This document shows, piece after piece, positions 1 through 64,000 of a stretch of 64,000 nt of DNA. The notes under the pieces were generated by a model. That model was not told where the DNA came from and did not search any database. It was given only the letters and a program-made list of their open reading frames with translations. Positions within the stretch are counted from its first letter, which is position 1; each line of letters begins with the position of its first letter. The stretch comes from Rhodocollybia butyracea (Eukaryota; Basidiomycota; Agaricomycetes; Agaricales; Omphalotaceae), in contig JADNRY010000176.1 of assembly GCA_015501585.1 (NCBI GenBank), forward strand, positions 1 through 64,000, given 5' to 3'. The position numbers were made by a program, and so were the translations under genes.

Positions 1-1317
1 AATCATCATCCATTATGTAGTATACACTGTAGCATCATGAATAGTAGTTCTGGCGAGCCTCGCCTCTGGTTCTTACTCCAGCATTTCTATTGGCAGCCTT
101 CACATTGCGAGAAGTGCTTGTTACATGAATTCCAACACTTCCAGTGACACGTGTGATTTCTCCTGGACCTCATTAGTCTGTTACAAGAATCACCAGAGAG
201 AATTTTGATACCTTCAGTACTGTCCTGCATCTCAGCCACTTCACCTTCCTCCAGCTCATTTACTATTTCCATATCTTCCTCATTATCTGAAGTTTCTACC
301 CAATGCCACTGATTACTGGTGATGAGGGACTCCTGACTGGGGAGATTTGTCCCATGATGCATGTGGGAGGAGTCAAAGGACCTTACAAAGGTAGGTATCA
401 GAGTATTGTAACATGCACATAAAGCAACAACCCAAACTGACCATAAAGTGTTTGATCTTGTCTTGATCAAATAACCCAACTGCAGATTAAAAAATCCCCA
501 TTCCAGCCATTCATCTTTGCCTTTATGCCAAAGCTGCGCACAGAGTCCCCGTGAGGCATCAGTCTCATTGTGAACAGGAGCTTGATAATTTTGGCAACGA
601 TAAATATTAGCACCACTGATACCAAGACGGTTACATTCTTTAGAGACCTCTTTGAGTTTGGAGACCAATCTGGGGTCCACAGAACAGGCAGCTTCAAGAA
701 TTGCCAAGGAATCCCTTGTGTGGTCAAACAATAAGCGGATAGTGTCCTTGCTGCTGGCCACCATTCCACAATAAGTATTGTAGGAGGTACCTTTAGCTCC
801 TCCTTTTGGTATCTGACTTCCGATACTTACCATATCCCCTCTGCTCCAATAAAGCATTTTTTCTGACCTTTCCCTGTGTAACGCTTTCACCCCACTGTCT
901 TTTTCATTGTTAGAAACCATGTCATCCAATATGTCCCCAGGGAAGGCATTAAAATAGATAAAATCATGCTGTTATGTAAAACTTGTTCATATCAAGAATG
1001 GAACATAGAGTATTTATACTACTTACAAGCTGGTTTGTCTGACTATCAATGAGCCGAATGATATGACGACCACATTGATCAATAATTGCTTGGTTGGCTT
1101 CAATAATGACAAGATGCAGATCAATTATTGGGTGGTATATGCTGGTAATAGGTTTGTGTTCTTTGATACTCCCATCTTCATTGCGAATTTGAGGTGGCTG
1201 TTGATGTATTCAATGTTTCTCTTTTAGACTAAAGTATGAAGAACCTTACAGGAACTGGCATAACCTGGTGGCCCCTGGGAGCACAGCTGATACCTGCACC
1301 TTCCAAGTCAAGGTCTG

Positions 1318-2760
1318 TGTAAGAGCCCTGACTCTTAATGCCTCAGACCATGAGCAAGATCTCGTTCTATTAGAGAAATAGACCGAAACGAGTATGTGGT
1401 ACGAGGATAAGAGTAGACTAATTATGTAATATCGGCGCTAACGGCAATGAACGTGCTGTAGGCGTTACACATGCCCCCTAGATTGACCCCACAGGTCCAT
1501 CTTACCCAAAAAAAACAAAAGAGAAAGATGGAAAAGGGAAACATACAGTCATCTAATAGGTAACGTACGATGTAGTATGCTGGCAATTTCCATAAGTGCA
1601 GAAGAAGAGAAAGTGTCCTGTGAAAATTGCCGGATTCTCTGGATGCTGACACTAAGTCCAGATTGAGATGGTGGTGGCACATTGGAGACAGTAGATCTCC
1701 AGCGCCATGAATGGGAGCATTGATTGGGAGCACAAATATGGTGATGGGGAGTTTCAGTGGGTGAGGGTGATGGCATGAGTGTACCAGATTGGGATGGGCA
1801 ATGACTTGAACGAAGCAAGAGTGAACCAAACGCACCATACACATTGTGTTTGACACGTTTACGAAGGCCTGTTGGTGGAACAGCAGTCACAGGTGTACAC
1901 TCGGTTGGAGTGTTTGAGAGATGAACACGAGCTGGCGGTGTGCCAGCTGTGTGTTCGAGCCCCATGACATGTTCATCCATGAATACTTCGAGTTTCCGGC
2001 CTGCTTTCCGCAGTTCAGCCACCTCCCGTGCAAACTCTGAGGTTGGTTGGAGTCGAAATGAAGGGGAAGTGGGTTTGGAGGGTGAAACCAATGTCAGAGC
2101 ATGTGGAGATGATTTCAATGCGTTCAATGCATTCGAAGCGAGTGTGGGAGTCGGTGATGAGGCAGTAGGAGCGGTCAAAGGTGATGGAGAACTTGGAGCA
2201 GGAGGTGGTGTTTGAGATTTGGACAGTTCCATCCCAAACTCTTCTCCCAGTCTCTTAATAGACTCTATCATCTGAAAACAGACCTCTGCCTAGAAACCTT
2301 CTTCCTTCACTGCCCAGCAACATCTTAATGTTGAATCCTGCACCACTGCCTCTGCCAAATCCATACCAGCCACTGAAAGACCATGTTGTTCCCAGAGCTG
2401 CTTAAAGTTGACTAGCAGCTGTTGAATTCCCTGGGAGGAGAAGTCCAGGATCCCAGAGATGTGTGAGAGAGGATCATGAGGGAACATGGAAAGGATTTGA
2501 GAAAGAAAAGAGTAAGCCAGAGCCATGACAGAGTCATGGCTTGAGTTGTGCTGTTGTGTGGTCATATTGCTGTAATAGTCCTATTCAGGACAAGGTTGCT
2601 CAAAAAAGTGTAAGAGCCCTGACTCTTAATGCCTCAGACCATGAGCAAGATCTCGTTCTATTAGAGAAATAGACCGAAACGAGTATGTGGTACGAGGATA
2701 AGAGTAGACTAATTATGTAATATCGGCGCTAACGGGAATGAACGTGCCGTAGGCGTTACA
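1318..2760 (-). mobile_element. Short non-autonomous LTR retroelement (TRIM or TR-GAG-like)
   Basis: Two direct copies of a 152-bp sequence (1318-1469 and 2609-2760) bound the element. They start TGTAAGAGCC and end GGCGTTACA, so they have the TG...CA ends of LTRs. The 5-bp host sequence GTCTG is present on both outer sides (1313-1317 and 2761-2765), as expected for an integrase target duplication. On the minus strand a purine run (AGGGGGCATG) lies just before the LTR at 1469, a plausible polypurine tract, so the element probably reads right to left. The 1139-bp interior has one reading frame but no protease, reverse transcriptase or integrase motif. The two LTRs differ at only a few positions (for example 1445 and 1457 against their counterparts), so the insertion is fairly recent. 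It lies in an exon of the dioxygenase-like gene. Confidence 0.82.
1549..2565 (-). CDS. Uncharacterised protein inside the short LTR element
   Basis: The reading frame starts with MTTQQHNSSHDS at 2565 and runs in one frame to the stop at 1549, with a single TAG at 2290-2292 between GF and AEVCFQ. Either this TAG is a nonsense change (CAG to TAG would do it), a readthrough site, or part of a very short intron. The first 90 residues are helical and hydrophobic. The second part has a Pro/Ser/Thr-rich linker, then a charged segment (REVAELRKAGRKLEVF), then a His/Ser/Pro-rich tail. No zinc knuckle or enzyme domain is visible. By position it could be a Gag-like or captured host protein; the sequence does not decide. 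Confidence 0.4.
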
Positions 2761-5130
2761 GTCTGGGTGCTTTTGTTTCACTTGTTCCCAAGTTAGCAGT
2801 GTAGTGAGTTTATCCTGTACACATTGATTCATCGGTGGTTCATTAAAACAGTGTTTGCATAGGCCAGGAGTCCATGTGTTTCCATCTTGGAACATGGAAT
2901 CAAATTCATCCTGTACATAATTATTTCAACCATTGAAATCAGGAAAAAATAAGTGTGAAGAACCTTGCGCAGACGAAAGTCCCACACTTTACTTTGAATT
3001 TGCTCCAAAAACTCAAAATAATCCACAGTACAATCCAAGATTGTTTGAAATGGCTTGGTTAGATGTAGTTTTATCCGAGCAAGATCATTACAGCCTTGCT
3101 TGCTTCTGAGCCACCTTTGAATTTGATCAAATTGTGTCTCTGGACTGATACCTTCGATCTTAACTCAGCCTATTTTAGTATTGCCAAAGGTCCAAAGAAA
3201 GATATCCTTACATCAAAATGATATTCATGTAAGCCAGGAGCAATTGTGCGGTTCCATGCCTGTACAAAGTTTTCAGCTGAGAGCAGCAGATATACTTGAG
3301 TAGGGAAGGCTTCTAAAGGCACTAGATTCTCAAAGGCAAATATTGTCTGGACTAGCTTGGATGGATTGTGAATGTTCTTCAATGGCGTATATTTAACACC
3401 AGGGATTTTCTACACCTAAATTAAATCTTCTACTCAGAACATCATTTTCTCACCTTTTGTAGAAAGTTTTGTGTCTTGCTTGTTGCCTCCCACTGCTCTA
3501 CAATTTCTTTGGGTGTCCAGCGCTCCTGTAAAAGACCCAATACTTCACCAAGGGCATAATATCCCACCCAAATTATCCTATATGGTGGAACTTTTTTCTT
3601 CTGATGACAAGCATGCTTCACCAAGTAATTTGGTGAAGTGATCTTGTTTATTGCTTGGGCAAGCTCAGATCCCTAGTATTTCATCTAGGCAATAGAATAT
3701 TGGCAGTTCATAATATGTTACAAACCTTGAAAGTATTCTGCCACTTGTGACTGTGATATCTTGACTCTGGGATCCCCTTCATCTCCTCCAAGGTTTCCAG
3801 CCACAGTGCCTGAGCTATATCTTGATCAATACAGTTCAGTGGTTCCTTTATATAATGAGTTCAATATCAAGTGACAGGTAACCTGAGGCGGAGACTCTGA
3901 GCAAATACATACTTCTTCCAAGAAGACTTTTGTCAAAGTATCGGTCCACCTGCGCATAAGGACTTCAGCTGACACATCGGAGAGATCTGTCCGAGTTTTG
4001 TGATCTTTTCTGCCCTCATTGTCATCTACTCCTTGAAGCAATTCTGAAGAGTGGGGTGAAATAGGTTCACTGTTTTGCGGAGCACATTGATACCGAGTTC
4101 CCTAGGATTATTGAGCCTCAGGACAGTCTGTGATCAGTCAATGGCAAACCTCTTGGACAAGGTGAACCTGTGCCGCTTGAAGGTACTCTTCCCATTTTAC
4201 AACTGGAAGACGAATGATGTTGAGAAAATGAGCCAATGCTGGTTGAGCTTCCATTTCCCCTCTCATCTGTAGGCACTGGTCAAGCCACTGCAACACTTTA
4301 TCCTTGGAAAACAATGAAGATGATAAGCAGTTACACAATAGTGTGTGCAGACCTTGGCCGTCCCTTCAAAAAGGATCATGCATTCAGATTGCCACTGTTT
4401 TTCAATCCTTGCGGTCATTCGGAGATCTTGTAGATTAGCCCATCTCTCGGTACAGCTGTGTACTATTTCTTCCAAGTCACCTGGGAGTGGCACTACAACA
4501 GGTGCCTCCTTCAGGATGTACATTGTTATTTGTGGGGGAAGGGTGTGGGTCAGGCAAGTAAACTCGCAACCGGGCTATTTATTACTTGTATGAAGATGGT
4601 TCTCACACCCAGACATATCATATCCATCTGATCAGCTTTGTTATGTACAGATCTCAATGATCATGGTCTATTGTTCATCATTTTGTCTTAAAGCCTTATG
4701 AGTGCAGACATTCTCAGGAAAGTGAAGTTCCCAAGTGATGGCCATTGATCCTTGGCCCAGAAAATCAACAGCGTTCCCCATATCATTCATTCCTCCCAGG
4801 AAGTCAGGGGGATTGTTAAGATGGCGGAGGAACAGATTGTACAATCAAAAAAGCTGCTTTGGCGGCGGGAGAACATGAGGCAATGAACCTTATCCTAGTG
4901 GGAAAGGCCTGATATTTAGCGCTCAGCTTATGTGTGACGGGTATGGACTCTGGACTGGTCATTGGAGGACAACAAGACCACAAGCAGGAGCAGACTTGGT
5001 GGTATTGACAAAACTTTGGGCTTTCTAAATTCTCTCTGCATCCGGAAAAACACCCCTTTGCCAAGGATGATTCACATCTTCCTGAGGAGCTACCAGGTGC
5101 TCCCAATGACCTGGAAGCTCTAGATTTCAT

Positions 5131-6064
5131 AGGCTGCCAGGGGACGAGCTATAATTCCCTCAGTTTCTAGGCAACAAAGGAGACCCAGGAGAGTACTTTT
5201 AGGCTATCCTCAAGATGTGCCTCAAGTAGCTTTTGTAAGCTTCAGGTGTGGCTAAAGAACAGTCAAGGAGCCCGGAGGATAATTAGAATACCTCTGAGAT
5301 ATCTCTTGAGAGGACAATACCTATCAGAGGTTACAGAGAAACATCCTTTGATTATTACAAAGGTTCCATGTAGAGCTTTCAAAATGACTTTGGAAAATTC
5401 TTAATACTCTGTGAGCAGTTGAGGTTTGTGAAGAAGAAACTGACTTGCCTCCTGTCCTGCCCAGGAAGCATCCCTAATGCCTCTGTGAATCCCTCAGATA
5501 TATCTTCAAATAGCTATGGCTGCACTTGAACTTTCCTACAGTACCGTCTAGAATGTCCCAGGAATGTCTCAGGATGTTCTTAGGCTGTCCCAGGGATGCC
5601 CTAGGCTGTCCCAGGGATGCCCTGGGCTGTCCCAGGGATGGATGCCCTGGGCTGTCCCAGGGATGGATGCCCTGGGCTGTCCCAGGAATGTCTCGGGATG
5701 TTCCTAGGCTGTCCCAGGGATGTTGTGGTCTGCCTTCGGGCTGTCGCGGAACGTCTCTTTAAACCCCCAGACATACCTCAGAACAGCTATGGCTGAGCCC
5801 CGACTTTCAAACAATGACCCAAGGAAGCTCAACAGAGCTGCTGGCAGTTTTAAATTTAGTTCTGAAATCATTTTTGCTTTCCTGAAATAAGCGACAGCAG
5901 GATTATTCCTGTACTCAAATAATATTTGATAGGACAATATATATACAGCAGAATGAGCAAATGCAGATATGAAAGGCAAATAAAGCAAATGATGAATGGA
6001 GCAGACAGTGAATGAAGCGAATGGAAGATGCAAAGAGTAGTGAAAAACGACTGAATATTTTGTG
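5131..6064. other. Intergenic region with degenerate short repeats
   Basis: No gene recognised. The stretch 5160-5800 is made of degraded repeats of phrases such as CCTCAGATAT and AGCTATGGCTG, grading into the sharper tandem array at 5550-5735. Confidence 0.4.
5550..5735. repeat. Minisatellite of CTGTCCCAGGGATG units
   Basis: At least six tandem copies of a unit around CTGTCCCAGGGATGCCCTGGG, some extended by an extra GGATG. Each unit is itself partly palindromic (TCCCAGGGA, CCCTGGG). Unit length alternates between about 22 and 27 bp. Flanking copies are increasingly degraded. Confidence 0.8.
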
Positions 6065-6957
6065 TCACCGACCCCCATGGCTTCCAGCCATTGTCTTGGA
6101 TCTTAGATTTCTCTGCACCCCAGTGTTCCCGGCGCTTTTTGCTCCTCTGGTGTTTTTTTGCCCTTTGGGTTTCTTCCCTCCCACGTCTTGTTCTTCCACC
6201 TTGCCAGAATTCCTGCTCGTGCTCGGGGATTGTATATTTCCCTCCTTTCCATCCGCATTGTTGTCACTGTCAAGCTCTATCACATCTTCTAAATCTGTTA
6301 TCCCCATCTTGCTCCCGATTTCCTTCCTAACGTCCAGTTTTGGGCTATTGTCTGGGCGATGATCTGATCCCTCCGCTTTCGACTCGATGCTGAAAGCTCC
6401 ACCTTCCTCCGCCCCGACAATGGGCACCTTGGGAGTTCCTGTGTCTTCACTGTGGAACACCGCGCCAAACCCCTTGTCTCCAGCATTGGACCTGCGGCTG
6501 CCACTGTCGCCGGGCCCCTTACTATTGCGGTTGGACCCTTCGTTGAACCCCTCACCCTCATGGCTGGACTTTCCATCCGAGTCCTTGTGTTTGAGCTTGG
6601 AGCCCTTGTTGTTGTTGTCGTTTCCGCTGCCGTTGCCGTTGTTGTCGCCGTTGCCGCCATTGTTGTCGTTGCCGCCGGACGCATGGTCAAAGCCCTCACT
6701 GTCACGGTTAGACTCTGCGTCAGACCTCTCGCCATTGCTTGAGTTTACCACGCTCCTCCTCTTGGGATCCAGTTCCCCCTTCTTGCTCTTCTTCGCTGGT
6801 TTTTTCGCCTCCTCCTTCTTCTTTGCCTCCTCCTTCTTCTTCTTTGCTTCCTTCTTCTTCTTTGCTTCCTTCTTCTCTGCCGCCTCCTTATGCTTGCCGG
6901 CGTGTCGTGCCGTTTTGGTCTTTTCGTTATAAGTAAGTACTGGAAGCAGGTTTCCTT
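6065..6957 (-). CDS. Low-complexity Lys/Glu-rich and Asn/Gly/Ser-rich protein fragment
   Basis: One open frame on the minus strand. Its upstream half (about 6957-6752) reads PVLTYNEKTKTARHAGK followed by repeated KKKEEA/KKEAK blocks. The downstream half from VNSSNGERSDAE to the stop at 6065 is rich in Asn, Gly, Asp and Ser, with NGNGSGNDNNNKG-type stretches and a basic end (LRSKTMAGSHGGR). No ATG opens the basic part in this frame, so an upstream exon is probably missing from view or the gene is decayed; an internal ATG at 6751 would give a 228-aa product. The make-up suggests a disordered, nucleic-acid-associated or nuclear protein, but no family is recognised. Nearest neighbour is the Harbinger module at 7181. 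Confidence 0.35.
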
Positions 6958-7180
6958 CTCAATACAGCCTATATATTCACAATAACTCATATGCAAGTAG
7001 TATTATTGGTAACTGTAGCTGTAGTTGTAGTAGTAGTAGTCAAAGTAGTAGTAAAGTAGAGGACAAGAGGACAAGGGACACAAGTGAGACATGCCACAGA
7101 GATTAATTTCGAAAATTTAGTCCCCAATTCCCCAGTATCTTTGCGACTACTACCACCAGCAGTAAGAAGCTACACGCACG

Positions 7181-9181
7181 ATGTCATCTGCAAACAACAC
7201 CAACAACACCAACAATGTTAACACTGATGGAAATACAGAAACACCAGTGGCAACACCCAATGCTGTACCTTCGACGCCCAGTCAAGGGCAAGAAGCCCCT
7301 ACTGGCCATGCCATGCTCCGACACAATATTCAGATGCCAGCTTATGCATACTACCCTCCACCTGGACTACCTCTGCCTCATTATATTGGCCATGGACAAT
7401 CTGTGAACAACACCAGTATGTTATGCGATGCAATAATATGGACGAACGAAGCTCACCTTTATTTCAGACTGTCAATGGTCACGGACAGCCTACAAACAAC
7501 GGATATGGAACGGGTTATGGATATGTAAATGACTGTAAACAAATTGAAAACGAACTTACTTGTTCAAACAGGCAAGCTATGGGTATGCTGTACCGCCCTA
7601 TTCCATGCCCCCTCCGGGTCAAAATTCTCCTACCTCAACATTGCCCATGCCACCTCCAAACCAAAATACCCCCGCTTCATCTGTCCATCCTCGTCCTTGT
7701 CCTTGTCCTTGTCCTCGTGCCCACCCTTGCAAACGTCCCGAATTCAACCTTCCTGATGATTTTGGAAACTTGGGTCATCACGAAGACAACGGTTACCAGG
7801 CTCCAGCTTCACCGCCACCATTAAGTCCACCTCCATTGCTACGAGAGCTGCCTGGTCCTAATCAGATTATGCAGTATGCACAACAGACCGAAGACAAACC
7901 TACCAAAAAACCCAAACAGCCAAAATCTGGCGCTGCCAAAGCAAGTGTACCTGTAGCTAAAGTTTCGGTGCCAGCTGTCAAGAAAAAGGATGGCAACAGC
8001 AAAGGCAAAAAGAGGGAGGTCTCCGACGGCAGCGAGGATAGTGATCACCAAAAAGAACCCGTCAAAAAAAAAGGACGGAGTGAAGGAGCGACATCATATG
8101 GGACTGCTGAATGCAAGAGGCTGGTAGAACTTGTGGGTGAATGGAAACCTTTGGGAGGCCGAGGTTGGGAGGCAGTGGCAGGGGAGTATAACAAGTGGGC
8201 AAAATTGAATAATTAACCGGAACGTACCACCAAAACTTTAACTGCAAAGTTCAATAATGTGAGTGCATAGTAAATATTCGATAGCTACTACTCACTGTGA
8301 CCTCGACCTAGATTGTGAATAAGGGTAAAACAAAGCCCACTGGTGATGCCGAACATCGCCAGATGTATCTTGATGCCCTTGAGGTAGATGCTGCTATCAC
8401 CAAGAAATCCGAGCTCGGCGTCATGCAGGATGATGTTGTTCCCATATCTTCAGGTGAAGAGGAAGAGGTTGAACCCGTGGTTCCAGAGAAGAAGAAGAAA
8501 GACAAGAAAGACAAGGGTGGGACTGTTCTCACGAAGGGCTGGAGAACAGAGCTTCCGTTGTCGTCAACGTTACCGTCCTGCACATCCCGGAAAAGCCAGG
8601 CCAATACATTCCTGGAGAAGTTGTTGTTGTCGTTAGATCCCGAGACTCAGCGTCAGCGCAACGAAGAATGATCTGCAGGTAATATGCAGATGCTGATGTT
8701 GCAAAACATGCAAAATCAACTCATGACGGTTCAGAATCAACTTGCAACTGCACAGAACGAGCGCAATGAACTTCAGCGCCAACTCGACAGGGCAGAGACA
8801 GATCTGAAAATGAATCAACTCCTGTTTGGGGGAAGTCCTACCCATCACAGTAGTTATTCACGTTCATGCCGCCACAGTTGACATCAAGAGTTCCAGTCTC
8901 CAAGTTGCCATTCATATTCCCGTTCACGGTCTCGCTCACCTAATCCCACTCCTCATTGGTTGCATTACTCACCTAGCCCACGATATTCATTGCATCATTC
9001 ACATTTGAATCACCGATTGCGCTCTCGTTCTCCCCGGCCCACAAGAGACAATTTTTCTTCTTCTTACTCCACTTCTCCCATGGCTCCTCCGGTCAATGAG
9101 AATGTTGTCTTGCAGCAGCCTTTGGATCCGCACGATACGACGTTGAGTTATCCCCCTCAAAGTGAAACAGATGTTAATTAG
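7181..9181 (+). pseudogene. Myb/trihelix-like partner protein of a PIF/Harbinger transposon, with three stops
   Basis: Starts MSSANNTNNTNN at 7181. Probable introns near 7403-7467 and at 7525-7571 link it to a Pro/Tyr-rich stretch (ASYGYAVPPYSMPPPG), then a basic NLS-like part, then the Myb/SANT-like helix LVGEWKPLGGRGWEAVAGEY. An intron at about 8258-8312 joins KFNN to a segment containing KPTGDAEHR, and the frame continues into a coiled coil (MLMLQNMQNQLMTVQNQL) and an Arg/Ser-rich tail ending at 9181. PIF/Harbinger elements usually encode such a DNA-binding partner that brings the transposase to DNA. Three in-frame stops break the gene: TAA at 8213-8215 (before PERT), TGA at 8669-8671 (after RNEE) and TGA at 8879-8881 (after RHS). 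Both TGA codons sit where family-like or local sequence suggests Arg. It converges on the transposase gene, 26 bp away. Confidence 0.62.
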
Positions 9182-9207
9182 TATAACACAATACGCTTAC
9201 ATTGTTA

Positions 9208-10562
9208 CTATTCAATGGGTAGGACATGAAATCGAGCTACTCTATCTTTCCAGCAAATTTCTCCAAACATCATATCTCCTAGTTCATCCCATAATTTTGT
9301 GTCCTCGGATTCTCTCCATGGTGGTAAATAGACTGAACAAATTTGATTGATACCAACACAGTTTGAACGTACATTGAATAGACAACAACATATCTCGAGC
9401 AATTGAAGACGGTTAGAGCCACTGTTGATATCCAAGGGTACACAAAGGCGTCCAAAAGATCCTTGAATGGTCCGCATCCCCCATTCAGCTGTTTGCCAGA
9501 AAGATAAAAGCTGGCGGTTGATGCGCATTACACGATCCTGTTCTACCGGGTCTGACGGAATCTGTTCCCCACCTTTCATAGGCACTTTGATCTTTCCTTT
9601 GATAGACACTGGCCCACGAGGAAACGCAGTGTCGGAAATGACATAGAACCCATCTGGAACTTGGGAACGGAGTCGGTCAAAAATAGGTTTGGCTGTGCGA
9701 GCATCATGCCAACTCCCAGGAGCATTTAAAACAGCATCAACAATGGTACCTTTGTACAGAGAACATGAATTAACTTGTCTAGTAGTATAAGTATAGTGGG
9801 CTAATATGTACCTTCTGGTGAGAACATCAACACATTTGTTATGCAATGGTCTGTCTTCCAACCATTGTAACTCGCATTTTCTATCTCTGGGTCATCCGAG
9901 ACTTCAGCGGCAAGTGAGAGGCCATCGATACTTGCAAAGGCTCCTTCAAGGAGTGAGTGACGAGCAGAGATTAAATCTGAATAATGCTGGTATTCTGCAT
10001 GAGTTTGTGGTAAGGCAATCCTAGCAGCCTTCATTTTACGGAGCACTTGAAGCAGGATATCGAGAGAAAAATCAAGATATCTGCTAAGCACAGATGGAAC
10101 AATGGCGAATATCTGCTGGAGTTGTGCTTCCAGAATAGCAGATCCGAGATAGTGCAGAGTTAATCCTAGAGCACCAGCTGCATCTAGTGAACGTGCTCCC
10201 AAACAAGGATTGCCATTACAAGACACATCTCCTTGCGGAATAGGCGTGTTATTCCAGACCTCCGCAAAATGTGCTGGACCTTCCAATATGAACCGAAACG
10301 ATTGAACATCAAATCCCATAGTGGTAATAAAGCCGCGATCTTGATGGCCCATCCAAAGATCAATCCATGGTGATCCTAACTGTGGATTTGGCATAAGATG
10401 AGGCCGAGTAAGATATAAACGTGAGGGATTACGGCGGCGCACTTGTTCTGTCTCCTGTGCTAACACACCAGAAACTAGGCCAGCTACAGCCAGCAGATTA
10501 AGTTGATGCTCTTCATCGTTGTCTTCTTCCTGCTGTTGCAAAAGGAGAGAAATTAAGTCCAT
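9208..10562 (-). CDS. PIF/Harbinger-type DDE transposase (HARBI1-like)
   Basis: Two exons, 10562-9812 and 9749-9208, joined by a 62-nt intron (GTACAT...AAAG) in matching phase, give an uninterrupted 430-aa protein. The start is the ATG of MDLISLLLQQQ. The catalytic domain follows the DDE_Tnp_4 pattern: Asp213 in SIDG, the conserved APGSWHDAR block at about 260-268, Asp290 in VISDTAFPRG, and Glu339 in TAEWGMR. These are the expected D, D and E residues. Such enzymes cut and paste their element, usually into TWA sites, with help from a Myb-like protein; the decayed gene at 7181-9181 is the natural partner. I could not define the terminal inverted repeats of the element. The transposase is intact while its partner is not. 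Confidence 0.82.
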
Positions 10563-11186
10563 TTTGCGTTGTGCGCTGCCAGCAAGTGACTGAGCTTAGC
10601 CGAATGTGGTGTCAAGACAAATCAAATGCCATTTTTGTCTTACGGGAATGATAAGTCAATTAAATTTTCAAAAAACCTCATTTCCAATTCTGATGAAAAT
10701 CCATCATTTGGTTTATTGGATGTTTAATTGATACGGAAAGTCAACCATTCCCATGCTTATGACAAGTTACCGGGAGATCTCGGCTACAGCCCCACTACCT
10801 TATGATTGTGTAACACCCTACATGAGCTATATACCTTGTACAATGCTGGTAGATCACTTGGCTACATCCAACTCTACATTGTCAAGTTAGTTCAACGCTA
10901 CTACATGCAACATGTTACTCAATGTCAGAGCAACCTTGATACTTCAAGAATTCATTGTGATTGACTTAGGACTCTGATCTCATTACGACGATGACAGTAC
11001 CATATAACAAGGCGCGCTTCAGTAGTAAAAAGAATATACATAATGTTCACTCTCATTACACACAAAGTATATAAGTCCATAGGTAGATATAGAAACTGGT
11101 CGCCTGCCTACAAACGTCCAGTAGCTCTGTAACAGATGTACAAACATATCTGATGTGCTCGCCAAGGGTCAAATGTTAACTATAGC
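10563..11186. other. Intergenic region
   Basis: No gene recognised. It should contain the right end of the Harbinger element if that element is complete, but no convincing terminal repeat was found against the sequence left of 7181. Confidence 0.4.
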
Positions 11187-12628
11187 CTACACTCCCTTAT
11201 TTTGACCTCTTCCATGCTTGCCCATGCCCCTTCCCCTAGCTGTCTTATTCTTGCCCCTTCCCCTAGCTGTTGTACCCTGTCCAGTTCCCTGAAGCTGCGG
11301 CTCTGCCACCTCTTTAGGCATCTCAGCAACAAAATCTAAGGCATCCCATGAGTCACAGCACTTGATTCCAGCTGTCAGAGACTGTTGCCGCGCACTAGGT
11401 TGAGGATTTCTTCTCAAGTTATAATGTGGCAATGGGGAATAGTTCACATCTTCGGTATGGCTTTTTGGCTGTATATTTGGTGGATACTTTGGGGGACCAT
11501 GAGTGATTTGGGTTGCGGGTGTTGTACTGAGCCCCGCTTGAGCGCCGGTCATTGAAAATACATCATCTGTTGTCCCTTTCAACCAAATATAATCAAAGCC
11601 ATCCGGATGATGGGCTGTAATGGGCTGCATGCCCTGGGGAAATAATATTAAATCCTCAGAGGTTAAAACATGCCTCATCCCAATATGATGTTGGTATACA
11701 TCAATTGCAAATGGAGGAAGAAGTCTATTGATAGATCCTTGGGAGGCAGCCAAGGCACTTTCGGGGAGAGAGAGATGTCTCTGAAGATACCCATAATGCG
11801 GTGAAGTAGGAAGCTGAGACTCCAACTCCTTTGAACTGTATCTCCTTGCAAGGTGATAAATCTGGCCATCCTCACGGGATATTTTCCCAAAATATACTCT
11901 AATGACAACTAAGTCAAATAGAACTTTAATCATGGGGAGGCCAGACAAAGCACCTCCAATGAGGTCTGCAATAAGTGTCCCATTGACTTCCGGACCCAAA
12001 CCTGCAGATGCTTCTTCTGCATGACTGTTACCTGCAGGAAGTAAATCATATTGGAAGCATTCATCTTTGAATGAATCTAACATGGTCTTGGAGTTGCGGT
12101 GGGACCAGCGTGCAAAAAGATCGATTATTGGGTGCACAGTCTGAGACTCTGAACCAGAAATAATATCTAAGATTCTGTTCCTTGCTTCCTGAAGTGCTTG
12201 GGTAACCTCTGGATTCTCATACCCATTCGGAGTATCAACCGCATTAGATGTTAACTGGATTGGCCACTTAATTGAGCCATAATTTCCCTTTGATAATATT
12301 AAAACACAACCAAAATGATGCCAACTAAACATACCTGTGCTATAACAGTACCTTCTTCAAAAGCTTTCTGAACTGACCCAATGTCAAGCTCTATGGTTGA
12401 TGCAGAGGGAACATCATTAGCTGAGTAGCAATTTCCGTTGTACCACTCTACAGTGAAGACCAAAGCTGAAGGATTCCAAGACAAGACTCTGGCTGCATAA
12501 TATTTAGATGAGGAAGTGCTGTTTGTCCTCATCATTACAAACTGGTTGAGCAGTCGGATAAACTGCTGGGTGAGCATTTAAAGTGGGCGGGATACCAAAA
12601 TTATGTGGCGGATAAGGTACTGGAGCGC
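11187..12628 (-). pseudogene. Gene with Tudor/chromo-like module and RGRG tail, 3' part
   Basis: The minus-strand frame continues across the LTR element from 19526-19472 (PPPAALAAAHPG) into 12628 (APVPYPPHNFG): removing the insert and one copy of GCGC restores an open Pro/Ala-rich exon. Next comes a module SKYYAARVLSWNP...VEWYNGN, then an intron at 12334-12288 (GTATG...AAAG), then exon 12287-11187. The module resembles that in the Mutator-like protein at 46486-46696, with the intron at the equivalent place. The C-terminal exon carries SVYPEVTQALQEA-type helices (starting GNYGSIKWP) and ends with repeated ARGRGKNK / ARGRGMGK motifs, an RGG-like RNA- or DNA-binding tail. The frame between the Pro-rich part and the module (12545-12500) is not continuous, so an intron or a frameshift lies there. 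Function unknown; possibly transposon-derived. Confidence 0.45.
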
Positions 12629-13703
12629 TGATACGGCCCAGAATTGTTTGGGCATAAACATGCAGTATATGCGTGTTTTTGGCACCAAGTCATGCTGTAT
12701 TAAAGATATGCACTGTACGAAGTATTCTAGAATCCGCCGTTACCGCGCGGCATCATTAAAAGACACAGATGTTAATTGTTGATGACATCAAAACTGAGTC
12801 TCGGCAACAGAACACAGTTGTAATCAATGATAGTGCAAAGAATACTGAAACCCACTACAAATATGACTTATATTCAGACTATTGAAGCGATCCAAAGGTA
12901 TCTTATTACAACTAGAAGACTACTAGACAGAAGCAACAGGTATCAACGTTAAACGGTCCAAACGAGACTTCCCATCAGAAATTGATGTGAGGAGATTAAT
13001 ACATCGCCGACCCCGAGGAGATTGATGCGAGGAGATTGATGTGCCGAGGTTCCGGGATCATTCCAAGATCATGCCGCGGCGTCCCGCAGATTTAAGACAG
13101 CGCGTGAAATAAATATTTCATGCGCTATTTATTGAATAATAAGAGCATATGTACTCCCGCACAACCCGTATGGTGTATTTTACACTGTGATATTGAGATA
13201 CAGTATATAAGAAGGTGTCCCCCACGAAATAGAGGCAAGCAATTTTCGCCCCCCATTCCTGTTACAGGGTTGGTGTGGTTGGTTTGTGTCTTCTAGTGAC
13301 AAGTGCACATTAAACAAGAGTACAAGTTAAATGAAATAAGAAAGTATAAAGAAAGAAAACCAAAGTCCTCAGTAACTACCTTATGCTCCAGAAAGTTAAT
13401 AGCAGTGAGAGTGTTGTGAGTAGCGCATACTCTCTCTGTCAATTGTACTTTTAGTGTAAAGTCTAAGTTCAGGCAATTGAAAGATAAAGATTAAAGCATG
13501 CCCGAGTTTGTTAGAATCTCGAGACAGAAAATCTATCACAACCTTGTAAATATGATGCAGATGTATGTACTTGCAATAAGAATTCTGACTTGTTCAATGA
13601 TAACCCCCTTGAACTCATGTTAATCTTTGGTGTGTGTTGGTGTTGGTGTGAGGTATTCAGCTTCATAGTAGCATTTTATGCATAGCCCAGAGTCAGCATA
13701 TCA
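12629..13703 (+). repeat. Left LTR of the LARD-like element
   Basis: 1075-bp long terminal repeat. It contains a TATATAAG box at about 13204-13211 some 45 bp before a C-rich stretch (GTGTCCCCCACG), a plausible promoter and start region, and short internal repeats of GAGGAGATTGATG around 12990-13040. Confidence 0.88.
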
Positions 13704-16700
13704 TATGGAGCCCACCGCGAGGGGGTTTCAAATCAGAAAACAGTTGCATTTGCTTCATTTGCATCTACCCAAAAGCAACGACAAGTTCATCTTGGACTTG
13801 TCTGATATTGCAGAACTTGATTGAACCTTGGATTGAACATGCTTGAAGCTGTTTATATTGCTTCAGAATTAGTTGCGTTAACGCAGTTCATCTCATTACT
13901 GTGTTATATCATTCTCTTTTGTTGCATACATTGAGCATACAACCTTGCTTGCCATTGAGGTTCATCACCTTACAAATGGCTCCACCTCCTCCACATTGAA
14001 TGCTTTTTGAACTCAAAGCCTTCAACCCCATTCATACCCGGGTTGCCGGTAGATACTCTGCTTGGCTCCCGCTCACTCAGAAATTATAAAGTTGAAGTGA
14101 CATGTCTTCAGTCCACATTTCGGAGTCGTACCGCTTTGAATACCATCTCCTATAACAAATAGAAAAGTCACACCTGACAAGAAAAACATTTGAATAAAGT
14201 AGAAAAGACAAAAACACTCAGAAAATGTTGAAAATATGAAAAGAATATCTTGTTCTTGCTCTTGCACTTTGAAAATTTGAGGACTTCAACAGTCCTAACC
14301 TTGTATCAATTCCAGAGCGCAACCTCCCGGAATCAATTGTATGAGAAAATCTGACAGCCTTGCAATGCAACTTATATCTGTAAAAGTTGTGCAGGAACTG
14401 TTATAAAAGAAAAACAGTCCTAATGGACATGAAAAATAATTGATAGCTGTATAAATCATGATAAAAATCGAGATAAATTCAGAAAGCTCCGAAAAACATT
14501 CAGAAACTTCAAAACACTCCTTTAATTTATAAGACCCCTGACTCTGGTGCACTTGATGAAAATTATTAATGTCCTAGAATGGTGTTGTGCGCCCTTCTGG
14601 ATCTCTTTATTTATTGAAAGAAACCTAGCATTGCATGTCATCTAGAATGTAGAAACCAATTGCCAAGGACGCGGAACCAAGGTCATACCCAGTGAACCTC
14701 CTAAGCAATTCAGAGTTAACGGAAAAGTTAGAACTCATCACAGGATATTTGACTGAAGTGTTCAGTGTTTGTACTTGCTGGGAGGAAGCCAGCGAGACTT
14801 GAATGGAATATTGAAGACCATGGAAGTGTTTTAAAGACACTTTAGTTCAATAGGCCCCGCATTGACACATTCAGCACTTTATCCTTGAAAGAAGCATAAA
14901 TACCAGTCAGAAAAATGTTCAGATAAATCTGTGATGGAAGAATACACAGTGGTGAAAGTGCCAGGTTGCTGCCTGAACTTTGAAGTCTTGTAAAGAAGAT
15001 ATCCAAGATGTGTTACTAGCTTGGTCAACAATCTACTTAGTTATCTTATGAGCTCAAGACAGACGTTGGAGATAATTTTCAATAGATTGAACAGCCGATG
15101 TGCCAAGATTGAGCAGTGGAAAACAGAAGAAGACCCTGTTGAGTTGTGGACAAGTCCATCACAAGAGCGTGAATTGGAAGTGAACTCAATGAAAATTTGA
15201 ACTCCAAGGATGACAGATGACTTAGTAGTAACAACAAGAAGCTAAGACTGAACAAAGAAATGACTATACTAGAGAGCCTTGTCATATGACAACACTTGCA
15301 AAGCCTAAGAGGTGTTGAAATAACTCAGAAATTGCCTCAGATGTGTAATATGTTGTCAACCAAAACATTTGGGTCATCATGGGACTTAGCAGAAGTTAGA
15401 ACAGGAATGCTGTTCACAATTGTATGAAAATTACTTCTTCAAGTTGGTCACCCTTTTAATCAAAGAGTGTTCAGTTCAAGCAAGACTATGCCCAACTATG
15501 ATGCACTGAGGCTTATTGATGACAGAAGAAATCAGTTGCTCACAGATCAAGTCAGAGCAACTAGAAATCAAACGCAAACCTGAAACATATTTAGGTTTAC
15601 CCTAGCAGAACAATAGACTCTGTAATGCATTGCCAATCATGTGACACAAAGAAATCACGTCCAGTATTTGAAGAGTTTTATGACGTTGAAATCAGATGAA
15701 GATAAAAAAATGAAGAATGCTGATATGCCCCGCAGCTTTTTGAGTCTAAACTAGACTTAAGGATCACTGCTGGACAGTCCTTGCATGATATGTACTAGTG
15801 TTCACACCACTTGAAGGCGGTCACCCAGTGCTGTGCTCACCAACCCCAAATTGGGCAAGCTCACACAACACCTGTACTGCCTCATCTTGGTGTGCGCGAT
15901 GGCCTAACATTGATATGAAAGCATCGGCCATTTCAGCCTAGACTCTGAACTTGATATATTTGATTTGATTGAAACTACCTCACCAGGAGGCCGTTTTATA
16001 TGAAACATTCAATGTTGTGGATTGTTCAGACGATTCTAACATTGTTTGAATGATAATACCTTATTAAGGGTACAAGACTTAGAATATGCAAAAGGGCAAT
16101 CTGGGGCAAGAAATAAGATGTACCAGAGAGCATGATGCACTAGAACAAACGAGAGCAGTGCATAAGCATCCGACGGCATCGAAATACCGATACCCAGAGT
16201 ATTTCTCCGGTCCCAGAACAAACATGGTTCCATCAGTTGCTGGGATAAATGCCTCATTTTGAAATTATTCCATAGTATGATGATACAGGGCAGGAGTATG
16301 GGTCAAACCGAGTCCAAAGAGGTCTCGTAGACGTCCCCTGACCTCCCGCCCTATATTCCATGTTTCCCCCGACGATAGAGACAAGGTTTGAGTAGGTACT
16401 AGGAGGAGACATACCTATATTTCTATAGATGTGCTTGTACCTCAGTGCCCATCAATCAGAGACCTTAGAAAATTTAGCAACCCTCGAAACGAGTTTATAC
16501 AAGCTAGAAATACGGTAAAACGTCCCGATACCGGGTGGCTTTCCAATGCTCCGGCACAGGACTGAGATCAGTCCCTCATGGCAGTATTTCAAAGATTAGA
16601 ATGAAACTTGATGTTGCAGGGCTTGGATGACAATTATCAAGGCGAGAATAGCTGAGATACATCCTTATACAAGTTATCCCTGACCTATGGAGCCTGTGGA

Positions 16701-18396
16701 CTACTGGTTCACACTTACTTACAGTCATGAGTCACTGTAAGTACTGGCAATTAAGAATGAATGAAAAAGGACATACAAAGAAGTCAAGATTGAACATTTA
16801 TGATCTGAAATGGAACTGAATAGAGTGAAGAAGCAACCTTTGTCTTCTGCCAACACACCCATAGTTAACCTTATCAATGCATATTAGCAAGAATAGAAAG
16901 CTAAATTGAATTCTTGATACTGATCAGAATACTGAGCTCACAGTCACGTCTGAGTGATATAGCCAAGTGATTCCCAAGAAATAGTAATTTGAGGACCATG
17001 AGCGGAATATCCACTTGTGAAAGGCATTTTGTCTAGAAATTTGAAGGATCAAATGATGTTTTTAAAGAAGCCACCACTGCATGAAAAAAATTAACCTGGA
17101 TCCCTGTTTTGAGTTTTGAAATACCCAGAAGTGTTAATGACAAGTAGGACAGAAGTGCACTATTTATCACAGAGTAGCATCTATTAGAGCTAATGTCTTA
17201 TGAACTGAGGACAGTTCATATTTAGTATGGGGGAGACAATGTCAGATCGACTCAGATGATATTCCCTGAAACTCATTTTGCTCTAAATGATCTGTAGAAT
17301 GAGGACATGTGTAGCACTTTGTACAACTTTGCAAGACTTTGTACTATGTGGTTCCATTGACCTAGAAACTTCTCTGCCTCAGAACATTGTTTCAGTATGA
17401 AGACTTGCCTATTCAGCAAGTACTGAAGAAAATATGTCAGTTTCACTGGTATATCATTAGAACTGGAGAGCATTCCACTGAGCATTCACAGATAAATGAA
17501 GAATAAATAAGAGAGGCTCATGGTACTGCATGGACCACTCTGGATGAAGTCTAGATGACCCATACTTTCTATCCTGACAACTTGAATGAATGAACAAGAT
17601 AGCATGGAACATTAGAAAGCATATACAAAGTAAGGAGCTAGAACATGTTGTCTTTGCATCCTGCATGATAGGAGAAGCCTGAAGGGAACCTCTGTAGTGT
17701 TAGACCATGCCTCAAGGGCTTGCTTAGATTGCAACATAGATTTGAGAGTAGCCTTGAATTGACAAGGAGCTCAGTCCTAAAAGAAGAGATTAGGGACTTG
17801 ACATTGGCCATAACAGAACACCTAGCTGAGGGTTGAGTACACTATGGTGAAGTAAACAGTAAACTGCATACACCAAACTGGCAGAAGTGTAGTCAGATGG
17901 AGTTCTAGACACCTGTTTTGGCATTGAATGAATAAATATTTAGAGAGCTAGAACAAAAGCATGGCTGAGAAAAACCAATACTTCTAATTTGGTGCAGGCG
18001 CCATGTTTGCATAGATCCAAGTCAGTGCAGCATAACTTAGCCTGAAATAGTTGACATAACAAGACAAGAGCGCTGATCCTGACACAAGTGATTCATGAAT
18101 GATAGAAAAAGAGAGAGTAATATGATGATTGATCTTGAAGCACAATTGAGTAAACAATTTTATAACGGGGTTATCACTGATAATGCTTAACCTGTGAAAA
18201 GAACAATATTGAAATGACTTAATCCATATAAGCAAGAAGATGAAAGTTGTTGATAAGAAACTGTATTGGATGCAGCAATGAGAATAACATATCTGATGAA
18301 GTCAGTTGTCTATCCATTGTATAGTGCAGGTCTGTGCAGCCCCAGAAGCCTTGAAGTTTAATGAACTGAGGACAGTTCATGTTAAGAAAGGGGGGA
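13704..18396 (+). other. Non-coding interior of the LARD-like element
   Basis: 4.7 kb with only short chance frames. A 20-nt imperfect palindrome (ATGAACTG...CAGTTCAT) occurs twice, at 17200-17219 and 18361-18380, each time followed closely by a G-rich purine tract. The second copy leads into the 3' polypurine tract; the first may mark an internal one. Confidence 0.6.
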
Positions 18397-19471
18397 TGAT
18401 ACGGCCCAGAATTGTTTGGGCATAAACATGCAGTATATGCGTGTTTTTGGCACCAAGTCATGCTGTATTAAAGATATGCACTGTACGAAGTATTCTAGAA
18501 TCCGCCGTTACCGCGCGGCATCATTAAAAGACACAGATGTTAATTGTTGATGACATCAAAACTGAGTCTCGGCAACAGAACACAGTTGTAATCAATGATA
18601 GTGCAAAGAATACTGAAACCCACTACAAATATGACTTATATTCAGACTATTGAAGCGATCCAAAGGTATCTTATTACAACTAGAAGACTACTAGACAGAA
18701 GCAACAGGTATCAACGTTAAACGGTCCAAACGAGACTTCCCATCAGAAATTGATGTGAGGAGATTAATACATCGCCGACCCCGAGGAGATTGATGCGAGG
18801 AGATTGATGTGCCGAGGTTCCGGGATCATTCCAAGATCATGCCGCGGCGTCCCGCAGATTTAAGACAGCGCGTGAAATAAATATTTCATGCGCTATTTAT
18901 TGAATAATAAGAGCATATGTACTCCCGCACAACCCGTATGGTGTATTTTACACTGTGATATTGAGATACAGTATATAAGAAGGTGTCCCCCACGAAATAG
19001 AGGCAAGCACTTTCCGCCCCCCATTCCTGTTACAGGGTTGGTGTGGTTGGTTTGTGTCTTCTAGTGACAAGTGCACATTAAACAAGAGTACAAGTTAAAT
19101 GAAATAAGAAAGTATAAAGAAAGAAAACCAAAGTCCTCAGTAACTACCTTATGCTCCAGAAAGTTAATAGCAGTGAGAGTGTTGTGAGTAGCGCATACTC
19201 TCTCTGTCAATTGTACTTTTAGTGTAAAGTCTAAGTTCAGGCAATTGAAAGATAAAGATTAAAGCATGCCCGAGTTTGTTAGAATCTCGAGACAGAAAAT
19301 CTATCACAACCTTGTAAATATGATGCAGATGTATGTACTTGCAATAAGAATTCTGACTTGTTCAATGATAACCCCCTTGAACTCATGTTAATCTTTGGTG
19401 TGTGTTGGTGTTGGTGTGAGGTATTCAGCTTCATAGTAGCATTTTATGCATAGCCCAGAGTCAGCATATCA
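18397..19471 (+). repeat. Right LTR of the LARD-like element
   Basis: 1075-bp copy of the left LTR, same length and almost the same sequence; the visible differences are two bases near 19010-19014. Directly preceded by the polypurine tract and followed by the GCGC duplication. Confidence 0.88.
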
Positions 19472-19526
19472 GCGCCCGGGTGCGCCGCGGCAAGGGCTGC
19501 CGGAGGTGGAGCCAATATGCCTGGAT
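19472..19526 (-). pseudogene. Pro/Ala-rich exon piece severed by the LARD-like element
   Basis: Reads YLPYPGILAPPPAALAAAHP on the minus strand after a possible acceptor (TGCTAG) and joins in frame to APVPYPPHN at 12628 once the insert is removed. Upstream exons of this gene should lie to the right of 19526 but were not resolved. Confidence 0.45.
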
Positions 19527-21463
19527 AAGGCAAGTACTAGCATACGACACGGGTGCCAAGAAGATATAATAAAAATCTAAGCTTGTGAACCCAGACGCAG
19601 TAGTAAACATACGCATAGGCTCGTAGCTTTCATAAGGAGAAATGGAAGGAAGAAGGTAAAGTATGTTTGCGAATGAAATTGGCGCGCACAAAGTCCAGAA
19701 GGCGTGGAACAGTGTCAGCCAATTCCAGTACACAAGGTGAGACAGGCCGGCCTACATCAGCTGTAAGGAAGCATGAGGATAAGACCCAAACACACCAAAA
19801 GGAGCCCAAGAGCAACGCTCGCTTGAGGGACAAATCCGAAGGTGACCGAAACACCACCAAAGGAGACTTGCGGAAGGCAGTAAGCTAGTAGCAAAATTGA
19901 GAGTAATCTGAGAAGATGACTGCTGATTGAGGCTACCAGGCTCCCTCCTGAAGTGGAGAAATCTATAACAAGGTTACCAGATGAAGTCCTAATGAAAAGA
20001 GTTTGTCAGTATCAGTGCCCACTGAATGTAGTAAATTCAGTTGACACAAGTACAAGAGGTGTGGACAAATGAAGTCCAGAAGGAATGGAAGCAAAGGTGT
20101 ACTAGACAAAATCTAGTGAAGAAAGTTGGCCAAATGAGTTTCAGAAGACCCAATGGCAAGAGGAGGCATAATAAACAAGGTGGCTGAAGGGTATGCAAAG
20201 CCCAACAGTGAGAGGTAGCATATAAGGCGACTGAAGAGTTAGCGAAGCTCAACAATGAGGAGGGATGGCTGAACAGGTCTAAGAGAGCTCAACAATGAAG
20301 AGAGGTGGCTGATTGAGTCTCAAAGAACCTGACAGCAAGAGGTGGCATAGGTTGAGGTGACTGCTGGGTATGCGAAGCCCAGCAGTGAGAAAAGAGGGAA
20401 TGGTAAATGGACACCCTGTCCAAATGAATGAAGAGAAACTAAGCCAGTGAGAAGTCTAGATGGCCCAGAAGAGCTGAACAGAGTGAGAGGTAATTGACTG
20501 GATTACAACTAACCCAGGCTAGCTAATCCAGCCAATGAGAGGTGGCCAGCCAAAAAGGCCACCCAGACATTCAGACTGACAAGTAAAGTTTGAATATGAA
20601 ACTAAATAACACAAACAGATCCTCTGCTGTAGACTAAGGATGACAGTCAATGTAGGAGAATTGTAGGAGGATCTGAAAGTACAACTGGTACTAAAACCCA
20701 AAGCGGTTCAACTAGGTTGAAGGAGCGAGAAAGGACAAGGGATATGGGTTCATAGATCTCACAAGTAAATACTGCCCATATTCAAGTCTTTAGCGGAGTT
20801 GCTACACTGGTATCCATTTGGAAGATGTCTCAATCTTTATGGCCATAGGAGATGAAAGAATAGCATTAAAAACCATAAGATATGATTGAGAAGACTACAA
20901 AGAGTCTGAGCAAAGGAAAGAGGACCGTAGCAACCTACGACATGAGTGCAGCAACGAGAGAGATAAACTCTCTCAAGCGCACGCGTCACTGCGCTTATTC
21001 TACCGCACCGTGCGGACCGAACAAGTGAGTGACTCTGTGTCTTCTGCTGGCCGTGGCTTGCCTTATCTTACACTTAGGCTAGCCGTACACAAGTGTACGT
21101 AGCTTCAGCTGGCAATTATTGGCACTATTTGTCCTGTGCCAAGGGAGAAGATTAACGAGCCAGTTAAGCATTTTGAGTGAGGTAATGGAGTGAGTAGAAG
21201 TGGGAGAAATGATGTCGATTAGCGAGTTTCAACTCGCCTAATGTGAACTGATACGCATCACAATTGTGCGATCATACGCATCGGGCTGTACACTGTTCAC
21301 AAATTATTGATCAAAAATATGAGGCATGCAAATTTTCAGTGTGCACACCGAAAATCAGTAATCTATATGTAGATTAGATGATTTAGAACCAACTGCGCAA
21401 AATACAAGTACCAAGAATCTCGTTATGTTTGCGGAACATTTCGAAAGTGAAGCCATCAACTTT
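19527..21463. other. No recognised gene; degenerate tandem units
   Basis: Between about 20100 and 20420 a loose unit of some 50-60 bp recurs, with phrases such as GGTGGCTGA, GCGAAGCCCAGCAGTGAGA and GCTCAACAATGA. The rest shows only short frames. It may be the decayed interior of an older retroelement. Confidence 0.4.
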
Positions 21464-22045
21464 TGACCTTATTTTTCAAACTCCGCTACCTTATTTGAAT
21501 TGAAATTACAAGTGCGCTACCTTAAAGGAAATCCCACCGTCTACGAACATGCTCAAGCATTATTTCAAGGACTATCAAGTGCCGATGAGTATTCTGAGAT
21601 GTATGTTAAGTATATATGTCCAAGCGATCCTTTTAAACCATTATTTCGGCTAATAAGATTGACGTATTGGCCAACACAGTATGGCAGGCTTGTATCATTA
21701 TGACAAGCCCTATTGGGAGCAAACTGGGCCCTTAGTATTCTAGCAAGACTCAGAACTTGGCCAAAATGGTATGGTCTATGTATGAATTAGCACTTAATAT
21801 TAGTATTGTACAAGTATACATGTTTATGGTGATTGTAATGTTGTATAGTGGATGCTGGTGAGCATTTGGAGCAAGCACGAGCTCTAAATCTATTGGTTTT
21901 ATGATAAGGTCTCATAAGGTAATAAGGGCAAATAAGGTAATTTGGTCGATAAGGCCCTTTAAGTACCTTAAAGGTAGATTAAGGTAGATTAAGGTAGTTT
22001 TAATACATAAGGTAGCGATAAGGTAGCGGAGTTTAAATAAGGTCA
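21464..22045. mobile_element. MITE-like element with inverted termini
   Basis: The left end TGACCTTATTTTTCAAACTC continues into CGCTACCTTA; the right end is the inverted counterpart (TAAGGTAGCGGAGTTTAAAT then AAGGTCA) with a 3-4 nt length difference. The 582-bp body has no long frame and is rich in AAGGTA/TACCTT repeats near the right end. No certain target duplication is seen, so the exact outer boundary may be off by a few bases. Confidence 0.55.
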
Positions 22046-24353
22046 GGTAAATTGTCACCCACTGCGCCTCTGGGGCGAGTGGCTTTAATATTACATTATT
22101 TGTTCATCCAGTACCTATCACCTCGCGCAATGCGTTCAGGTCTATTCTTCTAGCTTGCAACTTGGCTACTCCCGCGTTCGACAACCTGCCAGTTTTTTTG
22201 CTTTGGGACTGCCTGGTCAGGCCATCTACTGCACGCCACCAATCCTTGTTATCACTTGTTTTCGGTTCGGGGCCTGAGAACAGATATTAATGGGCACCCA
22301 TTTTCAATTCTTGTACTTCATAGGGCAATCTCTCACTGCACCAGTAGCTCTTGAGAAAGAAGATATCAATACATTCGGGCAGGTATGAAAAGGTCAAAGA
22401 GTAATTTACTAAACACCTTAAATGATTTACTTCAAGTACAAAGCACCATATATGATTGAACTCAACAAGCATATCCGGAAGCATACAGAACTGTTGTATA
22501 TTTATATACCGATTTTTTAGAATACAATTTTTGATGCACGAGTCAAAGGTCCCGACTTCTCAATAAGTCCCCAAACTGCCCCGAACGGCGTGATAGAAAA
22601 AGTCCCGAATGTTTGACTTGTACGCATCCTGGCTAAGCTGAAAAAGTTGGTAGTCTCTGATGCTTGAATGAAGCTGGTGTGGACTGTGATTTGAAGAGAA
22701 TAGAGAGTAGAGAAATCAAGAGACCTAGAAATTAGCAAAAGTAACAGGAACACAGCCGACAGAGATGAGTCCACCTGCAGAGCTTCAGTCAGTAATGGAG
22801 CCATGAGATGTAAAGTATCATTCTTACTCATGGCGTTGTCAGTACAGCAAACAGCTTGAGCAGAGCTACAACATCAGGAAAACTGCCCACAGGAAATATT
22901 TGCTAATTCCAACAAAGTTTACACAAATTGTTTGAAATTATCAAAATTTTGAAGATTTTGAAATTTTTGTAAATTTTTGTAATTCCACAGTCCCCTTGCA
23001 AATTTTGATAAGTTTCAATAAGTTTTATGCCTTTCTCCAATCTTTTGCCAATCCTCACAAGAATTATTGGATATTTTTAACAAATATAGTATATTTCAAA
23101 CATCATTTTTTCATATTTACCATCTTTGCATGAAACTTTCACCCAATTTTGTAATGCAGAACAAAATTCCATTATGATTCAAGTGTAGTTATCTCATAAT
23201 CAACTCATAATCTACACAAAAATAAAGTAACCAGTACTAAAGTACAGTACAGCGGGAGGTAATATGAATGCTAGCATAATAGAGTAGTAGTTTAGTGGAG
23301 GCAGTGGCAGTGGTAGACACAAAACAGAGCATCTTCAGAGCGGGAGCAGTGGGAAAAGACAGTCAACAATAGACATGTTCGATGTTCCTATGTCACTGTG
23401 ACTTCAATCAGAACAGAAAAAATATGTAAATACGTGTCACATACCAGTGGTCCATGCAGACAGTCGACTTACACCTGCTTCGTAAGCTCACCAGATAACA
23501 TGTTACACGACAATCCACAGATGTGCTGAAGGAAAAACTTCAAAGGATTATGTCAATATTCAGTGAATGTCGTGGCCAACGAAGAACTTACCTGAGTGTA
23601 TAAACAATTACTTTGTAGTCCTTACAAAAGCGTGTCAGAGGACGAACTTATGAATAGCCAACTGTAAAACATACCAAAGTGCAACGGTGTTGTCACTAGC
23701 TACTTCAAAAAAGATGAAGCAATGGTGACTGGTAAAACTGCAGGAGAATCATCAACATAAGTGGGAGAGCGAAACGAGCAAAAACAGGCGCCTGCCAGCG
23801 AAACTTTTAATGTCGCATCACGAGGTTTGAATCTTAAGGGCAGGGCCCGGCTGGCTTGACAACTTCTCGATTTTCTCGGGCCAGGAGCCGAGTCGTTAAC
23901 ACGTCAGCACATGTCGGCATCACCTTTAACACTGCCAGCTGTCTTTACTGCGCCCATGCCCCAGTGGGCCTCTCCCGTCTCGATGGATCCATAAAAGTTG
24001 AGTACTCTTTGACTTCTGCTTCTTTTTTCGTTGCTTATTCCAATATTTAGGCTTCTTGTGTTTCCTCTACAACTGTCCATCAAGCTCTGGAATTACATTG
24101 GCTGCTCGCAGCAGCTCGCTCAAGTTCTCATAATTCGGGTTCAGATTTAGGCTTATGATGACACACAAGATAAGTTCTCGCTCGCGGTCATTTCACCATG
24201 AGATGTGACCACTGACATTATAAGAATTTGAGAATATTTGCACGAAAGTTGTCAAAATTTGAGTTGAAAGCTTTCGTGATGTATTTAACCTGCTTCACAA
24301 TTACATGAATTATCAGAATTATCAAAATTTATGCAATTGTTCATATTTGTGTA
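22046..24353. other. AT-rich non-coding region
   Basis: No gene recognised. Runs such as GAAATTTTTGTAAATTTTTG near 22960 and again around 24240-24350 suggest decayed repeats. Confidence 0.45.
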
Positions 24354-24433
24354 AACTTAATTGACTTTTGAGTATTTTTGTAAACTTATTGAGAACTTAA
24401 TTGACTTTTGAGTATTTTTGGAAACTTATTGAG
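24354..24433. repeat. Two tandem copies of a 40-bp AT-rich unit
   Basis: Units at 24354-24393 and 24394-24433 (starting AACTTAATTGACTTTTGAG) differ by one base. They end directly at the 3' edge of the truncated hydrophobin frame. Confidence 0.8.
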
Positions 24434-24435
24434 AA

Positions 24436-24777
24436 TTATGAGATATTCCAAGTGGGCGTTTTTCCTGATGAAAAAGAACAGTAAGTTTCAAGTCTAACAC
24501 ATGATTGGAAAATGGCCTGCCAGGTGCCTCCACCATCAAAGCTAATGTCGGAGCAAGTAAGACCAACAAGTCCAGTCACATTCCCAACTGGGATACCAAC
24601 GATCCCAAGGAGCATGAGAGTAAAGGGATCTGCGACAGCTTGCGAGGCAGTTTGGACGCTGCTGCAGCACTGAACCGGACCAGTGTAGCAGCTGCTAGCG
24701 GGCTCATCACGAGGAGCGGGCGAGGCGAGTGCAAGAGTAGCAAGAGCGGCGGAAACGAAAGTAAGTTTGAGCTGCAT
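24436..24777 (-). pseudogene. Class I hydrophobin, 3' half lost
   Basis: The 113-codon frame starts with a good signal peptide (MQLKLTFVSAALATLALASP). Mature part: Cys30, Cys37-Cys38 and Cys75 in the spacing of class I hydrophobins, with the hydrophobic loop (FTLMLLGIVGIPVGNVTGLV) between. Hydrophobins are small secreted proteins that assemble on hyphal and spore surfaces through eight ordered cysteines. After GLTCSDISFDGGGT, where Cys5 is expected, there is Trp86, and the Cys5-x5-Cys6-Cys7...Cys8 half is absent: the frame runs into unrelated AT-rich sequence (QSCVRLETYCSF) and stops. So this is a truncated copy, unless a remote exon restores the end, for which I see no sequence in the next 300 bases. 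Confidence 0.75.
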
Positions 24778-26353
24778 GATGATGTAGTTGAACGACGACT
24801 GTTAATCGTTCGAGTAAAGAACTCCCCCCAACTTAGGCTAACCTTTATACCTATTGGTTTTCCACAAAGCCTGCCTAAAGATACCACTCTCACCCAGATG
24901 CACACAGCCCACCCATCTTACTTCTCAATAAGAAGATTTGGTATTGAGCCGGAGCCTATCTGAAGAATGGAATGTTGGGTCCTCGAAGTCACCCAAAAGA
25001 ACAAGGAATGGAATTGAACAGATCCTTTTCAAGGTAAGATCATTTGGTGTTCCTGAATTCCGGAACGTAGGCTTTGTTCAAGGTAGAAGAAACCGGAAGA
25101 TCAGACGAATCCAAATTCAGTCAACAGTTCATGGAATGCGAGGACATTAGGCAGCATAAAATTCTACATGTGGTACATCTAGTGATACGAGACGTCCTTT
25201 GAAGATCTCACAAACGAAGTAGGATGTATAGAAATTGGCTCAGCGCCTTTCTATTACCGTTGGGGATGACATAGGAGGTGTGATTTTTGATGTATATCCT
25301 GCACTTGGGAGCGGAATGAGAAAATCTCCAGTGACATAGTGTGCAGGGAACCGCCCCCCCATGATGCATGAGTATCAGACAAGACTGCACATCTTCCTTG
25401 ATTTTAGATAGTTTTGATATTGCCGAAATGGCTGTTGAGACGTCGAGCTTGAGACCTTGAGGAGCTAGTCATGAAAAGAAGGTTAATCATTTACTTTTGT
25501 TGCGACGGCCTTCTGTACAGCGTGATGCCTGTAAATGGATAGGTCAGCAGAGACGGATAGCAAGAAATCAGGACGTTATGACAGCCAAAAGCCGTGGGAT
25601 TCTTGTAGAGAACGGGCAGCTTCGCCAGCCTCCATCTACCGATTTTTTGATACTTTGGCCGGAAAAGCTTGCATTGACGGTACTTAAATGAGGCCGTAAT
25701 CACATCCTTTTCGGTGTTCTCAGCTGCATTGCCATCAAGTTGGCATTTTCCTTCGCCACGCTTGTGCAGGTCGCAGAATCCTGTAAAATATTAATGTTCC
25801 TCTATCGGGGCTTTGGTGTTACTCGAATGATTGGTGTTACTCGAATGAGAGCCAATGCCAATACCAAAAAGTTGACGTTGAGGTAATTCGTATCCAAGTT
25901 GATGTAAATTCTTGAAAGTCATGCAGCGCGAATCTACGTTACTATCGAGGTCAGTATCTATATTATGAGACGAGCAAGCGCACCTATGGATCAATTATAA
26001 CCAGAGGGCATCTCGTTGGCTCCTCGCTTAAACGCAAGGTGTGTTGCGGTTGCCAACAATGGCCCTCATTTGAGTTATCAGGAACAGTTTTACTTGGTGA
26101 GGAGCAACAGACGGCAGTCTCAGTTGCAACAAAATACTTCTTCAAATTGCGGGCTTACTGAGAAGAACCGAGTATATGGGCACCAAGGTACCGAACCTTT
26201 ACACCTGTCACTTACCGGTCCGTACCGTTATGTACATATAAGGGAGGGTAAGACCGCAAAGATGAGAAGGATTATAAGGAGGGATTATAGAGAACATCGG
26301 GCGAACGAGGCAAAAAAAAACAGCAAATGACAATTGATTCCGGGATATAAGGA
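24778..26353. other. Intergenic region
   Basis: No gene recognised; only short frames on both strands. It includes the likely 5' flank of the hydrophobin. Confidence 0.4.
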
Positions 26354-26922
26354 TCAAGATATAGAAGTATGGCGGCACAGAACCAGAGAGGTCATGTCTT
26401 TCACGGTCTCCGACGCTGTCTTGAACCCATCCTCCTTCAGCGAGAAATGCTCCCACCCAGACGCCACAGACTCCCCACTATCCTGTCTCCGTTCCTTGTC
26501 TATACCGGCAGTCCCTTCAATGTACGGCTCGTGTAGATCAGCTTGATTTTGGGACCCGGAGTCGTCGAGATGATATCCGTTGCTATGATCATCGATTTTC
26601 GAGATAGGTGAAGGGATGTCGCAGGATGCAGAGGTGGAGAGTGTGTGCCAGTCAGAAGAGAGGACAACACAGGAGGGAGTTCGAATCACCGTATCCCCTT
26701 ATTGAGTTTGATCGTTGGCGAAAACTTTTCAAGAATGCGACAAAAGTAACTCGGCAGCGGCGGGGAACCCCCAAGCACCAAGGGCAAGTCCAGTTGACAC
26801 CAGCTACCCCCTATCTCAGTCCCCATACCATATCCTTTCCTCTTCTCGGCGGTACCATACACAAGCCCATGGGTGTCACTATCCAAACTGCCGTAGCTCC
26901 CTCTGCTTTTCAAGGTATTCAA
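26354..26922 (-). CDS. Possible small uncharacterised gene
   Basis: Two adjacent minus-strand frames look protein-like: 26922-26686 (SRGSYGSLDSDTHGLVYG, then KGYGMGTEIGGSW) and 26689-26354 (SPISKIDDHSNGYHLDDSG, then ESVASGWEHFSLKEDGF). The second has the acidic, Ser-rich composition of a cytoplasmic tail. Neither matches a family I know, the first lacks a clear ATG, and no intron joining them could be proved. It may be chance. Confidence 0.22.
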
Positions 26923-29715
26923 ATGCGTTAGACGGCATCGTAACTCGCTTGAATAGCTAGCTTAGCGACACACGATGACGATGCTTCTGACCAACGACAG
27001 CCACAGTTTGCAAGGTGGGGGTGGCGACAAAGCAAATTAAGGGTCTGCGGAAGTAGTGGCATTGAAACTCGTTAGGTCGGACGGAGCGACAGAAGGTGAA
27101 CTATCCTATTCCGGGACGAACGGAGGGCATCGTGAGGACCAAGTGAAGGAATAACGACCTGGACCGAGATTTTTCAACAACATTCGAGAAAAGCAATTTG
27201 TACCCGATGAAGAACCTCCTTGGTTCCAAAGGGAAGCCGGTTTGGGTGGTAAAACCGAAGGAACGATGAGTTCTTGTATGAATCATACGGGAAGTCAACG
27301 TGAAAGACGTTCCTAGAAGACAAGAGTGCCCGCAACCATAAATTGGCAAATGGTGATGAGCGCTGGCACCATTCGTCCCAGCGCAGCACTTCGGGCCAAG
27401 CGCCAAGATTTCAGAGAAAACGAAGAAGCCGTGGACGGAGAACTGACAGACTGACAGTCGATGGATGATGTCGTTGAGCGCACAGGATAAATGTGTCGAT
27501 TTCCGGGTAGAAAATTGCGCTGGAGGGATCGAATGGAGAGGTTGTTTTAGACCTGGATCCAGTTAACCGAAATTGAGCGTTGAGCGTAGAGTTAGTTCTG
27601 CGAGCTCGATGAGTAAAGAGAACAACCAAAAGTATCCTTTTACTCACCGAGTAGCGCTAACTTGTGACGACGTCGGACCATAAGCCGTTGTCCAACCTTG
27701 ATTGTTCCTTTTCCTAGTCGTCCGTCTCGTCCTAGGGTGGGTGCTCGAGTGTTCAACCAGCAGTGGATCTAGCTTTTATCCTGGAAAGATACGCGATTCA
27801 TGATCTGGGAAAGTGCAATATCCATCGTTTCAAGACAGAGATTCGCGGTTAAATCTTCGACGAGATCAATGAGCCCAAATTTCCAGTTGAAGATCTGTCT
27901 ACTCTTCCATCAGCGCCGCGAAAAGAGACAAATACATATACCGTACTGTGGTTCTCCAGGGCGGTTGCATTATCCTGAAAGTTCCTCATCTAAAAGACTT
28001 GAACGTTCAGAGAAAAGCGGCCTGCAAGCAATAACCCAAAGTCTGGAGGGATATAAGCGGAAGTAGGTTCATTGACTAAAGAAATGCAATAAGCGGCTGG
28101 AACAAGAAAAAGTAGCCTTCACACGTACAACTGACAGGGAAACTGCGCAACGGACAACTTTTGAGAGAGCCGTTTACCGGAGTCTGACTGAACGACGAGA
28201 TACTCGGATGCAGTATGGTGCAGTAGCAACGTGTCAAAGCTTCAGCATGTCGATCCCAAACTGAGAGCAGACTCGAGTCGCTCGAGCTGGTTCTGGTTGA
28301 AAACAAAACTACCGGTCCGCGGTGATTCCGGTGATTCCGAGATTAAGATCACCTGCCGCGCTGCGGCTTTATTTTGAGCTTGAGCAACGACCATATTGAG
28401 TTTTCTCCCTGCCTTTATAACTCTTCATGCCTCTTGGGCACGCCACCAATGCGATACGCAAATTCCTCTATCACTTGCCACAGAGTTGTTCTTCCTAATG
28501 CAGCAAGAGTAGTCGAAAAATTGACTACGACAGGTGAAAGCAAGTGAACTGGGTAGACCTCATGCAAACAAGCTATCGCTCATCTCAAGGGGGGACTCTA
28601 CTTTCCAGGGCATGTCGAATATATCATTTGATACAAGATCAAGGAAGGAATTCGACCAGCTTCGATCATTTCACCATCTGATCTCTGGTACAATCGGTAT
28701 GTTCCTCCAGACACTATCAACAACCGTTGATCGTTGACATGCTGATAGGATGGCCTCCGACTTTGAGGCACAAGTGACTTACTACGCCAGGCACTCGAGC
28801 AGCGACATAAACATAAGTACTTATTGACTTAATCTTCCATCGGGGTGGCGTTTGAGTCCTGAAACCTGTGCAACCTAATGAAGAACTCCCAACTAATTAG
28901 ACGATTTCTAGGCGATTTTTTTTCGAGCCTTCTCCCGAGAGTATGCGAAAATATTGACCAAATGGTTTCGCATCATCATTGGAGTAAGTTCAGAACTGTC
29001 CAACATGCGGGCCCATAATGAAAGAGAGTGGTGACTTCGGTAACTACGAAAAAGAGAGTTCCGGAAAACAAGCGTATACCGAGGGCCTTACAACATCATT
29101 GTCTTCATTGAGTATAGCCGGTAAAGCTTTGTCCAAACTGAGCCTGATTGCTTTTGATGACTTAGTTTAGCATCGCTGATAAAACCTCACTCAAACACTC
29201 CCGGGATCTGTGGTGCAAGAACGCTGGTAAACTGTGGATATCATATCACGGCTGCCTTTGCCTATGGGCCGCGCACGCCGGTACAAAGAAGAGTGTGTTT
29301 GAGTCAATGTCCACTTGCTCTCGAATGTTCGCCATCATTGTTCGCCAAGATCAAGAAGGACTAGCCACGTCAAAGGAGTATGGGGAAGAGTAGTGGTTAT
29401 ATGGAAAGTCTCTATGAGCAACAAAGAATTAATCACTCGCCGGCACGAATCAGGGATCAACGTAGGTCTTGGCGGAGATGTTTTCGTCGTCCGGTATCTG
29501 TAAACCTGTTGCATTCTGACTATAGCCGTGGGTGTGGCTCCCTCGAGCGGCGAATACCAATCCAAGTACAGTTTCACATCATTCATGTGGATGTATATTT
29601 TGTATAACGACGGCAATGACGCATAGAGAGAAGAGGGCGAGATAGCGATAACTGTTTCATTTAAACTTGAGCAGAATCTTTTTCTACCGATATCAATCAG
29701 GACTCCCTTTGCGTA
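26923..29715. other. Long region without recognised genes
   Basis: 2.8 kb with only short, composition-neutral frames on both strands. No repeat ends, tRNA-like folds or family motifs were found. Confidence 0.4.
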
Positions 29716-31317
29716 ATGGCCCTCACCGCAACAGAGGTCGACAATGTTCGCCAAAGCTTGGCGGACTCGACTAACTTCTTTGTTTTCCCTCTCATTGCGG
29801 AAACGGTTCTCTGGGGTAAAGCTTCATAGATCCGCCTTCATACTTTGTTGTTGTGGCTGACCTTTAGATATAGGCATCTTTACTGTCCTCATATGCACAT
29901 CGACCACTCTCCTCGTGTATGAACCTTCCTGTTTCTCAGTTTCATCCATACCAACGTGCAAATTGTCAACAGTTCTCGTGGTCTCCACGCGCGATCAAAG
30001 CAAGTCATGCTTGTCCTCACGCTGCTCATGTATGTGCTCTCGACCTTGGATTGGGCTATCGATGTCCGCCGGGTATGGACGGACCTGAAGATCTCCATTC
30101 CGGCTGAGCTTTTATCCCCTGCCCGCGATGAATCAAGGCTCAATAGTACCAACGTGCTGCTGCGCATTATTCAGTCGATAACTAATAACATCTGCGTGGG
30201 TTCCATTCCCTCGTTTAATTCTGTAGGCCGGATTTTATAATGTTGTATAATAGGTTATTATCAGTGACCTCGTGGTTTGCTGGAGAGTCTGTGTTGTCTA
30301 CGGATGGGATAGGCGTGTCCTCATGACGGCTATTGCGCTTATGCTTGCTCTTTTCAGTGAGTGCGACTAAGCTCGTCTTCTTTATTCACTGTAGTTGATG
30401 CCAGTCCATTCTACTTCGAAGGCACTGTTTTCGTGTGCAACCTCACACAGATTGGTGTTGGATTCCCAAGTGTAGTGCATCTGCATTCCTTAGCTCCTTC
30501 GCAGGTGTGTGGTTTTGTTTTCTCCCCCGAAAATGCCACTTCTCAAAGCTTCACTCGCAGTTTCCAATTGATATCATTGCGCTCACTTTTTCCTCCTTGG
30601 TCAATGTCTGGGCTACAGGCATGGTTGCTTTACGAGCATGGTACATCTCTATCATATGAATCATCGCTACTAGGAGATCCCGACGGGAAATCCGGTTCCA
30701 ATTGGCAAATGGCAGTCGTAAGTCATTTGCAGAGAACATTTTGACGTTGTTCATGGAGAGTGGTATCGTCTATACGGTCCTTTGGGTACGTGTATTTCGT
30801 GTTGGACAGATTTTATTCTGACCCCTTGTCTGGCTTTTAGATATTAAAAAGCGTCGTACTCATCGTCGTGCATACATCTTATACCAACTATGCTGTCATG
30901 GTAATGAACCAAGCAATTGTAGGTCCCTTTCCCATTCTCCCTTCCACTCTCTCGCGCCTGAGATCAAATGCACCTCATGCTCATTTATCCTTATTCTAAT
31001 CGACCGTGCTTTTTCAGGGAATGTACCCGACCATCATCCTGCTGCTCGTTGCTCTCCAGAAATCACATCTTGACCACCAATTCTCATATGCTGCCTATGA
31101 CTCCAAGTATGCTGTCCCAGAAAACCCCTTGCCCTTTGCTGCTGCACCAAATCCATCACAAGAATGGCACGTGGACAGCCGTAGAACAGGCACCACACAT
31201 ACAACTATGGACATTGTATATGAGCCTAGTAGCTCCTCAGGCTCGTCTGAATTGGCACTTGACAAAGAAACAAATGGAGTTGCAGTACAGGAGGTGCATT
31301 TCAAAGAAGAGGTTTAA
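29716..31317 (+). pseudogene. Basidiomycete-type seven-transmembrane protein with one in-frame TGA
   Basis: Eight exons fit in phase: 29716-29815, 29874-29916, 29973-30195, 30254-30356, 30395-30471, 30561-30785, 30841-30918 and 31018-31317, 382 codons in all. The product begins MALTATEVDNVRQSL and has hydrophobic segments including FFVFPLIAETVLWGIFTV, VMLVLTLLMYVLSTLDWA, the block ISDLVVCWRVCVVYGWDRR, LVNVWATGMVALRAWYI, SGIVYTVLWILKSVVLIVV and GMYPTIILLLVALQ, ending in a polar Ser-rich tail. The layout and the D-x-x-x-CWR and GMYPT blocks are as in the large basidiomycete family of GPCR-like seven-TM proteins of unknown ligand. A TGA at 30657-30659 (codon 215, after AWYISII) interrupts the loop after the fifth segment while the frame stays open on both sides. 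No intron can remove it. A CGA-to-TGA change would explain it. Confidence 0.68.
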
Positions 31318-31873
31318 GTGAATCCGTAGGACTGGCATAGCTGATCATCATGCCAACGAGTCATTCATTTTAACTATATTTATATGTCCAACTGCTATCC
31401 AGTGCTCATGTCATCCTGGCCTCTCTTTTTCACTCTTGAACAGTAACTTCAGGTAATGCATACTTAGTTGCATTGTAGGCACCAGTCCTGACTTGAAAGT
31501 TGAGATCATTGAGGCATTAATGTTGGAAATAGGGGTGTCTGCAGTTGGTCTGCAGGATTGTGGTGAGCAGAAAATTATTATAGAATTGTTATCTACTTAT
31601 GCTACAGGGGTCATACTTGTAAGCTCAAGCTTGGATGCTCTCCAATGTAAGATAACATTTGAGGTAAAGAAGGATTAAACTCAAGGTCAACTCAAGAGGA
31701 TGACATTTGCTAAAGTCATGTTGCAAAAGTTGTGCAGAAGTCAGACTTGTTGATCTGTTTAGCGTTGGCAATCCCTTTGAAAACAATTTGATGCAACAGA
31801 CCATAAAGGATGGCGGAAGAACTTGAATTGTCAGCACGTCAATCCAGTTTTGACACAGAAGATATAAGTGAAA
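31318..31873. other. Intergenic region
   Basis: Separates the 3' ends of the seven-TM gene and the split membrane-protein gene. Nothing recognised. Confidence 0.4.
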
Positions 31874-32425
31874 CTAGGTTTCCGTATATTGTGGGGGTAC
31901 TTCAACAGTGATGTCCCCTGGATGTAAAAGACGTATTCCACTGTCTGTAGTATATAGCCTGATATTCCGCACTATATGCCCGTGAGAGTCTCGCGCATCA
32001 AGTAGGGTCTTCCGTGGTGGGAAGAGTCGTTTAGCAAACCTCCCCAGCCTGTAAGTATACGACAAAACTGCGGTCTCAGCTCCATTTCCAATCTCAATGG
32101 GCATGGGAGGGTAAGGAGTGACTATACTGGCAGTGCAAGGACGCTTCCACCGTCCGCGAATCAGAATTATGGCTAAAAAACAGCGTGATGAGCCCAGATA
32201 GCCCTCCCAGTACACCTCCAACTACGGGCTTAATATCACTACTTCTGTTAGTTGTAGACAACTTTGCAGTATTTGTTTGGACAACAAAATAGCTGAGAGT
32301 AAGATACTGGGGGAAACTGGAAATATTGAAGTCTGCAGCAATTTCCAGAGAATGCGATGTTTCAGATAAACCCGAAACTGTGAATTGAGGCCAATTGTAG
32401 TGATCTGTAAAATTTCGGTGGGTGA
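31874..32425 (-). pseudogene. Single-pass membrane protein, C-terminal part (severed)
   Basis: Continues the gene at 39409-40323. It reads HYNWPQFTVSGLSETSH, then YLTLSYFVVQTNTAKL, then VVGGVLGGLSGLI, a glycine-rich membrane segment, then, after a frame change or small intron near 32190, a basic cytoplasmic part that ends GDITVEVPPQYTET at 31874. This is the usual plan of a basidiomycete family with an all-beta outer domain (TLSYFVVQ box), one membrane helix and a short tail. The 7-kb insert at 32426-39408 separates it from its N-terminal half. Confidence 0.55.
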
Positions 32426-32482
32426 CAAAGGTACTTGTCGGAGTTTAAATTCTCGTACTTGGCCTTACAAAAGGTACTTTAA

Positions 32483-32855
32483 TTGCGTTTTAAAGATTTA
32501 TTTACAAGAATCTAATCATCAAGGTAAGTGATGAAAATTCATACATCATCCCCCATACACTCACCGATGGTCAGTGTACGCCCTGCGCGACTCAGACCCC
32601 GTTCTCCTTTCCATCGGTTCGAGCACCGGGTCCCGTACCCTGCGGCTCCAGCCATCTTTTTGTCTCATTCCATTTGTCTCATTTTATTTACTCCTATTTA
32701 GTAAAGACCTGAGAGCCACGGTAGCGCTACAAGTTTTCCCTTGTCTAACTTGTCCGTGTTCGCTCTCAGGTATGTTCATAGCTCTGGTATAAGTTTTCTC
32801 GTGTTTAACTTGTCCATGTGCTCTCTTAGCTGTTTGGTTCATATAAAATTCGCTA
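32483..32855 (+). repeat. Ngaro split direct repeat A1
   Basis: 373-bp repeat at the 5' end of the element; copy A2 lies at 37102-37474. Contains two similar halves around CTTGTCTAACTTGTCCGTG and CGTGTTTAACTTGTCCATG. Confidence 0.92.
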
Positions 32856-32891
32856 TATCTTTTTATAAAAAACATCATTTCATTCAACTCT

Positions 32892-34136
32892 ATGTCTGAT
32901 GGAACCAACACCTCAAAACCCGCTTCTGGGGATGTCCCCGTTGCAGGTGACACTCGAACAGCGACTGGCTCAAACACCATCCATACTGCATCAGGATCAA
33001 CCTCTTCACTTGGGAATGTCGAATCTTCCACCTTACCCCTCTCTCCTGAGGTCTCACGACAATGTGTTGAGTTCACCAAACGTTTCGAAGATGGCGATAT
33101 CACCAAGTTTGATGCCTTTTTCAACATTCAAAGAGCTCTCATCCCAGAAAAACTTGACCAAAACGCCCTTGCTCAGACACTCTCATTCTACTTCAGCCTC
33201 CTCGATGTCATGGAGGCACAGAGACAGAAGGCTGCTGAAATCGGGCAATCTCACAATGAGGGTGAAACCCAATTTACTTCACAGAATCGGAAACGGCCCC
33301 TCAGAGATGAAGAATCTGTCGGGTCTGACTCCGAATCAGAATCCGATGATGCAGAATCTGCCCCTCGTCGCAAGGTTGACGTCAGTACCTTTGCCTGGAC
33401 ATCCCGTTCCAATGTCCCCCAACTATCTCCAGTCCTGGAGAAAACCCGACTTGCACTCGAGAATTTTTCCCGAGATCCTAGGACCGTACGATCATCAATC
33501 ATCGCTCAACCTGACTGTCCCGCCTTTAGTTTCGAGGATTGGGATGACCTCATCAGAGGAAAACCAGCCAAATTTGATCACATCTTTTCAAGCATCCACG
33601 CAACTTCCCTCGATGACAAGCAAAGTCAAAAGGTCGGCGATATCGAGTTCAGGTTTGGGAGTCACATCCCCAAACGAATCATATCAACTCACGGCGAATG
33701 GTCCATCACCTTTGATAAATATGCAAGAGCTGTCGAGTACGTGCTCCCCCACCGTGGTGATGAACTCCGATCCTACAGAGACTACATTTCCCAACTCTTC
33801 GCTTCTCTCCCCACGGGAAACCATGGTCGAGTTCTCAACTACGACAAGGCCGTTAGACTCCGCGTCTCACAAAGACGCTGTCACTTACTCTCCGACCATG
33901 GTGCCTTCACAGACCTATCTCTCCTCTGGCTCCAAGCTCCATCGTGGACTAGCAAACCCCTATCGAGCAAAGCTGGGAGTACGAAACAGTCCAACAACCG
34001 TCGAAGAGACCCATGTAGACGGTTCAATGACAAAAAGTGCCCAAATACAGCCGAAACTTGCAATTACAAACATGTATGCTCAAACTGCAAAAGTAACTCC
34101 CATGGCCGAGCAGACTGCACAGCAAGAACTAACTGA
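32892..34136 (+). CDS. Ngaro ORF1, Gag-like protein with C-terminal zinc fingers
   Basis: 414-aa protein starting MSDGTNTSKPASG. The first half is acidic and Ser/Thr-rich, with DEESVGSDSESESDDAESA around residues 135-155. The C-terminal end has two Cys/His clusters, CRRFNDKKCPNTAETCNYKH (CCCH-like, about 374-393) and CSNCKSNSHGRADC (CCHC-like), typical of ORF1 of basidiomycete DIRS-order elements, which bind the element RNA. It overlaps the RT frame by about 65 nt, so the RT is probably made by internal start or frameshift. Another frame is open across the whole region but its composition is not protein-like. Confidence 0.8.
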   Translation: MSDGTNTSKPASGDVPVAGDTRTATGSNTIHTASGSTSSLGNVESSTLPLSPEVSRQCVEFTKRFEDGDITKFDAFFNIQRALIPEKLDQNALAQTLSFYFSLLDVMEAQRQKAAEIGQSHNEGETQFTSQNRKRPLRDEESVGSDSESESDDAESAPRRKVDVSTFAWTSRSNVPQLSPVLEKTRLALENFSRDPRTVRSSIIAQPDCPAFSFEDWDDLIRGKPAKFDHIFSSIHATSLDDKQSQKVGDIEFRFGSHIPKRIISTHGEWSITFDKYARAVEYVLPHRGDELRSYRDYISQLFASLPTGNHGRVLNYDKAVRLRVSQRRCHLLSDHGAFTDLSLLWLQAPSWTSKPLSSKAGSTKQSNNRRRDPCRRFNDKKCPNTAETCNYKHVCSNCKSNSHGRADCTARTN

Positions 34137-35958
34137 ACGATGGACTCGTCCCCGCTATGCTCGTGATTTTATCTGGGATAGCTCGGACGATGCAACCGAA
34201 AGACTCACCCTCGCCAAAGCTTCTGAACTTATGCCTGCTCTCCCGGGAGTACCTAATAACGAAATATTAAATGATGTTGCAATTCATACTATCAAAAGCA
34301 ATCCTCACCTTTTTCGCATCACCACGCCAATTAAGGTTGAAGCCTTTGAAGCATTCCTCCAGTCCCATCCAAACAAACTTTTCGTAAATTCAGTCATCCA
34401 TGGTTTACGGTATGGTTTTTGGCCTTGGGCTGATACAACCAATCCTGAAGTACCACTCACTTTGGACCGGTCTTACCCTCTCAAAGACAAGGATCATCTC
34501 GCTTTTTCTTGCTCACAACGAGACCTCGAAATCCAAGCTCATCGCTTCTCACAGGGATTCCCAGAGCTCCTACCAGGGATGCAATCTATCCCAGTAGTTG
34601 TCGTTCCGAAACCCCATTCCACCAAGCTCAGACTCACAGTGCACCACAGCGCCGGACCATTTTCGCCTAACTCTTTCATTGACCGAAAGTATGTATCTGT
34701 AAAATTGGATAACCTCCATGATCTAGGTGATGCACTACTCCGCGTACGCCGTGTCCATGGGCGTGAAAAACGCCTCGTCGTCTTCAAGTCTGATGTCTCC
34801 CAAGCATACCGACGTCTACCAATGGAACCACGATGGCAAATGTGCCAAATAGTCCGAATTGAAAATCTATTCCATACAGATAACTGCAACAACTTCGGTA
34901 ATCGAGGTGCTGGTGGCATTTGGGGGAATTTTTTCTGCCTTGTTCTGTGGATAGCAGTCTACATCCTCCTACTCCAAGACCTATTTGGTTACGTCGATGA
35001 TGCTTTCAGCTGGGAATTCGAAGAAAATCAAGAATACTACCCACCTTACAACAAATTCTTGCCCACAAAACAGACCCGCCTCCTTCTTCTCTGGGACGAA
35101 CTCGGAATTCCCCACGATGAACCAAAACAACTCTGGGGACCGTGCCTCATGATCATTGGATTCGAAGTAGACCCAAACAAAATGACCATCACAATGACCT
35201 CTGACTCCCAATCCGCCCTCATAGCTGCCTTGCGCGAATTTGCAGTTCCAGGAAAACGATGGGAACTCCGAGAATTTCAACGAATAGGTGGCTGGGTAAA
35301 CTGGTCTTTGAACGTTTACCCGTTGCTACGTCCGGGCCTTTCCTCTCTATATGAGAAAATGTCGGGTAAAGATAAGCCATCCCAGAAGATATGGATCAAT
35401 TCTCGTGTCTGCCATGAAATCCTCTGGCTCACCAACCATATCGAGAAGTCTAATGGCATACGCATCCTGGAATCTGAAGAATGGGGTCCAGACGAAGCAG
35501 ATCTTGTGTTCTACACAGACGCTTGCATGTCCGGCATGGGATTCTGGTTGAACTCGGGTTCTGTTACACTAGGTTATCAGTGCAAAATCGAGGAAACATC
35601 AGAGAAACCAATATTTTTCTTCGAGGCACTCACTGTTCTCTCTGCTTTTCACTATGCGACTACTTTCTCTAACCCTCCTCCAAGTCGAGTCTTCATTCTC
35701 ACGGATAACACCAACACCGTGGACATTTTCAACTCCTTAAAGGCTAAAGCTGAGTATAATCGTTTACTCATCACTGCCGTTGACCTCGGGTTAAATGCAA
35801 ACTGTAATCTACGTGTCGGACACATTCCCGGTGTCAAAAATTCTATCGCCGACGCGTTATCTCGATTTGACAATGCCAAGGCATATGAATTATGCCCCGA
35901 CTTGATAATCTCCCCTTTTACACCCCCTCAGTTAATGATGGGGGCAGAACAAAAATGA
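34072..35958 (+). CDS. Ngaro reverse transcriptase-RNase H
   Basis: From the in-frame ATG at 34072 the product has 628 residues. RT motifs: VVVPKPHSTKLRLTVHH, then KSDVSQAYRRLPM (motif A Asp), and GYVDDAF (motif C YVDD, nt 34987-35004). RNase H motifs follow: VFYTDACMSGMGFW (first Asp), FFFEALTVLSA (Glu), RVFILTDNTNTVD (Asp) and GHIPGVKNSIADALSR (final Asp). These are complete, so the enzyme should be active. The true start is uncertain because the same frame stays open upstream over ORF1. The end overlaps the recombinase ORF by 67 nt. Confidence 0.88.
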   Translation: MYAQTAKVTPMAEQTAQQELTERWTRPRYARDFIWDSSDDATERLTLAKASELMPALPGVPNNEILNDVAIHTIKSNPHLFRITTPIKVEAFEAFLQSHPNKLFVNSVIHGLRYGFWPWADTTNPEVPLTLDRSYPLKDKDHLAFSCSQRDLEIQAHRFSQGFPELLPGMQSIPVVVVPKPHSTKLRLTVHHSAGPFSPNSFIDRKYVSVKLDNLHDLGDALLRVRRVHGREKRLVVFKSDVSQAYRRLPMEPRWQMCQIVRIENLFHTDNCNNFGNRGAGGIWGNFFCLVLWIAVYILLLQDLFGYVDDAFSWEFEENQEYYPPYNKFLPTKQTRLLLLWDELGIPHDEPKQLWGPCLMIIGFEVDPNKMTITMTSDSQSALIAALREFAVPGKRWELREFQRIGGWVNWSLNVYPLLRPGLSSLYEKMSGKDKPSQKIWINSRVCHEILWLTNHIEKSNGIRILESEEWGPDEADLVFYTDACMSGMGFWLNSGSVTLGYQCKIEETSEKPIFFFEALTVLSAFHYATTFSNPPPSRVFILTDNTNTVDIFNSLKAKAEYNRLLITAVDLGLNANCNLRVGHIPGVKNSIADALSRFDNAKAYELCPDLIISPFTPPQLMMGAEQK

Positions 35959-36938
35959 ACATACCGACCCCCTCCTCCAGACAGCCTATCCGACCTGTCT
36001 GGAGCCGTGCACGCCTCGTGCACGAACGAAATATTGCTCTAGGCCATGCCCTCGAGCCCTCCTCACGGGCATCATACTCTTCCGCACTTCAATCATACGT
36101 CACTTTCTGTCAAAACCATTCAATGTCCATCGAACCAACACCTGAAACCCTATCTTTTTACATTGTGTATATGTATCACTTCATTCCGAAATCTGTTCCA
36201 AGCTACTTGTCAGGAATATGCAACCAACTTGAAACCTTCTATCCTGAAGTTCGCGCTTCCCGTAAGCACCGCCTCGTCCAAAAAACTCTACGCGGATGCA
36301 AGAAGCTACACGCCTCACCTGCATCTCGCAAACGCCCTCTTCACCGCACCGAGCTTACCGAGGTTCACAGCAAATTGAACGACTCGTCCTCATACGATGA
36401 CCTCTTATTCCTAGCCATCCTTTTTATTGGTTTCTTTGCTCTCATGAGACTAGGGGAACTGGTATGGCCAGCCAATAAATCTCTCCAGTCATTCCGCAAG
36501 GTCACACTGCGTTCTTCCTTCTCCGGAGACAAGAACCACATCAAATTCAATCTGCCCACTCACAAGGCTGACAAGACCTTCGATGGATTGAGAATATTGG
36601 TTCGTGCAACTAACGACGAAGATTGTCCCGTAGCCATCATGCTGAAGTACGTCGGCGAGCGCGACAAACACTTCCCTGCATTGCCTCATCTTTGGGTGAA
36701 GTCGGATGGTTCGATACCCACTCGGTCTTGGTTCATCCGTCGCCTTCGCACTTTTTTCAGTGACAACGTCGCCGGCCATTCGCTTCGCTCAGGCGGTGCA
36801 ACCTTCCTCGCTCAAATCGGGACACCTTCAGAGCTTATCCAAGCTGCCGGTCGCTGGGTTTCCGATACTTTCAAAATCTACATTCGCCAACATCCAGTAT
36901 TGTTGACAGCTCTCCTGTTTGGGCAACGTTCAAACTGA
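35892..36938 (+). CDS. Ngaro tyrosine recombinase
   Basis: 348-aa protein with the full R-H-x-x-R-W-Y set of tyrosine recombinases: Arg186 in FALMRLGEL, His296 and Arg299 in AGHSLRSGG, Trp322 in AGRWVSDTF and nucleophile Tyr330 in KIYIRQHP. The N-terminal half is the DNA-binding SAM-like region (SYSSALQSYVTFCQNH). The enzyme inserts the circular DNA copy by site-specific recombination, which explains the absence of integrase and target duplications. The start at 35892 overlaps the RT end; a second ATG lies at 35955. Confidence 0.9.
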   Translation: MPRLDNLPFYTPSVNDGGRTKMNIPTPSSRQPIRPVWSRARLVHERNIALGHALEPSSRASYSSALQSYVTFCQNHSMSIEPTPETLSFYIVYMYHFIPKSVPSYLSGICNQLETFYPEVRASRKHRLVQKTLRGCKKLHASPASRKRPLHRTELTEVHSKLNDSSSYDDLLFLAILFIGFFALMRLGELVWPANKSLQSFRKVTLRSSFSGDKNHIKFNLPTHKADKTFDGLRILVRATNDEDCPVAIMLKYVGERDKHFPALPHLWVKSDGSIPTRSWFIRRLRTFFSDNVAGHSLRSGGATFLAQIGTPSELIQAAGRWVSDTFKIYIRQHPVLLTALLFGQRSN

Positions 36939-36990
36939 ACACTTCCCAACACCGTTCACCACCATCACTTCATTCAACTCTCTATACCTC

Positions 36991-37101
36991 TACCCTGTTC
37001 ACTATACAATCCGAATCCAGGGAGTCATCGCTGCTACAGGGTGACTCCCGTGTCCACCTAACGTGTCCTTAAAAAAAACAAAACGGCGCCTTGCTGATTA
37101 G
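36991..37101 (+). repeat. Ngaro repeat B1
   Basis: 111 bp from TACCCTGTTCACTATAC to GCTGATTAG, repeated exactly as B2. Confidence 0.92.
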
Positions 37102-37474
37102 TTGCGTTTTAAAGATTTATTTACAAGAATCTAATCATCAAGGTAAGTGATGATAATTCATACATCATCCCCCATACACTCACCGATGGTCAGTGTACGC
37201 CCTGCGCGACTCAGACCCCGTTCTCCTTTCCATCGGTTCGAGCACCGGGTCCCGTACCCTGCGGCTCCAGCCATCTTTTTGTCTCATTCCATTTGTCTCA
37301 TTTTATTTACTCCTATTTAGTAAAGACCTGAGAGCCACGGTAGCGCTACAAGTTTTCCCTTGTCTAACTTGTCCGTGTTCGCTCTCAGGTATGTTCATAG
37401 CTCTGGTATAAGTTTTCTCGTGTTTAACTTGTCCATGTGCTCTCTTAGCTGTTTGGTTCATATAAAATTCGCTA
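37102..37474 (+). repeat. Ngaro repeat A2
   Basis: 373-bp copy of A1, starting directly at the end of B1. Confidence 0.92.
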
Positions 37475-37536
37475 CCCTCCCTCCACTTGCCCTTATCAAG
37501 TACTTTTATTCATCTACATTCATGTACTACCATCTG

Positions 37537-37647
37537 TACCCTGTTCACTATACAATCCGAATCCAGGGAGTCATCGCTGCTACAGGGTGACTCCCGTGTC
37601 CACCTAACGTGTCCTTAAAAAAAACAAAACGGCGCCTTGCTGATTAG
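37537..37647 (+). repeat. Ngaro repeat B2
   Basis: 111-bp copy of B1 that forms the 3' end of the element. Confidence 0.92.
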
Positions 37648-38790
37648 AGGTACTTAAGTTACTTAAGTTACTTTGTCACGTACAAGTACGACAAAGTAAC
37701 TTAGTGTACTTTGATGGTACTTGGCTACTTAGGTACTTATATTGATAATTGCGATGTATTTCCTATAATTTCACGATTCTTAAGCTTGAGCAAGACTGGC
37801 CTAATTGTAGTAACCTTGAAGCACCTGGATTGACTATCTAGCCCATCGAGGGTAACAAAATAACATGTCAGCATTTACATGTGAAGAAGTTCCCAAGTAG
37901 CGGAGTTTGAATTTATTGATGCGGCCAATTACCCGCCAAGTACTAGTCAAGTACGCTTATGGGGCCGTTCCTAATGCGCATAGCCCAGATAGCAGGTCTA
38001 CAGGCCGCGAAATGTCCAAAAAAAAAAAGCCAGAGATGCTTGCTTCCCAGATCAGATGCTCAGAACGAAAGTGCTCCGGGACGCCCATCACACTGCTCCA
38101 CCTTGGCTCCACCCAGTCTCCCGTTTGGTCCTTACGACTATTACACATACTTCGTATCCTCGAGTAGTTCATTAGTACTACGTAACTTACTTTCTACAAG
38201 CTGTTTTGACTTGGTAAGTTGTACTGTATTGAAATCATTATTTGAACAGCGTATTTATGACTTAAACAGTGATCGCAAAGAGAACTTAAATCCGATGGAT
38301 CCAGAAGTAGACTAGATTGTAGTATGAAGCCAGGTATTTTTTTGACTTTTTGCGGTTGCACCGAGCAACCATATGATGCTGAGCTTCCACCAATTTCGTT
38401 CAGATTCGCAAGTCAATTCGTAAGTCATCGGGCCCATGTCATCTCCGATGGCCATCATTGAAGAGCTCGAAGCAAAGGTACGAAGTCTGGAGGCCAAAGT
38501 TGTTGACAATGAGGAAGAGTTGAAAACTTGAAAAATCAGGAAATAGGTGCACATCTTTGAAAGTTATGCCAATGTTGAGTGCACCCAGGATCTTTACAAA
38601 CCGTACAAGCTTGGATGCTATTGAGGGAGTTGTCAAAAATTGTAGGCAAGGCCGACTTTCTGCTCAGTGTAACACCCTCGACTCTGCTTAAAGTTGATCA
38701 GTACATAATAACGAACTAGTTAATATACAAAATTGAATGTACTCCATACATCCATACCTTTCTACAATGTATAGAGAAAAATAACAAAAT

Positions 38791-38882
38791 GCACATGGGA
38801 GGTATGGGCCGCATAGGAAGAGCATGGAAGGTATGGGTGCATGGAAATATTTTTTCCTATGCGGCCCATACCTCCCATGTGC
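38791..38882. repeat. Perfect 29-bp inverted repeat (hairpin)
   Basis: Arms 38791-38819 and 38854-38882 (core GGGAGGTATGGGCCGCATAG) are perfectly complementary around a 34-nt loop that itself holds two more copies of GCATGGAA. Lies inside the 1.8-kb TIR-like element. Confidence 0.88.
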
Positions 38883-39408
38883 CTTCCAACTTGCTGATGT
38901 ATTATTGTGGTTACAGAGCTACTGGATGTTTGTAGGTAAGGCTGTAAGCATTCAGTTTCTATATCTACCTTCAGACTTGTATATGGGAACCAAATTCTAC
39001 TTATTTGAATATATTTGTTATAAGTAATAAGTATAGGTTGAACAGACCACTTTCTGCTTGAGCCTAAGTTGAGACTTTACTCATGCTTCCAGGTCTAAAG
39101 ATGTGTGATAGAAAGATAGTATGGCAGTGGAGTCTGGATGATATCAGTAAATTACTTACAGTTGCAGTTACTGCAAAGCCATTGCGATGAGCTCATATGT
39201 ATTGTGTTTGGTGGTGGGCTTGCATAATAAACACAGTCCGAGGTGTGCAAAAGGAGAGGTATAACATGCTATTAGTACATCCAGTACTCAATCACTCTGC
39301 CAAAGTATGGCATCAAGTACCTGTCAAGTACCTGTCAAGTATGTGAAAATAAAGTAACTTGATTATATTGATAAAAGTACGATAAAAGTACGAAACTCAG
39401 TACCTTTG

Positions 39409-40323
39409 CTAACACTCTAAAATTTCCTGCACCACTGTGATTCGAAGGTAGGCTAGCAGGAAGAGTAAAGTAGCTGCTAGCATTCCCATCCATCGAGTAC
39501 TCAGCAGTAGTGGCATTGAGGGCAAGAGTTTGATCAAGCCTCCAATTTTTTCCATACATAGTGGCGGATGTGCCTGTGGCCAGATGACATGTTCAGATGG
39601 GCCGAAGTTTTGGAGGAAGTTTTATATCAGCGCACCATTGAAATTAAACTTCACTCTGGCACCGACTGTCTTTGTATAGTTAGAGCCAGTCATATGTATG
39701 TCCTGGATCCATGCCCAGAGATGTTGTTATAAGAGAAAGTAGGGTCGCTATTATGAACTCTGAGCATTACCGCATCCAGGGGATCGGATGGCAAAGGCTG
39801 GTACTGTAGGCTATCCAGCCAAACTATAGAATCTCCGACAGCTGATTCGGGAATGGTGAAGGTGACATTGAGGGTATGTGGACGATGGTCACCGTAGAGT
39901 AGTTGACCGGAATCGCATGCGTAGTAGTTGGTTATTTGCAGAGGTGGAGTCCAGGAATAAACGGCGGTTGCCATAGAATTATTGTCCACCGTGCATTTCC
40001 ATGCCGGAGTTGAGGACGGGGAGCTACCGCTAGCGGCGACTACAACACGTATAAAGCTACCTACAAGCCCATAATTTAGGCTGAGTTTAGGGCATTATAC
40101 GAGACTGTTGATGTTTTTCCCACTCACCGGAAAAGTTGAAAGTAAAGAAGGAGCCATTTGTTCTAGTACCAGTGATTGTGTTATTGTACACCGGCCCTCC
40201 GAAGCCGGCTTGATTAAGAAGAACACCGTCTTGTAGTGAAAATGCAGACTGGGGCGAATACCGAATCGCAGGATCCGTGTCATCTACAATCACAAGTCGA
40301 GGAACGGCTGCATCTGGAGTCAT
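39409..40323 (-). pseudogene. Single-pass membrane protein, N-terminal extracellular part (severed, decayed)
   Basis: Starts at the ATG of MTPDAAVPRLVIVDDTDPAI, the typical opening (VDDTDPAIRYSP) of a basidiomycete family with beta-sandwich outer domains. First exon ends TFNFSG at 40128; the next begins near 40062 with SFIRVVVAASG and runs through WKCTVDNN, DSIVWLDSLQYQPL and DPTFSYNN. Around 39690 the frame shifts (RTY to MTGSNYTK) and a TAA follows NGALI at about 39633; MYGKNWRLDQTLAL, TAEYSMDGNAS and NFRVL continue up to the insertion at 39408. The C-terminal half is at 31874-32425. Frameshift, stop and insertion together make it a pseudogene. Confidence 0.55.
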
Positions 40324-41112
40324 TGGGAATGAAGACCAGAGCTCAGTAACGCCAAACAAAGATCCACCAGGTTTTTATTGCACGCATGGCCGATTTTGGC
40401 TACATGGCAGCCTAGGTTCCACAACAGAACTAGATCAAGGTATCTTTGGCAAACAGAGTCGGGGCACATTTGGAGATTGAGCCATGCGATTCCTACATCG
40501 TAAGTAGTCTAGAGACCGGCAACAGTGCTGAGATGATCATGATTTGAGCAACTTGACACAATGACGGTCAGACTTATTTTTAGGTGCAATTCAGAGCCCG
40601 AGAGCAATCTTGGATGTTTAAGTTGCCTCTTGTGAGTATCTATGTAGATCATCGTAGAATGGCTTGAAGACAGTAAGCCTCATCTCATCTTTAGACATTA
40701 CGCGATAGATGCGTAGCGGGTGCCAGCGGGCTTGGGAAGCGAAGTTGAAATGTATCGAGTTGGAAAATACTGAACACGGGTAGTCTATTAGGTGTTGGTG
40801 CTGTTGAACAAGCGAGGCGACAGCGACCCTGGGTGAGGGAATACGGCAGGAACACTCGTTGAGCTCTGAGGGCAAAAACAGCTTGTATCAAAATCACGAT
40901 ATGATAATCTTGTTTGCGCAGTTTGATGCGGCTATCTCATGGTGACCTTACTCCAAGCGACACTGTACGATAATAAGATAAGATAAAAAGAAGAACCGGC
41001 TAAATACAAACAACCCAATCACTAACGCAAGCACCCAATTGGAACGCCATGCACAATTTTTACCCGTTTAAACCAGTATGGCAGTACTTAGAACATGACT
41101 ACGAAATGAAAC
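40324..41112. other. Intergenic region
   Basis: No firm gene. A minus-strand stretch at 40618-40700 (RVMSKDEMRLTVFKPFYDDL) looks protein-like but is too short to call. Confidence 0.35.
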
Positions 41113-41255
41113 TTAAGGCTGAGATTCATAGTCAGGCGGATGATCAGTCACAATTTCTTCCATTCTCTGGACCCGTTCTATTAGTTCAGATACCTGTTGA
41201 CGTAGTGTATCCTCCTCTCCATGGACACTGCCTAATAGTGCTTCCCGTGTAATAC
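41113..41255 (-). pseudogene. Single-pass membrane protein, last exon part (severed by the Mutator-like element)
   Basis: Reads REALLGSVHGEEDTL, then QQVSELIERVQRMEEIV and TDHPPDYESQP before the TAA at 41113. With one copy of GTGTAATAC removed it joins in frame to 49262-49201 (IRSKRSRMLG, then MAAQEELRIT). It ends like the paralogue at 59098-60167 (LERLQRMEEVV, DHPPDYDSQA), which shows the reading is right. Confidence 0.72.
41247..41255. repeat. 9-bp target site duplication, left copy
   Basis: GTGTAATAC, repeated at 49192-49200. Confidence 0.88.
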
Positions 41256-41265
41256 CGGCCTGTAT

Positions 41266-41460
41266 AATTTGGAGTCAGGGTAGTGAGTTTGGAGTCACGA
41301 TGGTGAGTCTTGAGTATATTTAATTTGCGTTTGCGTCAAAACTTTCGAGTTTGAGTCAGTTGAGTCAAAAAGATTTGAGTATGAGTCTATTTGATTTGAG
41401 TATGAGTTAACTCGATTGGCGTATGAGTTTACTTGATTGGAGTCTGAGTAAAAATGGTAT
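41266..41460. repeat. Left subterminal array of GAGTCA/GAGTTTGAG motifs
   Basis: About a dozen loosely spaced GAGTC, GAGTTTG and GATTTGAGTATGAG units. Read inverted these are TGACTC and CAAACTC, as in the right array. Likely transposase binding sites. Confidence 0.65.
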
Positions 41461-41977
41461 TCTATCAAGTAGAGTGTAGCTTTATGGACATATATAGTGC
41501 TATATGGCAGGTCAGAATCCAGTACTCAGCTATGCGCTGATAACTCTTCACTTTTTTGCTAATATTATGGGCCACTTTTTAAGCTTACTACAGTGACTCC
41601 CCAGTATTTCGATGGGAACCAGGCCGCCGTGTGGTGGCACTGCAAATACATTACTGTGCACAGCTGTGCCTAGGTGTGTCAGAACAAATTCTATGCGTCG
41701 GCGCGATTGAGTTCACACTGCCACAGTAGAGCATCTGAGCATCTGCGGCACACAGATTGCGCGGCATGTTCGGTGCGGGCCCGGCTGTTCCTCGATGGGA
41801 CCACCCTGGTTCTTCCTTCCTTCCGGCCTAGCTTTCCGCTCAAGCGCATCGATAAATTTGCAAAATATTTTGATGGGTTTTGAAAACAGCATATAAGGTC
41901 CCGGATTTGCGCTTTTTTGCGCTTTTTACCCCCGCTCCCAAAAAAAACCTGTAGCCTAGTAGTATACAGTTACCATT

Positions 41978-44900
41978 ATGAGTTGGTTTGTAAGTCGCCA
42001 AGCAAAGAAATACAGTTAAAGTAATAATGTAATTACCAGACTCAGCTCCGCAAGTACATTGCCAATGCAATTTACCCCAACAATCCAGAGGCACATTCGG
42101 CACCTCCTGTGCCGCCTCCTGCCACTGCCTTTGACACACTTCCACTGTTCAACGAGAACGGTATGTTTTTGAAATGTGTAGTGTGAATCATAGGTTAATA
42201 TTGTTATAATAGGTATACAAATTGGCTTTCAACGGGTCCCTCACAATGCTACCGCACAGTTGAACATGCCGCCTGCTTTGGGTACCTTGGCTGGACCTCC
42301 AAAAATTGCTACAAGCACTTCACGGCCTCCCACTGCTCCAGTTGTCACCGCTCCCCAACCTCGAAACTGGACAGAAATCCCATCCTTTGATCTCACCAAC
42401 CCTGCTTTGCAAACTTCGTTCATTCCACTAGATCCTCAACCCCCTTCAGAAACCCAGTTGGATCAAGGTGTGATTGCTACCTCGTTGGAGAATCTAAATG
42501 GTGGGGAGTGGGACCCCTGGGTTAATGGGCGCTTTTGGATGGATCTGAATTACACAGAGCTTCTTGACACCAAGCGGGTTGCAGTGCACTGGGCTACCAA
42601 AGGAAACTCTTCATATAATGGCAAAGGTTCTATCCACTCTCCTGACATTGCAGGGGGAAAAGTCCGTAACAAAAAATGTCTGGGTGTTTTATGCTGCACC
42701 AATGAAGACTGCAACTACATCGGCCGACCTCAAGTGACACCTGGAGGCCTTCAAAAGCAACTTGACGACCAGTGTCCATCCTGCTCTTCTGCGCTCAGTC
42801 ATGAGACTTGTGCATCACGATCCTACATTATTCAGTGGGGACAAGTTGGGAATGACATATCCACTTCACAGTACCGTTACATAAATGGATTTGCTCATAC
42901 TCACAGCCGCATTCCAAATGTTGCCCGCACTACCTCTGCTGAAGATAAACGGTTCACATCCACATACTCAAATCGCCCTAAGGTAACACCTACACAGCTC
43001 ATGGTTGGTCCTGCTGCTCCAGAAGGATTTGGGCCTGGAGCTGCCGAGTTGGGTCAGAAGTTTGCCAGTCAAGCGTACACAGGTTACCGCTTGCGTCAGG
43101 AGAAGAAGAAAAATGGTAATGGTCCAACTAGTGCATTTGGGACCTTTGAAAAACTGCAGCAGTGGAAGCAGAAACACCCTGATGCTACCTGCAAGGATTT
43201 TGTCAGCAATGACATTGTTTGTATTACATTGCAGACGGACTGGATGAGGCAGCAGCTGATGCCTGATATGTCAGGGGTTTCCGAGCCACTGGGTGGATTG
43301 CTTACGGATGCTGCCCATAAATACTGGGATGATCCTAATGGCCGCCTGATTGTCACCTCGATCTACTCTCCCCTCATTCAAAAATGGGTTCCGGTTCTTT
43401 TTTCCTATGCCAATGGTTCCACTGCTGCTCATTATGAGTACCACTTCTTGATCCTTATTGAAAGCATTGCTGAGGTGGCAGCTGAGAGAGGCATCTCCAT
43501 CAGTGATGAACATCTGGTTGGGGTCAGTTTTTCTGAAATCTGTATATGACCCCTTTCAGTGACTGATTGAATCTTCAGGTTGTTGACTTCAGTGATCCAG
43601 AGCGGATTGGCTTTCAAGATGCTTATTGTACCTATTTCCTCGCCCAACCTAATGATCCCCGCTTGGAAGAACAGCTGAGAGCTGCTGCGAAAAAGTTGCT
43701 GAAAGGCTGTCTCTATCACTATCTCAAAGCTGTTGAGCGGATTGCAAAGATGTCAACAATGGTTGATCCAAACACCAAATCAGAATTTCGAGTGCTTGCT
43801 GCATCTCTTCCCAAGCTCCAAACTCCTGCCGAGTTTCATGATGCAGTACTACAAATCCAACAGAAATGGCCCCGCGCATCCAGTTGGTTGAACTGGTGGC
43901 TCAACATAGATCATGCAGCAATGTTGTTTGAGTGTATGCGTGCAATGCCATCACACCTTGCTTCCAAGCTTCCAGAAACCACTAATCCAGAAGAGGCTAT
44001 ACATGCTAATATCCACCGTGCAGTTGGTAAAAACCATCCTTTTTTTGCCGGCTTGGATGGACTGTTGGTTGTTATCAAATGGTACCGACAGCAAGTACAG
44101 AATGCTCAGTGTATATCTCCTTTCCATCAATTTTTATCCTTTGGTTGACGTTTCTGCTGCAGTGGGAATCAAAAATCATTACGGAAAGTCTGGTCAAGAA
44201 GTGCGAAAGGCTCTGAAAGCAAAATTTGGAACAACACACCCTAGCCGTAAATATCCTAAGGCAAAGGCAAGGGAGCGGCGCAAAGGGCGTAATGAAGGAA
44301 ACCCCCCATACAGGCCAAGGAAGACTATTTCTCGCCTACGTTGCTCTAAAAAACCCATTATCTCCCCTCTCAGAAAACGGAACCATCTGGCAAAATCTTC
44401 CACACATCATCGCAGTTCACATCAGCTCGTCAATTCTGAGTCAAGCACTGACTCTACTTATCTCCCTGAATCTCACACACACTCAGACTCATCCACATCT
44501 CTTGACTCCGCGTCTGTCAATGATTCAGGTTCAGATGCACCTCCTAATCCTTCAAAAGAGCAGAGTACCCTGATAGGGGCGCAGCAGAAGCTAAGGCACA
44601 TGTCACCTTCTAAACTGAATGCTAAGTCAGCTGAAAGCCAGTTCCATGCTATACAACTATCGACCATGCATGAGCTTCCTGGCCCGGCATGGACTAATAA
44701 TTCCTGTTGGCTAGATTCTTCCATGGAGGCTCTTTTCTGTCCAATGGCCTTTTATGGTAGTTTGGCAGAGTTCAAATCCATTATCACTACTGCCGAAGAA
44801 GATCCATCTTCACCAAGTCCTCTATACTGCTTGTATCTCGCATTTCAGTTCCGTATGGCAGAAGGAATCAATAAATTCCAGCGCCCTAGCCTTGGCCCTG

Positions 44901-47698
44901 TTTCTCCCTTCCGGCAGCCTGCAGAAGAAATCACTAACATCCGGGATGCCTTCCGTAAAGTTCTCCATGAAACCCACACTGTAGAGGGAAAAGTCGGAGC
45001 ATATCAGATGCCTTTGGTAAATCAAAAAAAAAATGCCCTAGTCAATTTTGTGATAACATTTTTCTGTCAGGGATGGCTTGACAATCTTCTTCCAAACAAC
45101 TCACCAGCTTGTGACTTTTTCAAACCACACAGTTTGCAGTTCTGGAAATGTATGCATGAGGGGACCGGAATGCAGCACTGTCTTATTACCCCTCATATAA
45201 AACCAATTGGTTGGTCTCCATTAGGACGACAGTGGGATCAGTATCATGGGAAGATCCAAAGTTGGTTCTCTTTCCTATGTCAACCCAGTCTAGCTATTAC
45301 AGTGAAGGAAGACTCTGGTTGCTGGAGAAAAGAAACAGAGAAAGATGAGATTGTTGGAGTTTGTCCAGGAAGCTCCCAAGTCATTGAGCTCTTAACGGAG
45401 ATCCCAGTAATCCTAATCATCACACCAGATGTCACAGTAGGCAAGTATCCATTAAATTTCCTCTTTGCAAATGTCTCATATCCAGCAGAAAAATACTGGG
45501 ATTTTCCCATGCAACTTTTGCCCGGATCAGAAGCTGCAGCAAAAAAAGGAGTTGTTTATGAGCTAGTCTCACGTATCTTCTTTGGCCATCAGCACTACAC
45601 TACCCATATGGCAATTCCCACTACTTCAAAAGCCAAGGCCGTTTTTATACATGATGGGATGATGTTCCAAGGATATTCTCAGCATTCAAAAGGCAAGGTT
45701 GCAGATTTGCTTGCTGGAGCTCATCCTCCCTGTGCATCCGGATTTACAACCTTTTCGGCTATCTACAAGCTCAAAGGGGGGGTTGATGCTCAGCAGAAGT
45801 TTCGAGTACAACAACAGGTTGAGATCAAAAACACACTTGACATCAACATAGAAAACCAACCTATTCCAGCTCTTGATTCTCCTAATTGGATTCCATGCTC
45901 CACCTCCTCAAAACGTTCCCGGGAGTACAACTTTACCTCGTCTGGTGTACCTACCAAACTCTTTGTTGATGCCCCCTTTCCTACACTGGATGGACCAAGT
46001 GGGGACGACTTTCAACTTGGTGATCCAACATATCTCTCAGATGACTCAGAGTCCATCACTCACCTCCTTTTGAGTACACTAGAAAATGAGTTCACATCCC
46101 CTGCCCCAGTCATATCCACCGACAGTAACCTCAGCATCTCAAGCTCTCCTCTACCATCTTCACCTCATCATATACTCTGCAGATGTGGTGTTGAATCAAA
46201 TGGATATAGAGAGAGCATTGAACAGATGACTGTTCAATGCGCAATCTGCAAAAATTACACCCACACAGGTTGCATCACCATGCGTTTCAATGGCCAAATT
46301 CCGAAGCATTTTGAATGTGATGACTGCAGATTTCCTGAAGTCCAACATGTTCTTAGGGATGGCTTTGCACACTTCAGAAATACCCTACCAGGCCTACGAA
46401 AGCAGAAGCTAGCTAGCATTGCAAACCGTCTGTTGTGAGTTTTAAGCATTAATAATTCCCCAATTGAATTCTAAAATTATTAAAGTCCTGGAAAGGGCAT
46501 ACTGGTTTGCCAAGGAGGTACATACTATTATCCAGCTCGACTGATTGCATGGGATAAAAAATTAAAGACTGGAACTGTTGAGATGTGGCGGGGTATTCAA
46601 TCTCCAGCAGCAGCAAGGGGAATAATTGATAATGTCAGTTTACCTGATATAGTTGATGGGCTATGGCAAGATCAAGATGGACGTCGCACAATTCAGGTAA
46701 GAAGTACAATAATTCAGAGTTGCCAGTTGCTTTTATTGATCTAGACATAGTTGGGATCATATATCCGTCCACTTGAAGAGCAGATTCATAAGCAAGAAGC
46801 AGAAGATGATCTCCTTGTAAACCCAACCACAGTCAGATGCAGCAGTGAAATAGCAGCTGTGCTTCAGCCACACCGGGTTCTTCTTATGGAGTTGGCTATT
46901 AATCCAGAGAAGTTTTCACTAAAACAAGTACCTGCTCTTGCTCTCCAAAACTCCAAAGACCTAATCAGCGGAAATGCTACATATTACACTGGGGGACTAT
47001 TGGCTACACAGGTAGCAGAGATAAATAATTGGATACATACAAAAATTCCCATGGCAGACAAACTAGATATCAACATGATGCTTAGACCTACTATAGGACA
47101 TGCTCGTACTCTTGTTGTAGCACATCTATTTCGCTCTGAGTTCATGGGTGATATTGAAGATGGGACTCTAGAGCAAAAGGTGCTGGAAAAGGCTTGGAAG
47201 AGATTGAAGGACTGGACTGGGCGCACAACTACTGGGAAGCCAAGGCCAAAAATTGTTGATGTCAACTTTGAGGCTATCAGTCTGTTGGATAAAATTATGT
47301 TTGATGAATCAGAACGAGCAGGGGCTGCAGGAAACCATCAGTGGGGTTTGGACATTGGACCACACGAGCTTGCTTGGACTCCTCAAATCAATCACCATTC
47401 TGTCACTACAGACAAACGCAGAGATGGAAAAGATGAAGAAACCTTGGTATGTTTTATTCCGGTATTTCATTTTCTAATCCTTATTAACCTGTGGCACTTG
47501 TTATAGCATGGGAAAAACTATGATTTTGTTGCGGAACAGTATGAGATGGAACGTGCAAAGGAGCGCAGAAATAACCAGCAAGCTAGGTCAAAGGCTCCAA
47601 AGAGAAAGAAGCCAGAAGTGACACCTGCAGAGGATACTAGTAAAGAGAGGAAAGAAAGGCCGACTCGCAATCCCAAACGGACCCGACTCCATCAATGA
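41978..47698 (+). CDS. 1781-aa MULE transposase fused to USP-like protease, PHD finger and Tudor-like module
   Basis: Exons 41978-41989, 42040-42160, 42213-43522, 43579-44110, 44163-46434, 46486-46696, 46751-47446 and 47507-47698 join in phase to 5346 nt without a stop. Start: MSWF then TQLRKYIANAIYPNN. Domains: Pro-rich N terminus; WRKY/GCM1-like finger with Cys200, 205/206, 211, 232, 235, 244 and the His pair HTH at 273-275; MULE transposase with Asp410 (GGLLTDAAH), Asp484 (VVDFSDPERIGF), Cys525-x2-His528 (GCLYHYLKAVERI) and Glu619/620 (TTNPEEAIH); basic Ser-rich linker; C19/USP-like protease with Cys840 (TNNSCWLDSSMEALF), His1136 (HQHYTTHM) and Asp1156 (IHDGM); PHD finger, Cys1331 to Cys1380 in C4HC3 spacing; Tudor/chromo-like YYYPARLIAWDKK at about 1427; helical and basic C terminus. 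The transposase should cut and paste the element; the protease and readers may protect it or target chromatin (inference). Catalytic residues all present. Confidence 0.85.
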
Positions 47699-48439
47699 TG
47701 TACGTTGTCCACTTATTGTTGGAAAGGGCTTGAAATCTGATACAGCTATAGGATGATGCAAAGCTATATGTCTATTTATTGACTTGACTTTGATATTATT
47801 TATGTACTAAACCTTGACTAAACCAATCTTGACTTGACATCAGTTGTAGAGGAGCTATCCGGCATAGCATGTACACTTGTGGGAGCGGTACCAACGTTAT
47901 CTCCAATGATACTCAAGGGACTCCAACAATACTCAAGTGACTCCAATATGTAGATGCATACGGGATTGTCAACTCTCAGAGTGAGCAGTGCTCCAGCAAT
48001 AATAAAGAGTGAGTAAATGGGCACAAAACAAATGAGTATGAACAAGCAATCTGGTGAGTGACAAACAGGTGCGGCAATGAATGGTTATGATATTTTCAAG
48101 CGGGTATGAGCGAGCATGGTCCAACAGCAATTAAACAACAAACAGGCACAGGTGCGGCGCCGACAATGAGGGAATTTGGGCACAGTAAGTGCAGCAGCGG
48201 GTGAGAGAATTTGGGCACACTGAATTAGACACTGATAAGTACAATGGCGGGTAAAATGGATTCAACAGTGGCTACAAGCACAACAGATGGCGGCGAGCAT
48301 TGAGTCTCATAATCTGTAGATGTGTATGGGATCGTCGACTCTCAGAGCAAGAGGAATCGCGGCGACGTAGTGTACATTCAATAAACTACCTAATTATCTA
48401 AAAGACGGAGCGACTAGACGACAGTAAGTATACTTTAAC
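47699..48439. other. Non-coding part of the Mutator-like element
   Basis: Between the transposase stop and the right array. No gene; a few CTCAAGTGACTCCAA-like phrases start near 47905. Confidence 0.5.
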
Positions 48440-49190
48440 ACAATACAACTCAAGCAACTCCAATAAAACTCAAGTGACTCCAATTAAACTCAAGTGACTC
48501 CAATTAAACTCAAGTGACTCCAATAAAACTCAAGTGACTCGTACTTGACTCACTCAACTCTAATAAAACTCAAATGACTCCGAGTTAAATTTTTTAGTGT
48601 GACTCAAGCTTGACTCAAGCTTGACTCACTGAACTCCAATGTAACTCAAGTGACTCAAATATAAATATGAGTCAAACATTTGAGTCACTTGAGTTTGAGT
48701 ATACTCAAGTCCTTGACTCAACTTGACTCAATTTGACTCAATTTGACTCAACTTGACTCAACTTGACTCACTTGACTTTTTAACATTTGAGTTCAAGTCA
48801 AGTGCGTATAAATTTGGAGTAAGTGGAGTCAAGAGTTATAACATTTTCACTCTGAGTTGGTGAAATGTTTTAGATATTCCGTGTCCAGTATTACTTTAGG
48901 ATAACTAGAGTTTGTTATCCATTGGTATCTAGATAGCTTTGTACACTGCGAAGCTCATTGATGGGTGTATTGATCCCATCAAAGCAACTTATGCTAAGGT
49001 AAAGACGGTGAGCGGCGAGAATCCCAACCAGAAAACATTCAGCACACTGTTCAGGCTGTAGTACACAATTATACATATTATTTGACATTGTGTAAGTGAA
49101 CGACTAGGTACTTATGATTTAAGTAGTTGACTCTAATAAATTTGCGTCAAGACTCAAGACTCACATGCCTGACTCCAAATTCTACCTACC
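48440..49190. repeat. Right subterminal array of TTGACTCAA / AAGTGACTCCAAT units
   Basis: Tandem and near-tandem units: AACTCAAGTGACTCCAAT is repeated about five times around 48445-48540, and TTGACTCAA(T/C) about eight times around 48715-48780, with further TGACTC copies up to the right end. The core TTGACT matches the W-box (TTGAC followed by C or T) and TGACTCA also matches the Gcn4/AP-1 site. Confidence 0.85.
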
Positions 49191-49191
49191 G

Positions 49192-49200
49192 GTGTAATAC
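49192..49200. repeat. 9-bp target site duplication, right copy
   Basis: GTGTAATAC directly after the right end of the Mutator-like element. Confidence 0.88.
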
Positions 49201-49925
49201 GAAGCTCCTCTTGTGCAGCCATCCGAGCGCGCTCTCGTCCTAACATCCTTGATCGTTTTGATCTGATAGCTAGGCAATATGTTCACATTTGAAAGGCGTT
49301 ATACATCATAAAGGCCATAAGCTCACCTCGTATAGGACCAGTTGAAAATCGCCGAATTATTGACAAGGGGCCTGGCGCATCCGGCCTAGTATCAGGGTCA
49401 CTAAAATCGCAGAATCAATATCTCGTAGGCTTGTCAGTCACTGATGTTTCTAAACAGTGCACTTACAATGGGGTTATAACCTCCTGAGCATTCTTCAACG
49501 GATGGAATTGCTTTCTCCGTCGCTTTCGAATCCACCAGCATGTGAGGAAGATCAAAAAAAGTAAACCAGCCCCCATGACTCCCCCTCCGATTGCTTTTGC
49601 TGTGGGACTAGACTGGGTAACACTTATACTGTTGGGTGAGGGTACTGGTGTGGACGAAGCTGATGGAGCATGACTTGGAAGGGGCACAGAAGGTGCGTTT
49701 TCTTGACTTGTAGATGTCGACAAGGTTGGTAATATAACGTTGCCAGATTGAAGTTGACAGTAGGTATAACCTTCCGAAGAAGTACAGTCAACAAGTTGTC
49801 ATATTTGATCTTAAACTACTTACCAATACGCACCGCTATTAGTAGGAGCTGTAGAACAGAGTAAGCCATAGTGGGTTCCGGCAGAAGGAGGTAACAAAGG
49901 GTTGTTTGTGCAAGCTGTATACATA
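49201..49925 (-). pseudogene. Single-pass membrane protein, main part (host gene of the Mutator-like insertion)
   Basis: Minus-strand exons: about 49925-49828 (YTACTNNPLLPPSAG, then GLLCSTAPTNSGAYW), about 49780-49475 (CTSSEGYTYCQLQSG, a Ser/Pro-rich stalk, then the membrane helix GGVMGAGLLFLIFLTCWWIR with the stop-transfer KKRR-type KRRRK), about 49402-49328 (FDPDTRPDAPGPLSIIRRFS) and 49262 into the insertion. Three or more cysteines outside, one membrane helix and a basic, coiled-coil tail ending PPDYESQ suggest a cell-surface sensor-like protein. A paralogue with the same exon order is at 59098-60167. The first exon with a signal peptide was not found. Insertion of 7.9 kb into the last exon severs the final 48 codons. 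Confidence 0.6.
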
Positions 49926-50067
49926 TCTTGCCTATTATACTAGTGCAGCCGATTTCCCTCCGAACAAGTACATCTCTCAACACATACAAAACTCCTATAA
50001 CTACGACTAGTCTAGCAGCCTACATCGTGGATATAGCACTTACTGAAGCTTTGTTTAAATGACCCGA

Positions 50068-50440
50068 TTAGTAGATCACATCCTTCAAGTGATCATCTGC
50101 CGCAGGGATTATTGAGTACAATGAACCCTGTCTCGTGGAGATCTTATAGTACTCGCTCAAGACAGCTTCGTCTAGGAAGACGGGCATCTCCTCGGTACAA
50201 TTGAATCCAGTGTTCACAGCCGTGTTGTATTGACGGAATTCATCCTGTCTATAACAAGATTGGGAAGAAGTAAATTATCTGCCGTGATGAAGGTACTTCA
50301 CCAAGACAAAGGCGTTTCACCTTGTACTGGAACGCGATTCAACCAACCGCACGTGATTTGGATACCCGAATTGCTCTGAATAGTCTGACATGGATACGAA
50401 CATTCATATGGCACGCTTGTTTTTTTCCGTTCGGGCGATC
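50068..50440 (-). CDS. Possible C-terminal part of an uncharacterised gene
   Basis: Minus strand: SVPYECSYPCQTIQSN, then ITCGWLNRVPVQGETPL (about 50430-50330), an intron ending GTTATAG near 50253, and QDEFRQYNTAVNTGFNC, then FLDEAVLSEYYKIST, ending DDHLKDVIY at about 50070. The Cys pattern suggests a secreted or surface protein. Not recognised; the 5' end is not defined and it might belong to the membrane-protein gene to its left. Confidence 0.3.
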
Positions 50441-51524
50441 TAGTACAAGCTTGCATCTTCTGCCACTTAGTCAGGGGAAGATGTTGAATCCTGAAGCTTT
50501 AAATTTTGAAGAATACCATTTTGGCAGCCTTAAGCTCAGACCTTACCATAGTACTACAGCCGCTCCGTCTTGCAATCGTCCTTCTGCCGCTCTAGACAGT
50601 CGAAAACTCCTATCCGCCTAACTCGGCAGCATTTCGGTGTGCTTGCCACAGTCCCAAGCAGAGCACCCCTCATGAGCATACATCCAGACTCGGACGCAGT
50701 TTATGCTATCCTGGAATCGGGTCTCATCATTCATAACTTATATCAGGCTTCAATCATGCTTTGTCTAAGTGAGTTTCGAAGCATGGCTCCCTTCCAGGCT
50801 CCATCATCCGAGCTATTCACAAGGTAACCCTTCCATAGGCTTTCCCATCTTCTTGGGTTTCCACAGGCTTCTGCCTATTCCCTTCCTTCTTCACGACTTA
50901 CCCGCTTACTTTAATTCTAAATAATCCCCGAGTTTGTCCACGCTGAAGTGATTGAAGTGATATGTGTCTGCATAACGCCATGCGAATGGGAACGAGACTT
51001 GTTCTTTTTGGATCCACGTTCGCTCCTACCGATCATTTTAGTTTATTCTTCCGAATTCTGCCAAATGGCGGGGAAACATCATACGCGGTTCATGGACTCT
51101 GTAGGGTAAACGTGTTGGAGAAGTGATAAGAGTTAACCTGCCAATATAATTATAGCTACGCCTAATACGTCCAATATGAGAGTCGGAGGGTATAAAAGAA
51201 TATATAGACCACGATCCACCTCGACTCGGAAGAACCCCCATCGCTCCCACCGATCACTCTAATCGAGGGTTATTATGGGCACAAGGCATATAGTTCGTTG
51301 CTCGTGCTTAATTTTCGGCCAAACACAGTTTGAGAATGACCTCGGGGATATGAAACCTCGGTTGACAACAATGTAACAAATACCGAAGAAAAAGCGAGAT
51401 TTAGCAGCTGCGCACTCGGAAGCGTTCAAGTGACGAAATCTTTCTCGATATCTCGAGAGTACATATAAACGCATGAATGCTCTCAGTCAAATACACTATA
51501 CACCTGTTCTTGGTTCCTGATACC
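50441..51524. other. Intergenic region with endoglucanase promoter
   Basis: No gene recognised. A TATAAAAG-like box (GGTATAAAAGAATATATAG at about 51190) and a second ACATATAAACG at about 51465 lie upstream of the endoglucanase start. Confidence 0.35.
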
Positions 51525-52726
51525 ATGAAATCCTTATTCTTTCTGAGTGCTATTGCCAGCTTGCGCGCTGTGAATGCGTACCTGCAAGTCCCCTCTGGAA
51601 ACACGTCGTTCACGGAATACAGTGGATGCGCTACTCCAGGTAAGTTCCGAGGCTTGGTTCACATAGACAGCGCCGCTGATACGATACCTTTAATACCTCA
51701 TCCGCATATCAGCCTGCGGAGTATCCGTCACTGGCTTCTCAGCAGCGGTAAACCAACTTACCTTCGGGTCGATTCCTGGACTCGGCGAAGGAGATGCCTG
51801 TGGTCGTTGCTTTAAACTGACGGGAGCCTCTGACCCGTTCTCCCCTGCTTTTGCAGGACCTTTTAATTCGATTATCGTGAAGGTGAGTACGAGTACCCTG
51901 GATAAAAAGTCCTTCATCACTGAGGCTGAACTTGGTTTACTCTTAGGTGACAGACATGTGTCCTGCTGCAGGAAACGAAGTAAGGCCGCCGAGCTAGAGA
52001 AGACGAGTTGAGCCATTTTGACCTGACATATCATAGCAATGGTGTGGACAAACCGCCTCGGACCCTGGTAATCAATTCGGTCAGCCATTCCAGTGCGTAT
52101 TTTCCTCATCCTGAATCATCATATGTACGACCTTACCTGAGGCCTTATCGCCCCTCAGCTTCGATATCTGCGAAGATACGGGAGGAGCAGCTGCATTCTT
52201 TCCTTCAGGGCACACCGCACTTCTCGGCACATTCACCGAGGTTGATTGCAGCGAATGGACTGGCTCAGACGGAGCGGGCGAGTTCAACGGATCCTGCATT
52301 GCCGGCGAATCAGCAGCGTTCTGGCCTGGAAACACGGCCTGTGGAAATCAGGGTACGTGTTGCAGAGTTGTTAGGTTAGAGTCGGTGCTAGGGTGTGAGC
52401 TAATGGTTTCGTTAATAATAATATAGGAACTTTTGGAGGAAACCCTACTACACCTGCAGGACTCCCGACTACACCTGTGGGCGGGTCCCCTACGACTTCC
52501 CCTACTACCGCCCCTATCACTTCCCCTACTTCCCCTCCAGTATCGTCACCCACGGGGACAGTTCCAGAGTTTGCCCAGTGCGGCGGAATAGGCTGGGCAG
52601 GCGGAACTGTGTGCCAGTCGCCATTCACATGTCAGGTACTGAATCCATATGTGAGTGCGCCGGTGTTTTTTCTTTTGGTGGTTGCTCATTCGAGGATACT
52701 GGAAACAGTTCAGTCAATGTCTGTGA
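51525..52726 (+). CDS. GH45 endo-beta-1,4-glucanase with C-terminal CBM1
   Basis: Seven exons fit in phase: 51525-51639, 51713-51882, 51947-51979, 52037-52092, 52159-52352, 52427-52650 and 52709-52726, giving 269 residues. Signal peptide [18 protein letters not shown]. The catalytic domain shows [35 protein letters not shown], the [16 protein letters not shown] block and [16 protein letters not shown] (Asp127), then [17 protein letters not shown] and [17 protein letters not shown], as in the short basidiomycete GH45 enzymes of the Phanerochaete Cel45A type. A Thr/Pro/Ser linker (about 190-233) leads to a complete CBM1 ([28 protein letters not shown]). The last exon codes only FSQCL and is easily missed. 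Secreted; attacks beta-1,4-glucan, and the CBM1 binds cellulose. Nothing suggests damage. Confidence 0.9.
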
Positions 52727-54078
52727 GCGTGAATCGAAAAAACGTTGCTTACTTTGAAATAGTCAATGCGTATGTTTGTATGGCTAATAAAGTTGCGTGA
52801 GATACAGACCGAAGATAGGCTAGAGCTGCATACTCAATCGTGGCACGATATTAAGAAACGAGATATTATGACCAGAGGGCGTACGCCGAGCGAGTTTCGA
52901 GACATACGCAGTTGGATTGTCCATATATCATTCATCAATGCAAATTCCTGATATTAGGCCATTGAGGACGAAGCAAGTACAACTGCCTTGCTCATCGTGT
53001 ACACCCATACTCTGACCATAGCGTTGAAGCCAAGTACGCCAACCCCATCCGAACTCGGGACGAGTCTTCGCTGGGTGTCCCGTGAGTCTGGGCGACACTA
53101 AAGCGAGGACAAATAAACTCTTAGGCCGAGTACTCAAGACAAGATCTAAACTGATTGTGGGTGTACTCTTCAGCTCAAGTAACTCAAACGTTGACGTTTG
53201 CGACTCGACAAAGTTGTAAAGGCAGAAAGTTTCTGGGTTACGTACGGCGAAGGTCTGCGTTGAAGAAGCATCGAACACAGAGATGTTTTGTTGTCTATTC
53301 AGAACGATGACTGGCAAAGGTACCGGTAAGAGGTGATGCAGATGAGCGAGATGTCGAGTGTTGGAGGAACAGAAAGCCGAGTTAAATCTGACTGGGCTGA
53401 CCGGCGCAGTCGGCGAATGTCTGTAGTGAGAGGAAATCCAGTGATCTATAGCCAGGCTTCGTTAGCTTTGGCGAGAGTATACATATCGAAAACGCATGGC
53501 CTTTACGTTATGACAAAAGTCATTTCCCTCTCTGATAATCTGGTCTCTTTTCTATCCGTTATATCACCCAACGTCGGCAACTAATCCAACCCAACTGAGA
53601 GTCGCAGCCTTCGTGGACATAGAACCATTACCATATCTGTTGCCAGCTCCATTACTGAACCAGGATCTGCATGGAGCGGCCATGGACACATTTTCCCGTG
53701 GATAGAGCGACTTGGAAAAAGAAAGCATCGGGTGTACAGCAAAAGAAGTGAGAGACCTCCAGCCAAGCAGATGATAGCACAAAAGAACGAAATAGGCCGA
53801 GATGCACTACTTCTATTACGACTCCGAGTCCGTCCGACGACATCAGCGAATCGTGGCCCGCAGATTCTTGACGTACTGAAAGAGCTCATGATCACACTGG
53901 ACTAGCGCGGCAGGTCGTCGTAGAAGTGAGGTTGAAGTTAGGCGAAAAGCTTCTGGCGTGTTGATAGACGCTCGAGTGGAATCGCGGCCGTACGGTCCGA
54001 GAATTTTGTGGCGAGTCTTGAACACGTGAAGGTTCCCTTCGATTCGCGTTTCCTGCTCTCAACAACCAACGGTCCACT
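52727..54078. other. Intergenic region with remnant of a MYND-unit duplication
   Basis: No intact gene. Near 53800-53890 phrases such as CTACTTCTATTACGAC and GCAGATTCTTGACGTA recur from the 3' flank of the first MYND copy (55065-55120), so a third, older copy of the unit may end here. Confidence 0.45.
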
Positions 54079-55118
54079 ATGCGTTGCCACACATGCAAAA
54101 AAGAATGCGAGAAACCCAAAAGATGTACAAAATGCCAAAAAACAATGTAAAACTCCACTTAATTCATGTTGACTCTCTGATCATAACTGTGATGTCTAGT
54201 TACTGCTCGTAAGTGGAAGCCACCGATCGAAATTCTTATCGGCAGCTAAGCTTTTCGCGTCAGACGTGAATGCCAAACAGTGGATTGGAACAAGCATAAG
54301 CGTAGTGACTGCCTTAAGCCCGCTCTAGCCCACAAGGCCGAGAAAATGCTCAAGAAAGTCAGTGGTCCGGAATTTGCTCTGGGGAGATTCACCAACATGT
54401 TGAACAATATTTGGGCTGAACGGGTTCGTAATCCTCAACCACAGCGTACCTGTGATGGCTGCCCTGGTCTCTGGGATGAAATCATCTTTGACCCGAAGTT
54501 AGACAATGATGACATGCATTGGACCACGCCGCGAAGGTAAAAGGTGTAACGATTGTGACTGGACTGTTTGTAGGGACTGTATGGCCCCGGAGAATCAGGG
54601 TGAGTGTATAGCCTGTACTACCGCTTCCACACGACTTATCCGATTCTTGCAAAGACTGGACCATTTTGCAGGCCCCGACCGGGTGTTGTCGTTGCCCCAA
54701 CGCCAACTTCGGCGTCCCTTACTGTACTATGACGACCTCCTATCTTCATGGTGACCAAATGAAGCACTACACCGGTCCTCGACACCCCGAAATCTCTAGC
54801 AGTGGGTACCCCGAATCTGCTTTCGACGACAAGCCCAAGAAGTGCAAGAACTGTGGAGAGATGAGGAGGTGCTTGAAAAAGGAGCATTGGACAGATTATG
54901 CACCTGAGGCGATCCTGAACATGGTTGAGCAGGCCGAGAAAGAGTCGGGCAAGGAAATTGAAGGCCGTGGAGTATGTTTGATCACTAGTCCCATCGTCGA
55001 CGCTGATTTTTCTTTGTCCAGCAGTGAACACAACCTCCGAGTCCTCTCCTGCTGCAGAGTGATGTACTACTTCTATTACGACGTTATAGGATCATGCAGA
55101 TTCTTACATAGTAACTAG
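54079..55118 (+). pseudogene. MYND zinc-finger protein, copy 1, frameshifted
   Basis: Same exon plan as the copy at 55298: first exon CHTCKKECEKPKRCTKCQK, then a 9-nt micro-exon (IYCS), then RECQTVDWNKHKRSDC, completing a MYND finger (C-x2-C...C-x2-C...C-x3-C...H-x3-C). The third exon continues to WDEIIFDPKLDNDD, but at about 54518 two bases are missing compared with copy 2, which removes a Cys and shifts the frame to a TAA at 54538. The original frame resumes (EGKRCNDCDWTVCRDC, APTGCCRCPNANFGVPYC, KKCKNCGEMRRC) and stays open to 55118, also running past the copy-2 stop because TGA is CGA here. Damage is limited to this deletion, so decay is recent. Confidence 0.78.
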
Positions 55119-55297
55119 CTTAGCGTATACATTGAACTAGCGCCGCAAGTCGTCGCCAAAGTGAGGCGAAAAGCTTCTGGCGTTAGTTGATAGACGCTCT
55201 AGTGGAATCGCGGGTTACGGTCCGAGAAGCGCGATTCTTGAACACGTGAACACGTAACAAGGTTTGCTTCGATTCGCGTTTCTTGCTCTCAACTACG

Positions 55298-56271
55298 ATG
55301 CGCTGCCACACATGCAAAAAGGAATGCGAGAAACCCCAAAAGTGTTCAAAATGCCAAAAAACAATGTAAAACTCCTCATAACTCATATATAGCCTCTCTG
55401 ATCACAAACCGATGTCTAGTTACTGCTCGTAAGTATATGCCACTCGTTCAAGATTTTTATCTACGGCTGAGATTTTCGCGTCAGACGTGAATGCCAAACA
55501 TTAGACTGGAAACAGCATAAGCGTAGCGTCTGCCTTAAGCCCGTTCTTGCCCACAAGACCGAGAAACTGCTAAACAAATTCAGCGGTCCAGGCTTTGCTC
55601 TAGGAGGACTCACTAGGATGGAAGACATGGCTTGGGCAGAACGGGTTCGTAGTCCTCGACCAACCCGTGTCTGCGATGGCTGCTTTGCTCTTTGGAACGA
55701 GTCCACCTTTGACCCGAATGAAGACGATAGTAACAGGCGTTGTGGACCACGCCGCGAAGGTAAAAGGTGTAACGACTGTGACTGGACTGTTTGTAGGGAT
55801 TGTTTGGCTCCGGAGAATCAGGGTGAGTGTATGGCCTGGAATACCGCTTCCCAAAAACTTATCCAATTTTTTTGCACAGACCGGAACATTTTGCAGGCCC
55901 CGACCGGGTCTTGTCGTTGCCCCAACGCCAACTTCGGCGTCCCTTACTGCACCATGACGACCTCCTATCTTCACGGAGACCAGAGGAAGCAATACACCGG
56001 TCCTCGACACCCCGAAATCTCTGGCAGTGGATACCCCGAATCTGCTTTCGACGATAAGCCTAAGAAGTGCAAGAATTGTGGAGAGATGAGGAGGTGCTTG
56101 AAGAAGGAGCATTGGACGGATTATGCACCTGAAGCGATGCTGAATATGGTTGAGCAGGCCGAGAAAGAGTCGGGCAAGCAAGAAGGCCGCCGAGTATGTT
56201 TGATCACAGTTCCTCATCGTTGCATCTTCGACGCTGATTTTTCTTTGTCTGGCAGTGAACACAGCCTCTGA
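55298..56271 (+). CDS. MYND zinc-finger protein, copy 2, intact
   Basis: Exons 55298-55365, 55420-55428 (a 9-nt micro-exon), 55485-55822 and 55880-56271 give 268 residues. N-terminal MYND finger: CHTCKKECEKPQKCSKCQK, IYCS, RECQTLDWKQHKRSVC. The central and C-terminal parts hold a second Cys-rich region: VCDGCFALWNE, RCNDCDWTVCRDC, CRCPNANFGVPYC and KKCKNCGEMRRC. MYND fingers mediate protein contacts; agaric genomes hold many such small proteins of unknown role. The last intron (55823-55879) is 57 nt and stop-free, so a read-through form with 19 more residues is possible; the equivalent intron in copy 1 supports splicing. Ends SGSEHSL. Confidence 0.8.
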
Positions 56272-56726
56272 GTCTCCTGTGCTACAGAGCGACGCGAAAT
56301 GTTACTTGCAGAAAATGATACTTACATCCATACAAAATTGATACTCAAATTTCTCTTTATACGATACTAGTCTCTCGAAACAACCTCCCTGTGTACAAGT
56401 GCCCTTATTACTGAAATTCAAACAGTTTCCTTCACGTGTGACTCATTCTGACCGACGGTGTGTGTACTCAGGCTCTGGGCACTCAAGCCGCACGATTTGG
56501 AATCATAAAGTTTTTTGTAGTTGTTTCGAGATTGGCAAGACATTTCATCGATTATTATAATACTTATTCTATAATTACAGACGGCCGATATCCTGACACA
56601 GGAATGAGACCTGACGAACGGTACTTTCCTTGGTGTAGCCTCTGTGTCGTTCTGCTTCTCTCCCATACAGACAGAAGCATTGGAATGCACACGATATCTC
56701 ATATCGTTCCTTTGCGATTCAAGTAA

Positions 56727-57465
56727 TCATACGACCTGCGTCACCTAAAACAACAAGAAAAACCACAACCACGAAAATTCAGCTCATCGCGAATTGAAAA
56801 CACAAGCATCGGAACTACGTACCCTCCCATCCTCAACATGATGCACCCACCCCATCACCTTTGTGTCTGGCAACAAAAGCGCATACCCCTTCAAAAACTC
56901 CACATCCTCTTTAACACTCCCTTCCACGTCCTTGAACTCCTGAAAATCCGGAAACTGCTCCAGAGCCTGCGCCACCTCCGCTGCCTTTTCAGGAGATGCA
57001 TTCTTCTTGATCGTGTCTACTATTTCGGATGTGGTGAATTTTGTCAAACCACAGCCGGTATGGTGGAAGATGGCGATGTCGCGTGTATCGAGGAGCTGTT
57101 GAGCGATGATAATGCTGCGGAGGGCGTCTTTCCTGAGGGATGTACTAGTGGTCAGGTGAAAGCGATAGGGCCGGAAGAAGATCGACGTAAACACGGCCTC
57201 CTGCGTTACGAACGATATGGGTGGTCCCAAGTTTAATACCGAGACTTTCATAGGGACTAGAAGGATCTGAATTATTGCCCTCTTGTTGTGATATAAAGCA
57301 CATACTTGATTCGAGCGTCTTGGCAAGTGACTATCACACACCATTAGATTTCAATAGTTGCGATCGCTGTTACGCGGACACACCTATCAACAGCTTCTCA
57401 AAAGCTCCTGTATTCTCATAATGAGAAATATACTTTGCGTTTTCTTCGACAAATTTTGAAGACAT
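56727..57465 (-). CDS. Beta-carbonic anhydrase-like protein
   Basis: Exons 57465-57384, 57330-57306, 57256-57195, 57127-56823 and 56744-56727 give an open frame of 163 residues. The protein starts MSSKFVEENAKYISHYENTG. Active-site parts: KLLIVTCQDARIN with Cys30 and the Asp32/Arg34 dyad, HIVRNAGG, and IFHHTGCG with His79 and Cys82; with Cys30 these are the three zinc ligands. Then the C-terminal FKDVEGSVKEDVEFLKG and KVMGWVHHVEDGRVTQVV, as in small fungal enzymes of this class. The reaction is CO2 hydration to bicarbonate, probably in the cytosol since no targeting peptide is seen. The junction between exons 3 and 4 (NAGG-H-ALRS) is my least certain: other splice choices break the frame. Short even for this family. 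Confidence 0.78.
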
Positions 57466-59097
57466 GGCTTTGTAATAAATGACTCGGGGGATAGATATGG
57501 ATATTGGTTCTTACAAGTTGGCAGGCCACTTGTCCTTTTAAAGCACGTCTCTCCTTCCTCTGTTATGTCCTCCATCCGGTACCGAGTGAGGCGAGATTAC
57601 GAATACGAACAACATTCAGATATACTTGCAGTTTGGCTGACTTAGTACGATTAGTACCAAATTACTAGTGATATATCCGTAAGCACTGGTCACCAGTTCC
57701 CACAAACGCCCAGATTACTAACTTTAGTAACTTGGGATTACACACACACACAAATCATTATTCGTAGGCCGGTATCCTAGCATAGTACACGCATCTGTGA
57801 CGATCTGTCCCCGAGCGTGGCTTTTTACGGCGGGTGAATCTGTCAACATTATCGAGAAACTGACAAAGAACGAAAAAGACTCGGGAGCAGTTTGAGTCAT
57901 CTGGTATACCTACGTCCGGTTCTCCCTGGGCTTCCGGGTTCCCACTTTTTTCTTTTTCCAAGTTGTCCTAGCCGGTTTATTCATATTCCAGTCAATTTCA
58001 TTGTTTGTCATGCTGTGCCAGCTGTACCAAATTGAGAAATTAGACGCTTAGACCAAATGACATTCAACAAAGCAAGGCACCGTCAAACTGGGCTTGTGAT
58101 GGCCCAGGCTGGATGGAACCGGCAGAGGTCGACGCCGATAATGTTGTGCTGGTCCGTGGGAGGGATGATTTTTTTTGAGTGGAGGAGCTAATTATCTGGT
58201 TAGTTGACCTTGTAAAGTATGTATACTCATCGGCCGTTAAAATGCGGTAGATAATGAAGGCTGGGGAAGTTATATAGCTCTGTATTCGCCCGTAAGTATG
58301 GCTACGGTGCAGAACATTGCAGCCATTGATGTCAATGATAGAGCCCACGAGACGGGTGTGCTGGAGCGTTATATAGCACTATACAGCCATTTCCAGTGGT
58401 TTCCAGTCCACCCGCGGTTCGCTGATCAGTGTAGACGAGTGAGTTGGTCCGCAGTTAAATTTTTCGTCATTTTAACATTCGAATTCACATACTTAATGGT
58501 AAGCAAAGAAAAAGAAAATCAAGGGCGTCTTAAATCCTACCAGGGCGGACCGCACTTTCTTTATCCGCTCCAAGCCCACCCTTGTATCCACGTCGCAGAA
58601 AAATGATGGTATTGCACAGAGTCTAATTTACGTTCCTGCTCCAGCCCCCCATGAGGAAGGAGGAGAATTACTCCAGTGGGTATGGTCCAAGATCTGAACA
58701 CCGCTGCAGACTCAGTGCCGTCGATCCTATATTTGGTGTCCAATATCAAGTTACTCCGTGGACCGCGCTTGGCCAGTGCTTGGCCTTATTCTCTACCTCA
58801 ACCGATGGAAAGAGCAGTGTTGCAGACTACAGTGATCAAAAGCTTTTGATATAAATTGTTGAAACCCCAACACTCGCTGGACACTCTTAAGTATGTTTCA
58901 TTTCATAGTCATGCCGCCGGCGTTGTAGCCGTTTGGGCTGTTTGATTACTGTTACCAGTATTCTGTGATCCCAAGTCTGCGTGCCAAGATCAAGGCTGTA
59001 TAGGGTCAAGTCGAGCAGCTATAACCTATAACAGCTGTACACTAATATGAGAACTACCGTCTGTTACTCCCACTCTACCTGAGCTTACCTGGGATCC
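57466..59097. other. Intergenic region
   Basis: No convincing gene. A 102-codon plus-strand frame at 58298-58606 (MATVQNIAAIDVNDRAHETG) matches no family known to me and is listed only as a possibility. Confidence 0.35.
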
Positions 59098-60167
59098 ATG
59101 GCGTACTTGGCCTCTTTCATCATAGTGTGTACTGGTAAGTTAGCCTGAGCTAAAGCCTTTCAAAGATTATTTAATTTCTTTCTAAGGTTACATCCACTGT
59201 CAGTCAAGCGTCATCCGAGTCGAGGAAGAAGTTAACTTGGAAAAAATCATCGATGAAGCTATCCCATTGCAGCTGCTTGTGACGGAGGATGCTGGCGCTG
59301 CAGCTACCTCAATTGGTAGTCCTTCTACTGAAACTTCACTTATGTACGCACCCATGTTCCTTGCCCCTACGAGAGAATCATAAACAGTGGCTTGCAGTCT
59401 ACATAGTGGAACAACAGCAGGATTCCAGCAAAATATAGCTGCGGTGGCCTCTGTCACATCTACAATACTTGAGGTTGAGACTCCAGTTCGGGTCTCTGGG
59501 AATACAGCTGCCTCCCCCACACCCCCTACTCTCATTTATGCTGCCTCACTCGTCCCTACACTCATTCGAGGTGCCTCAGTCGCTCCTACACTCATTCAAG
59601 CTGCCTCACTCACATCCTCCAACGTCGGTTCTCCCCCACCTTCTCGCCAACGGTCTAAGGAGTTGGCAAAAGCAATTGGGATCTTAATTGGAGGCGTCCT
59701 CTTATTTTTCCTCGTTTCCCTCATGTGCTACCGCTGGCTGGTTCGGAGACGAGAAAGAAAACATATGAAGAATGCTCAGAAAGTTATCTCCCTGGACTTC
59801 TCTTTGGCATTGCTTGACAGACCTGGTTTATTATGATCTAGCAATCCTCCCAGATACGTTGGCATATCAACAATTCGGCGATTTTCGCGTTCAATACAGG
59901 GTGAGCTTATAGGTAGTTTGTAAGCGCGCGCTTTCAATATGAACACACCATATAGGTATCAGCATGGGTATCAGATCCAAACGATCAGAGCGCGCTAGAG
60001 AACGAAGGGAACAACTTTATGCTACCCGAGAGCCATTAAACATAGGTAACTCTCTCCCCGACTCAATGACACCTCTGGAACAAAAGGTTGCTGAAATCCT
60101 GGAACGGCTGCAAAGAATGGAAGAAGTAGTCCATGATCATCCCCCCGACTATGACTCTCAGGCATGA
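59098..60167 (+). CDS. Single-pass membrane protein, paralogue of the gene at 49201-49925
   Basis: Starts MAYLASFIIVCTG (signal-like) at 59098; an intron ends TTTCTAAG near 59187. Later coding: SLHSGTTAGFQQNIAAVAS, a stalk with three repeats of the type APTLIQAASL (59535-59615), membrane helix IGILIGGVLLFFLVSLMCY, then basic RWLVRRRERKHMKNAQKV, ISTIRRFSRSIQ (about 59870) and final exon IRSKRSERARERREQL to RMEEVVHDHPPDYDSQA, stop 60165-60167. Exon order and the PPDY end match the paralogue. Weak points: the junction near 59343-59390 does not keep frame with the obvious GTACGC donor, and the donor after KVIS (GTAAGT in the paralogue) is GGACTT here, so splicing may be impaired and the gene could be decayed. 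Confidence 0.6.
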
Positions 60168-60930
60168 GATCCCTTTTGTAGAACTATTCCGTACTGTTGG
60201 GGCTCCATAGGCGTGGATGGTGCAGGGGTATCCGCTCCACGGTCATACTGGCAGGTTGAGAGCTCCCTTTCTTCTTTCCTTTCTTACTCTTCTTGCCGAG
60301 TAAGTGTCCGCCACGTCATACCTCGATATTTTACTGTTTTATACCTCCAGTCGTTGTACATAATTCTCGTTGAGGCGTTGAGAGTATGTTATATAAGTTC
60401 AGATTTTGCCATATCGTACTATCCGCGCTCAGCGAACTGGAAAGGAAACTGAAAATGAAACGTACGATGATTCCCTACGCGACGCGGATGCGTGCTCAGC
60501 TGGCCACATCAAAATATATCTGGGATTAGTGCCTCCGTGCACTGTGCAACTGCATGGCTTAAAAAAACTGTCAAAACTGTAGAAGCGGTTGTGGATGTCA
60601 GATGAGTTCACCTGTCCTTTCCACATTTCATCTTATGACATCGTCAACGGGTTATAACGACATTGGTACTACTACCTTGGTCTTAGCTTTAACTTGAATG
60701 GTGCCTTTCGACAGCCTTTATGTAGTGCAACAACTAATCTCCGGTGTTTCAATCCACAGTGTTTAGTATCACGTTAAGTATGGAGGCTATGCTCGCACTA
60801 TTCGTACATTTGCAAGCGCCACGCCTCGCAGAAGTCGTCTGTTTTGTGCACAACTGATACAAGTACATTTTGGATTACATACTTACATTTCTTGTTCGAA
60901 AAACTTCCTTATTCTCATTCGCGACTCATC
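60168..60930. other. Intergenic region
   Basis: Nothing recognised between the membrane-protein gene and the NTF2-like gene. Confidence 0.4.
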
Positions 60931-61572
60931 TCAAAGATGCCTCTCACTGATCTCCACCTCATCGACATGTTCCGGCCCTTTTGTAAACCACCTCTCGTTC
61001 TCCGTAATACGAACATCATTGGCGGACATCATCCGCTTTCGCATGAGACCTGTTTCTCTGTCGAATGTCCAGTCCTTTTGAAAGAGTAATAAGGAAGTAA
61101 GACTCTTGAATGAGCGGAGTACCCTGTGATATCATGCGACGCCAAGGGAGATGACTTACTTCCAGACCATACGTACGGAACCATTGGCCAGATCCATCAG
61201 GTTTTTCGTTCCATTCGTAGAAAAACTACATGGAGCAAGGGGGACAGTGTAAGCATGGCAAAGCAAGCTCATCACAGCAAAATGAGCACGTTCATAACCC
61301 ACCTGAACAGCAATCCTATCATCTTCAAACCCAAACAGCTCCTTCCTCAACACATAAAAATGCTCCCTCTCCCACTTCGCCTTCAGAAATCCTACAATCT
61401 CCTCCCGTCCCTTTAAGAACACATCCCTATTGCGCCAGATGCTATCAGGCGTATAACCAAGTGAAACACGAGCAGGATCGCGGGTGTTCCAGTTCCTCTC
61501 GGCTGCTTTGACTTTTTTTAGGGCTGTTTCGCGAGTGAATGGGGGTAGAATAAGTTCGGCGCCTGAAGACAT
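60931..61572 (-). CDS. NTF2/SnoaL-like protein of the DUF1348 type
   Basis: Three exons (61572-61303, 61225-61160, 61074-60931) join in phase 0 to 159 residues. The protein reads [68 protein letters not shown], then [20 protein letters not shown] and [20 protein letters not shown], ending [11 protein letters not shown]. Length and blocks ([29 protein letters not shown]) match the widespread nuclear transport factor 2-like DUF1348 family of bacteria and fungi. These are single-domain alpha+beta barrels, probably binding a small molecule; the precise role is unknown. No targeting signal. Gene looks intact. Confidence 0.85.
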
Positions 61573-62844
61573 GGGAAGGGAAAAATGAAGAAGTTTTGAG
61601 GAAGGGAAAGTTGGAAAGGCCTATTTATGTATTCGATCGAACTGAGATTAGCAAGCTAGTTACGTCATCAGAGCTTCTGTACCCACCAGGTCCCGAGCAG
61701 CCCGACCGACTAAGTATACGTACTCGAGCTCGACCATCATGCATCATGCATCATGCAAAGGCGTCGGCCCTAGCGCCAGCCATGTATCCGAGTCCAATGA
61801 TCGATGAAGCTTCAAGCTAACTTGAATCCGCCGAAGGCTTCCAGTCAAGTTCCCAGAATAGTAGTGGATGGATTCGTCTTTTATATAAGTAGCTGTGAAT
61901 ACGTTACAAATGAAAGTGTTTTAAAAGAAGCGGAAGAAAACCAGGGATCGAAAGGAGGGAATCGGGAGTACACCGTAAAGATTGGGTATTACGGGGGGTC
62001 GGTCTTGTAGCAAGTAATCTTTAGCGCAAATCAGTTTCACCTGAGAATTTAAAGGACGTCCGTTGCACTTCGACTCGACGTTGTTCTGGAATTGAGATAT
62101 TCATACTGGGATTCAACGATGTCGCGCCTGCCATGTGGTAGTCAAGTTCATGAAATTTGGAATCAAGGATCTAGAGCCCCGAGAGCAACCCGGGAGGAGG
62201 AATAGAAGATAGCCATCGGTGAACCTACAGATACGACAAACACGATATCTTCATCTGAGCCGTTCAATGTCGAACTCTCAGATTTGTTGTCCAATTTGCG
62301 AATTCAAGCCGTCTGGTTCCTGTTAGCAACATTTGTTGCACTATGAGCATATTCATGTCGATCCACTACTATAAAGTTGATTCTTGTACTGTAGCCAGCT
62401 CGTCGTAGTGTTGGGTCGTGACCGCTGAATGGGCTTCCTGAAGTCGTGGTGAAGCTAACGAAAAGCTGTAACGAAGCTGTCCAGAATCCAGATGAGTCAC
62501 GCGCCAGTGAGGCGTTTAACAATACAGCTGGAACTTTTAACAGGAAATTTACCCATATACAGATATCCCGATGCCCCAAGTTTGCAGTAGTATACGTGTG
62601 CCATCGGCCTCTTTTGGTCATAACCATTGATTTGAGTTGCGCTAACCGAATCGCCCCTCTATTAACAGGGCTGCATTCACTATGATTTGCTGTTCAAGTG
62701 ATCCTGTGCACCTACAGGTTTTGCTGAGTGTTCATTGTACATACTAATACACTTTGGTACTAGTCCAACAGCACGACCAATGTATAACTACTTGAGCAAA
62801 TAATCCAGACAGAATGACTTCAGCTAACAAGCTCCCCTCGCTTT
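61573..62844. other. Intergenic region
   Basis: No gene recognised. ATCATGCATCATGCATCATG near 61737 is a short tandem repeat of the 8-9 bp ATGCATC unit. Confidence 0.4.
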
Positions 62845-64000
62845 ATGACAAGCCGAATCCCAGATGTTGTGGAACTTTCCACCAGGCGATACCTTACAGC
62901 AGAGTGGCACCGGAAGCTACAAGAGGAGAATGTCGGACGCCCTGGACGTCTGGAAGAGCTTGAGTCCTGTCGCGTAGTCCGTGTGGATCACTATCGAGCA
63001 TCGACAATTACGAGTGTGCCACACGAGTTTATAGTTATTCATATTCAGGTTCATGCTAATTCCCCTCAACACTGTATCCGACTTGACCGGTACCCAAGCA
63101 ACGGAACATTGCGGAGGCAGTATGAAGTCTCGACAAAAAGAACAGCCTTGTGAGTCCAACTGCTGTATAAGACAAAAGATACTCAATTCACAACTTCAAA
63201 GTACGCAATGGGTACGCAATTTCCAGACCATAACGGGCTGGGGGGTGGGAATGGGGACACCACGACTTTGATTTTTCCAGATATTCTGGAAAATGAAATC
63301 AAAGGAAGATATGAACTTGTTCAAGGGGTCAAGCTATACCCTGAAGAAAAAATGGACGTGATTGACTGCGCCTCTCTGGCCGCCGCAATCACTTATTCAT
63401 CCAGATATTATAGTCTCATCCACTATATGTGCTGGTGGTGGTGCGCTGTTTTCTTTCATACAATTGTCGTCCACTATCGCCTTGAAGATCGGATTCAGAA
63501 AGGACCACTGTTCCGACTTGGCGGGCGACTGATTATTTTTAGAGGAATGCTAGCCTGGAGAATAATACGGTCTGCTTCGGAGTTGTACCTGGTCCCTGAT
63601 GGAAATTACGGCCAAGCAGTCAACGGTGTAAGACCTATCACTATTTCCAAATGTAACTGGACTGTTGGAGTTGAGAGATGGCGGGGTGTTTCCATTTTCA
63701 AAATAAATCATGTGAGTAACCAGGTTAGTCCTGCCAAGGAATAAAACTATAGAAGAACTGAAAATTTCCATAGCCACTTGGAGGCCCAGAAAACAGACTG
63801 ATAGATCATACAGGGATGATTTCAAAGTATAATGAACTTCGGACACAGACTCGAAAAAACATTCAGACACTTACTGCTGCAGAAATGGAAAACCGAAAGA
63901 TACAATTATGGAAGGCAAGAAGAGAAAATCTGTTGCTAAAAAGGAAGTATGAGGAGATCAAGGGCTTGATAATGGAACTCGAATCAAGAAAAGATGTTTT
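62823..64000 (+). pseudogene. Basidiomycete hypothetical protein, N-terminal frameshift, runs off the window
   Basis: At 62814 ATGACTTCAGC opens SANKLPSLYDKPNP; one extra A near 62864 then shifts into another frame, where DVVELSTRRYLTAEWHRK, GRLEELESCRVVRVDHYR and HEFIVIHIQVHANS follow. In basidiomycete relatives the two parts (LYDKPNP-VVEL-YRTAEW) are continuous as I remember them. An ATG at 62845 is in the second frame and could still start a protein. After an intron near 63150-63200 come GDTTTLIFPDILENEIKG, MDVIDCASLAAAITYSSRYY, LIHYMCWWWCAVFFHTIV and, after a further intron near 63713-63770, a coiled coil (LTAAEMENRKIQLWKARREN) up to the window edge. This MSLLDVI-type segment with a Trp/Tyr-rich helix is found in a large agaric family of unknown function. 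The 3' end is outside the window. Confidence 0.5.

Follow-up and report, generated by a model that had tools for sequence, protein, structure and literature searches.

DNA transposons are known to carry protease domains of the Ulp1, OTU, and VTD types, and one protist protein carries a Peptidase C19 domain (PMC2836005, PMC9741609, and PMC2528002, in the portions available). Ginger1 transposases are described with Ulp1 or OTU, and Ginger1-9_HM with both Ulp1 and a PHD domain, while Mutator transposases with Ulp1 were described by Bao et al. 2010, where a figure legend refers to an alignment of the Ulp1 and PHD domains found in transposases of the Ginger1 and Mutator groups (PMC2836005, available portion). 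A further relevant enzyme, USPL1, acts on SUMO, combines a USP fold and a CWLD Cys box with an absence of blocking loops, and holds the zinc of its fingers with four Cys (PMC8983731, available portion). For mushrooms of the genus Marasmius, hAT and other elements are reported (PMC9674265, available portion), and the accessible text of PMC12730594 contains neither “protease” nor “PHD”. Here, we analyzed a window of 64,000 nucleotides of Rhodocollybia butyracea DNA (contig JADNRY010000176.1). We read one locus in this window as a cut-and-paste transposon of the MULE type that is complete and was mobile until recently, with one gene encoding a 1763-residue transposase that includes a USP-fold cysteine isopeptidase, a PHD finger, and a Tudor-like barrel, and we assign this reading, including its proposed action, a probability of roughly two in three.

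Element boundaries and transposase core

The element extends from 41256 to 49191, ends that the original prediction did not include. It is flanked by a perfect 9-bp target-site duplication, GTGTAATAC, at 41247–41255 and 49192–49200, and closed by terminal inverted repeats at 41256–41279 and 49168–49191 that agree at 20 of 24 bases. A GAGTC-rich subterminal array runs from the left inverted repeat to about 41453, and a right subterminal minisatellite at 48441–48777, composed of a 20-mer (CAATAAAACTCAAGTGACTC) and a 10-mer (CTTGACTCAA), is mostly GACTC and thus inverted in sense relative to the left array. A 9-bp duplication was found in all five copies for which both ends were read, within the 8–11 bp expected of MULEs, and the terminal inverted repeats are likewise of the MULE kind, though shorter than those of many MULEs.

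MULE transposases are defined by a DDE core with a C-x2-H motif ahead of the Glu. The catalytic residues originally proposed are all present in the spliced chain (D410, D484, C525-x2-H528, and E620), and across 13 aligned members the D, D, C, H, and E are kept wherever letters are present, with a single gap at the first Asp and another at the second. Together with the 9-bp duplications and the inverted repeats, this core backs the proposed MULE-type assignment. At the profile level, neither the transposase, the protease, nor the PHD finger reached any Pfam family at its cut-off, and a Pfam search of the present family gave no match to PF10551, the MULE transposase family. A profile of 11 members compared with 6 of 11 MULE places in the same genome gave E 6e-4, at a probability of 28% over 59 columns and with the first Asp in register; the same six places as single sequences gave E 0.0054–0.51, and six column shuffles used as a control gave E 0.57–0.71. 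Upstream of the core, a GCM-like zinc region was identified at residues 194–248 (42659–42823), for which a scan of the whole protein with Pfam GCM gave E 8e-4, short of the cut-off.

Gene structure and integrity of the fusion

The spliced chain at 41978–47698, on the forward strand, is open and in phase as originally proposed, but it comprises nine exons instead of eight and 1763 residues instead of 1781. The difference is an intron at 45017–45070, previously read as coding, which measures 54 nt here (a multiple of three) and 52 nt in the sister copy C639, with GT-AG kept, and which is removed in the public model P0005, identical to our splice letter for letter. Because this intron is removed, the protease His and Asp shift by 18 positions, from 1136 and 1156 to H1118 and D1138, while the predicted catalytic Cys 840 stands. 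Exon 1 (41978–41989) provides the start codon, also in P0005, and is followed by exon 2 (42040–42160). Exon 3 (42213–43522) encodes the GCM-like region and D410 (43307–43309), and exon 4 (43579–44110) encodes D484, C525-x2-H528, and E620. Exon 5 (44163–45016) spans the transposase end, a linker, and the USP start with Cys 840 (44705–44707), and exon 6 (45071–46434) holds the remaining USP domain, with His 1118 at 45593–45595 and Asp 1138 at 45653–45655, and the PHD finger (46178–46327). The Tudor-like barrel, predicted to start in exon 6, occupies exon 7 (46486–46696), a conserved and putatively helical C-terminal region exon 8 (46751–47446), and a basic tail exon 9 (47507–47698).

Every exon join is a prediction, and neither the Lentinula protein P0002 (882 aa) nor the Collybiopsis luxurians protein P0013 (634 aa) has a transposase in its annotation, as would be expected if the model merged neighboring genes and the transposase and a protease-PHD-Tudor protein were made separately. 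We consider this very unlikely: the single exon 44163–45016 runs without a stop from the end of the transposase through the linker to the Cys box, all eight linker indels are multiples of three, and the models from Collybiopsis confluens, Coniophora, and Mycena likewise join the two domains in one protein. The Lentinula protein is probably a truncated model, since its start lies just past the Cys box. We propose one transcript for the entire chain. Given a dN/dS of 0.21 over 1740 compared codons and the phase-preserving linker indels, the open chain does not reflect chance but is under purifying selection.

Relatives of like domain make-up were found in other mushrooms. Transposase plus USP was found at 15 loci; four of these (C559, C1363, C1072, and C560) had no PHD or Tudor match and one (C968) had no Tudor match. 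A third homolog search added two short proteins. Host sequences are frequently captured by MULEs (PMC2528002, available portion), and the protease and readers could be passengers, i.e. a captured host gene fragment no longer needed in transposition. Some copies fit such a view: 473 bp of the USP region have been deleted from C519, and in the 2,012-bp derivative C589 a short USP piece is all that remains besides the two ends, so that both copies could be moved in trans, and the present copy tolerates a read-through insert in its protease. However, dN/dS is 0.18 for the USP and 0.14 for the PHD domain, the catalytic Cys and His are kept in 13 of 13 aligned members, and trees are largely congruent over the Rhodocollybia, Collybiopsis, Mycena, and Coniophora proteins, all of which makes passenger status unlikely. 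The two trees have eight splits in common, three of them close pairs, and conflict on Coniophora with 97% support each; overall, the transposase-protease fusion has largely been co-inherited.

A putative USP-fold protease with chromatin-reader-like domains

The fold on which the original prediction depended is present, as the predicted structure of the protease region displays the thumb, palm, and fingers of a USP-type protease. This fold was decisive, whereas naming the protease by sequence failed, with no significant match from Pfam, PDB profile search, or hhalign. PF00443 (UCH, Peptidase C19) was listed for 1 of 15 members (E 0.0057; 14 unlisted) and PF15499 (USPL1/C98) also for 1 of 15 (E 0.037), both short of the Pfam cut-off, and a six-frame Pfam search of the same genome, without introns, gave no C98 match at E 1. 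PDB profile search yielded weak matches only, to USP12 and USP25 (E 0.1–0.6). Profile comparison gave E 0.0055 for USP2, 0.02 for USPL1, and 0.17 for USP7, against 0.048–0.66 for eight shuffles, with USPL1 and USP2 not separable; a ULP1 sequence gave E 0.34, inside the shuffle range. Giant-virus USPs matched in a viral fold library, which we read as a shared fold only, and no viral contig matched in a pattern scan.

In Ulp1 (C48), the catalytic order is His-Asp-Cys, with the Cys last. Alignment instead indicates a Cys-His-Asp triad in USP order here, and because Cys 840 lies ahead of His 1118, an Ulp1 identity as in Kaonashi MULEs was rejected; fold and residue order thus agree with the USP-like protease originally proposed. 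The Cys box reads CWLD, as in USPL1, compared to CYMN in USP7, CFMN in USP2, CYCN in USP12, and CWFS in USP25, although the Trp alone is no USPL1 mark since USP25 also has it after the Cys. Judged by eye, the conserved Tyr lies 12–14 residues from the catalytic His in the family, 13 in USPL1, and 16–17 in USP2, USP7, and USP12, a short spacing of the kind that absence of blocking loop 2 would produce, and aligned relatives look short at the blocking-loop sites. Both the Cys box and this spacing argue against the domain being a true deubiquitinase that shields the transposase or repair factors from the proteasome, a role proposed for the herpesvirus-like VTD in Helitrons, an alternative we still regard as plausible at somewhat below even odds. 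Close USPL1 membership, for which these motifs are suggestive, was nevertheless rejected, as the Pfam cut-off was not reached and USPL1 was absent from the 50 VIA matches listed.

The present copy differs from its relatives at the first, BL1-like loop, where a former intron (about 45450–45500) is read through. The 16 extra residues are disordered in the model, and inspection of GT and AG positions by eye found no in-frame splice across 45440–45510; the protease of this Rhodocollybia butyracea copy may therefore be weakened.

All eight ligands of the predicted C4HC3 PHD finger are present (C1313, C1315, C1333, C1336, H1341, C1344, C1359, and C1362), and its profile matched BYE1 at E 1.7e-7, with Pfam PHD models below cut-off. 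At residues 1392–1458 or so (from 46415, within exon 6, to roughly 46666), an SH3-like barrel matches Tudor structures in a mediocre 375-residue model (mean pLDDT 62.1), and a Tudor fold is likely. The stretch around YYYP and the next Trp has conserved aromatic residues, which may form a cage for methyl-lysine. As proposed, both modules share one predicted chain with the transposase and protease.

Proposed action and comparison with known systems

The element is probably autonomous. In the action we propose, the GCM-like zinc region would bind the inverted GAGTC arrays at both ends, the DDE core would cut and join DNA with a 9-bp stagger, and the PHD and Tudor domains would anchor the complex to marks on histone H3. 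The USP domain would remove SUMO (the substrate we favor) or ubiquitin, acting on the transposase itself or on host chromatin and repair factors at the site, which could counter silencing or degradation. More speculatively, and with considerable doubt, these elements may form a separate Mutator-type clade in mushroom-forming fungi with a self-contained, chromatin-guided transposase, in which PHD and Tudor pick histone-marked targets and SUMO is removed there by a USPL1-like enzyme, acquired separately from Ulp1, to disable SUMO-dependent silencing. If true, this would represent a second, convergent path of transposons to a deSUMOylase. That selection has retained a USP fold in a MULE-type transposase adds weight to the view that transposition repeatedly calls for the removal of ubiquitin-like tags, and because reader and eraser share a predicted chain with the cutting enzyme, this long-suspected role becomes testable by single-residue mutations in one ORF.

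The claim of a distinct architecture holds for the combination of USP, PHD, Tudor, and MULE only, as protease-bearing transposases are already in print (PMC2836005, available portion); no MULE with USP, PHD, and Tudor was found in the literature searched, Repbase Reports and most subscription journals excepted. A Trichomonas protein joining Transposase_11 to Peptidase C19, and Helitrons with OTU or VTD, similarly place a deubiquitinase-type domain on a transposon protein, but their transposase types are unrelated and the available descriptions mention neither PHD nor Tudor (PMC2836005, PMC9741609). USPL1 (C98) shares the USP fold, the CWLD box, the Cys-His-Asp triad, and, by eye, the short loops of the relatives, yet the present family falls below the Pfam cut-off and its conserved fingers set is Cys-His-Cys-Cys, unlike the four Cys of USPL1 (PMC8983731, available portion). 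Rehavkus resembles the present element in its 9-bp target duplication, in a PHD finger within the transposase protein, and in a minisatellite before the 3' inverted repeat, as at 48441–48777 here, but is reported from arthropods and annelids, and its available description mentions no USP domain (PMC6446971). Ginger1 and Mutator systems also unite a C-terminal isopeptidase-type cysteine protease, and once a PHD, with a DDE transposase in one chain; their proteases are Ulp1 (C48) or OTU, whereas the present family has a USP fold with Cys before His, together with the Tudor-like barrel and GCM-like region (PMC2836005). Ginger1 further differs by a Gypsy-type core and 4-bp duplications (PMC2836005, same portion). 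Finally, Kaonashi and other plant ULP-bearing MULEs similarly associate a MULE with a ULP-type protease domain, but this domain has an Ulp1 fold and, in Kaonashi, is reversed relative to the transposase (PMC2528002, available portion), whereas the present element carries a USP fold in one chain with its transposase.

Gene structure and coding constraint

The architecture of the window gene (41978..47698, forward strand) is real, complete and selected, and the original prediction of a transposase, USP-like protease, PHD finger and Tudor-like module in one chain was off only in small points; a deubiquitinase function of the protease is one possible reading. GT-AG splicing yields nine exons and 1763 residues, a product identical to the public model P0005 (BDP27DRAFT_1428067), instead of the eight exons and 1781 residues first proposed, a length which fits retention of the intron at 45017-45070. 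This intron is in frame in the window copy, and its equivalent in the sister copy on contig C639 is 52 nt long and retains GT and AG, with a window-C639 identity of 0.79 (0.84 and 0.86 in the adjoining exons). GT and AG are present at all eight introns in both C639 and C440, and the family includes four public R. butyracea proteins, P0005 (window, contig C468), P0001 (C440), P0006 (C639), and P0007 (C519).

Nei-Gojobori comparison of the window with C639 across 1740 codons gave a dS of 0.402, a dN of 0.085, and a ratio of 0.21, which averages over the functional past of C639 because that copy is broken, with stops in register and one or more frame-shifting indels. By domain, dN/dS was 0.14 for the transposase, 0.18 for the USP domain, 0.14 for the PHD finger, 0.18 for the C-terminal region, 0.35 and 0.30 for the linkers, 0.42 for the tail, and 0.42 for the Tudor domain, the latter calculated from 8 synonymous and 11 nonsynonymous differences. 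In the two linkers, each of the eight indels has a length divisible by three.

Transposase assignment and element ends

Across the 13-member alignment, D410, D484, C525-x2-H528, and E620 are conserved wherever letters exist. The Pfam MULE family gave no match here, and its 11 places in the R. butyracea genome all lie away from the loci of the present family. A profile of 11 family members compared with MULEs from six of these 11 places gave an E-value of 6e-4 and a probability of 28% across 59 columns, in which the first Asp lines up, while individual MULE sequences scored 0.0054-0.51 against the family profile and column-shuffled controls (n=6) 0.57-0.71. Together with the 9-bp target duplication, this profile comparison supports a divergent MULE-type element. 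Toward the N terminus there is weak similarity to the GCM family (E-values of 1.2e-4 on the exon and 8e-4 on the protein), under the cut-off; WRKY-GCM1 zinc motifs are present in MULE-derived proteins (PMC2528002).

When the DNA of the window was compared with that of 18 fetched regions, similarity extended from 41251 to 49191. The terminal sequence is CGGCCTGTATAATTTGGAGTCAGG, the opposite end is its imperfect inverse (20 of 24 bases match), and GTGTAATAC flanks the element on both sides as a 9-bp duplication. Perfect 9-bp duplications also flank the copies on C519 (TGCGTGTAA), C589 (GGCATGAGT), C440 (CCCCGAATA), and C639 (TGCCATATC), i.e., 5/5 copies with two ends read. Inverted GAGTC/GACTC-rich minisatellite arrays adjoin both ends (41268-41453 and 48441-48777), at densities of 23 per kb on the left and 18 per kb on the right, compared to 2.1 per kb inside the element and 2.1-2.9 per kb in the flanks. 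The motif reads GAGTC in 7/7 cases at the left end and GACTC in 23/27 at the right, where the array is a 20-mer minisatellite; these arrays may represent transposase binding sites.

Over their long alignments with the window, the C440 and C519 copies show 98.7-98.9% identity, and the left end has at least 22 matches across the genome, counting the window. The C589 copy (locus L048) is a 2,012-bp derivative with both ends intact, its own 9-bp duplication, and only a short USP piece, and is probably a non-autonomous partner. The C440 copy (locus L031, 99800-109700; 98.9% identical) carries 32 small exonic indels against ~18 codon substitutions, an excess suggestive of assembly errors left uncorrected or of decay that began very recently.

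Distribution and largely shared history of transposase and protease

Searching the 95.6-Mb, 1381-contig R. butyracea assembly, which includes the window as contig C468, with the protease returned 30 six-frame matches, and 18 regions were fetched around such matches, so that protease presence in all 18 reflects how they were selected. HMM searches identified transposase parts in 15 of these, 10 of which also included PHD and Tudor parts. These searches detected no transposase parts in C552, C611, or C589, no Tudor in C968, and neither PHD nor Tudor in C559, C1363, C1072, and C560 (loci L035, L040, L041, and L044), though transposase and USP parts are present in these last four. Other species with complete or partial relatives are Collybiopsis confluens, Collybiopsis luxurians, Coniophora puteana, Mycena latifolia, M. 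venus, and Lentinula raphanica.

Transposase and USP trees were built from an identical set of 13 members (5 proteins, 8 loci), excluding the near-identical C440 and C519, eight partial or duplicate loci, and database proteins that were fragments or the same loci. The trees have 8 of 10 splits in common, three of them close pairs, compared to four at most in every one of 10,000 label shuffles. One unshared split per tree has 97% support and the position of Coniophora differs, possibly through noise or domain exchange there. Coniophora belongs to a different order, the Boletales, and the transposase-USP fusion is thus either older than the Boletales split or was transferred between species as one unit.

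Features of the protease domain

At a BL1-like loop of the USP domain, window positions 45440-45510 correspond to a former intron. The equivalent in C639 is a 51-nt stretch with intron signals, omitted by its public model P0006. In the window copy the acceptor is lost and a search of this stretch by eye for an in-frame alternative splice found none, hence 16 extra residues, disordered in the structure model of the window protein, are read relative to other relatives. The near-identical C440 has the same stretch, so that the read-through fits with mobility in the recent past, whether in cis or in trans. The USP fingers hold a Cys-His-Cys-Cys set at residues 970, 979, 1027, and 1041 (45149-45364), conserved in 13, 13, 12, and 12 of 13 members, respectively (one gap); by contrast, the zinc site of USPL1 is made up of four Cys residues.

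Comparison with known systems

No MULE combining USP, PHD, and Tudor domains was found in the literature searched, a scope outside of which lie Repbase Reports and most subscription journals. Comparable single features of other transposons are on record: Ulp1 in plant MULEs (PMC2528002), Ulp1 in Mutator transposases, Ulp1, OTU, and in one case Ulp1 with PHD in Ginger1, and a Transposase_11-Peptidase C19 protein (PMC2836005), as well as OTU and VTD in Helitrons (PMC9741609). Rehavkus elements pair a PHD finger with a minisatellite (PMC6446971), and the inverted GAGTC/GACTC-rich arrays beside the ends of the window element are reminiscent of them.
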